This document shows, piece after piece, positions 1 through 64,000 of a stretch of DNA of 64,000 nucleotides. The stretch covers positions 124,001 through 188,000 of the forward strand of contig JAHLKC010000076.1 of assembly GCA_025449115.1 (NCBI GenBank), read 5' to 3'. Under the pieces are notes generated by a model. It was not told the DNA's origin. It made no database searches and was given only the letters and a program-made list of their open reading frames with translations. The first letter of the stretch is position 1. Every line of letters starts with the position of its first letter. A program made the translations under genes and the position numbers. Source of the DNA: Chytridium lagenaria (Eukaryota; Chytridiomycota; Chytridiomycetes; Chytridiales; Chytridiaceae).

Positions 1-3000
1 ATCATTTCTCGATTACCTTTAACAATTCGTTCATTTAGAACGTTATCGAAGTCTTTCTCAGAACTTTGACCTCAAAACGAAAGAGAATAACCAACTCCGT
101 GATCGCATCAACTCGCTTATTAATTCACAGACGTCCCAGGAGACTAAGGCCCAGGAAATGGCGAACTCTCTGGTTGAACTTCGGTCCAATATGGATGCAT
201 TGAATTCCGAGTGTAGGCAGTTGAGGAGTGAGAGGGAATTGCTCAAGTCAAGCGAGGCGAGAGTGATGGCAGAGAATCAAGGATTGATACAGCAGAGGAA
301 TATGGCAAATGAACATTTGAAGAGTTTGCAGAGGATGTTTGATGATCTTGAGAGACAAGGACGGGATAATGTGAAGAGAGTTGAGGATAAGTCGGGGAGA
401 TTGGAGAAGGAAGTGTGAGTGTGATATTTTTTTACACCTCTGCAGGATGTTCATGTTCTAATGTATTTGTTTGCGTTAATTTTTAATTTTTTTTTGGTAA
501 TTAGGGAGGTTCTAAGGCACCAGCTAAGCGCGTCTCAAGATGAGATAAGGTCAATGTCACTGCGTCGTGAGGCAGACCAGAGGGATTTGCTGCTAAAAGT
601 TGAGAGTTATGTAAGTTGCAATACCGTTAATTACTTTACTTTTCTTGTTATGCTTTGACAATTGCAGCAGTCCTAACTTTTTTTTTAGACAAAGGATCTT
701 TCTGTTTCTCAACGTGATTGCGAAGTTGCGCGGATGGAGGAGCGGCTGCTTCAGCAAAAAGTGGAAGATCTTACTTCGCGTCTTGCGTCAGCAGAGCAGA
801 GGTTGAAGGAGTTTGACGGGCAAGTTGTCGTTGCTGCTTCTACATCGACGATTAGCCCATCTGATCAGATAAAAGAGCTAAAGGCTGAGTTAGCGCAGGC
901 TAGGTTAGTTATACGTGTTTCTTGATTGTGTTTGCTGATTGCGTTACTATTTATTTATTTAAATATTATATAGATCTGAACTGGACATCGCTAAAGAATC
1001 CTTGCGATTGGAAAAGGAGAGGGTTGAGCAGTATAAGTCCATTGCGAATGCTGCTGAGGAGAAGCTTACTGAGTTTAATGCCACCTATGACCGGTATAGG
1101 GAGGAAACTGATCAGAAGTTAGTTGAAGCCGAGGTAAGAAGTGTAGTATGTTTTGTGTATATTCTGAGAGTTATGGGTGTTAACCTTTGAACAGAGTATG
1201 ATCGCAAGCCTTGAGCGCACCCGAGGTGACCTTGAAGTTCGTTTGAACAGAACCATTCAGGAGATTACGGAGCTTCAGGAGAAGGCAGATCTTGAGCGAA
1301 TGGAGATCTCGAATGAGCGCCATAGACTTAATGACGAAATCGCCAGATTGAAGAACGCTGAGTCTAATGTAATTATTTATTTTCTATAAGTACCTTCAGT
1401 AGGTGCTGATAATTTTTTAGGCTCGTGAGAGTGTGAAGAGTCTCCAGCTTGAGCTGAACAGCCAGGCTAATAGGCTCTTAGAAGCCCGGTCTGACTACGA
1501 ACGTGTCATTATCGCCGAAGCCGAGCGTATTAAGTTGCTTCAATCTTCTGAAAAGGAGGTGATTCATCTTAAGAAGGAATGCCGTGAAGCTAAAGTAGGG
1601 TTCACGATTTGTCAACTACTAACAACAACGTAGGGGCGAGCATCTACTGCTGAGCAGCAACTTTCATCGGCTGAAAGGTCATGGGAGGCCATCCAGCAAA
1701 AGCTAAAGGAGGATTATGCGGCTGTGGAGAGGAGGTACGAGACTAGCTTAGTTTTTAAAATTTTGATCTTTTGATTAGCAACGCAGATTTGGTTGAGCAG
1801 AACAAGATTCTTCATGATCAATTCGAGTCTCTTAATACCCGGCTACAGACTCTTCAAAACCTCCGCTCGTCTTCGAACTCAGCCGACGCAGCGGGGGCTG
1901 AGATTGATGGTATCACAATTTCGTCCGATACAGAGAAGAACCTTGCAGATGTGGTTAGATACCTTCGTCGCGAGAAGGATATTCTTGAGAAAGAACGTGA
2001 GGTTTCTGAGCAGAAGATTGCTAGAATGCATAGCCAGATTGAGCATTTGCAGAGGTCACTTGATGAGGCACGGATTTCGCTGAATGATGAGCGTCAGAAG
2101 TCGGCGGAGTCTGGAGACGCGAAGAGAATGCATACAGAGCTTTTAGAGAAGATTGACTCGCTCAACATTTTGAGGGAGTCGAATGCAACGCTGAGGTCGC
2201 AAAAATGAAGTACACGTGAAGAGGATTACAATGCTGGAGATGAGGATCAGGGAGAAGGAGAATGAAATAGGGCCATTGAAAGTTTGCTATCTGCGTCTGT
2301 GTTGAGGCTGATGCTAATTTTTAGAGGAGAATATCACTTTAAAGGCGGAGCTTGATAGTGTTCGGGTTTGAAATTAAGGGTCTTGAGGAGGACAATCAGA
2401 AGTGGAAGGGTAGAACTCAACAAATTCTTGCCAAATATGAGGTATGGCACCTTTGTTTTTGTCTCTTTTCTATCGGCCTTGCTCAATTATTTCCTTTAGC
2501 GTATCGACCCCGTAGAGCACCAACAGCTTAAGGAAAAGGTCTCTCAGATGGACCAAAATGCGTCAAAGGAAGCTGAGGCGCACAAGTCTAAGCTTGATGA
2601 GCTGAATTCGAATTGGCTGAAGCAGATATGAAGTTGGCTTCTGCGCTGAAGGACTTGGGAATATGAGGGTATGTATTTTAAATTTATATTTAGCGTTTTC
2701 AAGATTTTTTAGGTTAACTATATTCTATCTTCTCTTTTCAACTTTGATGCAGGCGTCCCATTTAGTTGAATCTCAGTCTTTTACAGAGCAACTTGACTTC
2801 AGCCGGAAAGAAAGGCGAATTGGTTTCAAAAGCAAACGGTATCGCTAAGAAGTTCAGAGACCAACTTGCACAACAAAAGGAGACGATCAGGACTCTGACG
2901 CTTGCTAAAGACAATTTACTTACTGAAAAGGAGGTAAGCCGGAAGGAACTTCGAAAGTTTCAGTGATAATAATTTTCTGTGTAAAAGCGATTGGTAAAGG

Positions 3001-5481
3001 AACACAGTGAATCTATTGCGCAACTGCGGCAGGAGCTTCAGGCCAAGTTTGATGAGGAGAAAAAGAACTTTGATGCTCAGCTTAGGGCTATGCCACGGGG
3101 AGTCACCTCGCCAGCTGCGAGACAGCCCATGATTCAAAATAGCCAGCCTCCCACACAGCAGATCGGTACCCCTGTTACCACGCCCAAAGCACCGTTGTCT
3201 CCGTAACCTCAGTCATTTCTCCACCTATTGCGACAGCATCTGCTGCCAGTCCTTCTAGGGCTGCGGTCTCGACTCCTGTTACCAGCGCGCCTATGGACAT
3301 TGTTCGGCCGACACCCGTTTCCGTACCGCAGCGGTCCGTCGCTCCAATCTCCGCCCCGTCTGCACGTTCGACGGCCGTTGCTCCCGTCACGGCGTCTCCT
3401 GCCCCTGTCTCAGTTCCGGTTGCCCCACAGCCACCCGTCACAACACAATCGACCGGCCCATCGCCATTGGCAAAAAGGACGAGGAGAGGAGGTACCACCC
3501 AAGAACTGGAATCTGAGAAGACAATTTCGGCAGCTCTTACAGAGAATGTGGTTGATGCTTCGAATCCTGAGCATGCTAGCAAGAGAATGCGGTTGGAGGA
3601 TTCAAGCTCGATGGTGTATGAGCAGTCAGTGACTCAGAGTGAGACGGTGGCAGAGAGACCAGGAGAGCCGATGCAGGAGGACTTGCCCCCGGCGACTCAG
3701 GTCAGTGTGCCTGCACCTGCACAGACGACGGTTGCGGCGCCGGTTATTACTGCTTCTCCCTCGCCTCATGGCGCTGTGCAGCCCAGGTAAGTAAATGTCA
3801 TACTACGTGATAGTTTCTGACGGCCCCCACTTTTCCTTCATTTTATTGCAGGTCTCAAATTCTCTTCCAGCAAAACCTGTTGCAGTGTAAGTGGTGTTTT
3901 CTTTTTACTTTTGGTTGCTTAGCACTAATTATTTTTTTACAGGACACAAACTTCCTCTGCGCCGAGACAAAATACTTCAGCGCCATCAAGCGCTGTAGCT
4001 GCTCAGCCGTTCAGGCGGCGTCTTTACAGACAGCTCCTGTTATTCCCGCTCCTGTCTTGACACCGAAGCCTCTTGAGGCCCCGGTTGACAATACATCTAC
4101 TACGCCGCAAAGGTCAGCTGGGAGTGATTCCACTGCACCGAATGTCTCCGCACCGTCCACTCCACCTGTTAAAATACAGCGAGGCCATGCATTAACTACG
4201 GCTGCATTGCCAACACCTCTGCAAGGCGCGGCTCTCTTGGCGGCTTCAACTCCTGAAGCTGCACCTTTGACCCGGCCCCAGTAACCCAGCCCCTAGACAA
4301 TGCGATGGCCCTTCGAGTACTGCTCAGCAGACACCTACACCAGCGGCGCCGGCGAGGTCTACACCGATATCTACGACGACCCCTGTGAGCACTCCGGCTC
4401 CTGCGGCCTCTTTGACCACTAAGGCACCGGCGGCTTCGTCGATAGCAGGGGTTGAACCTGTTTCAGCGCAAACAATGAAAAATGGTACAGCCGTCTCCTT
4501 TTATTTTCCGTTTTTTGTTCTTTGTATCAATGATATATTCTCCCACAGAGCTGCTGAAGATGAAGTTGGCGAAGTTGAATAGCGCACAGCAAAGCCAGCC
4601 AATACCTCAAGGGCAGTCTGTTATGTCTGCGGCCCAAGCCCGCAACCTGGCCAAGTCGCTGTTCAAGCGGGGTCTCCTGCTTTAGATGCAACCCAGCGCC
4701 GTCAAAGGATAATTAGAACACCTGGTGCGTCACTCTTTTATTATGCTTCGTTATAACGATTATTAATATTAACCCATCATAGGCCAACCTCTTGGAACTC
4801 CGGGTGGAGCTGTTAGCGGAGCATCGACGCCGCAAAGTCAGCCTTCTGGACAGCCTACTAGAACACCACAGGCCCAGCAAGCACCGGTATCATTCCTGTG
4901 CATGCCTGCTCCGGGTGGTCCCGGAACTCCGATGCCACAACGTCTCGGATCCGTTCCTCCCCTTGGAGCTGGGAGAGGACTTGCCAGAACGCGTCTGCAG
5001 CAACAGATGGGATTACAACAGCAGAAATGTGCAACAGGGCGGCGGACAGATGCCGCAGGACCAACAAAATATGCAGGCAGGACAGATGGGACGAGGTATG
5101 TCGTCCCCAGGCATGGGCCAGCGTATCCAATCAATGATTGGTGCTGCATCTCAGCAGCCTGGTCAACCAATGCAGCGCCTACAAGGACAAGGAATGCAAG
5201 GACAAGGAATGCAGGGTCAAGGAGTACCGGGCCAGCAAATGCAAGGTCAAGGAATGCAGGGCATTCCTCCTAATCAGTCACCTCCTATGCACCTTCAGCA
5301 AGGCCAAGGAATGTCAATGCGAGGAGCCCGTGGAGGTACGCCCATTCGAGGCCAGGGCACTCGTGGAACGAGAGGAGTGTACCGGGGTCGCGGTATGCCG
5401 ATGCAGGGTGGACAGGGCAACATGCCCCCACCTAGCCAAGGCGGCAGCCCAAACCAGCCTGGTGGCGGTTCTTCTGGATGA
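1..5481 (+). CDS. Nucleoporin TPR/Mlp1-like nuclear basket protein, 5' end missing
   Basis: This is a long filament protein of the inner nuclear pore basket, involved in mRNA export and surveillance. The first 3 kb encode almost continuous coiled coil over many short-intron exons. Around 1930-2200 lies the family's best conserved stretch (VVRYLRREKDILEKE, then NILRESNATLR), as in human TPR. It is followed by REKENEIGPLK and EEDNQKWKGR at 2240-2420 and by KANGIAKKFRDQLAQQKE at 2830-2880. The C-terminal third (3100-5481) is non-helical and rich in Pro, Thr, Ser and Ala, with 15-nt Gln-Gly-Met repeats and a terminal RGG/RGRG tail, ending at a TGA at 5479-5481. The start lies left of the window. 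Frame breaks near 2206, 2367 and 2625 fall inside conserved segments. Family assignment is strong; exon edges are approximate. Confidence 0.88.
5166..5262 (+). repeat. Short tandem repeat coding QGQGM in the TPR C-terminus
   Basis: Near-identical 15-nt units (caaggacaaggaatg type) repeat with small interruptions. They encode QGQGM QGQGM QGQGV and, after PGQQM, QGQGM again, just before the RGG-rich tail. The unit length is a multiple of three, so copy-number change would keep the frame. Confidence 0.85.
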
Positions 5482-5545
5482 AAAAAAGTGGAATTTTGTT
5501 GTTATTTCAGGTGTATGAATAATAAAGGATTGCTAAATGTATTTT

Positions 5546-6829
5546 TCATAATGTTGCATCTTGGTTTGAGGGAACACTCACAAAAATGTCACAGAGATTA
5601 TCAATGTCACGGTACGTTTTGGTGTTGAGCTCTGCTATTCTTAGACCAACCAGTTTGTGCAAACCCGACAGCAGCGGGTAGAAACTCAAACTGAAGTCGG
5701 CAAAGCCAAGAGCCGGTATTTCCATTGGCTCAGTCTCTGCCGGGCCCCAAAGTAGAACACTGCTCATCTTGCTTTTGATACCGCTTATCACAAAGCGTTG
5801 GGTAGTAGACAGGTCATTGTTTCGAAGCCGGCATTTGACGGTGAAGGCTTCTTCCGACAAAATGGTAGTCGGAACGTCGATGACAAAAATGTCAAACAGC
5901 TCTACTTGAACGGGCTTTCGCGAGAGCTGCGAGGTTTGAAGTCGACCAGCCTGCCCAAGAAGCGTCCGCCATACAATATCCAGTTTTCCGAGGGTAGGTG
6001 TGGTCCGAGCTATTGGATCACCCTTCGTTCTCGGGTTCAGAATGTAAAGGTATTGACGGGAGTCTTGGGAAGGCAGGCAGTTGGCTTTCCCGAATATGCT
6101 TGGGAGCTTATCGATTTGGTTAAAGACCTCTTCAGTCTCATGGTGTCCAAGAACATGGTTCATGTCAACAAAATCAAAAAGGTCTGAGGGTTCAAAACGA
6201 AGACGTTCAAGGTAGATCGGGTTCCCGGTAACATTTTGAACCTGCGCTTCTAAGAAAACGCGGCCATCTTGGAATGTGTTGACCTTTGTCTTGACGGCGA
6301 GAGGATTTAAAACTTGGAACTTGTAGAACTTGCGGAAGTATTTTTTGGAGCCTGCGGAGGTGTAATGAACGGAGCAGACGAGGATATGGATGCCAAGTTC
6401 CTTGATCTCATGATGAACCAGGAACTCAGCGGATTGCGTGGGGAGAAGGGAGACCTTGGTAGGTTGTTGCTGGGACTGGTCAAAGGAGTCTGATTGCCGA
6501 TGGACGCTGAGGGTGTCCGCCAATGTGAATCTTTGGGATGAAGTTTGGAGTTCAGCTTTGATGCAAACTTCATCGACGGCTCCAGTCCACTCATTATTGA
6601 TGCAGAGGTATGAAGAAAAGGTTTCCCCAAGGTATATGTTCCCAAAAGATATCGGCAACGAGAGGAGCTGGGACAGGCAGGGTTCCGCTGACTCCCAACG
6701 AATGTCCTCCGGGCTTTCGATGGAGTTGAGTTCATGTAGCAAGTCACTTTTCGGATTTAGCTGGAATGAGGGACGCGACAGGCGCATCACCTTCAAAGAA
6801 AGGGGATGTACAATGGACGCCTCACTCAT
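5546..6829 (-). CDS. TRAPPC13: TRAPPC13-like subunit of the TRAPP vesicle-tethering complex
   Basis: This is a single-exon gene of 427 codons, from ATG at 6829 to a stop at 5546, and the only long conserved gene here without a frame break. It shows the family hallmarks in order: LSLKVMRLSRPSF at the N-terminus, FGNIYLGETFSSYL near residue 62, LQTSSQRF near 95, HEIKELGIHILVCSVHYT near 140, and KYFRKFYKFQVLNPLAVKTK near 165. TRAPPC13 (formerly DUF974) is a beta-sandwich subunit of metazoan-type TRAPP II/III, acting in ER-Golgi traffic and autophagy. Length matches the usual 400-420 residues. Its start is only 65 bp from the stop of the Mph1-like gene on the same strand, and its 3' end converges on the TPR gene with 64 bp between the stops. 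Confidence 0.93.
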   Translation of the reverse strand: MSEASIVHPLSLKVMRLSRPSFQLNPKSDLLHELNSIESPEDIRWESAEPCLSQLLSLPISFGNIYLGETFSSYLCINNEWTGAVDEVCIKAELQTSSQRFTLADTLSVHRQSDSFDQSQQQPTKVSLLPTQSAEFLVHHEIKELGIHILVCSVHYTSAGSKKYFRKFYKFQVLNPLAVKTKVNTFQDGRVFLEAQVQNVTGNPIYLERLRFEPSDLFDFVDMNHVLGHHETEEVFNQIDKLPSIFGKANCLPSQDSRQYLYILNPRTKGDPIARTTPTLGKLDIVWRTLLGQAGRLQTSQLSRKPVQVELFDIFVIDVPTTILSEEAFTVKCRLRNNDLSTTQRFVISGIKSKMSSVLLWGPAETEPMEIPALGFADFSLSFYPLLSGLHKLVGLRIAELNTKTYRDIDNLCDIFVSVPSNQDATL

Positions 6830-6893
6830 TTCCCAGTCGCAGCAAACTTTTCTTTAAATCTCTCTAATAAATATTTAAAATATTATTATTAAA

Positions 6894-9800
6894 TTATTTT
6901 CGATGACCCGAGCCGCTGCCAAGGTTTGGTTCCAACTTGCGCAGAGGATCCTTGATGTCGGAGAGAGTCGCAAATGTATGCGTTCCAGTGTTTTTTAACC
7001 ACGGCTTCGAGCCCGCTGATTCCGCGGAGGCCATGTTTTTAGCCCATGGCTTTAAACCCACCGGGTTTCCTAGATCTGTGTTGCCCAACCAGGGATCCGA
7101 TACCGCCAAGGATCCTCCGGAAGGTATATTCTTCAACCACGGCTTCGATCCCGCTGCTAACTCCGGGAGGGTCCCGGTCTTTGCCCACGGTTTAGATCCT
7201 GTTAGGTCTACCGAAGCTCTTTGCATCGGCAGCGATAAAACGCTTTCAGCTTGACGTTGCCAAGGCTTTGTCCCAAGATGAGGACTTTGGGCGAATTGTT
7301 GACCTGAATCGATACTGGGGAGAATGTGCAGAGGGTGCTTGGGGAGCGTAGTTTCGACAGAGCGTTGCCATGGCTTTACTGCGATGTGAGAACTTTTTGG
7401 AATATCTGAGGCCGACGCTTTCGCTGCAGATGCCCACGGTTTAGTGCCTCCGCGATGGCGCTCTGCACAGGGATTACAGGACGACCAACTGCAACGGCAG
7501 AAGCTCCATGACTCTCAATGCGTTCCTGATCCTCCTGCACGTCAACATCAGACATATCACTCCAGTTCGATGCCCAATAACTTATCGTAGATTTCTCCGT
7601 GGGACGGGTCAAAAAGCTGGCCCTGAAGTTGTTTTTCAGAGCCTTCTTGTGGTAAACCCTGTTCTGGTGCCTTGGTATCCGCAGCAGGTACTGCTACTTC
7701 AATTTCAATCGTCATATCTTCGGCATCCTCAGTGACGCTAGTTTCAGCACGATCATCAACCTCATCGTCATCGACGACAAAATCTGCGAGGCTGTCGTCA
7801 TCATAATATTCGGAGGCCTCAGCCCCTTCACCCCATTGCGTTGCCTCACCCTCCCATTCCTCCCGTGAGCGCTTTAGTCTCATTGCTTCCGGGAAAGACC
7901 GTTTTACTGACGCAAGGCGCGCTTCAAGAAGTCGACGTTGATACATGGATATATCAGGTGAACTTCCTGCAAGTTTTCTCGATGTTAAACCAGTAGCGGG
8001 AGTGGAATCGGCGCTAATTTCATTGTCATGGACAATGAAACCACTAAGGTCACAGTCGATATCTCCGTCAACGACTTCATCACCACTATCTTCCTCTCCC
8101 GAAAGTTCTGCTTCTACTTCAATGAAAGCTTTCGCAGCGTTACTTATGGGGCCTCGTAGCCGCTTCCTCGTTATGCGCTCAGGCTCCAAAAGACTATGTC
8201 CTCTCATTGGTCCAATTTTCTCAGTATCCTCAATCCGCTCCCTAGGTGCCTTTCTTTTCTTGGGCTCTCTTCTTTTTCTTAACATTCTTGCAAACTCTGG
8301 CGTTTCTTCTATATCACCTTGATGCAATTCGATTTCTCGTTCTAAATCGTCTGCCGGGTGATCACCCCTTCTTTCAGGACTTGAAGTAAAGTCAAACAAG
8401 TGGTTAAGCTGAGACTTTTCGGAGCCATCTGACAGGCGCGGAATCCGTTTCACCCTGCATTCGAGGTGTGCGTTCGTTCTGGTTGCCGGAGAACTGGAAT
8501 CAAAAACCAGTTTTTTTGTACCTTTGCGTCTCGTAATCAGCGGGGTATCGTCTGATGCACTAATAGCGATCGAGATCGGTTGCGTACTGTCACAATTTTT
8601 AGAAATGGCGTGGGCTATTACAGGTCGAGGTGGTTCAGGTATCTCGAACACTACTTCTCTCGTTATGACTTCCTTGCCAAACCCATTATAACTATCCTCG
8701 GAGACTTTAAAAAGGGGGCCCCCTTGATTGATATTCAGCGATGGTTTGTGCTTTGAAGGTGTTCTTTCTTCACGCAACTCCATCATCAAGGGTCGTTCCG
8801 AGATCATTGGCGAAAACGAAACTTTCTTCTGTGACGGAAAGGAGGGCCAATTTGCTAAAAGCGGATCTCGGCTCTCTCGTTCCTTTGCATGCCAGATTGG
8901 ACCCACTTCTAAAGGAGTTGAACGAGATTCTACGTCTTTCAGGAAAGAGTGATTATAATGTTAGAATATCTAAAAATAATAATATGACTTACTTAATCCA
9001 CACTCTCCGTTAAAAAATTCATCGTCTTCAAGCAGCTTCCAGGGTGACTCAGGAACAAAATCAGGTTCCTCGAAATTTAAAAGTTTTGCAGAGTGTTGTG
9101 CTGAACACGGTGACGACATCGGTACAAGAATATTGTCCATTGTACTTGGAATTTCTTCATCCATTTGAATCGGTTCTCGGACAACCTCAGCCGGCGCTGC
9201 CTCCCTGGCAGCCTTGACATCTTCGTTGAAATCATAGTCTATGGCGTTATCAAAGTGATCAAAGTTGACGTCTTCATTATTTTCTAAGCTAGGATTTTCA
9301 GCCTTTCTTGATGTCCCCTCATCAAATACTTCTATAGCATTCCTATCATCATGATTTTTCGGAGATTTTGCAGCTTCATTACAAGGTGGCGATCGAGATA
9401 AGGGCCTTGAGAAGACTAGGTCTGAAACGTTTTGAAAATCTTCATCGTCGGAATTTGCAATGATGATGTTGCTGAGGTCCTTTAGTGTTCTTCTTCGCGG
9501 TACAGTGCATTCATTTATTTCGTCTTTATCGCTGCCATCGCTTTGAACAGCGACAACAACATGATCGCGCGGACCTATGTTCTTCGGAGCATAATCCGCC
9601 CGTTCGTCTTCTGTGCCTTGAAAGTCACCTCGCAACTTGAATTTGAAGATATTCTTGTCAATGTATTTCTTGTGGTTATCATCAAGATATTTAACAACGA
9701 GACTCTTGGCAAATAGATCCTGCTTCTTGTCCTCCTCATCTTGTGCAAGCGAATGGAACAGCTGCATGAGCTGAACGAGATCACTGGAGCGATAAGAGTT

Positions 9801-11880
9801 GGGCACAGATACGGTTTCAAATTGTCGCGCTTGCCAATGAGGATGTTTTAGAGTAACATCATTCAGGCGTGGACGCGACGGCATAGCAAACTTAACTCCG
9901 TACTCGTCTCTTTCCGCATCAGTCAGCCATGCAGTTCTCACTGGAGCTGATTTGACGTTCTCTAGCTTTCCTCGTCCTTTTTCAAATAAGCGTGTCTTTG
10001 CCTTTTTGGAATCAGGATCTGAGATAATGAACTTCTGCTTAACACAGGTCGGCCTCGTCCCATGGGGAAGCAAGTTTAACATATCAAGCCCAAAAACTTT
10101 CATTTATCCTGAGCTATTGCCTTTTGAATGGCCTTGTACTGAGCTTGCGACCTTCTATAGCTATCTTCTTCCTTGCCTTCGGCGAGTAAAAGCACGGCGC
10201 GACCTTCTCGTTTTCTTCCAGTTCGACCCATTCTTTGAAGCATTCGAATAGGAGAATTCTGCGTATCATAGCAAATGATGAGATCAACCTCCCCGATGTC
10301 TAGCCCTTCTTCTCCAATGGAAGTTGCTACGACTGTATTAACTTCTCCCGACTGAAATCTCTGAATAATCTTTATAATCGTTAGATATAAACGAAAGGCA
10401 GTAAAATCACAAACATCAAGTTGTTCCTTTTGCTTTTGCCCCTTCATGGAACCTTTTTTTCCGCTACTTTGCCCAATAAAAAAGGCGGGGCGAACTAACG
10501 GTCTGTGTTTTACTAAAACATCGACAATTTCTTCAACACTATCACGAAATTGAGAGAAGATCATGATTCTAGTGTCAGAAACACCATCGACCTTATCGCC
10601 ATTATTTGTCAGGTGATTGAGAACAAGTTCAACCAGCCGTCCGATCTTGGGGTGGGAAACAAAATTCGGTTGAGTGAGCATTATTCTCATATTGCTCATC
10701 ATTTCCTTAAACTCTCTATTCTGAATAAACTCTGCCCGAGCCGGCGACATTCGAGAATCTTGATTACTCTCACTTATGAAATTTTCAAGTTTTAAAAGAA
10801 AAAGCCGAATCCCCAATTTCTGAAGATGCTCCATAGCATCGCACATAACCATACAGATAGAGAAGTCCTCATCCATACGGAATTTTTGCTTTGGAGAAAA
10901 ATTCCGTCCCCGGAGTCTGTCACGGGCCATCATCAGCTGATAACGACCAACTTTGCGAGGATCTTTTTCAAAAAATACTTTGTCGTTCACCAAACGACCA
11001 AGATAAGGACTCACTATTCTTGAAAAGAGGTCCATGAGAGCTCGCATCTCCTCAGATGGCTTCACGGTAATGCATTCCTGGTTTCGTTTGTGGGTAAAGG
11101 GGGCTATATCAGGAGACTCTTCAGTCCTCAACTCAATTCTTGATATATGCAAATTCTCAAGAACACTTTGAACAATCTGAGCGTCCGCACCAGGTGTAGC
11201 GGTTAAGGCCATAATTCTAAAGTCCGTGGTGGTTTTCCGAAGCTGCTTGATAACTTCACAGTATGCATGGTTCCCCGTAGCACGGTGAGCCTCATCAACG
11301 ACAACTAGAACAATTTTCGATGCGGGGCAAGTTTGGTTCTTAAGATCATTTTGCACAACTTGTGGAGTCAAGAAGAATATCCGCTTGTTCATCCAACTCA
11401 ATCGTCGAAGTTCAGGAGAAGAGGATCCCGTCATCTCGTCCATAACATCATGGGAGATTCCGGTAATTTTTTGGCAAGCCTCAATCTGTTGAGCAACTAA
11501 AGGCTTTGTCGGAGCCATAAATAGGATCTTGCCACCCGGAAACCATCGAAAATAATTGAAGATAGCGACTGCTGCGATGAACGTTTTCCCTAAACCTGTG
11601 GAAGGGCGACCAGAGTATTCGCGAAAAGGCATTGCTCTGAGATGGTAAACTGATAGTCCCGCATCGGTTGATTTGTTGGATAAAGCCATGTCTTTGCAGC
11701 TTCCATATCAATCTCATGAGCATGTCGAACTTTCCCATGCTCTGCCGATGAATTTGTGCCAAAGTTCAAAAACAGTTTCTTCCCCGGCTGTTGAAGTTGC
11801 TGAAAGCTTAAAGCAGGATTGATTCCAGCGTTTGGGAAGTCAAACAATGTAGCCTGACGAACTGCACCCTTATTTGTCTT
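6894..11880 (-). CDS. MPH1: Mph1/FANCM-family DEAH DNA helicase with C-terminal KPW array
   Basis: This is a 3'-5' DNA translocase of the Fanconi/Mph1 branch that remodels stalled forks and D-loops. The N-terminal exon reads RQATLFDFP and [21 protein letters not shown], then the Walker A TGLGKTF (frame break at about 11,605). Next come [16 protein letters not shown], the DEAH box [21 protein letters not shown], and motif [19 protein letters not shown] near 10,220. A break at about 10,102 joins this to the acidic linker (8970-10,103). An intron at about 8944-9000 follows, then a Glu/Asp-rich tail to 7557, and a further shift into the Trp-repeat tail ending at 6894. No ATG is present before RQATLF, so exon 1 is unresolved and may overlap the divergent formin start. 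Assigning the KPW tail to this gene is inference; it could be a separate small gene. Confidence 0.85.
6999..7442 (-). repeat. Eight-copy Lys-Pro-Trp peptide repeat array
   Basis: Eight K/D-P-W motifs are encoded in one uninterrupted frame. On the plus strand they start at 6999, 7044, 7089, 7137, 7185, 7260, 7368 and 7434, all the same value modulo 3. The five nearest the C-terminus are spaced 45-48 nt (15-16 residues) and read SKPWAKT, SKPWLKN, SDPWLGN, LKPWAKN, SKPWLKN. The three upstream copies read [14 protein letters not shown] and TKPWQRQ with wider spacing. DNA identity between copies is modest, so selection appears to act on the peptide. Confidence 0.85.
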
Positions 11881-11911
11881 AAAGCTGCTCCCCCGAAGTA
11901 AGTTTAGTCAG

Positions 11912-14900
11912 AATGGCACCTCCAAGCCACTCGAACTCACCCCCCAAACGTGCCTCCTCCAGCCCTACCCCTTTCAGCTAGCCTCTCTGCTTCCTCGATA
12001 GCCCTGAGCACCTCCTGTGCGAAACCGCGTCGTTATTAAGAAATGAGTTAGAGCGGCAGTCATCCGCGGCGGACAGAAGGTCCAACAGCATACTCAACTG
12101 GATCCAGAAAGTCATCCTCGTCCATTTCGCACTTGTGTAACACTAAAGGCAGGCTGATGAACTTTTTGAATAATCTAGCAAGGAAGAACACCAACGAGAG
12201 GGCTCGAGATCAGCAGCTGCAGGGCCAGCAGCAGCTGCCGCAGAGGGTCTCAGATGCTGAGTACATGCAATTTCTGGTGGGTTGATGCATGCGCTTTTTG
12301 CATGGCATGATCTGACGAAGGTTGCTTGCCATCCTTTAGAATGAGATGAACCTGCAGGGTGAGGCAAGGGACCGCATGCTCAGGATGGACGATGAACATC
12401 GCAGGATCCTTCTCGATCAGCATCGGAAGAAGACTGGAGCTTTGTCTTCGTCTACTTCAAGCCTTCCATCGATTGCAGCTGTCCCGTACATCGAGCCGAG
12501 GCGATCATCAACAACAGCAATTGTTTCGCAAACCTCCCCCCAAGATAACAGATCCTCTCTTCAAGCTCCAGTTCAAGCACCAGCGCAAGCCTCTGCAAGC
12601 GGATTTTTCGGACCTGCAAGGCACCATACGTCTGCTGGTGATGTGTCGACTCATTCTCATATCAATTTCCAGCCCATGAACAACCCGCAGTATTACGATC
12701 AGCATGCACTCTCTCAGCCTTATTATCCGGCAAACAACAGCGCGCCCTATAATCACAGGATGTCTCAACCTGACCTCAGCGGCCAAAATTATTCTGGTTA
12801 CCAACAAATGCCTCAGCAACCCCCTAATTCTGCCTATCAGACATATCAAACCCCTGGACTTCCTCCTCAGCCGTACCTTGCAGCTTACCCGAATGCGACA
12901 CCTTCTCAGAACATGCCTCTTCCACCCAATAATTCTTCTCGGAGGTTGAGTCAAACATTTCAACCACAGCCTGGTTATCCAGGTCAGCCGGCACCGCAAG
13001 GAATGTACATATCTGGTGCTCCTCCAAGCCAGCCAGCACCGCAAGGAGTATACATATCTAATGCTCCTCCGTCCCCTCAGTTCAATAATCAAGCAATCCA
13101 GCCTCAAGGCCCAGCATCGGTGGGAAACCCTTATGGTGGCCAAAGAGAATCCATGGGGCCGCCTGGAGGGTATCCGGTACCATCATATGCTTCTTTACAC
13201 GCGCAACCACAACCAGCCGCTCCTTATCATGACCATCAGCAACCTGTGTCAAGAACAACCACAGGAGGCTCGTCCTCGTCTGTCACGAGCTCGGGAAGCG
13301 GCAAAGAACAGCTCATGACCGGATCGATGCGTGCGTTGCAAGCACAACCTGCCATACCGCGGAAAACTTCACACTCTAATCTCAATGTTTTCGGTTTTGA
13401 TGTTCCAACAGACCTTCGCGCAGCCTTTGAGACTGTTTTGGTAAATTCTTCCGTTTTATTTGAAATTGCCTAAACTTCCATTTGCTTTGAAGGAATCTTT
13501 GAATATTTCCGGTCACGCGCGTGACGATGTTATAAAAAGGACCAGTGAAACACAAAAAAGAGCTATAGTTGCCCAGTACATGCGAAATGCAAAGAAACCT
13601 GAAATAGACGTTAGTTATTTGACCGGCGCAGATCTTGATCGAGAATTGGAAGCTGCTTTAGTAAGTTTATTATGTTTCAAGGACATAAACATCTCTTCTT
13701 TTGGTTCTGGAATTTTGTTTCGTTTTAAGGCTTTTTTACTGTGATTATCTATTTTGCCACTATACAACTACATTAACTGGGTTATTAATTCGCACTTATA
13801 GGATGATTTGAAGATGAACCCTGCCGCGAAGGCAGCTGTAGTCAAAACAATGCCTGAATCGCAGAAGAAGATCTTGCTTCTTGAATATCTTAAGAAATCG
13901 GGTAAAGGTCTGTCGAGGTCGAATGACGTTTCATCAAGGGCTTCGCCTTTACTACCTGCGATTCCTCCGCCGCTTCCTTTCAGGCCAGATGAAGATGCTG
14001 ATCTTCTGAGCAAGTTGCAACAGGATCCAGGATTCTACATACAAAAGCTTGCTGACCGGAACACATCTCTAAAGTCCCTAGTTCGTCACTTAGCCAATCT
14101 CCAAATAAATCTTTCTCTTGCGGTGTCGAACGAAATTCAGAATTTCTTGGCGACGGAGGTTACTGTGAATGGACAGAAAGTGACTGGAGCACAGTCGTTC
14201 GAGATCGCCCTTAATCGAATAGCGCAAGTGAAAGCTATGGATGCCTCATCAACGTAGGAAACCTTTTTTATTGTTATAGTAACGCTCACAATAATTCTTA
14301 GCTCTTCATATTCTGACTCTGTTGCGGATGACGAACTTCGTCTTCAGATCTTGCACTGTCTTGCCGAAGTAATTAAGAAAGACGAGGTGTCTGTTCCGAC
14401 ATTAGCATCTCTTGGTCTTGTGAAGCAGATTGCCTTTTTTTGGCAGTCCCCACGTCCGCCCGTGACAACCACCTTAAAGTCTCGAATTTAACACTCAGAA
14501 TTGAGGTGTTGATGCTACTTGAGGCTTTCTGTCTTCTTCTTTCGAGTGGTTCGAAGTAAGATGCGCAACTTTAATTGTTTCTGACGCTCTTCTTTTAGAC
14601 TCATTCTGCAAGCTTTCGGGGACCTTGCTACGATGCAAAATGAGCCAGGAAGGTTCTATAGCTGCGTCTCGTCACTCTTGGACCCTTTTAATGACGTTCT
14701 TGCACATAATCAAGATACTGAGTTATCTCAAGATGTTGCCCTATCATTGTCGATCGATGACGAAATTATCTGGAACCTTCGAGCAAGATTTCTCAACCTC
14801 TTTAATACACTCCTTGCGCCGCAAGAGGATGATGATTCTAAGGAGGATCTCGAAGATCGCATAAAAATTCGAACTGAACTGGAATCTCATGGTCTCCTTC

Positions 14901-17722
14901 AAGCATTTTCCATTATGAAATGTTGGGAGTGCAGAGAGGATGTCATGGAGCAGATCGAAATATATGAGGAGGACAGAAGTATTGATATGGAGACTCTCGA
15001 AACAAACTACCGGCACTTAAATGATAGTTTTAGGTGAGTAATTCATCGTCACCCAGTAACCATAACTTTTTAATATGTTACAGGGAGCCTGCGGATATTC
15101 TTAAAGATATGCTAGAAGCCATCAAATCAATCCCTGAACCCGAGCGTAGCTTCAACTTGGTGCTTAAAACCATCAACAATATTTATTCCTTGCTATCGAC
15201 TATCAAGGGATCAAAAGACGAATCTGCGGAGAATTCCGAAATTGTCAGCCCAACGCTGCATTCAGAATATTCAGCTATATCTCTGCAAATCTTGGAAAGA
15301 CTTTCTGGTACTGTTTCTGGAAATGCTGCAACGTGGATCGCGAAAGGTGCAAAGGACTCAAAGCCGCGTCGGACAATATGCAAGTATTAGCTTCAGAAAT
15401 TATTCACTCGATTGAGTATGTATCCGGTGTCCCCTTGCACCTAGGAACTGGGCGGGCTAAGAGCAGTGGAGATAATGTGACGACGTCTAAAGAATTGGCG
15501 GATTTGAAATATTTGGTATGGAATGCCCCTTGTGTTGTCAGCAAACGCCTAACTTTGAATCCAGTACAACGAAATTATGCTCACCAATGATGAGCTTAGG
15601 AAGGAGAACGAAGCCCTTCGTGTCAAGCTTGAAAAGAGCGGAGTGAAAGCCAGTGAAGATGCAAATCATACCGCTGCTATGCAAACCGAGATGAAACAGC
15701 TTCAAGAGGCGATAAACATCCTGACACAAGAAAAGGAGGAATTAAGCGAAAAGCTGTATCCATCAAAGCCAAAGGCGAGCGAAAGCAATATTTTTGGAAC
15801 TGCGCAGCCTCCTCCAGCGCCTATTGCTGTTGGACCCTTGCCAAAGATCGAAGTTCCCGACCCAACTGTTGCATTAATGGTAAGTTCAATTATCAAAAAT
15901 GTTTTAAAAACTCACTCCCTTACTTCGTTTAGCCGTTAATGTGGACAAAGGTCCCCCCCGTCTCATCCATTCCAGTGTGTGGATCGATGTTGTCGACAAA
16001 GTCTACGTTAGCGACAGCGCCATAGCCCCTAAAATTCTTGACCAAACGGAAATCGAGCAGCTCCCCCAAATATTCAACAAATCTTCTGACCCTATTTCAC
16101 CTAAGGCCGCTACCGGTGCTGTTAAATCCCGACGAGTAGCTGTAACATTAATTGATATGACACGAGCTCGTAACATGGAGATTTTGCTTGCTTCTCTCCG
16201 GACCTCTTACGGCGCTGCAAAGGACGCCCTTCTCGCGATCGACGATCAGTTCCTGACATCTGAAAAGCTGTCCATATTAAGTCAATGTATCCCGACCGAC
16301 GAGGAGATCGACGTTGTCCAAAACTACGATGGAGACAAGTCTCAGCTCGGCAATTGCGAGAAATTCATCAATGTTGTCGCCGCCATACCAAGACTAAAGG
16401 AAAGGATCACCTCACTTGTTTACAGGAACAAGTTTAACGAAGAACTTGATAATTTGGTTACCGACCTTGCTGCCTTAAAGGAGGCTGCGCTAGCTTTGAA
16501 GGCGTCTGATAAATTTAAGTACGCCCTTCAAGTCGTACTTGTAGTTGGAAACTATGTGAACGCTGGAACTTACCGAGGGAAGGCATATGGGTTTTTGGTT
16601 CAAGGATTGATGGAACTTGAGAAAACCAAGGCGAACAGTATGAGTGAGTTCAAGGATCGAGCTCCTACTTTGCTTCATTACGTAGCAAGAAGAATTGACG
16701 AGACGGAGCCTGACAACATCAACATGAAGGAAGAACTATCCGCTGTGGAGCTGGCGACGCATGGTAATAACTTGTTGTGTTCATTGAAAGCGCTCAACAC
16801 TTATGCCCTTTATTTTTCTAGTGGACATCAATAATCTGTTTATTACAGTCAAATCACTGAAAAAGGGACTTAACGCTATTAGTAAAGAGTTGGAGGAACT
16901 CACACAGGTCCGGGGCGTCGAAGGAGACTACTTCAAGGATGTCATGGGCGCATTTATTGCTTCCTCTGAAGTGAGGGTTCAAGAGGTGAGCCATAGGGCC
17001 GAGGATGTTGAGGCATCGTTCACAGCGTTCTCGCCTTCTTTGGTGAGGATGAGACTATCCAGATAGCTATACCGGAGGACTTTTTCAGAGTTGTTTGGGA
17101 CTTCCAGAAGGCCCTAATGGTAAGACGCTTCGTCGCTACTTCGATTTCACTCAACTCATTCTAACGCCGATCAATAGCGTGTTCACACGGAGAACTTGGC
17201 AACGGAGGATCTTTGGAAAAAACGCGGCAAGAACTCGTTGATTCTTACGCGCCGCGTCGCTCCACTCCCATGTTTCTCGCTCTTCAGGCGAAAAAGAATC
17301 GCCTCAAGCCCGTCGACGGCGCTCTTCCCTTTGCTCAAAGGCTTACAGTTCGTCGACCCATGCCTGCATTTAAGGATAATTTTGAGTACCCGTCCCGAGG
17401 TTCAAGTCTTCAAACATTGTTACGGCAAATCCACCATCAGGAGATGAAGACAGCCGTGAAAACTGCGAGTAGGCTGGGGAGAAGGCCTGTCATTGAAGAT
17501 ATTGATGAGGATGCTCCCGTTGCAGCAGCACCTGTGGGTATCACGATTTCATTATCCAGTGAGGATGTGAGGGAAGATTCTGTAAAAGCTTCGCCAGCGT
17601 TGATTCCTATAGAGCTTCAAGTACTTTTGGAAGAAGCTGCAGAGTGGGAGCGTAATGCAACGCGGTCTGGTGAGGGAGATGAAGGAGGGCTGTCTAGAGC
17701 TGCATCCATTCTTATCAATTGA
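11912..17722 (+). CDS. Formin (actin nucleator) with GBD/FH3, minimal FH1 and FH2
   Basis: This protein nucleates and elongates unbranched actin filaments downstream of Rho GTPases for polarity, septation and cables. The likely start is MAPPSHSNSPPKR at 11,912, though the frame from there to 12,157 is not clean. A GBD-like helical module (from 12,250) is followed by a Gln/Pro/Ser-rich linker (12,430-13,370), two more module copies (13,410-13,900) and an FH3-like helical region (14,000-15,400). A coiled coil (15,575-15,760) precedes a very short proline stretch, QPPPAP. FH2 starts at PLMWTKVP near 15,930 and includes LIDMTRARNMEILL, LGNCEKFINVV, VVLVVGNYVNAGTYRG and the end FFGEDETIQIAIPEDFF near 17,040-17,085. 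A DAD-like basic tail ends at 17,722. Frame breaks lie near 15,345, 15,955, 17,036 and 17,215. Introns are 50-140 nt. Confidence 0.88.
12250..13900 (+). repeat. Triplicated N-terminal helical module with conserved intron position
   Basis: Three related segments share the pattern L, intron, x-x-L-N/K, then AR/AK, then E-x-x-x-R/K-I-L/V. They read NEMNLQGEARDRM...HRRILLDQHRKK, ESLNISGHARDDV...QKRAIVAQYMRN and DDLKMNPAAKAAV...QKKILLLEYLKK. Each is interrupted after the same Leu by a phase-0 intron: 12,277-12,339, 13,441-13,492 and 13,661-13,801. The copies are clearly diverged. The first sits where formins carry the GTPase-binding domain. Confidence 0.75.
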
Positions 17723-18119
17723 TAGACTTATAGAATTCATTCGACACTGTTCCATGTTGAGGATGTTGTGTACACCCCGGTCCGCAAGAATGTCCAACTT
17801 GTAGGAAGTAGGTTCGACTTTATGTAGGATACGGTGAGGCCAGAGTAAATAAGGCGGAGCTTTGTAATGAGCGGCCTATGAAAGGTAGAACGATGCCGCG
17901 AGTGGAGGTCTCAACGTTTGAAGGCTTTTCGCTAAAAACTTGAGATAATTCTATTCAAAGATTACAAGGAAGCTCGCCAAAAACTTATTAGGTCGATGAC
18001 ATACAGTAACGATAGGGAGATGGTTGGTGAAGATGATGTCCAACATGGAGAAAAAACCTTGACAATTGCTGTTTGGCTTTTGTTCAATTCTGATCTTAAT
18101 CTAATCTCATTTTAACTTA
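17723..18119. other. Intergenic region, formin 3' to citrate carrier 5'
   Basis: About 400 bp with no supported gene. It holds the formin 3' UTR and the promoter and 5' UTR of the carrier. A pyrimidine-rich, T-rich run precedes the ATG at 18,120. Confidence 0.6.
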
Positions 18120-19349
18120 ATGTCGCAACAGAAACCACACCGGAGAAAGGTGGGCATGATGAGATGATGGACAGAAAGTCAGGAACCCATGACTGGGGGA
18201 CTGGGGAAGAAAAACTTGTGGTTTTCCGTCTTGAACTGGAAGATGTACTAAAGTGCATGTCTCGACTTGCAATTAGATCAGCCCTGAAGAATCCTTTGCG
18301 GCAGGTGCCATTGCAGGAGCTGTCGAAGCAACCGTCACCTATCCCACTGAATACATCAAAACCCGACTCCAACTTCAAAAGAAAGCCGCCTCTCTCCTCC
18401 ATGCCACAGCTCCCAAATCCGCGTCTCCCGCCGCAGGAGGAAAGCCTCTCAACATGTGGCAAATGATCTCAACGACAGTCCGTGACCAAGGCTTCTTCAG
18501 TCTCTACCGGGGTGTTTCTGCAATGGTCATAGGAACTGCTGCGAAAGCATCTGTGCGGTTTTTGGTGTTTGATTCCATCAAGGCAGCATTGGCGGACAAG
18601 GAGACAGGGAAGGTGTCAGCAGCGAGGATGGCGATAGCAGGACTTGGCGCCGGTGTCATCGAAGCAGTAACGGTTGTGACGCCGTCTGAAACAGTAAAGA
18701 CCAAGCTCATTGAGGATCAAGTGAGATCCGTGACGCAAGGGACAAAGCCGAAGTACCGAGGCCTTGTTCATGGAGTAAGAGAGATCATTAAGGAGACTGG
18801 TTTTAGGGGTATTTACCAAGGTGTGACTGCTGTTGTGGCGAGACAGGGAGCCAACCAAGCGGTACGGTTGACAGTGTACGGAATGTTGAAGGAATACACA
18901 GTGACGTGGTGGAACAAGAGACCGGCATCTGCTATTAAAGATGCAGAGAGTGGAAAGGCAGTGGCGCTTCCCTGGTATGCGACTTTTGGCATTGGTGCGA
19001 TTGCTGGCATCATCACTGTTTACACCACAATGCCTTTGGATGTGGTCAAGACCAAGATGCAGGGTATTGAGGCAAGAACTGAGTACAAAAACACTGCAGA
19101 TTGCTTGGTCAAGACAGTCAGAAATGAGGGAGTGTTTGCCTTGTGGAAGGGCGCAACTCCCAGACTTGGAAGACTTATTGTAAGTGACTCTTCCTCTTCT
19201 CGTTTGCTTTAGTTTCATTTTGTATTCGTCTTTCATGATCTGACCAAACCCGCGTTGGTATATTATTGGAACAAAAGTTCTCTGGAGGCATCGTTTTTGC
19301 TGTTTACGAGGAGGTCATTAAGGTGTTTGACCTGATCAAGGCACCATAG
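18120..19349 (+). CDS. CTP1: Mitochondrial citrate/tricarboxylate carrier (SLC25 family)
   Basis: This inner-membrane carrier exchanges citrate for malate or another tricarboxylate, supplying cytosolic acetyl-CoA. I place exon 1 at 18,120-18,149 (MSQQKPHRRK) and an intron at 18,150-18,276 (gtgggc...attag); exon 2 then opens ISPEESFAAGAIAGAVEATV. All three repeats carry the carrier signature P-x-D/E-x-x-K: PTEYIK (about 18,340), PSETVK (about 18,690) and PLDVVK (about 19,035). The citrate-carrier segments FGIGAIAGIITVYTTMPLDV, ATPRLGRLI and FSGGIVFAVYEEVIK are present. The last intron is 19,180-19,275 and the stop 19,347-19,349. The product is about 310 residues, normal for the family, and no frame correction is needed. 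Confidence 0.9.
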
Positions 19350-19664
19350 TGCTGCTTGAAATAAACAATGCGTTGGGAACAGTAAATCACCGCTTTCATC
19401 AAAGATTTATTTAGACCTCCCTGAGACTGTCCGGACTTTAATCCCTTTTGGTCTAATTGAGTATAGGAATTGTCAACAGAATATTAGAGAGGGTCTTGAC
19501 ATGCATCTCTCACTTTCATCCTTGCCCTTTCCAAAAACCCAGGGTATGAAAGAGTCGCGGAAGTTGGGCAAAGTGTCCTTGACATAGGGCATACGGCCAA
19601 ACACCGAAACCATTACTCTTCAGTTTGCAAATAAGACCGCCAAGGTCGTCTGCACAACGATATA
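19350..19664. other. Intergenic region
   Basis: About 315 bp between the citrate carrier stop and the MFS transporter start. I see no gene; it contains the 3' UTR and the downstream promoter. Confidence 0.6.
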
Positions 19665-22074
19665 ATGGCTGATCTATCATCAAAGGGAACTTTGACGAGG
19701 CCGCCATCGTTGGACATTATCTCCCACTACATTGACCAACTTCACTACTACGAGGAGCATGAAGACACTAACCCGGAAGATGCATTCTATGAGAACAAAG
19801 AGGATACTGGGTCACCGCGACCGAAGGTGGTAGACCGCCTCTCTACGCCCTCCTCTGGAACTAGCACAGACAGCTCTACCTGTCATTCACCAAAGAGCAG
19901 GTCATCAATTCAGGACGGTTTTCCCCGAAAATCGTCTGTCTTCGTTGACTGCGATATTGAAAACGGTGACAGTGCTCCCTATCAACTTCCATTCCGACAA
20001 GTTCGTCTCCCATCGTTTGCCAAAAAAAGCTGACGCGAAATTATAGACGGTCTTGGTCGCAATGGGATTGACTGTATCGGTCTTCATGGCGACGCTGGAC
20101 GCAACCATTGTGTCAACGGCCCTTCCAAGTATTTTGGATGAGCTAGGGTCATTGGATAAATACTCGTGGGTAGCAACGAGCTACATGATGACGTTTACAG
20201 CCTTTTTACCGTTGTGCGGAAAGGTATTTGCACTATTTTGGGCATAGCATTAATAGGTTGATTTCATAGATATCAGACATATTTGGAAGGCGACTAATAT
20301 TCTTGGCATCTCTCGCAACATTTATAGTGGGATCCGGACTTTGTGGAATTGCACACACTCTCGAGTTCTTGATTGTGGCCCGTGCTATTCAGGTAATTTT
20401 TTCTCAAACAGTACCTTTATTTTATTGATGACACTTAAAAGAAATAATACGTGTCCTCTTTAATATTCTTTCATCTTTGTTCATGATCATCTTTTTTAAC
20501 TCAGGGTCTCGGTTCTGGCGGGGTTGTTGCCCTCGTTATGGTCATTGTCAATGGTATGCATATCGCCGTATGATTCATTTGACTACCTACCGTCAAATTT
20601 ACCTGCAGCTATATATTTATTCTTTGTCCTGTTGGTATGGTCGATGTATCTGCAGATTTAGTGCCCCCACAACAGCGTGGAATTTATCAAGCATTGGTGG
20701 AGCATTCATGGGTATTTCTGCAATATCAGGTCCTATTCTTGGAGGTATGCCGTTTCTCTTGTTAAGCAAGGTTACCAGTTAACTAATATGTGCGCAGGCG
20801 TCTTTGTGGACAGACTTCATGGAGATGGGCATTTTATATCAACCTACCATTGGTGCATTGGCTTTCCTTGCCGTGTTTTGTGTATGAAACTTCAACACCG
20901 GGCCATGGAATTTGCAAAAGTTAAAGAGTATGTTAAGCGAAAAAATGTTTGTGACTATAATCTGATCCACAGGGGTCGACGTACTTGGATCGTTTCTTGT
21001 TGTCGTAGCCACGACCTCTCTTCTTCTCACTTTGAGCTGGGGCGGTATGAAGTATCCATGGCAGTCGTGGCCCGTACTTTCGCCACTCGTGATATCTATT
21101 GTCTGCTTCGTGGCTTTTATCGGCCTTGAAGCTCAGGAGTCGGCATATCGTGAGCCGATTCCTTCCCATTCGGAAACTTTTTGCCGATTGGAACTTTACG
21201 GTCTCGGACTGTTCTGGATTTTTATACGGCTCCGCGTTGAATGCTGGACTGTTCTATATCCCGTTGCAGTATCAGGTAGTGAAAGGAGACTCAGCAACAT
21301 CTGCTGGCATGCGCATATTCCCCGCTCGTGCTTAGCGTGATTTTTTCGACGATTATTAGCGGGATTATTATAAGCAAGACAGAGGCAATTGTCTTGCTGT
21401 GTCGATTAGGACCGATTATTGCGGCGTTGGGGAGCGGGTTAATGTTACTTTGTGATCAAAATACGAGTGGGCATTAGAGGCTGCAATACAAGTCATTGCC
21501 GGATTTGGTATTGGCTTGGTAGCTCAGTCGTAAGTGTCAAAACTCGTAGCAAAAAGCTTTTGCTAAATACTTCACTTGAAGACTCGTTATTCTGGTTCAG
21601 GCGTCCTTTCCGTCCGATCTGGCTGCGACGGCTACAACTGCACATTTCTTTTTTCGCAGCATCGGCGGTCTTGGTGCGTTTATGAAATCTTCGTATTTAC
21701 CTAACTTTATAAAATTAGTTGGAATAGCTGCAGTAAACACGCTTTTAAATAACCGGTGGAAACAAGAGGTTGAAAATATTCTCGGTTTCACGCTACCGGT
21801 AACTCGAATTACTCAACCCCCGGTAGTAACCATCACATTTTTACAGGTATCGAGCCATGGTGGAATTGATTTTAAAATCAGCAGCATATCAACATTAACG
21901 CCGTTCCTAAGAGAGGCCATTATTGCTGGCTTTCTGAAAGCAATACGGCTTGTGTGGTTGGGTATTATGGGGATGCTGGCTTTGCAGTTTCTTTTCAGCC
22001 TTCTTCACAGGCCTGTGAGAATCAGTAAGACGAGATGGCGTATAGCACCGAAGCGTGAGGAAGTATCTGTATGA
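19665..22074 (+). CDS. MFS drug:H+ antiporter of DHA2 type, frame-broken
   Basis: This is a plasma- or vacuolar-membrane exporter family protein; the substrate cannot be told. The start is ATG 19,665. A hydrophilic N-terminal tail of about 120 residues, rich in Ser and acidic residues, leads into TM1 with the DHA2 hallmark FMATLDATIVSTALPSI (about 20,080-20,130). It continues with YSWVATSYMMTFTAFLPLCGK, then after an intron ISDIFGRRLIFLASLATF (motif A-like) and GLGSGGVVALVMV (from about 20,505). Then come PPQQRGIYQA and GGAFMGISAISGPILGG (motif C-like), and later TM segments including LSWGGMKYPWQSWP, NAGLFYIPLQYQVVKGDSA and IQVIAGFGIGLVAQS. At least five frame changes between 20,640 and 21,660 cannot all be assigned to introns. 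It could be a true pseudogene or several consensus indels. Confidence 0.8.
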
Positions 22075-22322
22075 ATTGAGAGGAGGAAAGAACAGGGAAA
22101 GCTCTTGAGCATAGTCAATCTGTGCCATTTTTACGTGCAGCAGGAGCATTTTCTTTTCTTCTATCGTGTTATTTTTTTTGTGTTGTATCTTAATGCGTTG
22201 CGTACCAGTCGCATTGTGTAAATATATATTCCGGTTGTTCGAATTGTTTGTCGTTCGTTGCCTTTTCGGCCCATATAATGACGGCTCAACTCATCGATAC
22301 ATGATCAAATTTTTTCGTCAAC

Positions 22323-23927
<1,605 letters not shown>

Positions 23928-24985
23928 TCGAGGTTTGTTTTCCTCATACAAATAAATGTCTCCATTCTCTGTTTGGGCTGCGTAACTATATTGAGCGAAT
24001 CAATAATCTAGAAGTGTGAAGGGAAATCGGGTTCCAGTTACATGGGTAGAGTGGAGTCGTTCAGGGGTGAGGATAGATGTAAACATGGATTAAACAGATC
24101 CATAGAAAAAAGTTAGTGGGCCAGGATGGAGGGTGCTAAGTGTCAACAATAAGAAAAAAAATAAAATGCAGGCTGATTGTTGGCCGTAATAATTGAACTT
24201 TGGTGTCAATTACGTCAAAAAGGTCAGAGTTAATGTGAGAGAAGTTGCGGTCAGTGGCTAGATTTGTAGATGTTACATGGAGCTGACAGAATTTGGTAGA
24301 TCAAAGCGTTCTCCAAGAGCATTCATGAGCGTACAGCTAGCGGAATTTTAGACGTTGCTTCATCGAAACCTTTATTACTTACATCATCAGTCGACTCGAG
24401 TTTCTTCAGCACCCTTCGTCTCCATCGTTTAGCCTTTACAGTTCGGATGCCGTTCCGCGTAAAATTCTATATATCTAGGCAATCAGAACAATTCTTCTTC
24501 GGTAATGTGTTTCCCATCGTTTAGATTTATGTTAAAAATATAAGAATTATGGTTAGAGTGATCTTTCAATATATCTATGCAGCCAAAAATGGCAACGCAA
24601 GACCGCGTCGTATAAGTTTGAATTTAATACCGTTGTGAGACCATCTCTCCCCGTTTATTTTTTTTTAAGGCATATATAAGCCGACGCTGTGACGGGAATT
24701 TAAAGTTTATTGCAAAGAACCGCAAAGATGTCATGGATACGACCGATTAGGCCAAGCCAGCGAATTACTCAATTCTTCAATTGGATCTATATAGTTAAAC
24801 TAGTTCTTCGGCTCCTTTACTTTCTCATGTTTAGCGTTAAACGGTTCCCTGAGCGCAGAGGTATAGCTTATTGTGAAGGTGTAAACATAACAAGAATGAA
24901 AAAACTGACATCCTGACAATATCTCGACAACTTGATCCAATTCAACACGTCAACTATCACCCACACCTAGACTAAGCATAGCATC
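23928..24985. other. AT-rich intergenic region, about 1.06 kb
   Basis: No open frame of credible composition and no recognisable RNA gene. It holds the aldo-keto reductase 3' end and the upstream region of the unrecognised gene at 24,986. Confidence 0.55.
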
Positions 24986-26416
24986 ATGGCATCCAACTTG
25001 GACTTTCCCGAGATGACAGACGTAGATAGCATTCTACTAAAAGCCTCTGCAACGCAGGCTCCTGGCGATCAATGAAAACGAGATGGATCTTCGTGGATCT
25101 CACAGATGAGATGATGAGCTCATGACACTACGGATACCTTTCAAAGTGCCGTGAAATCCGGAGAAATCCATAGACTGGCTTATCAAGGAAAAGCAGAAGG
25201 AAGATTAACGAGTTATTGCGGAAATATAGGACTGTGAGCGAATTTAGGAAACTTAAGAGTTTGGTTTACGGTGTGGAGACAAAAACGGAACGGAAGAAGA
25301 TGAGCATAGAGGATAAAGGTTCCATGCTAGATCTGTCTCCAAATTTGATGCCATCGCTTCACCGATACAAACAGCTACATCTTTAGACTCCACGAGATGC
25401 CAACTCAGACCTCACAGTTCCCTCCATCTCCCATCTCAGGTCCTTCAGCAAACGACATATGGAAGATGTACATCTCCAATCTTCGCCGCCCCCGTAGACT
25501 TCCTTCATCATCCGTTCCTCAGCCACCATCCTCAAGACCCATCATCATACCAAACCATCATCGCATCCAAACCCAAAACCCAAGGCACTCAATCACGACC
25601 CTGTCAAAACCCCAAAACTCACTCCAAGTCTCCATCGAACGATAAAGATTCACCGCGCTCTCTCAAATCTCGGAAGAAAAGAACCTTAAAAAGACCATCC
25701 CCGTAAAGCAGGCCTTAAGCCCTATTCCCCGTCCTTCAAAGCAAGTCACCCCACCTACGAACCCCACGTCCCCACATCCATCCAAAGACCTATCACCAAT
25801 AAACCCTCCCCCTCCGTCAACCCCCAACTCAATCCAACTCATAAAATCATCCGCGAACCGTCCTCATCATCCGTCCGGTCATTTAAAGGATCCTCTGCAC
25901 AGGAAAGAGCCGACGCGTTGTCAAGTCTGTTCCCGGATCGCGACTCTCCAGTCTCCCAAAATTCAGAGTGGAGCCGTATCCTTGAACGAAAGTAAGCATG
26001 CGATTAGAAAGTCAAGATCGAGGGAGAGAGATGAGAAAGAGCGTAGGTGATGAAACACCTTAATTTTTTAAGAGGCTTCTCATTTTTCGTTTTGCTGGAT
26101 CCAACCCCCCCCCCCACAACACACACACACCGCTCCCCCGCCTTTCCTCTTAACTCACTCAAGCTTCCAATGTCTGCGTGTACACTACATCCCTCAATCT
26201 CCTTTACGTTAAAAACCACTGAACCCAAATTATCCCTCATCAGACCACACTTTACTCCAGACCGCGTAGTGCTCGGTCACCTCTCAAATTTTTGTTGCAA
26301 GCTTATCTCCAAACTTACATGTCCCGAAAACCCCTTCCATTCACATTTGCTTATCCTACAGGGGACAGAAATATTTAATGCGCAGATTATTAAGTCGGGG
26401 GTTGATGAATACCTAG
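24986..26416 (+). CDS. Unrecognised protein gene, frame-broken
   Basis: I do not recognise the family. From ATG 24,986 the peptide MASNLDFPEMTDVDSILLKA leads, through short frame changes, into charged helical text (SIDWLIKEKQKED at about 25,170-25,205, then LLRKYRTVSEFRKLKSLVYG at about 25,212-25,270, then SMLDLSPNLMPSLHRYK). A Pro/Ser-rich middle follows (25,400-25,860), then SSAQERADALSSLF and SQNSEWSRILERK ending at a gtaagc donor near 25,990. A plausible last exon from about 26,362 restores the split Lys codon, reads GQKYLMRRLLSRGLMNT and stops at about 26,416. Composition and splice signals suggest a real gene with indels, but decayed coding sequence is equally possible. Confidence 0.4.
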
Positions 26417-27117
26417 TTTCGTGCGTTGAAACAACTTAAGTTTTCTGAGTATTTCCATCATTACAAATTGCATGATTCCGAAATGTTCTTTCACCTTCCT
26501 ACCTCTCTCCTTCCCCATCCTCATAAATTCCTTCCCCACATCTTAATATGAAAGCTTTTGTAAAATTATGCGATATTTTAGCAGTCTAGCAATAAGTAGT
26601 AAGTACATAACCTTAAAATGGTCGTTTGTGTAATGGGCAATTCTGGGATTAATGCGGGAAGTAAAGCACGTCGCAGGTGACGGACATCAAGACAGATATG
26701 GCCAAGACAGATAAGCTCGGTCCCATTTAAATTAACCCTTGGCCTTACAAGTAACAGATATAATACGACTATATTTCAGTGTGCAGTTTTTGCATATTTA
26801 AATAGTTAGAATAAAGGGCTTGATTTTGCATGGGTGCCCTTCACACCGACCCCTTTCACTATCCCCATTTCCTAAAGAAGCACTGCGCTCCTCCCAACTC
26901 GGGCAATTTCATCCACCTCCTCCACACGGCTCAGGAGTCCCCCGACCCTCTTATCCTCGTCCTCATTATGGTGTCTTTGATGTTGTTCAAAGTGAAAATA
27001 GCATGACTATCGGAGATGAGGTGGTCATAGGCTGCAAGTCACGTGATCCTGAACTCCAAGCAAAAGAAGAAAAAAGAAGAAAAATTTGAAGCCCCCTTCA
27101 TATTTCACTCACCATCA
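26417..27117. other. Intergenic region upstream of the peroxidase gene
   Basis: About 700 bp, AT-rich in its first half. An open frame at 26,820-27,089 has no family signature and lies directly upstream of the peroxidase ATG, so I read it as promoter and 5' UTR. Confidence 0.5.
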
Positions 27118-28351
27118 TGACTATCGGTCTGTCGAAGGTTCAGCAGGCTGCTGCAGAGTCCGCAAGTATTGAGTGAGTTTACTGGCTTCATTTCCTTGTT
27201 CTCTCCACTTTTGTGCTGCTTGGCATGCTTCAAGGTGTGGATTCCAGGCATGCAACTCCTGGAGAGCTTTCTGATGACTATCTACGTATGCTTTTGTCAT
27301 GTCATCTCAATCTCAGGGAGAAGGGCTGCCACCCTATCTTGTAGTATATGTCGATGCCGCTATCCTTATATCTGAGCATGCACCTTTAAAGCTCACACTG
27401 ATCTTTCTAAAGTCCGTCTTGCTGGCCGATGCTGGTACTACTGTGTAGCACAAAACTGGGGTGCCAACGGCTCTATGCAGTTCACACAGTCGCGGGCCAC
27501 GGCGCAAACCACGGTTTGGTAAGCATTACGATCCGTTATCCATATGAGTCACATTATTTAAAAGGTCCACCGTACATTGAATAGGGCATCGCTCGCGATC
27601 TTCTTTCCCCAGTCAACGCCGCCACCCCAACATCCGTTGCCGACATGTGGCAGCTTGCTGGTAAGTCGCCATCGATACGGTGCCCGCGGCACGGGGTAGT
27701 TGACCTTGAGGTATGATGTAAGGCTTGTTGGAATTAACGACCTAATGCTGTCTTCATGGTGTTGAAGTTACAGATCCCTTCCGTGTCGGTGTATCGACTG
27801 CGAGGAGGCACTGCACCCTACGGTCGCCTCCCTGACGCTGAAAGGCGCTGACCACTCCGCACTATCTCCACCGCATGGTAGGCTTCAGTAGAGAGGCTGA
27901 ACTGACAGTGATCTAGGGTTTAACGTCAGGACATTGTTGTCTTAGGGTGCTCCTCCCTCGGGTACGTTCATCATACAATAGAGCATTCTTTAGCTTCCTT
28001 TTAACCGCCTTTTATTTTTCTACGCATCATAGCCGCATGCACGCTGACCGTTCTGGTTTCGAGGGTCCGTGGGTCGAGGACCCCACCCGCTTCACTAACG
28101 CCTACTTCATTGATATCCTCAAGGGCAAGTGGGAGGAGGGTGTAAGCTCTGCCGGCAACAAGCAATTTTTCGACAAGGCGAAGGGCACTGCTATGGTCCC
28201 TACTGACCTTGTCCTTGCCACCGACCCCATTTTCAGGCCCCTCGTTGAGAAATACGCTGCCGACCTCCAGGCTTTCTACGCTGACTTTGCGGTTTCTTAC
28301 CAGAAGCTTCAGGAGCTCGGATGCTCCAACCTCATCGCCATCGATGTTTAA
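27118..28351 (+). CDS. Class I haem peroxidase (ascorbate/cytochrome c peroxidase type)
   Basis: This enzyme reduces hydrogen peroxide using ascorbate or cytochrome c. The ATG at 27,118 begins MTIGLSKVQQAAAESASI. Family landmarks appear across small exons: VRLA near 27,415, GANGSMQF near 27,465, then HGANHGL joined over an intron to GIARDLLSPV and SVADMWQLAG (27,590-27,660). APYGRLPDAE follows near 27,810, then FN..QDIVVL near 27,925. The last exon (28,030-28,351) is clean and highly codon-biased: SGFEGPWVEDPTRFTNAYF, MVPTDLVLATDPIFRPLVEK and the C-terminal helix. GFEGPW marks the class I proximal loop. No presequence is obvious, so the location is unclear. Frame breaks near 27,430, 27,800 and 27,950 hit the active-site segments. 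Confidence 0.8.
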
Positions 28352-28484
28352 CTTCATCACATTGTTTTTTATCATTATATAAAGTAAACTGTCGCTACGA
28401 ATAGGACAAAAAAAAAAAACACAATCAAAGTTAAGAGTCGAAGTGGCACTGAAAACATTGACCTGAAATACCTGAACTGAAAGA

Positions 28485-29436
28485 ATGGATGCTCCTCCCC
28501 TACACGCCTACGCACCATCACCGCTCTGGCTGACATTGACAATGTCCCCATCCATCATCATCATGCACCATCATCTGCTTCTGGCGACTTGGTTGGCGGA
28601 TAATGTCCCCATCCATCATCATCATGCTCCTCCCTGCTTTTCAGAGGGTTGGGTCCGTCCCTTGGCTCCTCCTGACATCCTTCCATCACAGTCGAAGCTC
28701 TTCGCAAGATGTTGGTCGAATACTCGGACTCTTGGTTAGGCATAAACTATATCAAACCCCTTGCAGACTTTTACCTCGACTTACACCAGCCCGACACCTT
28801 GACATTATCGTCTTCACTCCCTTAACGGCTGTGCTGGCTGGCTCGCTTTCTTTAAAGGAGACTAGAGAACTCGTCAAGGAACAGGTTCCAAACTCAGAGA
28901 AAGAACGAAACAAGCTTGGACTTCTTGGGGAAGCCAGGCGTCGAATTTGCAACGCAATATGGGAGAGATGCGGAACGTTGGGGAAGGGTCTGACGACGGA
29001 AAATGCAAACCATTAAAGTCTTTTCCAGTGACCATGGGAGTTGAAAACATGGCAATGCCCAACGAGTGTAAATGTTGGGTCAAGGCATCTTGGTGAGAAA
29101 TGGAGATTGGGCAAGTGATTTCGACGGTTCAAACACGACCACATTCCAGCTGTGCGTCAATGCACTGGGAATGGCTACGTACCTTGCCATGCTTGCCACT
29201 CTTCGGGGAAGAAAAGGTATGCGAGAAGTGTGGCGGTGAAGGATTCTTTAAGAAGCAGCAAGTTAGTGTGGGCAGCAAACCATGCCGTGCCCTTCATGCG
29301 ATGGAAAGCCGAAAAGTGTTCTGATTGCGATGGACGGGGAGGAAATGGTGACGTGTGCAAGCGTTCCGGGTCGACCATCGATCGGTACGTCGTCAAGATG
29401 ACAGGCTCGTTGATGTTTCCGTGTCAGTCTTATTAA
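28485..29436 (+). CDS. Broken gene for a CxxCxGxG cysteine-rich (DnaJ-type zinc finger, SSUH2-like) protein
   Basis: Coding text is scattered over all three frames. A His-rich start contains PIHHHHAP twice. It is followed by EALRKMLVEYSDSWLG and NYIKPLADFYLDLHQPDTL (28,690-28,800). Downstream lies a cluster of zinc-binding pairs: CRQCTGNGYVPC, CHACHSSGKK, CEKCGGEGFFKKQ and CSDCDGRGG (29,150-29,345). Spaced CxxCxGxG pairs are the DnaJ central zinc-finger pattern, also found without a J domain in SSUH2-like proteins; no J domain is visible. One-base shifts are needed near 28,600, 28,670, 29,155, 29,218 and 29,290. The density of breaks is higher than in neighbouring genes, so a pseudogene is a serious alternative. 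Confidence 0.45.
28541..28627 (+). repeat. 61-bp-period direct repeat in a His-coding segment
   Basis: The 26-nt word beginning aatgtccccatcc and ending atcatgc occurs at 28,541-28,566 and again, without mismatch, at 28,602-28,627. The 61-nt period is not a multiple of three, so the second copy is read in a different frame. Both copies encode PIHHHHAP in the favoured frames. Confidence 0.8.
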
Positions 29437-30291
29437 GAGAAAAGACCCATCTACAGCGTTTTCCGCACCGTGTCCCTTCCAGATCTCTCGGATGCGCAGT
29501 CAAGGCCAGCAATCATATTTTTAAGTTGTGGTCTGCAGAGGCTGGTATCGAACCATTGACGACGACGACGACGATCCAATTCTTCTACCGGATTGGATCC
29601 TCGGGATACCTTGGTTGACTTTCAGACGTGATGGAATCTGTCACAGCAAGCTGAGTGCAACGAAACCATCTTCATCTTTCAATGTCGTTTCGACGACTAA
29701 GATGACGAGAACGTGCGCAACGCCTTTGGATGATGCAAGGGTTTTCATCGTATGAATGCACACATGCATCGCACTTTTTTTGCTACTGCGGAAGATGCTT
29801 CCGCATCGCGACATGGGCAAGCAAGTTATCGTGTTGTTCACGTTCAGGGTATCCATCTGGACAGCTTACTTAAAATTTGGTCTTACTGTTGCTGGTGCAG
29901 CAAGTGTGATTGCAACGGCTGCCTACTTTGTTGTATCGTCATTACGTGAGGAGATATTCATTTCTACTGCCTGTATGTACTGTGCTTCTACTCATCTTAA
30001 TCCCGATACAGTTACAATTACCTTCTAGTTGGTATCTTCCTACTTTAGCTAGATGTTGGATGCAGCCGTTTAAGACGAGAATGCTGGTGTAGATGCTTAA
30101 ACAACTAAGCAAGCTTCTAAAACTGAATGACGGACTCGAGCGGTGACGTTCTGTCCTTAGCAAATCAGAAAATTTGAATATATAGTGAAAACTGAAAAAA
30201 AAGAAAGAAGAGTGCAAAAAGAGCAAAAAAATATCCATTACCTCTTTGACCCATCACCACCATCACCACACCCAACCACCAGCTGAGAAGG
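29437..30291. other. Region without a confident gene; one possible membrane ORF
   Basis: Open frames at 29,528-29,755 (a short Asp run from gac repeats) and 29,756-30,028 are of doubtful status. The latter contains a good hydrophobic helix, TVAGAASVIATAAYFVV, near 29,885-29,935. Either they are the 3' exons of the Cys-rich gene or chance frames. The last 150 bp are the AT-rich leader of the Qcr2 gene. Confidence 0.4.
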
Positions 30292-32051
30292 ATGTTTAAA
30301 GCCACTTCCCGCTCCGCACAACGGCTGCAGCCTACCCTTAAGCGGTCATACGCTGTTGTCTCCTCGCCGTCGATTACTCAAGGAAAGGCGATCAGCCTGC
30401 CGTTGCCCCTGCTGCTCTTAAGGGCGTCTCAAAGACCGCTGGCGGTGTCTCCATCGCGACTCTTGATGGACGGGTCCCATCAGTAGCTTGTCCCTCGTGG
30501 TTGCCGCCGGTTCTCGTAACGAGAGCGTCGATGCTCCTGGTGCTGCTCACTTTTTGAAGACCTCTATTTTCAGGGTAAAGTCTCTTTCCGACTTTCTTGT
30601 TCTGCGGAGACGGAGACCACACTGGATGAAAGGATGCTTTTCTATTCAGGAGCTGCCGTGTCTCTTCTTTTTTTAAGATCTTTATAAGTATTTATTTGCT
30701 GATACTTTCTTTCACTTTCCGTGAATCTCGATCGCATGGAACCCTTCAACGTTTGTGTATCATTATCTTGAACCTGTAGTCTGTGCCTGGCGACAACTTC
30801 TGCAGGATCGTGAGAGAACTCGAGCTTAGGGGAAACACTTTCGAATCTACATTGACTAGGGAGCACCTCATCGTTACGTCTACCTTTCTCAGGGATGACT
30901 TGTAAGGATCTCCTGCTTTTGAAATTGAAGGATCTATGCTTGAACTCTCTCCGATCAGTTCGCTGATGGCCCTTCTTCGTTTCTCAGAGTCGATGTTGTG
31001 CCTCTTCTTGTCAACCAAGTCTTCAACCCCTCCTTCCAGCCCTACGAATTCCTTGAGGCACAACCTTTTGTCGTCAGCGAATCAGCCGCCGCGCTCTCCG
31101 ACTCCACCACTGAGGTTATCGACAAGCTTCACCAGGTGGCCTTCCGCACTGGTCTTGGAAATTCTCTCTTCGCGAACCCCGCATCCGTTGGCGGTTTGAA
31201 AAGGGCTCACCTCCAGGACTTTGCCGGAAGCTACTTCACCTCTGACAGGGTCGCTCTTGTTGGTACCGGCGTTGCCCATGATGAGGTTTCCGAGCTCCTT
31301 GAGGCTTCCCTTAAGGCCGTCTCCTTGTCCTCCGCCAAGCCCTCCATCGCGGGCTCGAAGTACTTTGGCGGTGAGGCCCGTATTGAAGCGGGTGCCAAGT
31401 CTACCGCCACTTACGCCGTCGCGTTCAACTCCATCCCCTTCACCTCCCCCCAATATGCGGCCTCCCTCGTTCTTGCTGCCATCCTTGACGGCAGCCGTCG
31501 CTTGAAGTGGGGTTCTACTGGCGCCTCTGGTCTCCTTGCTGCTGCTACTTCTGCTGACGCTTCAGTTTCCGCCTTCTCTGCTGCATACACTGACGCTGGT
31601 CTCTTTGGCTTTGTTGTGAAGGGATCTACCGGCTCAATCAAGGACGCTGCGCAGAAGAGCATCGATGCCGTTAAGAGCGTTGCTTCCGGTGTTTCTTCCG
31701 CTGTTCTTGAGAAGGCTAAGAAGGCTGCCGTTTTGGACTCCGAAGCTACTTTGTTCGGATCCCGCGACGCTGCACCCAAGTGATCGGAAAGCACGTGTTG
31801 GCTACTGGTAACTACGCTAACATTACCGAGCTCGCCGCTGCCATTTCCAAGGTCTCTGCTGACGAGGTTGCTTCGGTTAGTAATTTACTATACATTGTTT
31901 GGTTATTTTATTGTTGTTTAATTTAATATTCATTGAATTGACGACCGTATTTGATTTGCAGCTCGCCAAGAACGTTCTTTCGAGCAAGCCCAGCGTTGTT
32001 GCTCGCGGAAACCTACTTAAGCTTCCCTATGCTGACGAGCTTAAGTTTTAA
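30292..32051 (+). CDS. QCR2: Cytochrome bc1 complex core subunit 2 (M16 family)
   Basis: A structural core protein of mitochondrial complex III. The ATG at 30,292 opens a basic presequence (MFKATSRSAQRLQPTLKRSY) typical of matrix import. Core 2 landmarks follow: VSIATLDG, SLVVAAGSRNES and GAAHFLKTSIF, where the active M16 HxxEH motif is absent, as expected for this non-catalytic subunit. After an intron come VRELELRGNTFESTLTREHL, VNQVFNPSFQPYEFLEAQ, HQVAFRTGLGNSLFANP and the long C-terminal half to LKLPYADELKF, with the stop at 32,049-32,051. Frame corrections are needed near 30,385, 30,465 and 31,780. Strong C-ending codon preference fits high expression. Confidence 0.92.
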
Positions 32052-32575
32052 TCTCGCCCTTAACCCGATTGCTAGAAACTGAACTTTTTTCGACATTCTC
32101 ACCCTCACCTCCACACTTCATTTTTACTTGTTCTCCTCCTCCTTTTCAGCCTTCCACCGTCTCATTTTGCTGTTGAAGCTGGTGATATTTCCAACATCCT
32201 CCGTCCTTTCCTTTCTGTGTTTTGTTGTTTTTGTTTTAGAGAGGGGATTTGGGCGTAGGCACCTCTGTTCACGGACAGGTGTTTTAAGATTGCTAAGGGA
32301 AAGAATACATTTTTCTCTCTGGAATTTGTGCATTGTCAAACAGGCCTCGACAATCCCTGAGAATACACCACCCAGCTTGTCGGCAAGCGCCTCTGTATAT
32401 TATACAATCCATATACCGGCTCGCCCACCTTGCTAGTTCCTGGCATAGCTATATCTATCCGTCCCTTTGTTACCTCAAATATCCTTTCTGTCTTTCATTG
32501 TTGGTGCGGCTTTTGGCTTCTCGATCCCACCATCTCGAATATCAACCTTTCGCCGGTCGTGTGTGATATCAAGTC
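32052..32575. other. Intergenic region, T-rich
   Basis: About 520 bp, pyrimidine-rich on the plus strand. It holds the Qcr2 3' UTR and the promoter of the CFAP53-like gene. No supported ORF. Confidence 0.55.
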
Positions 32576-34951
32576 ATGGCTTTGCTAGGCGATTCCATGG
32601 CCTCACTGGATGTATGTTTCTCCATTTCATACTTTCAGTTTCCATCTTTAGGGAGGTTCTCTTGACACCATTTTGGAACACCAACTAAACCTGACCCCTT
32701 CTGTGACTTCCTTCCTCGCTGCTAGAGGGCAACTCGGCCGGTCCAGAAATCCGATTACCTTATTGTGAATAGAAGAAGAGAAGAGGAGAATAGGAACAAG
32801 ATGGTGGAAAGGACAAATTATTATGCTGCGACTGCGCTCAAGGTGTGTATCCTCTATTGGAATCTCACGGCATTCTGTCTTGTGGCTGTCGCAAAAGCTG
32901 ATACCACTATCTAGTCAACATTTGAGGAAACCTCCACAAACGCCATCAGAAGAAACCATCTTTTTCGACGCCTTGAGGAGCTGAAAACCGGTGAAGATAT
33001 TAAACTTGAACAAAGACGTCAAAGGTTTAGAAATGCTCTGTATTTTTGCTAATGGAGATTTAGATTGAGTGACCTTTTTAAGACAGGATGAGGAAAGGTA
33101 TTCGGAGGAGTTGATTCTAAATGAAGAGACCCAGGGGTCGAGGTTAGAGAGAATGAAGGCAAGGATGGAGGAATTGAGATCACGACGCGAGGCGGAGAGA
33201 CAGCAGATTGTGGAACAAAAGTTGTTGCACAGCGATGGAGGTATGTATTTCATCCTTTGGTCCGTCCGCGATGTATTCTGCTTCCCTTATGATTTATTAA
33301 ATGCTATGAAATATATATGGAGGTGATTAAATGATTTTAACTTGCCAAAATATAGAAATCAATGCGACGAGCTTCGTACAATCGAGTCGAAACTCCTTGA
33401 ACGGGAGGTTGCGGCAAAGAGGGCGGATCAATTGGTGGAAGCGGAGGAGAAGAAGGCCCGAAATCTTGAAGGTTAGTGACTACGACAGGACAGGCTACCC
33501 TGATGCTGCTTTTGCGCGAGATGTCAAATTTCATTTATTTTTTTAATTTTTATTGTTTTGAATAGAGAAAAAGTACTACGACAATTTATGGGAACAAGAC
33601 CGACAGATGAAGATTGCCAAGGAAGAAGCGGAGAGACACAGGCAGAAGGAGATGAATGCTGCCACGACGGCGATTTTGGAGGCGCAGTTGGAGCTGCTTA
33701 GAAAGCAGGCTTCTGAGGAGGAGCGCCTGAAGCAGGAGGAAGCGAAACTTATGGTAAATCATGATTCTTGGATCATTCCTTTACAGTTTTGTTTGCATTT
33801 TTATGTCGCAACCGATAATGGGAAGAAAAAGACAATGTCGGATTTAATTATCTCAACTTACACGTGTCCATCTTCCATTTTCTACATGTGAACAGCGTCA
33901 AGAAATGGAGATGCGTGAACTCGAAGACGAGCGCAAACGGCAACGCAAGCTCGCCGAACAGCGTATTATCCGTCTTGAGCTCGACAAATTCAACCGGATT
34001 AAGATTGAGCAACGTGCGAGGAAGTCAAGGAATCTTTGGAGCTTGACATGAAGATCGTGAACGAGTTTTTCAGAATGGACCAAAGCGAGGCTGAGACTAA
34101 GTCGAGGAGGAGGGCTGAACTCCGAAAAGAAATGCAGCTTTATAGAGAGCATCTTATGGAACAGCAGAGGATTGAGCGAGAGCGGGAGAAAGAGATTGAG
34201 AAATTGCAGAAGGAGGAGAATGATAAGGTATGGATGTGATCTTATGTATAAGTGATAGCGTATTGATACAAATCTTTTACTTATGAATTTGATAATTTAG
34301 CTTTGGATGACCCGCGCGGAGAAGTGGAAGAAGGAGCAGCAAGCCAGAGATCATCTTATGCAAGAGGTTTTGGAAGGACGTCGTGAGCAGCTTCAATATG
34401 CCGGTATGCATCAATTTTTTTTAAAATTTCAAAGGATGGACTAACTGTTGTATTTCCTGTATTCAGTTGATCAAAACCAGCAACGGCTTCAGCAGATTGC
34501 AGATGAACGCGAAGTTACGCTTCGTCAGATTGAGGCGGCACAACGTGTGGAAGAGGCCGACAGACTTCAGAAAGAGGCTATGGTGCATAACTACCGGGAG
34601 GCACTTGCAGCTCAAATTGATGCGACCGAAGAAAGAAGAGGGAGGACCGGCGCAAGATCGGTTTGGAAGCCGATGCTTTCAAGGTAAATTTTTTTTCATT
34701 TTCCTTACTTTTAATGTATTTCTTTATGGAATCTTGTTATTTCTCTTCTTTCATAATGACTTGCTAATTTGAGCTTATCTGAATAATGTGTTACTGCAGG
34801 CGGCTGACGAGCGATATCGAGAGCTTCTTGCCTCTGAAGTTGAACGCACACTTCATAATTTCAAGGTAAATCCCACCTTCCTTTTTTCCTTCAACAACTT
34901 TGTTAATCTAATGTAACAATTAATTTTGTCTTTGTCTTATAGTTAGGGTGA
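32576..34951 (+). CDS. CFAP53: CFAP53/CCDC11-like ciliary coiled-coil protein (TPH domain)
   Basis: An axonemal and basal-body protein needed for motile cilia; in animals it binds doublet microtubules and helps dynein docking. The short first exon (MALLGDSMASLD, ATG 32,576) is followed by about eight small exons. The protein is almost wholly helical and charged. It matches CFAP53 in order: LSDLFKQDEERYSEELIL, RMKARMEELRSRREAERQQ, QCDELRTIESKLLEREVAAK, YYDNLWEQDRQMKIAKEEAE, then IVNEFFRMDQSEAETK, MTRAEKWKKEQQARDHLMQE and a C-terminal ADERYRELLASEVERTLHNF. The stop at about 34,951 follows a short last exon. One or two frame slips occur (about 34,020 and 34,640). Coiled coils can mislead, but the ordered, aromatic-containing matches favour CFAP53. 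Confidence 0.78.
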
Positions 34952-35523
34952 GATTGCAATTCTTGAGTAAGACCCTAAATAGTCGTTCAAACTTCATGGT
35001 TGATCCGTTATTATGTGATACTACCCAGACTGAACCTTCCCCGCCCCTGCTTTCCATTCGCCTTTATTAACTACCCCTTTTGCATTTGTAAATGAGACTC
35101 GCTATTTTCTTAAAAAAACGTGCACAAGTTTGCCTTTTTTGATTTGCCAATAAAAGTGAATGTAAGAATTGAGCCTTTATGCATTTTAAGGGAAAAAAAC
35201 TTCATGACAAAGAACACACAGAAGAAGAATAAGTACAGTGGTAAAACAGAGGGACACGTGGCATGTACACCCGAAAACAATGAAAGACTCCTTTTTTTCG
35301 CTTTCCCCGCCTGTTAAGGGGTTCTTTTTTCTTTCACGAAAACGGAGAGAACATGAAGGAAATACATAATACATGCGAGGGTGTCAGAGATTTTCAAATT
35401 GATACCTCCACTATGAAACAGGTATTTATGGAAAAGGTTGCAATCAAGTGGGGATGTGAGTTTGTGAAGTGGTAAGGATCGGTTCAGGGGATGCAAGAAT
35501 AAGAGACCTGTTTAATAGTATGA
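34952..35523. other. Convergent intergenic region
   Basis: About 570 bp between the stops of the CFAP53-like gene (plus) and the ion channel gene (minus). Both 3' UTRs fall here. I see no gene. Confidence 0.6.
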
Positions 35524-38013
35524 TCACTCCGGCGATTTCCCCGGGCCTGCCGTGTTCATCCCTTCCTCCGCCGCCAACACATCCGCCGAAGACTGCTTAA
35601 CAAAACTTGGCCTGCTATTCTTCCTTTGAGCTTCTGCTTCTGCCGCGCTCGTCTGGCCAGAAAGCTGACCGTCTCTGTCACCAACAGCAATTCTAACCTC
35701 GTTTGACTCAAGCCTAGAATTGCTGACGTTGCGAATTGATCCGCTGTTTCGACTTGACGTGGGTTGAGCGATCTTTTCACTAGAAGTTGATGAATCAAGC
35801 CTTGATGATCTTCTGATATTTTTAGATCCAAATCCGGCAACGTCTAAGTTGCTGGTTGGAACAACCCAAAGCTACCGCTCCACCTCCTCCTCCCGCCATT
35901 AAACCCTCATATTCCTTCGCAGCAGACCGTGACATATCACTGCTACTATGGTTCATGAAGGGCTTATTTGGATTAAATCCTCCCAACGCCACGCTTGATC
36001 GTCTGGGCTTGACAACGACACCAACTTGGGATTTTCCGGCCGCAGATGAACCACTCAACCGAAATCATCCTCGATATCATCCGTGTTAACCTTTCGTGTC
36101 TTTCTTGTGCTCATGGCCTGCTTATAACGCTCTTCGGTTGCATTCCTAACGAGATCTTTATCTTCAGGATATGCTTCAAAGGCGCGCTGGACATCTCGGA
36201 GATGGAGAACGTAGATATCTGTGTTACAGACTGCGCGAGCAGAATACTCGTGACGGTGGCCAAGAATGATTTGGAATTCACCTTTTGGTGATATTAGCTT
36301 TACATTTTCACAAATCATAGAGATTCCGCAAACATACCAAAGTGAGCCCCTTCAATCAACGAGGCTGTTGGTTTTCTGAGGTCTTCGGTGGAGTAGACGT
36401 CGATTCTTCCTTGCGTGATGAAATACATTTCAAGACCAAGGTCTCCTCGATGCACCACATATTCATTGGCAGTGAATAGATAAAGCTTCATATCAATAGC
36501 AATCATTCGACGGAATCCGATAGAGCAACCACGGAAGATATTAGCCTGTTAAACGAAAAGAAGAAAGATCAGCTTGCGTTTAATGCTATTGACGCGAACG
36601 CACCTTGTCTATGATAGCATTATTCAAACTCAATGCCACCTCACTTCTAAAGGTACTAGGCATATCCTCAAACAGATTCTTGATATCAATACCCTTATTC
36701 CTTTCCCAAACGTAATCATAGTAATCTAGGACACGTTCTTGCATATCCATGTCCATGTTCCTGTCACCATGTACTGCCTCACAGCGTCCATCTTTTGCTG
36801 GTAAGCCACCCTACGACTATCCATGTTGGAAAGAGCGGAGGCAATGGTTCCTGAAAGAGGGATCAGCACCATGTCAACTAAAAATCATTTTACCTGACAC
36901 GTAGCCGTAGAAAAAGATACCCGATGTCATGGTAAACACTGCAAAGATCCTCTGACCATCGTTGATCGGGATAATGTCTCCGTACCCAACGTCGTCATAG
37001 TGGTCACTTAAGTAAAGTGTTATAACCAGTTACGCAAAGGGAAAAAAGACGCACCCGTCCAATATACCGACTGCACATAGAGACTCAGCAAACTCTGATT
37101 CCTCAACACCCCCACTTTGTCAATATCCGTAGGCATAGAGCACATTCCCGAATCCGTATCTGGGCACACCAGCACGTACCAAATACAAGCAAGAGAATGG
37201 GTGATGACAATCAAAAAAGTCATGAACTTAAGCACTTGCAGCATAAACGTAGCATGCAATTTCCTCTCTTGCCGTCTGAAAAACGTCAAGATTCTTGCAA
37301 CTCTAATGACCTTTCCAAGTCTGAGGAACGTTAGCATTGACAGAGCAGTCTCAATAGGGTGTCCACTCCATCCCAATGCAATGATATCTAACGGTAAGTT
37401 GGCGATAATGTCATATTTGAACTCGCCGGAATGCAAGTAATGAACGGCCATTTCTTTGGAAAAACACCACCCAAAAACCTCCTTGGAGATAAGCGATGTG
37501 GAACTTGATGTAAATATCGACGAGGAATAGAAAGTCGATAACATAGCTGACGAAAACGCTGCGGCAGTGTGATGGTTGAAGGCCGCCATGAACGTCAACA
37601 TAATACAGCTTATCACGGTGATGAACACCATAAATCGGTCCCATACTTGAAGGAAAGGTCCCTCAGGGATCAAGTAGAACTTTGTAAGCCGCTCTAACCA
37701 TCCTTCCGCCAAAGAGGTGGGTAGGAGTGCCCCTTGCCGACCTTAGGCTTCTCGATAGACAGGTCCGTTTTGCTGGAGCCCTTATCCATCGTAGTGAAAC
37801 TAATCAGGGCAACACTCTTCTGTTCCTATCTTGCTTTAAAGTTCTCCAACTCTCTCTCTGGGAGTAAGGTCGCTAACCTCTCGAAGTTGCGTAGCGTAAC
37901 CCGCTGTAGATTCGGGGTTTGAGTCAAAGTGCCAGTGATTGACGTGCTCAAAAAGTCCTTTGTTGAAGATCGCTGGCAATCTTCTGCCTTGCGCCAGTTG
38001 AGCTAGCAGTCAT
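35524..38013 (-). CDS. CNG/HCN-type voltage-sensor K+ channel with cyclic-nucleotide-binding domain
   Basis: A six-TM plasma-membrane channel. A hydrophilic N-terminus (MTASSTGARQKIASD, ATG 38,013) leads to FYLIPEGPFLQVWDRFMVFI before S1. S4 reads FLRLGKVIRVARILTFFRR, with regularly spaced basic residues (about 37,270-37,340). S5 contains THSLACIWYVL. The pore reads SVYWT, then, across an intron and a one-base slip, TTMTT-VGYGDIIPINDGQ (36,960-37,000); the GYGD filter predicts K+ selectivity. A C-linker (YYDYVWERNKGIDIKNLFED) precedes the CNBD: NEYVVHRGDLGLEMYFITQG, LIEGAHFG, GEFQIILGHRHEYSARAVCN. The tail is Ser/Gly-rich and stops at 35,524. Frame slips occur near 36,780, 36,985, 37,500, 37,690 and 37,830-37,950. 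Confidence 0.85.
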
Positions 38014-38126
38014 GGCAAACAACTGGAAACTCCAACTGAAGGAAACGTCTGATCTGTACAAAGGTCTATCTTATTACAAAGTAAAAGAGTGGGAACTATG
38101 AGCTAAACAATTCACTGAAACATGCG

Positions 38127-39160
38127 TCAATCATCATCTTCATCCTCATCACTGTCCTTGGCCTTCCTACGGTGTTCGTCTCTCGTAGGATCCAGAGATA
38201 TAACCCCTGGAAGTGTGTGTTAGAACTCTCCACATCCATTCACTTCCGTTTCAGTAAGCAAAAATAAAACTTACTGCTTTGCGCCAGCCTCCTTTCAAAG
38301 AAAGTTGTATTAAAGGTATCTGTCCCTCCCAACTCGTCAAATCCAACAATGCTAACATTATAAGGAACATGCAATTAGCATCATTATCCAAAACCCATAA
38401 AAGACCTAAACAATAACTCACCGATCCACCGAAACCCCCTTAATAAATATAATGATGCAGGGCAATACCTGCACCTTCAACCTCTCCACCAAGAAAGGGC
38501 ATTTTTCCACATCAATCCTCACAAACCTTGTCTTATAATGTTTCCTCGCAAGCACCTAATGAACACCCAATTTTAATATCAAAACAAAAACATAGCCCTT
38601 CCCGCCTGCCAATGCTTCTTAAAAACTCACATCAAGATGCTTATTTACAATCTGACACCTCCTAAATTCCTTATGATAAAAATGCACCACACATTTATCA
38701 ACCGAAGTCGTAATCTTCATAATCTCCTTCTCCCCATCAATATCCTCATACGATCCATGGCTAGTAGAGCTCGCCAAATCTTGAGCTTTCCGAAGTCTAT
38801 GCGTAGAGAAAATAGTCAACCACTTTTTCCAGTCTAAAAACGACAGCTACTCACTCGCTTCGAAGCTCATCCATACGACGTTCACGAATGTAAGCTATCT
38901 GATGGTCATCGTCCTTCTCTAGCTCCGCAAAAAGATCCTCCTCATCAATATCGAGGTCGGGTTCAGGGCTGAAAGTGTATGTGGGCAAAGCAGCCAAAAG
39001 GAATCAATTAGCCTTCCAATACAACAAAACATATCCGCCTCAGCGGAATCAACGATATACACTTTTCATCAGCTCTCGTCAGCAACAACCTACTGCAAGC
39101 GATCAACCTCTCGCTCCTCACTTACATGGGAATATCATCACCTCCGTCTTGATGAAGCAT
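38127..39160 (-). CDS. TXNDC9: TXNDC9/phosducin-like thioredoxin-fold protein
   Basis: A cytosolic co-factor of the CCT chaperonin that modulates tubulin and actin folding. Exon 1 (MLHQDGGDDIPI, ATG 39,160) is joined by a split Ile codon to PEPDLDIDEEDLFAELEKD and RERRMDELR. The next exon reads HGSYEDIDGEKEIMKI and VVHFYHKEFRRCQIVNKHLD, where the thioredoxin CxxC is reduced to one Cys (RRCQI), as in TXNDC9. Then come RFVRIDVEKCPFLVERLKV, GFDELGGTDTFNTTFFERRL, GVISLDP and an acidic tail ending at 38,127. The split-exon structure reads with no obvious frame error. Tubulin folding fits a flagellated organism, though the family is universal. Confidence 0.85.
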
Positions 39161-40429
39161 GTTTCTGTGTTTTTTTTTCAAATTCAAAGTCGGACTTCAC
39201 ACAATTCCCAGAACAGAAATCCCTTGGATCCATGTATCTGTCAAACCACCCAAGCACCAACGAGCGCAAGGTCCAACACGTCCTGAGCTCCAAAATACTG
39301 AAGTCCATTCACGTTAACATACTCAGACTGCTTCAATGTCGTTGTTTAATTAAAAAAAGAAATATAGAGAACACATCCCGCAAGGCCAAACATATATACA
39401 GAATAGGAATTGACAATGGAAGAGCGAAGAGTGCCAGAGATAGCACTCGAAAGAGCCAATCTTGAAAGAATTGACCCACATCACCGTCAATGGAGCAATA
39501 AAAGTACTATGCACCGTAAAAATGCAACAAAAAAAAAAAAAAAAAAGAGAAGTGGGCCAAAGTTTCTGGAAGAATAGAAAAAGAAAAAAAAAAGTAAAGA
39601 AACAAGAAATAGTATCCATGGAAGAAGAGCCGCAGCGCAGCGCTGCAGAACTTAACCAAATCTCTCTTTCTCGAAAAGACGTCACCACTTCAAGCATGAG
39701 TAGGACCATCCAGAACAAATAAAGATCTTGCTTAAAGCAGGAATCAAGGCAAAGGGATTCAAAGGCAAATCAATCAACCGGTTAAATAAAAATGTGTAAA
39801 TAAATATCGAGACCTTTTCAAAGGGCACAGCACAGCTTTTCCCCTCGAATAAAGTGGGTAAACTAGGGAAGAAAAGCACAATAGCAGCGGGATAGTGTGA
39901 TAGGAAGGGATGTGAAGGGCATGAGTGGAGGTGAGGATGGTATGGATAAAAAAAAACAATTGCCGAAAAAACAAAAGGAAGGAAATAGAAAGGCATCATG
40001 CAAGCAGAATGAAAAAAAAAAATATAAAACCATGCCGAACTCCTACCCCACCACTCTAAACACAAAACTAAATTCAGTGGCCGCATAACAAGCCAGAAGA
40101 AAAACAGACTACCTTAATTAAGGTGATACATCGTCCAAATATCGGTGACGAGTTAATAAAAGATGGGGGAAGTGGAAAGAAGGCTGAAGGGGATATATAA
40201 GATAGATAGGGATAATATGTGTTCCAGTAATGAACACAAATCATTTCACAAAAAGTGTGAAGGGTAGGGTCAGTAAACAGAGAACAGTGCTCATCAGATA
40301 CACGCACAAAAAAAGGGATAGGATAACGAGGTTGACAACGGGAATATGAAATAATAACAAAACAATTCATCAGCAAGCTGGAGAATGCAATGCAAAAAAT
40401 AAGGATAAGCAACACCACATTGATAGAAA
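39161..40429. other. Intergenic region with long A runs, 1.27 kb
   Basis: The plus strand is A-rich (T-rich on the minus strand), with an A run of about 18 at 39,529-39,546. It contains the TXNDC9 promoter and the 3' UTR of the zinc-finger gene. Open frames here are low-complexity and unsupported. Confidence 0.6.
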
Positions 40430-43400
40430 TCACTCGAAGTCGTCATCCTCATCCACACGCCTCTTCTTCACAATACGAGCGCCACGCTTAGCGGGTTGCT
40501 TGCGCGTCTGTTGGTGGTGGTTAAGAAGGTGATAACTAATGAATAGACAGAAAATACATGTTAGAAAAACATTAAACGCTTTTAAGTTAGATAAAAGCAA
40601 CAACAACAAAGACGGAGCACATACCGAAGTCCAGCGGGACTGACATAAGTCTTTGAGCACCCAGGCTCCTCGCACACGATCTTCTTTCTTGGCCTGCCCG
40701 CGGCCCTAGACGCAGATCCGACGTCAACTGCCTCCTGCTTTGGAGACAACCCCTCCAATCCCCCACCCTGCACGTCCACAGCAGAATCCGTCTTTCCCAC
40801 ATCCCTGTCCCCATCATCCTCCACAACCCTCTTCTTGAGAACCTTTACCCTGGCAGGTCCTGGTTCCATCGTTTCTCCGGCCTCCCCAACATTCACCTTC
40901 TCAATAGTAATCACTTCAAGATGACGTGCCTTGCGCCCGCTACGCAAAGGAGTCTTGACTGAGTTGACCGAAACATGATGTACAGGATCAACCAATATCT
41001 TCCCACCATCACCGTAAAGCTCCGCCGACACCGCAGCTGCAGCAACACTCATAGCAGACGCAGTCGTCGTGGGATGAAAGTCATGCAAGAACGTCAATTT
41101 GTAATCCTCAACAACGTTCGTCTTCCATTCATCAAGCAAAAACCCCGGACGCTCTCCAACACCCTCGGGCGTGGGCGTCTCAAACCTTGAATCCACACAC
41201 AAGGTTCGATCAGGATCAAGTGAATCGTCGCCACAACCTTCACCCCCGATGCCATCATAATCAACAAGATCAAGCAGGTCATCGACCGCATCTGTTGTTT
41301 CGGTTGGTGAAAGCGTGCCCTCTTCGGGAGAGGAAACAGAAGCAGTGGCCGGCCACGCCACATCTTCAATGGTCTGGCAAAAGTCGGTAGGAAGACCCTC
41401 GATAGCGGCGGCGGCGGCGGCAACGGCTGCAGCGGCGTCGTTCGAAGATGGAAGGCCCTCAATCAGTTGAAGGTCATCACCATTCACAGTCTCGGGTGCT
41501 TCAAGGCTGTATCGGCTATCAAAAGAGCCATCTACAATAGTTAAACCGAATAGCGTTAGCAATACAATTATTAAACCAAGTTTGTCACTACCCCAAAACT
41601 GCTAATAAAACGCTTACATGAACTAGGCTCACTGCAAGCACCGAGTTCTTCCCAGGGCATAACCATCGGCACGCCAGATTCATCGAGACCAGCTGCCACA
41701 ACAGCAGCAGTAGAATCATTACTAGCATTACCAAGGTTCCAATGTTCCTGCGGGATTCCCAAAAAATCAAGCGACTCCATGATATCCTCGCCCCAATTCG
41801 CAGAATTAGTCGGCGACGGTGAAGGCGAAACGATAAGCTGCTCGTCAATCGTTCGGAATAAGCAATTCTTCTTAGCAGAGTCCTCTTTCCTCAGTTGGAA
41901 ACAGGCCTGATGGAGAGAACGTCAATTCATCTGGTGTCGGGCACATTGATTGTTGTGCCGTGCTAGGAGGGGTCAACGGCCGTCCTTCCAGTGAGTCACT
42001 TAACACTGAGGGAAAAAAAATAGTGAGTATTCAGTGGCACGGCTTACTTAACCCCAAAGAGATTCGAATGAGGGAGGGAGATAATATGGAAGCTGAAAAC
42101 CAAAATCCTAAAGGTCTAACCCCGCGCCACCCATATCACGAACCGAAACGACAAGAATGTGACGAAAACCAAAAACCGAAATGCCACCTCACCTCTAAAA
42201 GCCGAAGCCCTCGAACTCCTCGCATGCCTCTGATGAGCCTGCAGAGTCGCCGTAATCATCTCCAATCTATCCAGTTTCGATAACGAGTTCGAAGAAACAG
42301 CCCTTTGTTGCCCTTGCTGATGCTGCGAAATTCTCCTTAATACATTCCTCGCTCTCGGCCTGCTGGAGATTGGCGGCGACGGTGTAATGGGTGATGAGCT
42401 CGCATCCACATCCGGGCAATACACCTCATACGATGATCCAGGCAGGTTACGACGACGAGGCGGGTATCGCTGAGGAGTCACCATTGTGCTAGGGGTAGGG
42501 GCTGAGGTGACGGCCCAGTGTTGACTGTAAGGAGTATCTGTGGGGGTAGAGCAGTCCGAAGTCCCAGGTCTTGGAGTAGCGACGGAAGTGTTAGCAGATA
42601 GGGACGTAGATGATGCAGGAGGGTTAAGGGGCGGAAGTTTGGAGATGATACGCGTGCCAGCGCTTAGATTATCCCAGTACTTTGCCGCATTGGCTGCGGC
42701 GGCCGCAATGGCATTCTTGCCCATAGCGGCGGTGGCGGGTGCTCCAAAGTGCGCATGGGTGTTGTGCTCGCCAAACTCGGCAACACTGAAGAGCTGACCG
42801 CAGCAGTTGACGTAATCGTCATGGCCAGTGTTGGCGAAGGAAGGGGTTCGTCGAGCTTTGCTGAATTTTCAATAAAAACTAGGGTCAGCCACACGCAAGA
42901 CGCTGAGCGGTACGCTACAAAGAAAACTATGGTCACATCGAGAATCACAGCAGTGAAGGAGAAACGCAAGGAAAGAAACGCTTTGAAATGCATGATGGAA
43001 AGATCCTAACGCCACCGAGACAACAGTACTTTTTCCTTAATCCAGAAAGCGATGCAGAGTGGTATGGAGTGGGAGGGAGTGGAGAGAGGATGTTGTTTGG
43101 ACCAGCGATGATGACGGACATCGCCAGCGAGTCGTCTTCAAACCACGTCATTACAAGCGCAGCAAAGGGGGTTGGATGGTTTGTTGTGGAAAGGGGCGAA
43201 GGCAAAGCAAAAAAAAATAATTGAAATTTGGGAACAATTTGGCAAGGGGCTGGCCCCCATCGAAATGACATGAGACTCACTGCCCCTCAGCCAGTCAATC
43301 CCCCATCCCCAGGGTGCTGCTGTTTCCTGCTGGCCAAACCTGTGTTCAAAAACCACCTCATCAAGCAGCAGTCAGCCTAGCTGGTGTCGTCGTGGTCCAC

Positions 43401-43760
43401 GTATGCGCTCTGTTCGATTCTTACTCTACTTGCCATCCAGAATCCTGTCCTCATCTATCTCATATCCAGGTCCATAGGTATTAAGAAGAGAAAGAGAACA
43501 AAAGAACGGCGGATGCACACACGGGACGTCATGGATTTAATAACATCACTTTTGAGATATCTAGGTATCTAACTCACTCACATTGCCATCGGCCGAATCA
43601 CATCACCAGGCGGAAGATGCGTAATGTTGGCCGGTCCATCCCCGTACGGCGACATCTCTTGTCTCTGGTCATAATGCTGCTGGCTGTTGCGGCTCGACGA
43701 AGTTCCAGCCTGAGCCTTAGTGGTGGTACGGCGCGATCCTACCCTCTTGCGCTGCACCAT
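40430..43760 (-). CDS. SFP1/JAZF1-like C2H2 zinc-finger transcription factor
   Basis: Sfp1-type factors control growth and ribosome-biogenesis genes. I assemble: exon 1 43,760-43,582 (MVQRKRVGSRRTTTKAQ to DVIRPMA), exon 2 43,339-43,281 (FGQQETAAPWGWGIDWLRG), exon 3 from 43,135 (NDSLAMSVIIAGPNNILSPL), with splice phases that match. An exon at about 42,865-42,195 carries a first finger, YVNCCGQLFSVAEFGEHNTH, then an Ala run and a Ser/Thr/Pro-rich stretch. Further exons carry LEGRPLTPPSTAQQSMCPTP (about 41,950), ANWGEDIMESLDFLGIP (about 41,780) and a long acidic region. The last finger is split by an intron: CEEPGCSKTYVSPAGLRY (40,623) then HLLNHHQQTRK (40,530). A basic/acidic tail ends at 40,430. 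The paired CC-x-H and GLRYH fingers suggest SFP1/JAZF1. A frame slip lies near 41,870; the exon 3-4 junction is unresolved. Confidence 0.6.
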
Positions 43761-46700
43761 CGTGCAATCGTGGCTGTATGTTAGTTGGGCGTCGTTCTTG
43801 GGTTTGGGGGTGGTAGTGAAGTGGTACTGAACCAGTGTCGACAGCCTTTGACGAATTGAGGAGGATGTTCTTGTGATATGGGTGGGATGGGGACAGGTAT
43901 TGAAGGGTCTTGATTTGTAGGGTGTGCTCTGTATTGGAATGTGCAAGGAAAGCGGTAAGCAACAGGCTGGTAATAATAGGACGTTATGAGGATGAAGGTA
44001 CTACGAGATGTATGGTGAAAAGCGGATAAGTGATGAGCATCTGATGGGAAGGGCATGGTTAAAGTTAAAGAAGTGAGGTGAGAGTGAACTGCATCGGTGT
44101 TAACAGGTGAGGGCTACCGAAACTGGAATGAAGCCTTCTGAGCTCTGGGTGGTCAACCAGAACATCGTCAACGCGCTCCTCAGGACGATAAGCCAAAACA
44201 GGGCTTTTAAGCCCTCTTACAGGATGCAGTCTACAGGGAAGAAAGGAGGTGGAAGGACATGCATGTGAGGATGAGCATACTACAGCAATCTGTAGAGCAT
44301 CAAGCAAATCGAGGATACGGGAAGCGTAACAACCTTCAATTGCTAATAGTTAATAGATGGGACTGGCATTCGGAACGGCAACGTAGGAATGGGATGAGAA
44401 AAGAAAAGAGAAAAAGCTTGAAGAAGTGTAATGACGGAGAGACAAGCAATGAAGAGACAGAAGGAAGTATATCGAAATCTCAAGTCCAAAGCTGGCATTC
44501 AACCTAATCCCACCAACTCCGGTTCTCAGCTTGCAGGGGGGGGTGCGTCGTTTTGACCCGAGCGGTGGGCCAAAAATATGGGAAAGCGGAGCGTGCTTGT
44601 AAGGTAAGTGTCGGAGAATGAAAAACGATAAATATTGCAAGGGTGTCCAGTCGATTGGTTCCCTTCCTCCAGATTCCTAACGGCCAAGTCGATCTTCGCC
44701 AGATAGATGCTCCACTCCAAGCAAGCCCCCAAACAGCCCAAACAAGGCACATATAAGGCGAGTGGTATAAGATGGGAACAGTTGAATGAAGTGTTGGAGT
44801 GTAAAGTGAGGGCATGAACAGCACACACGCCGGCGCGCCGTTCTTAAGTAAAAAAGGAAAAAACTAGGGATGTCGAAGTGCTTTGCATAAAGGTGCTGAT
44901 TGATCCGGTGGAATCGAAAGAAACGAAGGGCCAGGCCCAAAAATAAAGAAAAAAATTAAACCAAAAAATTCTCTTAAAATGACGCCAGAAACTGCCCAGC
45001 AGCTTGCCAATCATGACTAAAACGGACACACCAGCAGAAGTAAGAGACGGTATCTGTGTGCGTGGTGGATAAGAAAGAGAGTCGGTGGTGTGCTTTGAAG
45101 AATTGAGGAAAAGTCTCTCTATCACTCCCTCTCTCTCTCTGTATCTTGGCTACCCACCTCCTCAAAATACAAACCACATAGCCCATCCTCTTCCTCGTGC
45201 AAAAATACCTCAAGACACTCTCTCCCCACACCAGAATCTGTCCCCTCCAAATCTCCACGCCTTCTTCGATGCCCCACTCCCAAAGCTCTCCGATTCCTCA
45301 AAGCACCAGACGGTAAAACAATACCCAAACAGTCCCAATAGTCCATCTGAGTTCCAAAAAAAAAGCCCCAACGTCACACATGGTGTAACTATATCTAGTC
45401 GCGTCGTCCGAAAAAGGACGCGACGAAGAAAAAATACAAAAAACAAAAAAAAAGATCAAAAGCCGAGAAAGGACGGAAATTGAAATTTTGGAGACAAGCT
45501 CAAGAGGCCGTTGCAAAAAAAATGGTGAAGGTCAAAGCAAGACACATCTGAAAAGATTTAGAGATAGGAATGGTTTTGAGGGTAACGAGATAGAGTAGAA
45601 TAATCGGGTAGTCTGGGAGTTGACAATGGTAGGTGTTCGTTGGGATGGATGGATTGAAGAGAATACCTAAAAAAAAGGAGCAACAAATGTTTGGATGGAA
45701 AAAATGAAAGGTGAAAGTAAAAGCTTGGGAAAACCATGCATGCTCCTTATAATCTTTATCCCCAAACGTTACTGTCCCAACATCGCATCGTCAACAACTC
45801 TTACGGCGTCCTCCTTTTTTTTTTGTCCCAAAGGAGTCTGATGATGATACTACAAGAGGTGCATGCATGATGCCTACAAGTGATGAACAGGCTGTTATGC
45901 GTGGAGGTAAAACATCAAAGGGTACACGGATGACGGCAAGGCGAAAATATTTTTTTGATGAGAGGTGTGCATGAGAGATATGATTATGGCAGGGCTTCGA
46001 CACTGAGGAGTGAAAAGAAGTGGACCCTGGGGGGGGGAGGGGTCATCTTGGATATAGGATAGTAGGCTAAAAAGAGATGGCTAATGAAAGAAACATATGG
46101 GAAGTGGAATGCTAGTAGAAGAGATGTCTTAAGATCAATGATACCTGAATCGCGGTCTCAACGTAACCAAGTGGGCTGTCAGCCGTTAAAAAGGATGGTT
46201 TAAAAAGGGCGAGGGTGAGGAGAGAGCGAGTGGAGAGAGGGGAGTGTTATTGAAAGGAGCGAGGGGGAAGGGGGGAATAAGGGAAAGACGGCGGAACAGT
46301 GGAAGCGACGGTTATTCAACAAAATCGAAAGAAAGATGAAGTATAACAAAAGGAAAGGATCGAACGACGGCAAGCTACAAGCAAGCACACCTTCTAGAAG
46401 AAAAGAAAAGAAAAAAAGCAATTGCGGGTCGAAAAACAATGTGACAGCTTCCAGCTTTTTCGGTCCCCAAAGAAGAGCCAGGTACCCCTTTTGCTTCCAG
46501 GGGGGGGGGGGTGTGTGTTGACAGGATTTTTTTTTGCTTCTAGAAGGGGGGGGTTCCTCCGACTGACAGGGTTGCCTGACAAGTGTTGTTTGAAGGTGGG
46601 GAGGATAGGGAGGTCGCTTCGCTTGCCGCAAATTTCGCGATTGAAAGCGGGAAAATGATGTGGGTTGAATCATTGGGTTGTTGACGCAATAATGTTGGCG

Positions 46701-47458
46701 GCTGTGGTGTTTGTTTTGGCAAAGGAGATACATCAAATGAGATGAAATGAGATGAGTTCAATGTGGGGAAGGCAAAGTTGGAGCGCGTCTGATGTATTAG
46801 CAACGTAAAGCTGCGTAAAAGAATGTAGCTTAAGTTTTAACGTAGTGGATATGTATCGGCATCAACTGCAAATACTTCTGTTCTCTAACTTTTACCACAA
46901 CTCGACAAAAGGCAAGACAGTGGAGATTGATTGAACTATTGCCCAAGCGTTATGTATGGAATGCACAATCTATTAAATGGGGCCCTTGCCATACCATGAA
47001 CATGAGAAAAACAATGTGGAAAAAAAAATAATAATCACTGTCTGCAACGCCTTCAGTGACGAGAGAGACACGAATGTCAATGACACCGTCATGTCAACCG
47101 ACTGCGCACCTTCCAAATCGTGGATGAGGATAAGGTTCAGCCGATCTTTAGACAAGATCTGGACTTTCAAAGTTAACTGTGTAACACGATCGAACCGAAA
47201 GTTCGGACATAGCACCTCCTTTTTTGACTGACAGCCCAAAAAAAAAAAGTTCATCCTCCTTTTCCAAGAAAAAAAACAGAAAAAACAACCATCCGTCATC
47301 TCTCATGTTGACTCAAAAACATGCAATAACGAGTGTAAATGAACACGCCCTCAAACTATCGAAAGAAAACAAAATACTGTCATCCTGGGACGCACTAGAC
47401 CCCCAATGAAATATCAGCCAACTTCAATCCCTTCAAACCGATAAACGGACACATTAAT
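43761..47458. other. Long gene-free region (3.7 kb) with homopolymer and poly-G tracts
   Basis: This is the longest gene-free stretch in the window, upstream of the SFP1-like gene and downstream of the Psd1 gene. The plus strand is purine-rich (GA and A runs) and bears G tracts at about 44,535, 46,030, 46,500-46,511 and 46,545. Many open frames exist but are low-complexity without family features. It may hold a long promoter and 5' UTR of the transcription factor; no RNA gene was recognised. Confidence 0.55.
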
Positions 47459-49980
47459 TTACTTCTTCAGAACCCCAATCGCTGTCCCATCCTAACTTTC
47501 TGTCCTTCCTCAAACAAAAACTTGAAATCATTTGGCGCCTCAAACACCAAAACAATAGTGCTTCCAAGACGGAACCCTCCAACCTCCTGACCGCGGTAGA
47601 GCGTCCTGCCCTTGCCACCCAAACGTTTTTCGATAAAAGTACCGAGCGGTTGTGGACTCAAGTCCTCGGGAAGGTTGGTCTTGAGCTCCTAAATAATTAA
47701 AGACAGAAAAGAAAAGGGTTAGTAAAAACCATAGAATACATAACAGCGACACCGAACACATCCATCTTTTCCAGCCGCCAACTCCATAAACTTCCGAAAC
47801 TAGTCGAAATCCAAGGCCTGTTACATCTACACAGCATACAGCATTCCGAACGGCCATCCTCTTGTTAAAACGCATGAAAGCTTCACAATCCATTTGTCAT
47901 ATGGAATCCACCCAATATCGACAATAAAATCCACGTTATATCCCAACAAAGATTCCCAGACCTTTCCTTCAACTTAGATGCCAACACCAACCAGCAAAAA
48001 TATGAGCAGAAGCCAGACCATCAAAAAACTTCAGAATAGACCGAACTTCAACTATCCCCTCCAGTAACTTACCGGGTCCAAGTCAATCTGAATGCTTCCC
48101 ACATTCGTAAGCTCCAACAGGAATCATCGCAAAAAAACCCATGCGTCCACGTTCCAGTCAAGGTAACTCGCTCATTTAGAACAAAGAGATTCCGAATCTT
48201 GGATACAATCATGGGAGATACAGAGAGAAGCTCGCCTAGGAAAAAAAAGATGTTGTTGGTAAATTAACTCATAAAAATGGGGAACTAGAAGCATCGGCGT
48301 AAATTCATAAGTTCGTTGATAGATATCACATCTCTACCCCTTTGAATAAAATCCGCCAATTCTGTGGACGTATGAATGAAGACAAAAAAAGAGCGAAAAA
48401 TATCCCAATAAAACTTGTAAAGTGATTTGTAATGATGTTCCCGCAATGACGATTGTAATTGTTTAACGGAAGCATTTTCAGCGCCAAAATACTGCCTCGA
48501 AAAAAGATATTTCCTGTCCCTTTCCCTCCACCCGATACATCTATTTTCTTATAACGCTTCGTACCATATCACTTATCCTACAAAATAAACCCTCCCATCC
48601 TTTTCATGCGAAAAAAATAATCGCCAGATACAGAAAGAGGGAAAAAGAGAAAGAGGAAAAGTAAATAAATCATGCTATGTGCGCAAACCTGCGAAATGCC
48701 TCATCGTATTTACAGTCCAATCTGTAGGTGAATGAAATCTATGGTAGTCTCCGGGTGCAAGATAAATGACACAGTAATGCAACACATTGCCCTCAGAAGG
48801 TGCGGACTTAGCAGCCGGATCAGCCTCGGGGTGAAGTAATAGAGGTGGTGAAGTGTTGGGGGATGCGGGTGATGACTCAATAGTCTTGTATTGAAGTCCA
48901 TCCTTGCCGAGGAGCGCATCGACAGAGTATGTCACCCCCTTGACATGCTCGATCTGGCGGTTATGAATGGCACCAAAAGCAAGGACCTTGCCGTCCGGAC
49001 GGGCTAACCTATAATCACTTCAATGTCAGTTCAATAATGCCGGAGCGGTTGCTGATATCAGAAAAAGAACAGACGATGCAAAAGAACTGAAAAATACGTG
49101 AGGAAGAAAAAATAATGAGCAAAGATGAAATAGCTTTCTCACCAACGGAGAAGTCTTATCCACTGGTCTTGCACCATATTGCAATGTCCTGTAAAAGAAC
49201 TCGCCAAGGTTGGGATACGACGCGAGATCCTTATCTGCCATCTCATCAAGGTTACATCCAAACGCGTAGGAATAGGTCTTGTAAAGAGGTCCACGAAGAA
49301 ACGGAGGAACTGTCAACGAGTTGACCCAGCCCCATATTCTTGAAACCTCACGCAGAGGGAGAGCAGCATACATGCGAATCTAGTGTATGAGTGAAGTCTA
49401 ATTAGAATATTAAATGAGATTAGAAAGTACCTGTAATGGGCCTTCGACAACTAGATCGGGATCGCTTGGAGCCTTGTCCTTGTTTCTCATCGTCTGCCTT
49501 CTCCTTTAACCGTCTGAGATGAAGAAAGGCAATTACGGCTAGACCGAGAGAGATGGGGATGGGACGCCAGATGGCCTTGGTGTCAAAGAGAGCTTCGCGT
49601 GCTCGTCCAAACGACTCTACATATTGAGTAAGAAAGAGATCATGATGCTAAAGGATGTATACGTTGATGGGGTTAGTGGTGAGGGAAGGGGATGGTATGT
49701 GTCTGCTTAAATTCTATGGGGTAAATGTAAAGTTTTTTTTTGAGGGGTCATGACGCACTGGTGGTTGATAATTCACCGCGTGCTTCGCGGATTTTTATGA
49801 TAAAAAAAAAAGGGTACCTTTTGTCTCTTCTGAAAAAGTCTTTTTGTTGTTGACGACGATATTGACTGCTGTGAAATGATGCTACCCTTTGCCGAAATAT
49901 ATGACGAGGATATGACAGGGTTGAGGTGGTTGTGGTGGAGGAAGAGCAACTGCAGTGATTATATGATGAAGGTAACAATG
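47459..49980 (-). CDS. PSD1: Mitochondrial phosphatidylserine decarboxylase (Psd1 type)
   Basis: Decarboxylates phosphatidylserine to phosphatidylethanolamine at the inner mitochondrial membrane. A Ser- and Arg-rich presequence (HIFRQRVASFHSSQYRRQQ) lies near 49,880. A TM helix follows (WRPIPISLGLAVIAFLHLRR, about 49,560). Then come LREVSRIWGWVNSLTVPPFL, NLGEFFYRTLQYGARPVD and the catalytic-His segment LAPGDYHRFHSPTDW (about 48,730). RVTLTGTWTHGFFAMIPVGA (about 48,125) precedes the self-cleavage motif GGFRLGSTIVLVFEAP (about 47,560), where LGST gives the pyruvoyl group. The end is GVLKK, stop 47,459. No ATG precedes the presequence in frame, so the exact start is unknown. Slips occur near 47,475 and 48,110. 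Confidence 0.88.
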
Positions 49981-50398
49981 GTGATGATGATGTATGAAAC
50001 CGATGCCGTAAAGGCGAAATGGTAGAGATGAGTATTGCTGATAGTGATGATGCTAGTGCGAGGTGTGAGTGTGAATGTGGAGAAAGGTGATGATGTGGAT
50101 GATTGCTGAGTGCCGTAGCAGCAACAAGATTCGATTTGATCCCAGCGTCGTCATCTTCATTTTTTTTGTACTTACAAAAAAACTAACGAAAAAAAATAAT
50201 ACAAAAATAATACAAGTTTTTGCAATTTTCTTACAAAATAATTTGTGGTGTTTGTGTAGCTGTTGTGTATCGATGCACAAGGAGAAATAAAGAGCCCGAC
50301 TCAAACGACAACACTCGCTCACTTTTCTGTTCTAAAGTTATTCAAGGAACTAAAAACACACAACCACACCTTCACCAGCACTTTTCCCACTCCCAAAG
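49981..50398. other. Divergent promoter region
   Basis: About 420 bp between the diverging Psd1-like gene and the plus-strand membrane protein gene. It contains A/T homopolymers near 50,158-50,240. No gene is supported. Confidence 0.55.
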
Positions 50399-51128
50399 AT
50401 GCCGCTCTCAAAGATCATCGCTGCTCAAGCCAACCTCAAGAACTTCTTGATTGCTGCTGCTGCATGTCTCGTGTCCGTCTCTGTTCTCAGGAGGACAAAC
50501 TGGATCTTGTTTGGATCATCGCCTTCCGCATTCGCCTTCAACCCGACTTTGACCTCAACTTTGGCTACTCTGGCGAAGCCGTCGTGGCAGCTATCGGTGC
50601 CTCTGGTCTCTCTTTCTTTGGAAGACTTATCGCTGTCGTCGCCACCGCTGTTAACCTTGCGTGAGTTTTAATTTCTTAATGATCAGATGTCTTGATCGCC
50701 CGTCTCCCACATCTTCAAAACGCTTGATCTCTCTAGCGCCTTGACCTGTGAACTTGAACCGTGCTAACAACCGACTTTGTCGATCATCTTGGACATGCAG
50801 TCAGATCGCCTCCTACGCTGCCATCTCTGCCATCTTAATCAATGAGGGTGTCAAGGTTGCCGGTGACCAGGCCAAGACCTTCACGAGCGCCAACCAAATC
50901 CCTCTCGCCTCTGCCGCCCTCCACGTTGTCGAGACTCTCGTTCTCCTCCTCGCCGTCAACTCCCAGTCTGCCTCTATCGCTGCCTTTGCCGGTTTGATCA
51001 GCTACACTCGCTCGATCGCCGCCATAGGAAACTTCCTGGCTCTCCTCGCTGCTGCTCCCTTCCTTGCCCAGTCTTGGTCTACAAGCATCGGCAGGGATGG
51101 CAGGCAGAAGATTGAGAAGAAGAACTAG
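50399..51128 (+). CDS. Unrecognised multi-pass membrane protein, highly biased codons
   Basis: I do not recognise the family. The ATG at 50,399 gives MPLSKIIAAQANLKNFLIAA, followed by a first hydrophobic segment. After a frame change near 50,575 the text continues VVAAIGASGLSFFGRLIAVV and TAVNLA to a gtgagt donor at about 50,660. The second exon (from about 50,803) reads SQIASYAAISAILINEGV, then Ala/Leu/Ser-rich helices including VVETLVLLLAVNSQSASIAA and AIGNFLALLAAAPFLAQ, and a basic end (RDGRQKIEKKN). This gives about 215 residues and four to five predicted TM segments. Strong preference for C-ending codons, like the Qcr2 and peroxidase genes, suggests high expression. An AT-rich, T-rich 3' UTR follows. 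Confidence 0.65.
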
Positions 51129-51845
51129 AAAAAATCATCTCACGACTTTTTCCCTTCCTCTTTTTCTCCGTTATGTCTCCCATAACTCCTACTAGGGCAG
51201 GTTGATTGGGCTGCTTGGCTTTTCTTTAACTTCGATTCCTCTCCCTCTGTGCGCCTATTTGCTTTGGTGCTGGAATCTCAATTTAATTTACTTTGTTTTT
51301 CTCCTCCTTTATGCCATTTACTTGCCACTCTTTGGCACGCTCTTTGTTGTAATAGATGTTGGTTCAAGATGCTTTTTTATTTATCTTTTTGTCTTAGAAA
51401 ACGAAAAAAGAATAAGTTAAATAAATAGGTCAAATCGCGATTAGATGGAAGATACGATGTATTTAATTGTGTAGAGTAGAGCTGTCGGTATAATTTTAAT
51501 CTAGTCCTGCTTTTAATAATTGCCCTCCCTCCGTTTCAAAAAACCACTGCGTAGCTGTAAACATAGAGAAAGCTCCTATAAAGAATTTGGTGTATAAGTG
51601 CTTTGATTCTCAGTAATAAATCAAGCACATGTATTATATAATGGATTATATCAGAATTGATTTAAAGAAAAAAGGGCTAAAATATAGATGCAAAAAAAAC
51701 CATTTTATTTACTTTAAACCTTTTATAAAAAAGAGAACGAATTGAATTATCACTGAGAAGCGAAGAAGAAAAGAGGAGCGAAAATGTTTTTATAAGAGCA
51801 AGAATGAAAGTCTACTACGAATCAAGAATGACAGGCTATTAAGAA
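51129..51845. other. Convergent intergenic region
   Basis: About 720 bp between the stop of the membrane protein gene (plus) and the stop of the arrestin-like gene (minus). AT-rich, with no supported gene. Confidence 0.6.
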
Positions 51846-52968
51846 TCACTCTTCATTCTCTTCTTGGATCGCTGCTGCATTGCGGAGGACCCAAGCTCTA
51901 GTCTCCCCATCTGCCTCAATAAAGATGCAAGGCGCCTCAACCTTAAACTCTGGCTCCCCTTTCATTTTGATTGTGATTTCAAAAGCATGCCTCACAGCAA
52001 ACAATTCACACGTAATGTCTTGTAGGGCATCAACGCTACGATGATCCTTCCTTGACCTCCAATGTGTGGAGTCTATCGCAGCATACACCTCTCCAGCCCA
52101 AATCGGAGTACCAGACTTCCCACTCGTGTTGATGATCCGTCCAGCGACTTCAGGAACACTAATGAGTTCTCTAATGACACGGGTAAGCCCTTCACCGATG
52201 GATATGACAGTGTCTTGACGGATGGCGACAGAGACGGATTGGATGTTGCCTTTGTTTGAGATAGGACGGACGTGGTGAACAGTAAAACTTGACGGGATCT
52301 TTAATGCCAAAGATAGATTTATCAACTGAGACTCTCCATTCAAGCTGTTCATTCACTCCAGCGATCACAACACTGGTGTCGGCACCTTCTCTTCTTAAAA
52401 CAGTGGGGACATCGATTCTTGGGAAAATCAACGCTCTCTGTCGCTTCTCTATCTTGATGGTGGATCCAAAGAGACCAGGTGCGAGGCCGACCTCGGCTTC
52501 AAGCTTGTAGGATATGTTGACGTTATCCGCAGCACTGTCCGACCATTGAGTAGCCACTGACGGAGGGAGGGTGGAGGTGACCTTTTCGAGGAGAGTGAAT
52601 TCAAAGGGGAAGGAATGTGTGCCAGCCTTCAGTGAGATGGACCTCTCACTCTTCTTCTTGGCATCAGCACTAGCTGGGGCTAGAAGGATCTTGGATTGCT
52701 CCAAAAAAATCATTCTTGATACTTTGGGATGAATAAACGGACTTGCAGGAGATGGAGTAGAGTCTGGCCTCCATTCGCCAATGCCAGAGATGGAGGCGGA
52801 GAGTTCCCCAAAGAGTGAGATTTTGACGGAGGCAATTGAGATAGACTTTGTTGCCAGAAACTTGAGGTTTCCAGAGACGGTAGCTACGGGAGTGACACCC
52901 AGATAGCCATGAAACAATGATTTTGATCCTTCGATGGGCTCGATGCTGATATCCTCGATGGCGGGCAT
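51846..52968 (-). CDS. Arrestin-fold (alpha-arrestin-like) protein
   Basis: About 375 residues, from MPAIEDISIEPIEGSKSLFH (ATG 52,968) to a stop at 51,846. The text is beta-rich with arrestin-type elements. The N-terminal sandwich includes GNLKFLATKSISIASVKISL, KAGTHSFPFEFTLLEKVTST, LPPSV and NISYKLEAEVGL. A C-terminal sandwich contains VKFTVHHVRPISNKGNIQSV and CELFAVRHAFEITIKMKGE. The pattern of G-T-H-S-F-P-F-x-F then L-P-P-S is characteristic of arrestin-N domains. One one-base slip near 52,275 joins the two halves. Fungal alpha-arrestins recruit Rsp5-type ubiquitin ligases through PY motifs; I see none here, so the role may differ (adaptor or sorting). Confidence 0.72.
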
Positions 52969-53607
52969 GACAGGGGTGATTGAGGGTGGAGGTGGGGGGG
53001 CAAGTCGAAAGAAAAATAAATATTTTTTTATTTATTTTATTTTTTTTGCAAAGCTGTTTAGATTCGTCGTTGTACAGTACACCAATCCGAAAGATTGTCC
53101 CCATGAAGCCTTTCGTAGAGCGGCATCCATGCAGGTGTGTCAATCTTTGATTCATCCAAGCTGGAATCTTAACAAAATATTTGGAAACAATCGAGGTTAA
53201 GCAGCAACCTTCTATCAAGGCTGAAGGAAGGGAGGGTCTTAGTGGAAGATAGGAGAGGACGAACACGATATTACAAACACATACCATACGCCATTTCTTG
53301 CATGAGATGGCCGTGATAAAGAGTCGCTAGAAACTAAGGCACACGCGAAAGTTTGAGTTAAACCACTCTAGCAGCATGGGGGGTTGGAATTCCAAAAATA
53401 AGAGGTCGACCCAGCTCAAGGTCGCCCCTGAATCTGTCAAAGACATGACAGTCTATCAAAGATCCCTGAAAACGAAAAGGCTCGAAACCTCCGTGCTCTC
53501 GACGAGCGCAGTATTCGACAAGGTTCCCTCCGTCTTTCCCGCCAAAGCGGGGGCCCTAACCAAGAACTATCCGCTCTAAGGATCCAGGATCCATCCGAAG
53601 TTTCACC
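52969..53607. other. Divergent promoter region with a possible upstream coding piece
   Basis: About 640 bp between the arrestin-like gene (minus) and the SAM-TIR-NACHT gene (plus). A 67-codon open frame at 53,376-53,579 (MGGWNSKNKRSTQLKVAPES start) ends just before the next ATG. It could be a small gene, an upstream ORF, or the true N-terminus of the next gene separated by a frame slip. T-rich runs lie at 53,020-53,050. Confidence 0.4.
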
Positions 53608-56600
53608 ATGCAACCCGCGTCGCCGCTGGACGCCAGAGCTTTGGACTCAACGTCCAAATTGTCGACGGCGACAGCGGACGCAGATGAACCTGACACACCA
53701 CTTCGTTCGTTTCTGCAAGCGGCGGGGCTCGGGATGGTGAGTCGTTTCTTTTGTTTCTTATGGCGACAAACTTTGACATGTTCCAAACAGTACCTCCGAA
53801 CGTTCCGCTTAGAGGGTCTTGAAGCCAGTCCCAACGATCTCAGCATTCTCATCGACCTCGACGAATTCACACTAAATGCTCTCCTCCTTGACATGAATAT
53901 GAAATTAGTGCATAAGGCCGTACTTATTTCAAAGCTTAAGGGTTCAGACACCTGTAGCTTCTGTCACATCACCCTACTCTGTCAAATGGAAGGCCAGTGA
54001 CGGATCCCTTGTTGGTCCAGGTCCAGGATTCGGTTTTCAAACTGGCAATTTGGAAGAGCCGATACGTGCATCCGTCTCTCATGTCGTGATGTCAAGCACA
54101 ACTGATTTATCCATGGAAGCAGGTTATATCTCCGGTAATTAGATTTGTAGTATTTTTATGGCTTAGTAACTTTGATATTTTTTTGTAGGCTCCACCAGAG
54201 AATCTTACTGTACTTCAGATTAAAGCTGGCGAAGCACAATTTGGAGCTTTTCCTCGGCGAGGTTCTGATCTCTCGGTCAAACCTCGGATTCAGCCAAACC
54301 TACCCGTTGGAAGTAATCCATAACACTACAATTAATTAATGTAATTAACAATATTGTAGTGGACCCAGTCAGGAAGCTCTTTGTACCAAAATGGTCATGT
54401 CGGCAGCAGAAAGCAGCTCATGACTTTTTCATAAGGTAAATTACCAACCAAGCCCACGATTATCTGACAATACCACTAGTTACCGAGTCGAAGCCGATCA
54501 AATTAGCGCAGAGAAGCTGGCGTTACTTTTGGAGACAAAGTCGAAGCATTGCTTTTTGATAAACGGTGCCTTGTGGATGGAATGGATTGGGATCAAGGGT
54601 TCCTGAATGGGTTAGAAAGATCACGGTATATTATATTGTTTTGCTCCGAAGCAGCATTGGAGAAAGTTAAAGTTGCCCATTTGGTTGAAGATAACATGTT
54701 GCTAGAGGTTTGTGTCATGTTGCAAATTGTTAGGACTAAATGATTTTTATAGTGGGAGCGGGCTCTCATTCTTAGGGACAAAAATCAAGTTTTCGTTCAA
54801 CCTTTACTTGTGGCTGCTTATCAAGATATTCAAGTCGGGTCAAAGATTTCAAAGGCTTTACTTCCTTTCAAAGCTTTCGATTTAAGCGAGTTCCCTGATG
54901 AACTTATGTTCCATCATTTAAGCACGAGGACGCGGACTATCAGAGAAATTCTTTCCGAAATTTTCAAGATTCAGGGCATCCGTCTTCTTCCAGATGAAGT
55001 TGAGGGGTAAGTTTAATTTCATGATAAAGTACTAACTAGCTTAAGAACAATTCCTAAATTGCTCGATGGTCTGTCAAGATTACAGGGCCAAGAAACAAAT
55101 GTCAGCGAAGCTAAAATGGAAGTCGTGGAGCTCGCACTCACCGCCCGTGAAGCCAAACAGCTACGCGAATGGCTCCGTCCCCTCAACATGGATGACGAAC
55201 GCTCCCGTCAACGTCGGCGTCACGTTACAGGAACCCGTCAATGGCTCCTCAAACAAGTCCTTGACTGGGCTCTTGACCACGCAGAAGGTACAGCCCGCGT
55301 TTTATGGCTTCGCGGTGCATCCGGACTTGGTAAATCCGTGATGGCGGGATACATTGCAGATTCGCTTCAATCCGACCATCTCCTTGGAGCAGCGTTTTTC
55401 TGCAAACATGATGATACGGAACGGAATGATCCAAAACGCGTTGTGGAGACGCTTGCGTATAGCTTGTCAAAGTGGAACCCAAAGTTCGGGAGAATGCTGT
55501 TGAAGATTCGCGACGAGGAACCAGATCTTTTGCAACGTGGAGCAGGGACGACGAGATTCACAAAACTCTTGCTAAATCCTCTTGTCACGTTAAATGAGAT
55601 GCGGATGCTGAAACCCGTCGTACTAGTCGTTGACGCTTTAGATGAAGTTGGCATCAAAGGCCAACGCAACATTTCCTTAAGATCTTTGCGCAAGATTGTC
55701 TACGTCTCCCACCTTGCATCAAACTCTTTGTGACCAGCCGTCCTGATCTTGATATTGTTGACGCGTTTAAACACATGAGACCTGTGAGCATTGAACCATC
55801 TCAAGAGGACAACCTCAACGATCTGACCAAAGTTGCGGAAAAGAAACTCGTTGATGAATTAAAGCTTTCACCGGATGACGCAAAAGCTGCCGCAAGGAGA
55901 CTAGCTATCATGTCTGAGGGGGTCTTTATATGGCTCAACCTCGCCTTTTATTGTCTCAAAGAAAAACTCCCCGCAAACGCAATGGAAGACGGTCTCGTCG
56001 CCATGGAACAGGTTATGACGATTGTGGATAAACTACCTGTCGGGTTAGATGAAATGTATAAACAAACTATTTCATCGGTTTACCTTTCTGGACCAGGGGT
56101 CGTCCTAACACTGAAATCATGCGGATCCTTGGCGCTGTAGTGTGTCTCCGTGAACCGGTCACCGAGAGCGCTTTGTCTGAACTCATTGGTATGGAGTTAG
56201 TGCTTCTTACATCGATATTACGCACGGCTCAAGCAATTCTTAATGTATCTGTACGGGACGCTAAAGTCAGGGTATTCATAAATCCCTGAAAGACCATCTC
56301 ACCAACCCTACACGGAGTCACCGTCGCTTTCGCGTTCGCATTACAGAGGAACATCACAGACTTGGGGAGACTTGCATCAACATCCTTCTTCGTGGCCTTC
56401 ATCGTGGATTGGCGCTATATCTGACGCGTTATCATACGCGTGCAGGTATTGGGCTGTCCATATCTCCGGATGTCTCGGCACAGCTCCATCCCTCCTCCGT
56501 CTCATAGACCGAATGTCGTCAGAACGGTTACCAGAATGGCTCGAAGCCCTAAGCTACCTTAAATCTGTTGACAAAATTGCTGTTGCGTCCCTACGCTCCC

Positions 56601-59125
56601 TGGTGTCATGGTACCCCCACACATCCATTGCATCACCCGTTATACTTGCCAAACAAGAGGCATCTCGGTCGGTAAATGGACCAAGAGCCACGAGGGTTCT
56701 AATGACGGATCTGTTAAGGATGGTGTTGGAGTTTAGGGCGCCGATTGTTGAATCACCTGAAGATGTTTATCGGTCGGCATTACCATTTTGTCCGTCTCTA
56801 TCGGCATTGTGCCAGGCTTATAGTCATAGGTATAAAGGTATTCCGTCGTCTATAGGGGAAGAGATGCAAGATGGGGGCCTTGTTTGTTTTCATTAGGTGG
56901 TCAAGGTCGTGATGATTCTGCACCCGTTCTTAGTGTTTCTATTTCATCAGATGGTTCAAGATTTTTGAGTGGATCAGCAGATGGTTCGCTTCGTTTGTGG
57001 TCATTGGAGACCGGGGAAGCCTTGAAAGTCTTTGAATGGGATGCAGGGGAAATTTCTGTCACAAAGACTCGCGTTGAAGCCGCCGCGATAGGTTATGGTG
57101 ATGGTAACTCTACCATCGGCCTCACAACAAGTGAAGAAGGAAATCTCGTGATTTGTCATTCGAACTTGGAGCGCCTTTACGTCAAATTCCGCTCGACCCT
57201 GAATCCATGGACTCGGCCGCATCTGAATCAACTGACGATGAGTTTGAGGAGGATTGGAGGGAGAGTGATCCTTCGCTTCCGTTTATTGCTGGGAATAGGT
57301 TTGGAAAGGCGACCGGCTGGGCGTGTATGACGGCAATTGTTTTTTCGAAAGAGACGAGGGTGGTGGTTATTGCTGGCGATGAGAAGATTGCATCAATTTC
57401 TTTGGATACAGGGAAGACGTTGTGGATGAGGAAGGAGTCAAGGTGTCAAATTATTCTTGTGAAAGCTGTGCAGCAGAACACAAAGCTGATTGTTGGAGCT
57501 GGAAGGTAGGCTTTGCTATTTTTTTTTTCTCCATGTCTGTTTCAGTTGTTTTCTGTTTTATTTATCTAATCCTTTACAGTGCAATAAGAATTCTAGCTGC
57601 AGACACAGGCTCGCCACTTTCGTCAATGGAAATTGCCCACCACCTTATCACCGCCCTCGCCGCAACAAAAGACGGTACCATCATCGCATACGGCAGCGAC
57701 GACGCCCTCATCCGTCTTATCAATTCCGACGACGGCACAACCCTCTGCACATTAGCCGGTCACCACGGTCCGATCACCTCCATCGACATATCGCCAGATG
57801 GCAGAAAAGTTGTCTCTGCCTCATCCGACGGAACCGTCCGTATATGGCTTTCAATCCCATCTCCTAAAACCTCTGACTACCAAAGCCATCGAAATGGGAG
57901 CTGTCGCTATCTTGTGAAGCCGGATTTTCAAGTGCGGAGAACATTGAATCGTCGTCGGATCCGTCAAGTCCGACTTCACCTGTGACAATTGAGCTGTCAT
58001 CGAGATTAGAGGGAGCGGATTTGTACGATACCGCGTCATCTTCGAGTGAAGTTGGTACTCATATCACGTTAGAGGTCATACGCAAGGCGTTACATGCGTG
58101 TCCATCACACCAGATGGTCATCGTGTGGTATCCGGTTCCATAGACGGGACAATTAAGATCTGGTCCCTCGACACGCTAGCACAGCGGAACGTAGCGAAGA
58201 AAGCCACACCGACATTGTTCTCTGTGTGGCTATATCAAAAAGCTATCTCAAGCCAGACACATCCAGCGACGACTCTCTCGACTCCAACCACAGCTATAAA
58301 GACGGTTCAGGAACCATATATCATCGTGGAAGCGTTGATTTAAAACGTATATCAACAACAAGTCGGCCTGACCTTTTCCCGGAGAAAGTCACGTCATCAC
58401 CTACAACGGCTCCTAAAGTCTCCTCTCCTCTTGCACGCGATTCAACCGTCGCCTCAAAACCTATCATAACATCTCTCCCTGAACTCGACGTTTCTGAACT
58501 CGTGGCTTCAGGGTCACGGGATCGAACCGTTAAGCTCTGGTCAACGTCCACTGGCGACCTGCTGCATACTTTTAAAGGTCACATGGCACCAGTTTACTCT
58601 GTCGCCATCCGGACTGACCGTAAAATGGTTGCCTCGGGTTCATCTGACGGTGTTATTAAGCTATGGTCCGTTGCATCGGGTAACCTTATTCGGGATTTCC
58701 ATCACGGAGGCGACCATGGCGGGAGAGTCAAAGACCTTGAATTTACAGCCGACGGTACACGTCTCCTCTCATGGATAGAAAACAAAGTTCTAGTTTGGCA
58801 TCTGCACAACGGTATTCTCGAAAACCGCATTGACGGTCCCGTACGATTGTGCGCGGACCATCGCCACATATGCGTTCAGGATTCCACCTCTGGCTTAGAA
58901 AAGATTCTAGATACTGCAACGTTTATGGAAGTAGCAGCAAAGGATCAACCTAAACCTGCACCATCGAGGGATGTCAAGATTGTGAATGGGTGGGTTGTGG
59001 ACGCTGATGCGAAGAGAGTAATGTGGTTGCCGGAAGAGTTTAGGGGAATGGCTATGACGGATTACAGTGGCAAGTTTTTGGTTTTATTTGGATACAAAGG
59101 AAGGGAATGTTTTATACGGCTGTAG
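53608..59125 (+). CDS. SAM-TIR-NACHT-WD40 NLR-like protein
   Basis: This has the architecture of a STAND/NLR receptor. SAM (53,695-53,945): [10 protein letters not shown], intron, [10 protein letters not shown], then [17 protein letters not shown]. After a linker of about 120 residues, TIR (54,410-54,880): [56 protein letters not shown], intron, WERALIL. The Glu of LLE aligns with the catalytic Glu of TIR NADases such as SARM1. NACHT (from 55,220): Walker [10 protein letters not shown] (55,310), Walker [11 protein letters not shown] (55,620), LFVTSRPD (55,725). A helical region runs to 56,880. At least seven WD40 blades follow, e.g. [54 protein letters not shown]; the stop is at 59,125. Slips lie near 53,948, 54,555, 55,705, 56,100, 56,450, 57,175 and 58,200. 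The function (ligand-triggered NAD+ loss or cell death) is inference. Confidence 0.82.
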
Positions 59126-59328
59126 ATAATGATAGAGGAAAGAGAAAATATTTTCCTCATTATGTCCGATATACATATTTTAACGAAAAGGGAAAGTATC
59201 AAATGTGAATTGGTCAATAGAACAGAGACAGTCAAAAATAGAATAGTTTTCTACAGGAGAGCAATGACTAAAGTACTTGGAAGGGAAGGAGAAAAAAGGA
59301 GATCAAAAGTATCGGACATCCAATGCAA

Positions 59329-60907
59329 TTATCCAGCCGCAACCCCAAGAAGCATCCTAACCAACGCCGGGTCCAGATCTTCCTCCCGCAACACTTCCAT
59401 TAGAGGTTCTTGCTCGCGCTTGGGTAAATTTGCTGTCGGACCGCAGTGCAGATGCCTCCAGCATCAGCAATTGTCCATGGTTCATCAGGATCTGGTCGTC
59501 GTCTCGACGCCAAAGACATAGTCGTAGCCATTGGCAACCTCATGACCTTAACCCCAGCCCCAACTGCTCTCGTCTCCCCTCTAACCTCAACCGCCAGGTC
59601 CGCAAAATCAGGTTCGCCATCCGCCCAGGATGAAAACCACAGACCCTCACGTTTCAAAATTAACCAGGCCTTGATTGTGGCCCGTCGCAACCAGCGGCTG
59701 TACTTTTGGAATGTGGTCCGTTGACTCGACGCAGGAGTGACGGAGCTTGATTGAGATTCTTCACGGTCGATTGCTTCGAAAGCGTTACGAAGGTTCGACT
59801 GGAAAGCTTCGACCTCGTCAACGCCGCTCGTGCCGGCCATACCCTCTCTACCGTCAACATTATCGTAGTGAATGCGGATGAGATGGGACAGGAGGTGGAA
59901 GGACAGCCCCCAAGCGACAAAAAGGATAGAGACACCAGTGGGCCAGTTTTGGAGAAGGAAGGTGTTGGGGGAGACGTTGATAAAAAGCTCTCGAACACGG
60001 ACGATGGAGTAGAGGGCGAGAATGGCAAGGGCGATGGTGGAGAGTCCCATCATCATTCGCATAACGATCAGGGCATCAGATTCATAGTGCCCTTTTGACG
60101 TAAAACATCATCAGTCATTAACAAATAGCATAATAAAAAACTATAGATTGGCTATATTGCCAGGAAAAAGAAAAGTCATATGTAGCAACAACAGGACTCA
60201 CCGAAAAATATTCTTCCAACTTGGACTTCACTTGCTCTGGTGACGACCGCAAATTCTGGCTCAACAGCCTCAATCGGCGTCGAAAACCTCGATCTCATAC
60301 TCCCTGCAGCATGGCTCTGCCTCCTACGACTCCCCAGTATCGATAGCGGGCCTCGACTATTCGACCGAAAACTCGACGATGACCTTCGTGGAGGTGATCC
60401 GCTACGGCTTTGGAGGTCATCGGTGCGTTCAGGGAGTTTTGTGTGCGGCGTCTAAGAGAGAGAGAGAAGTTGCGGAAATCGATGGGCGAGATAGTGGTGT
60501 TGTTGTGACGTTTTGTAGGTAAAGTGTCAATATGCGGAAGGTCAGAAGCTAGGAAGGGTTTAGCGTAATATATTCGAAGGGATAAGGAAACCTTTAGTTG
60601 ATGAAGAGGAATGAATTGAGGGGGATAAACGAGCTTTCGGTGCAATGGTTTTGTCTAAAGTATCCATAGATGGAGCAAAATTGGATGATGAGGATGGTGT
60701 TTCCATAGATGGAGTATCTTGTTCAGGGCTCTCTCGTTGATGAAGATGGTTCATCCGTTCGCTATAGTCGTCTTTTGATTCAAGTTCGAGGGCTGAATTC
60801 AATGGATCCGAATGCATGTTTCCTGTGCAGTTCTGGAGGGATGCCATGGAAGTCGGAGGAGATGCGATGTTATGCGATGAGCCTTGGAGCAGATTTCGAT
60901 GCCCCAC
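59329..60907 (-). CDS. Two-TM membrane protein with Ser/Arg-rich N-terminus, unrecognised
   Basis: A likely first exon (60,907-60,592) is polar and Ser/Pro-rich (ERMNHLHQRESPEQDTPSME). A splice acceptor with a CT-repeat tract at about 60,452 opens TPHTKLPERTDDLQSRSGSP, continuing to FSTPIEAVEPEFAVVTRASE and VQVGRIFFG. The next exon reads HYESDALIVMRMMMGLSTIA, with two hydrophobic helices (IALAILALYSIV and WPTGVSILFVAWGLSFHLL, 59,870-60,050). A cytosolic tail follows, with DEPWTIADAGGI and, after a slip near 59,440, KREQEPLMEVLREEDLDPAL; the stop is at 59,329. The hairpin resembles the small 2TM domain, but I cannot name a family with confidence. The exon 1-2 phase does not match cleanly. Confidence 0.5.
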
Positions 60908-61700
60908 CGCAGTGAGTGAGTTGTACCCCCGTTTTTTGAAGATAGGTTACACGACCATGTTCTCTGTCAAAGCAGATTGGGATCAAATTGGGATACATAA
61001 TTACATATATAAAAAGGGTGTATTTTACTGAAAACAATATAGTGGTGCATAGGGAGGAGAAAAAAAGGCGCGACGGAGGGAGGATGTTTTAGGAGGTCAC
61101 AAAAAGAGGCGACGACCAAGCCCTTCAAACATACATGTAGAAAACAAGAATGAGGGAAGTATGGGTAGTTGTTGTAGAAGAGGTGAATTGTGGGCATCAA
61201 AATGCCTACAAAGGTAACGAATGTGTTCCATGTGCAAACAAAATGAAAAGATAAATGAATAGTGGTGTTTCCAAAATCGATCAGCGACTACATTTAACCT
61301 CCATACAAAGTAAGGGATACACGAAAAGAAAAGGTGATGTGGAGCAAGAAAGTGGGGGGATATCGGGATAACGAGGGAAAAAAAATGAGCGCAAACACCA
61401 ACAGGTAAGAATGGGGAATAGAGGGGTGGCTCGCATAAAAGAAGGAAGGCTAGTTTGATTTGATTCTAACGGCAGCAAAAGTGAAGAGTGTTAAAAGACA
61501 TTGAACAGGCGTTTTAAAAGGATCGCGAGGGCAAGAAATAGCAATAACGAGAGTTGAATGGGAAACAAACTTGATGGGAATGATTGTTTAAAAAGAGATG
61601 AGAGAAATAAAAGAAAGGAAAAGGGAAAAAGGAATGGTAACAATGTTTGCGACGAAGAGGTCAAGAAAGTTAGGAAAAATGAAAAAAAAAAGGTGAAGGA
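60908..61700. other. Intergenic region, about 790 bp
   Basis: Lies between the start of the two-TM gene and the stop of the zinc-finger gene, both on the minus strand. The plus strand is purine-rich. It holds the promoter of the former and the 3' UTR of the latter. No supported ORF. Confidence 0.6.
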
Positions 61701-64000
61701 TTACTTAGCATCTTCACCGAGAGAAAGCGGAGAAGGTGGTAGCGAGAATCCAGGTCCCAATGGACACGGGCCCTCAGCACCTCTACCCTTCTGTGCTTCA
61801 CCAAAGTACCCCGTCATAGCAGCCTCAAGCATCGCAACTGACGGATACCCAGGCTGGACCCCCTGTCTTTGTGATGGCGAAAGATGTTCCTGTGCAGAGG
61901 CAGCGGTAGATGGGAATTGAGTAAGCAAAGACTCGAAATCCACTACTGGCGCCTTCATTTCATCGACCATATCATCGTCGCCTCCCTCATAATCCAGCGG
62001 AAATGGTGGTGAACCTACGGGCCGATTTCTAATTGGTCGCAGTTGCGCTGGGCTTCTCGGACCAGTCTTGCAGTAGGACCAACGGCGCAATTGTAAAGAT
62101 GTTCTGTCAGCTCTTCCATTTGATTCATTTTGGCCTGGCAGTATATGCATTCTTGGGGAAGCTGTGGAAGTTTCGAACCATGAACCTTGATAGATGTGAT
62201 TAGACAACTAAAAATGATAATCTGTATACTCACTGTCCTAACATGCCTCAGCAAATCATGCTTGCGTGCGAATGACTTTCCGGTGCAAAACAGGCAACAA
62301 AACGGCCTTTGATCTATCGTTATTGGTTAAATATGGTAAAAACACACCACAGCAAGTGATAATCAATCAAGGAACTCACTTGAGTGCGAAATATGATGAG
62401 TCTTCAAGCTATAGGCTTTCGAAAACGATTTATCACAGTCTGGGAACGTACAAACAAAGGTGTTCTTGCGCTCCACTTTTTCTCCACTCCCAATAACTGG
62501 CGAGTTTGGCGCGGAAGGCGTGGAAGAACCAGCTCGAGTCGAAGGATGACAAGATAAAGCAGTCGAGAGTGCGTTGGCATTCATCATATCCTCCCAGCCT
62601 CCATCACATCAGACACTCCCCAGCGCTTGCGACCGAGACAGAAGAACCTCGCCTCAACATCGATACGGCCGCGTGCCTCTCTCTGTCAGCAGTTGGCACA
62701 AGCGGACTGGCGCGGTGGTTCTTTTTCGGGTACTAACGACTGCAGCAGAAGGCTGCGATGCGGACTGACTTTCTTCTAATATTTCCGAGAGAGGACGGCA
62801 TCAGTAGTACTCCTTGTTCGTCGCAAAGGTTGCGAGGCAGGGCTAGCGGAAACCACAGGAGGTGGCTGCTTAAAAACACCGCCTGACGCATAAAATGAAT
62901 GAACATTTCGTGAAGCTGGTCGAAGTCTAGACCCTACTCGAATGGGTCCAGAAGGAGGAACTTCCTGCTCAAGTCTTGAAGAGCGTCGAGGAGAGCGCGG
63001 CTGCTCCATCCCCGAGTCCCTCCTCTGGCCTTTTCCGCTGCTGTCAACCTCATCTCCTCCACTATTCTCAACTCTGCCGTCGTCAGCAGCCTGGAGTCCT
63101 TCCAACATTGCCACATGATTATCCTCGGGTTGCTCCACATGCGGCGACGCAACAGCAGGCGATAGAGGGACTTCGCGATTTTCTCCTACCCCTCCGTTCA
63201 TTCTCGTTAAAACGCTTAGCCCAGCTTTCTTCGCTGTCTCAAGCCGCCTCAGGTCAGGCGGCCCCCACAACATCCCCAGCCCACCAGCTGGTGTATGCTC
63301 TTGAAAATCAGCCCTTTCAGGAGACTCTGTCGGATCAAGCAAGTCCTCGACATCCTTTTCATCACCTTCCCCTTCTTCACTCCCATCAGAGTTCACGGTC
63401 CCACCCTGTCGTTCCATCCCAACCTTCATATTCCTCATAGCGCGCTCATCCATTTCGCGATCAGCCATTGCTCTTTCACTCATCCCACCCCCAACATGAT
63501 TCCAAGACCCGACATATCCAAAATGTGGAGGAAAGAACCCCGGCGGGCCAGCACCATCCACCCCCACCCCCATACCCTCAGGCGACCCATAAAAAGCAGC
63601 AGCAGTAGCAGCAGCCTCAGAATTCCCCGCGGCCATCGCCGCCAACCAAGCAGAGTACGCAGGGTGAGGCGATGGCGGGAAATACGGCGGCCCTATTTCT
63701 GGCGGCACCTTATGGCCTATACCGCCATATCCTCCCACCCCAGGAGAAGAATTAGGCGGCCCATACCCCCAGGGCATAGGCATGTGCATCGGCATCATCA
63801 TCATCGCCGCCGCCGCGTAGTAGGAGTCCACACCAGGATACCCGACATAGGATACTGGGACTGCCTTGCCCTGCCAGATGCCGGGGATCCACCTCCAAAT
63901 CCTTGAAGCCCAGCCATCCAAGATGAATCAAAAGCGGAGGAGCAGCAACCGCACGGCCAGTTACATTATCAATATGAACAATGCGTCCAGGGCGTTTTGC
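61701..64000 (-). CDS. C2H2 zinc-finger transcription factor, 5' end beyond the window
   Basis: A nuclear DNA-binding protein. From the right edge the frame is open (GRIVHIDNVTGRAVAAPPLL), slips near 63,860 and continues with a Gly/Pro/Met/Ala-rich region (VGYPGVDSYYAAAAMMMMPM) and an acidic Ser/Pro-rich stretch to 62,776. The next exon ends in the finger FVCTFPDCDKSFSKAYSLKT with HHISH (about 62,400-62,455). An intron leads to finger 2, PFCCLFCTGKSFARKHDLLR then HVRT, split by another intron before VHGSKLP (about 62,235 and 62,185). A third Cys/His group follows: CIYCQAKMNQMEELTEHLYN. The tail ends LSLGEDAK at 61,701. The fingers are ordinary fungal C2H2; no specific orthologue is claimed. 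Confidence 0.78.

Follow-up and report, generated by a model that had tools for sequence, protein, structure and literature searches.

TIR-domain NADases of animals (SARM1) and plants (TNLs) are activated by clustering, through SAM domains in the former and through the NLR core in the latter. In SARM1, a ring of SAM domains crowds the TIR domains, and the substitution E642A abolishes activity (passages of PMC7688312). Among fungal NLRs, the HNWD proteins of Podospora (HET-E, HET-D and HET-R) place an effector head before NACHT and WD40, and the HET head is described as a remote TIR relative in the passages available from an NLR survey (PMC4986451). Other fungal NLRs begin with a SAM_Ste50p domain; SARM1 is named merely as a comparison in the passage describing these heads, and the same source states that TIR occurs in NLRs of Chytridiomycota (PMC9815663). 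A small group of fungal TIR NLRs is also mentioned in the excerpts of PMC10197012, while the survey, from 2014, reported no NLRs in chytrids (PMC4986451, in the parts available). The earlier-reported chytrid proteins carry TIR ahead of the NLR core, as does the protein described here, but the consulted passages (PMC9815663, PMC10197012) mention no SAM before the TIR, whereas here a SAM and a long linker precede a SARM1-like TIR. Our literature search, covering titles, abstract openings and passages, returned no report of a SAM-TIR-NACHT-WD40 protein, and nothing on SAM-TIR together with NACHT or on SARM1 and SAM-TIR domain architecture in fungi. By the literature searched, TIR-bearing chytrid NLRs are already known and the SAM-TIR head is apparently new.

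The gene lies in a stretch of 64,000 nucleotides (the window, C76:124001-188000) of the 41.9-Mb assembly of Chytridium lagenaria. Its pieces lie on the + strand between 53608 and 59122, ordered SAM-like, TIR, NACHT-type NTPase and WD40, as judged from Pfam and from alignment to relatives:

53608-53736, + strand: coding exon 1, with the start codon, a short leader and the SAM start (from 53692); the alignment with P0121 begins at residue 14 of that protein (window 53623)
53791-53940, + strand: exon 2, remainder of the SAM; supported by the identity of the spliced SAM to that of P. bullatum and by the SAM fold of that relative
53941-54361, + strand: poorly conserved linker with introns; the junction to the SAM exon is uncertain (a frame change or an unseen intron)
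54362-54435, + strand: TIR exon 1, ending in HDFFI and part of an S codon (alignment, TIR_2)
54480-54707, + strand: TIR exon 2, with one internal frame break, ending at the DNMLLE motif (TIR_2)
54705-54707, + strand: glutamate codon aligned with SARM1 E642 (alignment)
54753-55006, + strand: TIR exon 3, the C-terminal part of the TIR (alignment, TIR_2)
55040-55672, + strand: N-terminal NACHT/NPHP3_N piece, with P-loop RGASGLGKS and VVDALDE (Pfam); the exon may start at 55046
55673-56845, + strand: remaining NACHT (TSRPD) and a helical region, split into four frame pieces that share 64-80% identity with P. planicorne
56848-59122, + strand: WD40 blades in five frame pieces with one intron (57506-57579), then the stop codon (Pfam, alignment)

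TIR, NACHT-type NTPase and WD40 are each supported by Pfam in the window; the window's own SAM has no Pfam match. A preliminary description of this DNA had claimed the order SAM, TIR, NACHT, WD40 on one strand, which is borne out, and full-length gene models of the same build exist in two Phlyctochytrium species. A query made of residues 1-400 of the X-joined protein matched nine proteins, among them P. bullatum HDU96_007305 (P0121; 1989 aa; 57% identity over 99% of the query) and P. planicorne HDU97_000247 (P0122; 1913 aa; 61% over 94%). The linker aside, P0121 aligns from window position 53623 and P0122 from 53683, both through the last codon. Predicted as a single gene, SAM-TIR-NACHT-WD40 is conserved among related chytrids, and C. 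lagenaria itself has two further genes of this order, on contigs C8 (P0124) and C35. The window copy and the C8 paralogue have matching TIR introns; in the C35 paralogue the second intron corresponds as well, and for the first the length alone agrees. No Walker B stretch is present in the public model of the C8 gene, which may reflect a frame break at that point. Beside the receptor gene in the window lies an arrestin-like gene (51846-53031, - strand), whose frame seemingly changes between its two pieces.

The SAM domain claimed for the head is visible chiefly through relatives. The spliced SAM piece of the window gave no Pfam match at E <= 1, nor was a Pfam SAM match found in P. planicorne, and the P. 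bullatum SAM stayed under the cut-off (SAM_1, E 0.0024, 18.6 bits against 23). The C8 paralogue passes Pfam (SAM_1, E 3e-9, 37.6 bits), and that on C35 falls just short (SAM_2, 19.6 bits against 20.5). Profile-profile comparison of the head with SAMs of the same genome gave a probability of 90.5% (E 1.4e-6) over 38 columns, covering the N-terminal half only. The P. bullatum SAM, to which the window SAM is 71% identical, is modeled as a five-helix fold (best of five models, pLDDT 86), and the structural neighbors of this model are SAM domains. A predicted SAM fold at the head of the window gene is thus supported through its relatives. Only 28 residues precede it. The linker behind it shows 35% identity between the two Phlyctochytrium proteins, compared with 85% for the TIR, and is mostly below pLDDT 50 in the P0121 model.

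The TIR domain, likewise claimed beforehand, was confirmed where it had been placed (54,410-54,880). Taken alone, the spliced part that follows the frame break matched TIR_2 below the cut-off of 28 (E 6.8e-5, 23.8 bits); with the upstream exons added and an X at the break, the match rose to E 2.9e-11 (44.3 bits). Scanned at E <= 1, the N-terminal pieces of the window gene showed no HET match in Pfam. By both profile and fold comparison, the SARM1 TIR ranks first, and the glutamate at the E642 position is invariant in all nine aligned relatives. That the closest known TIR belongs to an NADase, and that this position never varies, argues against reading the TIR as a non-enzymatic scaffold for recruiting partner TIR proteins. 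Two observations lend that reading some weight. The tryptophan found four residues ahead of the glutamate in SARM1 is asparagine here. In addition, a TIR query of the genome returned 13 TIR-like matches at E <= 0.01 on eight contigs, window included, whereas a NACHT query returned just three loci (window, C8 and C35) plus one weak match on C68, and the other TIR loci could supply partners. Overall we consider a scaffold improbable. The front end appears to pair a SAM with a TIR most like that of SARM1; with the TIR read as an enzyme, the receptor may sense a cue and in response destroy the NAD+ of the cell.

The idea of a SARM1-like effector module stands in part. As in SARM1 and TIR-1 of animals, SAM is followed by TIR, and the glutamate is kept. 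Unlike those proteins, which have an N-terminal ARM region and tandem SAMs, the chytrid protein has no ARM and a single SAM followed by the low-confidence linker, and it carries NACHT and WD40 behind the TIR. It is therefore not SARM1 by membership, although it may work in a SARM1-like way. Compared with HNWD proteins, it has a true TIR instead of HET, a SAM head and, in the two full-length orthologues, a non-repetitive WD region. Plant TNLs have NB-ARC and LRR where the window gene has NPHP3_N/NACHT and WD40. The fungal NLRs with a SAM_Ste50p N terminus share the use of SAM as a head, but here the SAM precedes a TIR (compared with passages of PMC9815663).

The stretch 55017-55730 matched NPHP3_N well above its cut-off (E 4.3e-25, 89.2 bits against 24.8) and Pfam NACHT slightly below (E 1.8e-5, 25 bits against 26.7); the full-length relatives gave NPHP3_N matches at E 5.2e-28 and 4.6e-27. 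WD40 (PF00400) exceeded its cut-off in 4 of 10 scanned pieces, within 56836-59122, as it did in the full-length relatives. Reading blade ends by eye gave seven to eight in the window, in keeping with the 'at least seven' of the preliminary description, while motif counts in the two full-length relatives were 6 and 8. The window gene thereby has two features of NLR/NACHT STAND receptors, a NACHT-type NTPase with a P-loop and C-terminal superstructure-forming repeats; oligomerization driven by ligand and nucleotide, a third, is predicted for it.

Aligned to P0122, the coding sequence contains ten frame breaks within ~3.6 kb. This density, alongside a TRAPPC13 gene in the same window (86% to its nearest named relative, from Dinochytrium kinnereticum) that aligns in a single unbroken frame, might suggest that the copy in the window is a pseudogene in decay and that the C8 and C35 copies are the working genes of this build. 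Decay is expected to produce shifts of both signs and nonsense codons. Instead, all ten computed phase shifts are of one base too few, the next piece starting one base early, and the aligned pieces, 46-83% identical to P. planicorne, contain no nonsense codon; both features point to assembly error. At nine of the ten break points the pieces lie at most 12 bases apart, too close to fit an intron. The remaining one (about 57,850-57,990) falls where conservation is poor and an intron is possible; an eleventh junction, between SAM and linker, is uncertain. Cpn60/TCP1 (CCT) genes of this assembly share the defect: of 28 pairs of neighboring pieces examined, 3 are too closely spaced to contain an intron, and each of these has the one-base-too-few phase. 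The breaks of the assembly are not all of one sign, since the C8 paralogue has one break without intron room in the other phase, which counts in favor of decay. The HSP90 pieces on C45, which overlap one another in several frames, also speak against a single sign. Because the CCT genes share the defect, draft assembly error is likelier than a pseudogene as the source of the breaks, with the unbroken TRAPPC13 indicating that the error is uneven across the assembly; we give decay of the window copy, as a recent pseudogene, a low probability.

Two region searches combined gave 13 distinct proteins. Nine are TIR-NACHT-WD40 by domain list or alignment and one (P0133) is TIR-NACHT without WD40; the other three have TIR in other company, with NB-ARC and TPR (P0127), alone (P0128) or with SH2 (P0129). 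The named proteins are from chytrids, by taxonomy looked up for three genera; the remaining named genera we take to be chytrids as well. A SAM head occurs in 3 of the 10 TIR-NACHT proteins. Those of Quaeritorhiza, Entophlyctis, Nowakowskiella, Rhizophlyctis and Zopfochytrium, with or without WD40, share the TIR family and the NPHP3_N chassis with the window gene, and no SAM was seen in them. Some of these SAM-less relatives may carry a PB1 head, as suggested for the N termini of P0133 and P0126: Pfam PB1 matches in Zopfochytrium (E 0.0012) and Entophlyctis (0.065) were below cut-off, a profile search of the PDB gave no confirmation, and two Quaeritorhiza N termini had no Pfam match. If present, a PB1 head in relatives without SAM would suggest interchangeable polymerizing modules. 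Separately, several TIR loci of C. lagenaria went unmatched by the NACHT query from the window; one of them, on C36 (L028:3583-4263), is a TIR_2 open frame of 227 aa whose two adjacent frames were scanned without a Pfam match. A contig filed as a Verrucomicrobiaceae metagenome-assembled genome (JAIYDP010000166.1, L041:3713-5413) holds a TIR-ankyrin-like gene, the ankyrin read by eye; its neighboring frames resemble intron-broken eukaryote genes, and contamination of that genome is probable.

We favor the reading that C. lagenaria encodes here an NLR-type (STAND) receptor in which clustering through SAM and NACHT probably makes the TIR domains cleave NAD+. NACHT and WD40 would keep the protein apart while it is at rest. 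Either a change in metabolism or a cue sensed by the WD40 propellers would lead the NACHT to exchange nucleotide and oligomerize; the SAM head would self-associate, and the flexible linker would let the TIR domains crowd. Crowded TIRs could then cleave NAD+ or make an NAD-derived signal, leading to cell arrest or death. An immune role is suggested by analogy with the fungal NLR class.

Strong internal conservation of repeats goes with fast change. Median best internal WD identity was 0.25 in P0121, P0122 and P0130, 0.42-0.47 in P0124, P0131 and P0123, 0.67 in P0125 and P0132, and 0.83 in the partial P0126. The WD region of the window's orthologue group, as measured on full-length P0121 and P0122, lacks internal repetitiveness, in contrast to the WD regions of most other chytrid TIR-NLRs measured and to the strong internal conservation described for many fungal NLR repeats (passages of PMC4986451). 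A region of this kind mildly favors recognition of a fixed ligand rather than of a hypervariable non-self target. Together with orthologues conserved between species, it would also fit a signaling enzyme for development or stress, as SARM1/TIR-1 is in animals, rather than an immune receptor. Yet a NACHT-WD40 core with an effector head is one of the standard architectures among fungal non-self receptors (PMC4986451, PMC10197012, as far as their passages go), and we regard the developmental or stress role as unlikely, if a stronger contender than scaffold or pseudogene.

Taking the receptor reading further, we tentatively propose, as a possibility short of an even chance, that chytrids have a class of NLRs in which a self-polymerizing head (SAM, or a PB1-like domain in other genera) precedes a SARM1-like, NAD+-cleaving TIR. 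Head and NACHT would then be two independent clustering devices gating one NADase, so that the logic of SARM1 and that of NLRs would be combined in fungi, in a conserved, non-hypervariable form in the window's group. Because the early survey found none in chytrids (PMC4986451, in the parts available), full-length chytrid NLRs bear on the age of fungal NLRs. A SAM-TIR-NACHT-WD40 protein would let one ask whether the SAM-TIR pairing arose more than once, and having both clustering devices on one chain, in an early fungal lineage, would let one ask which of them is needed.
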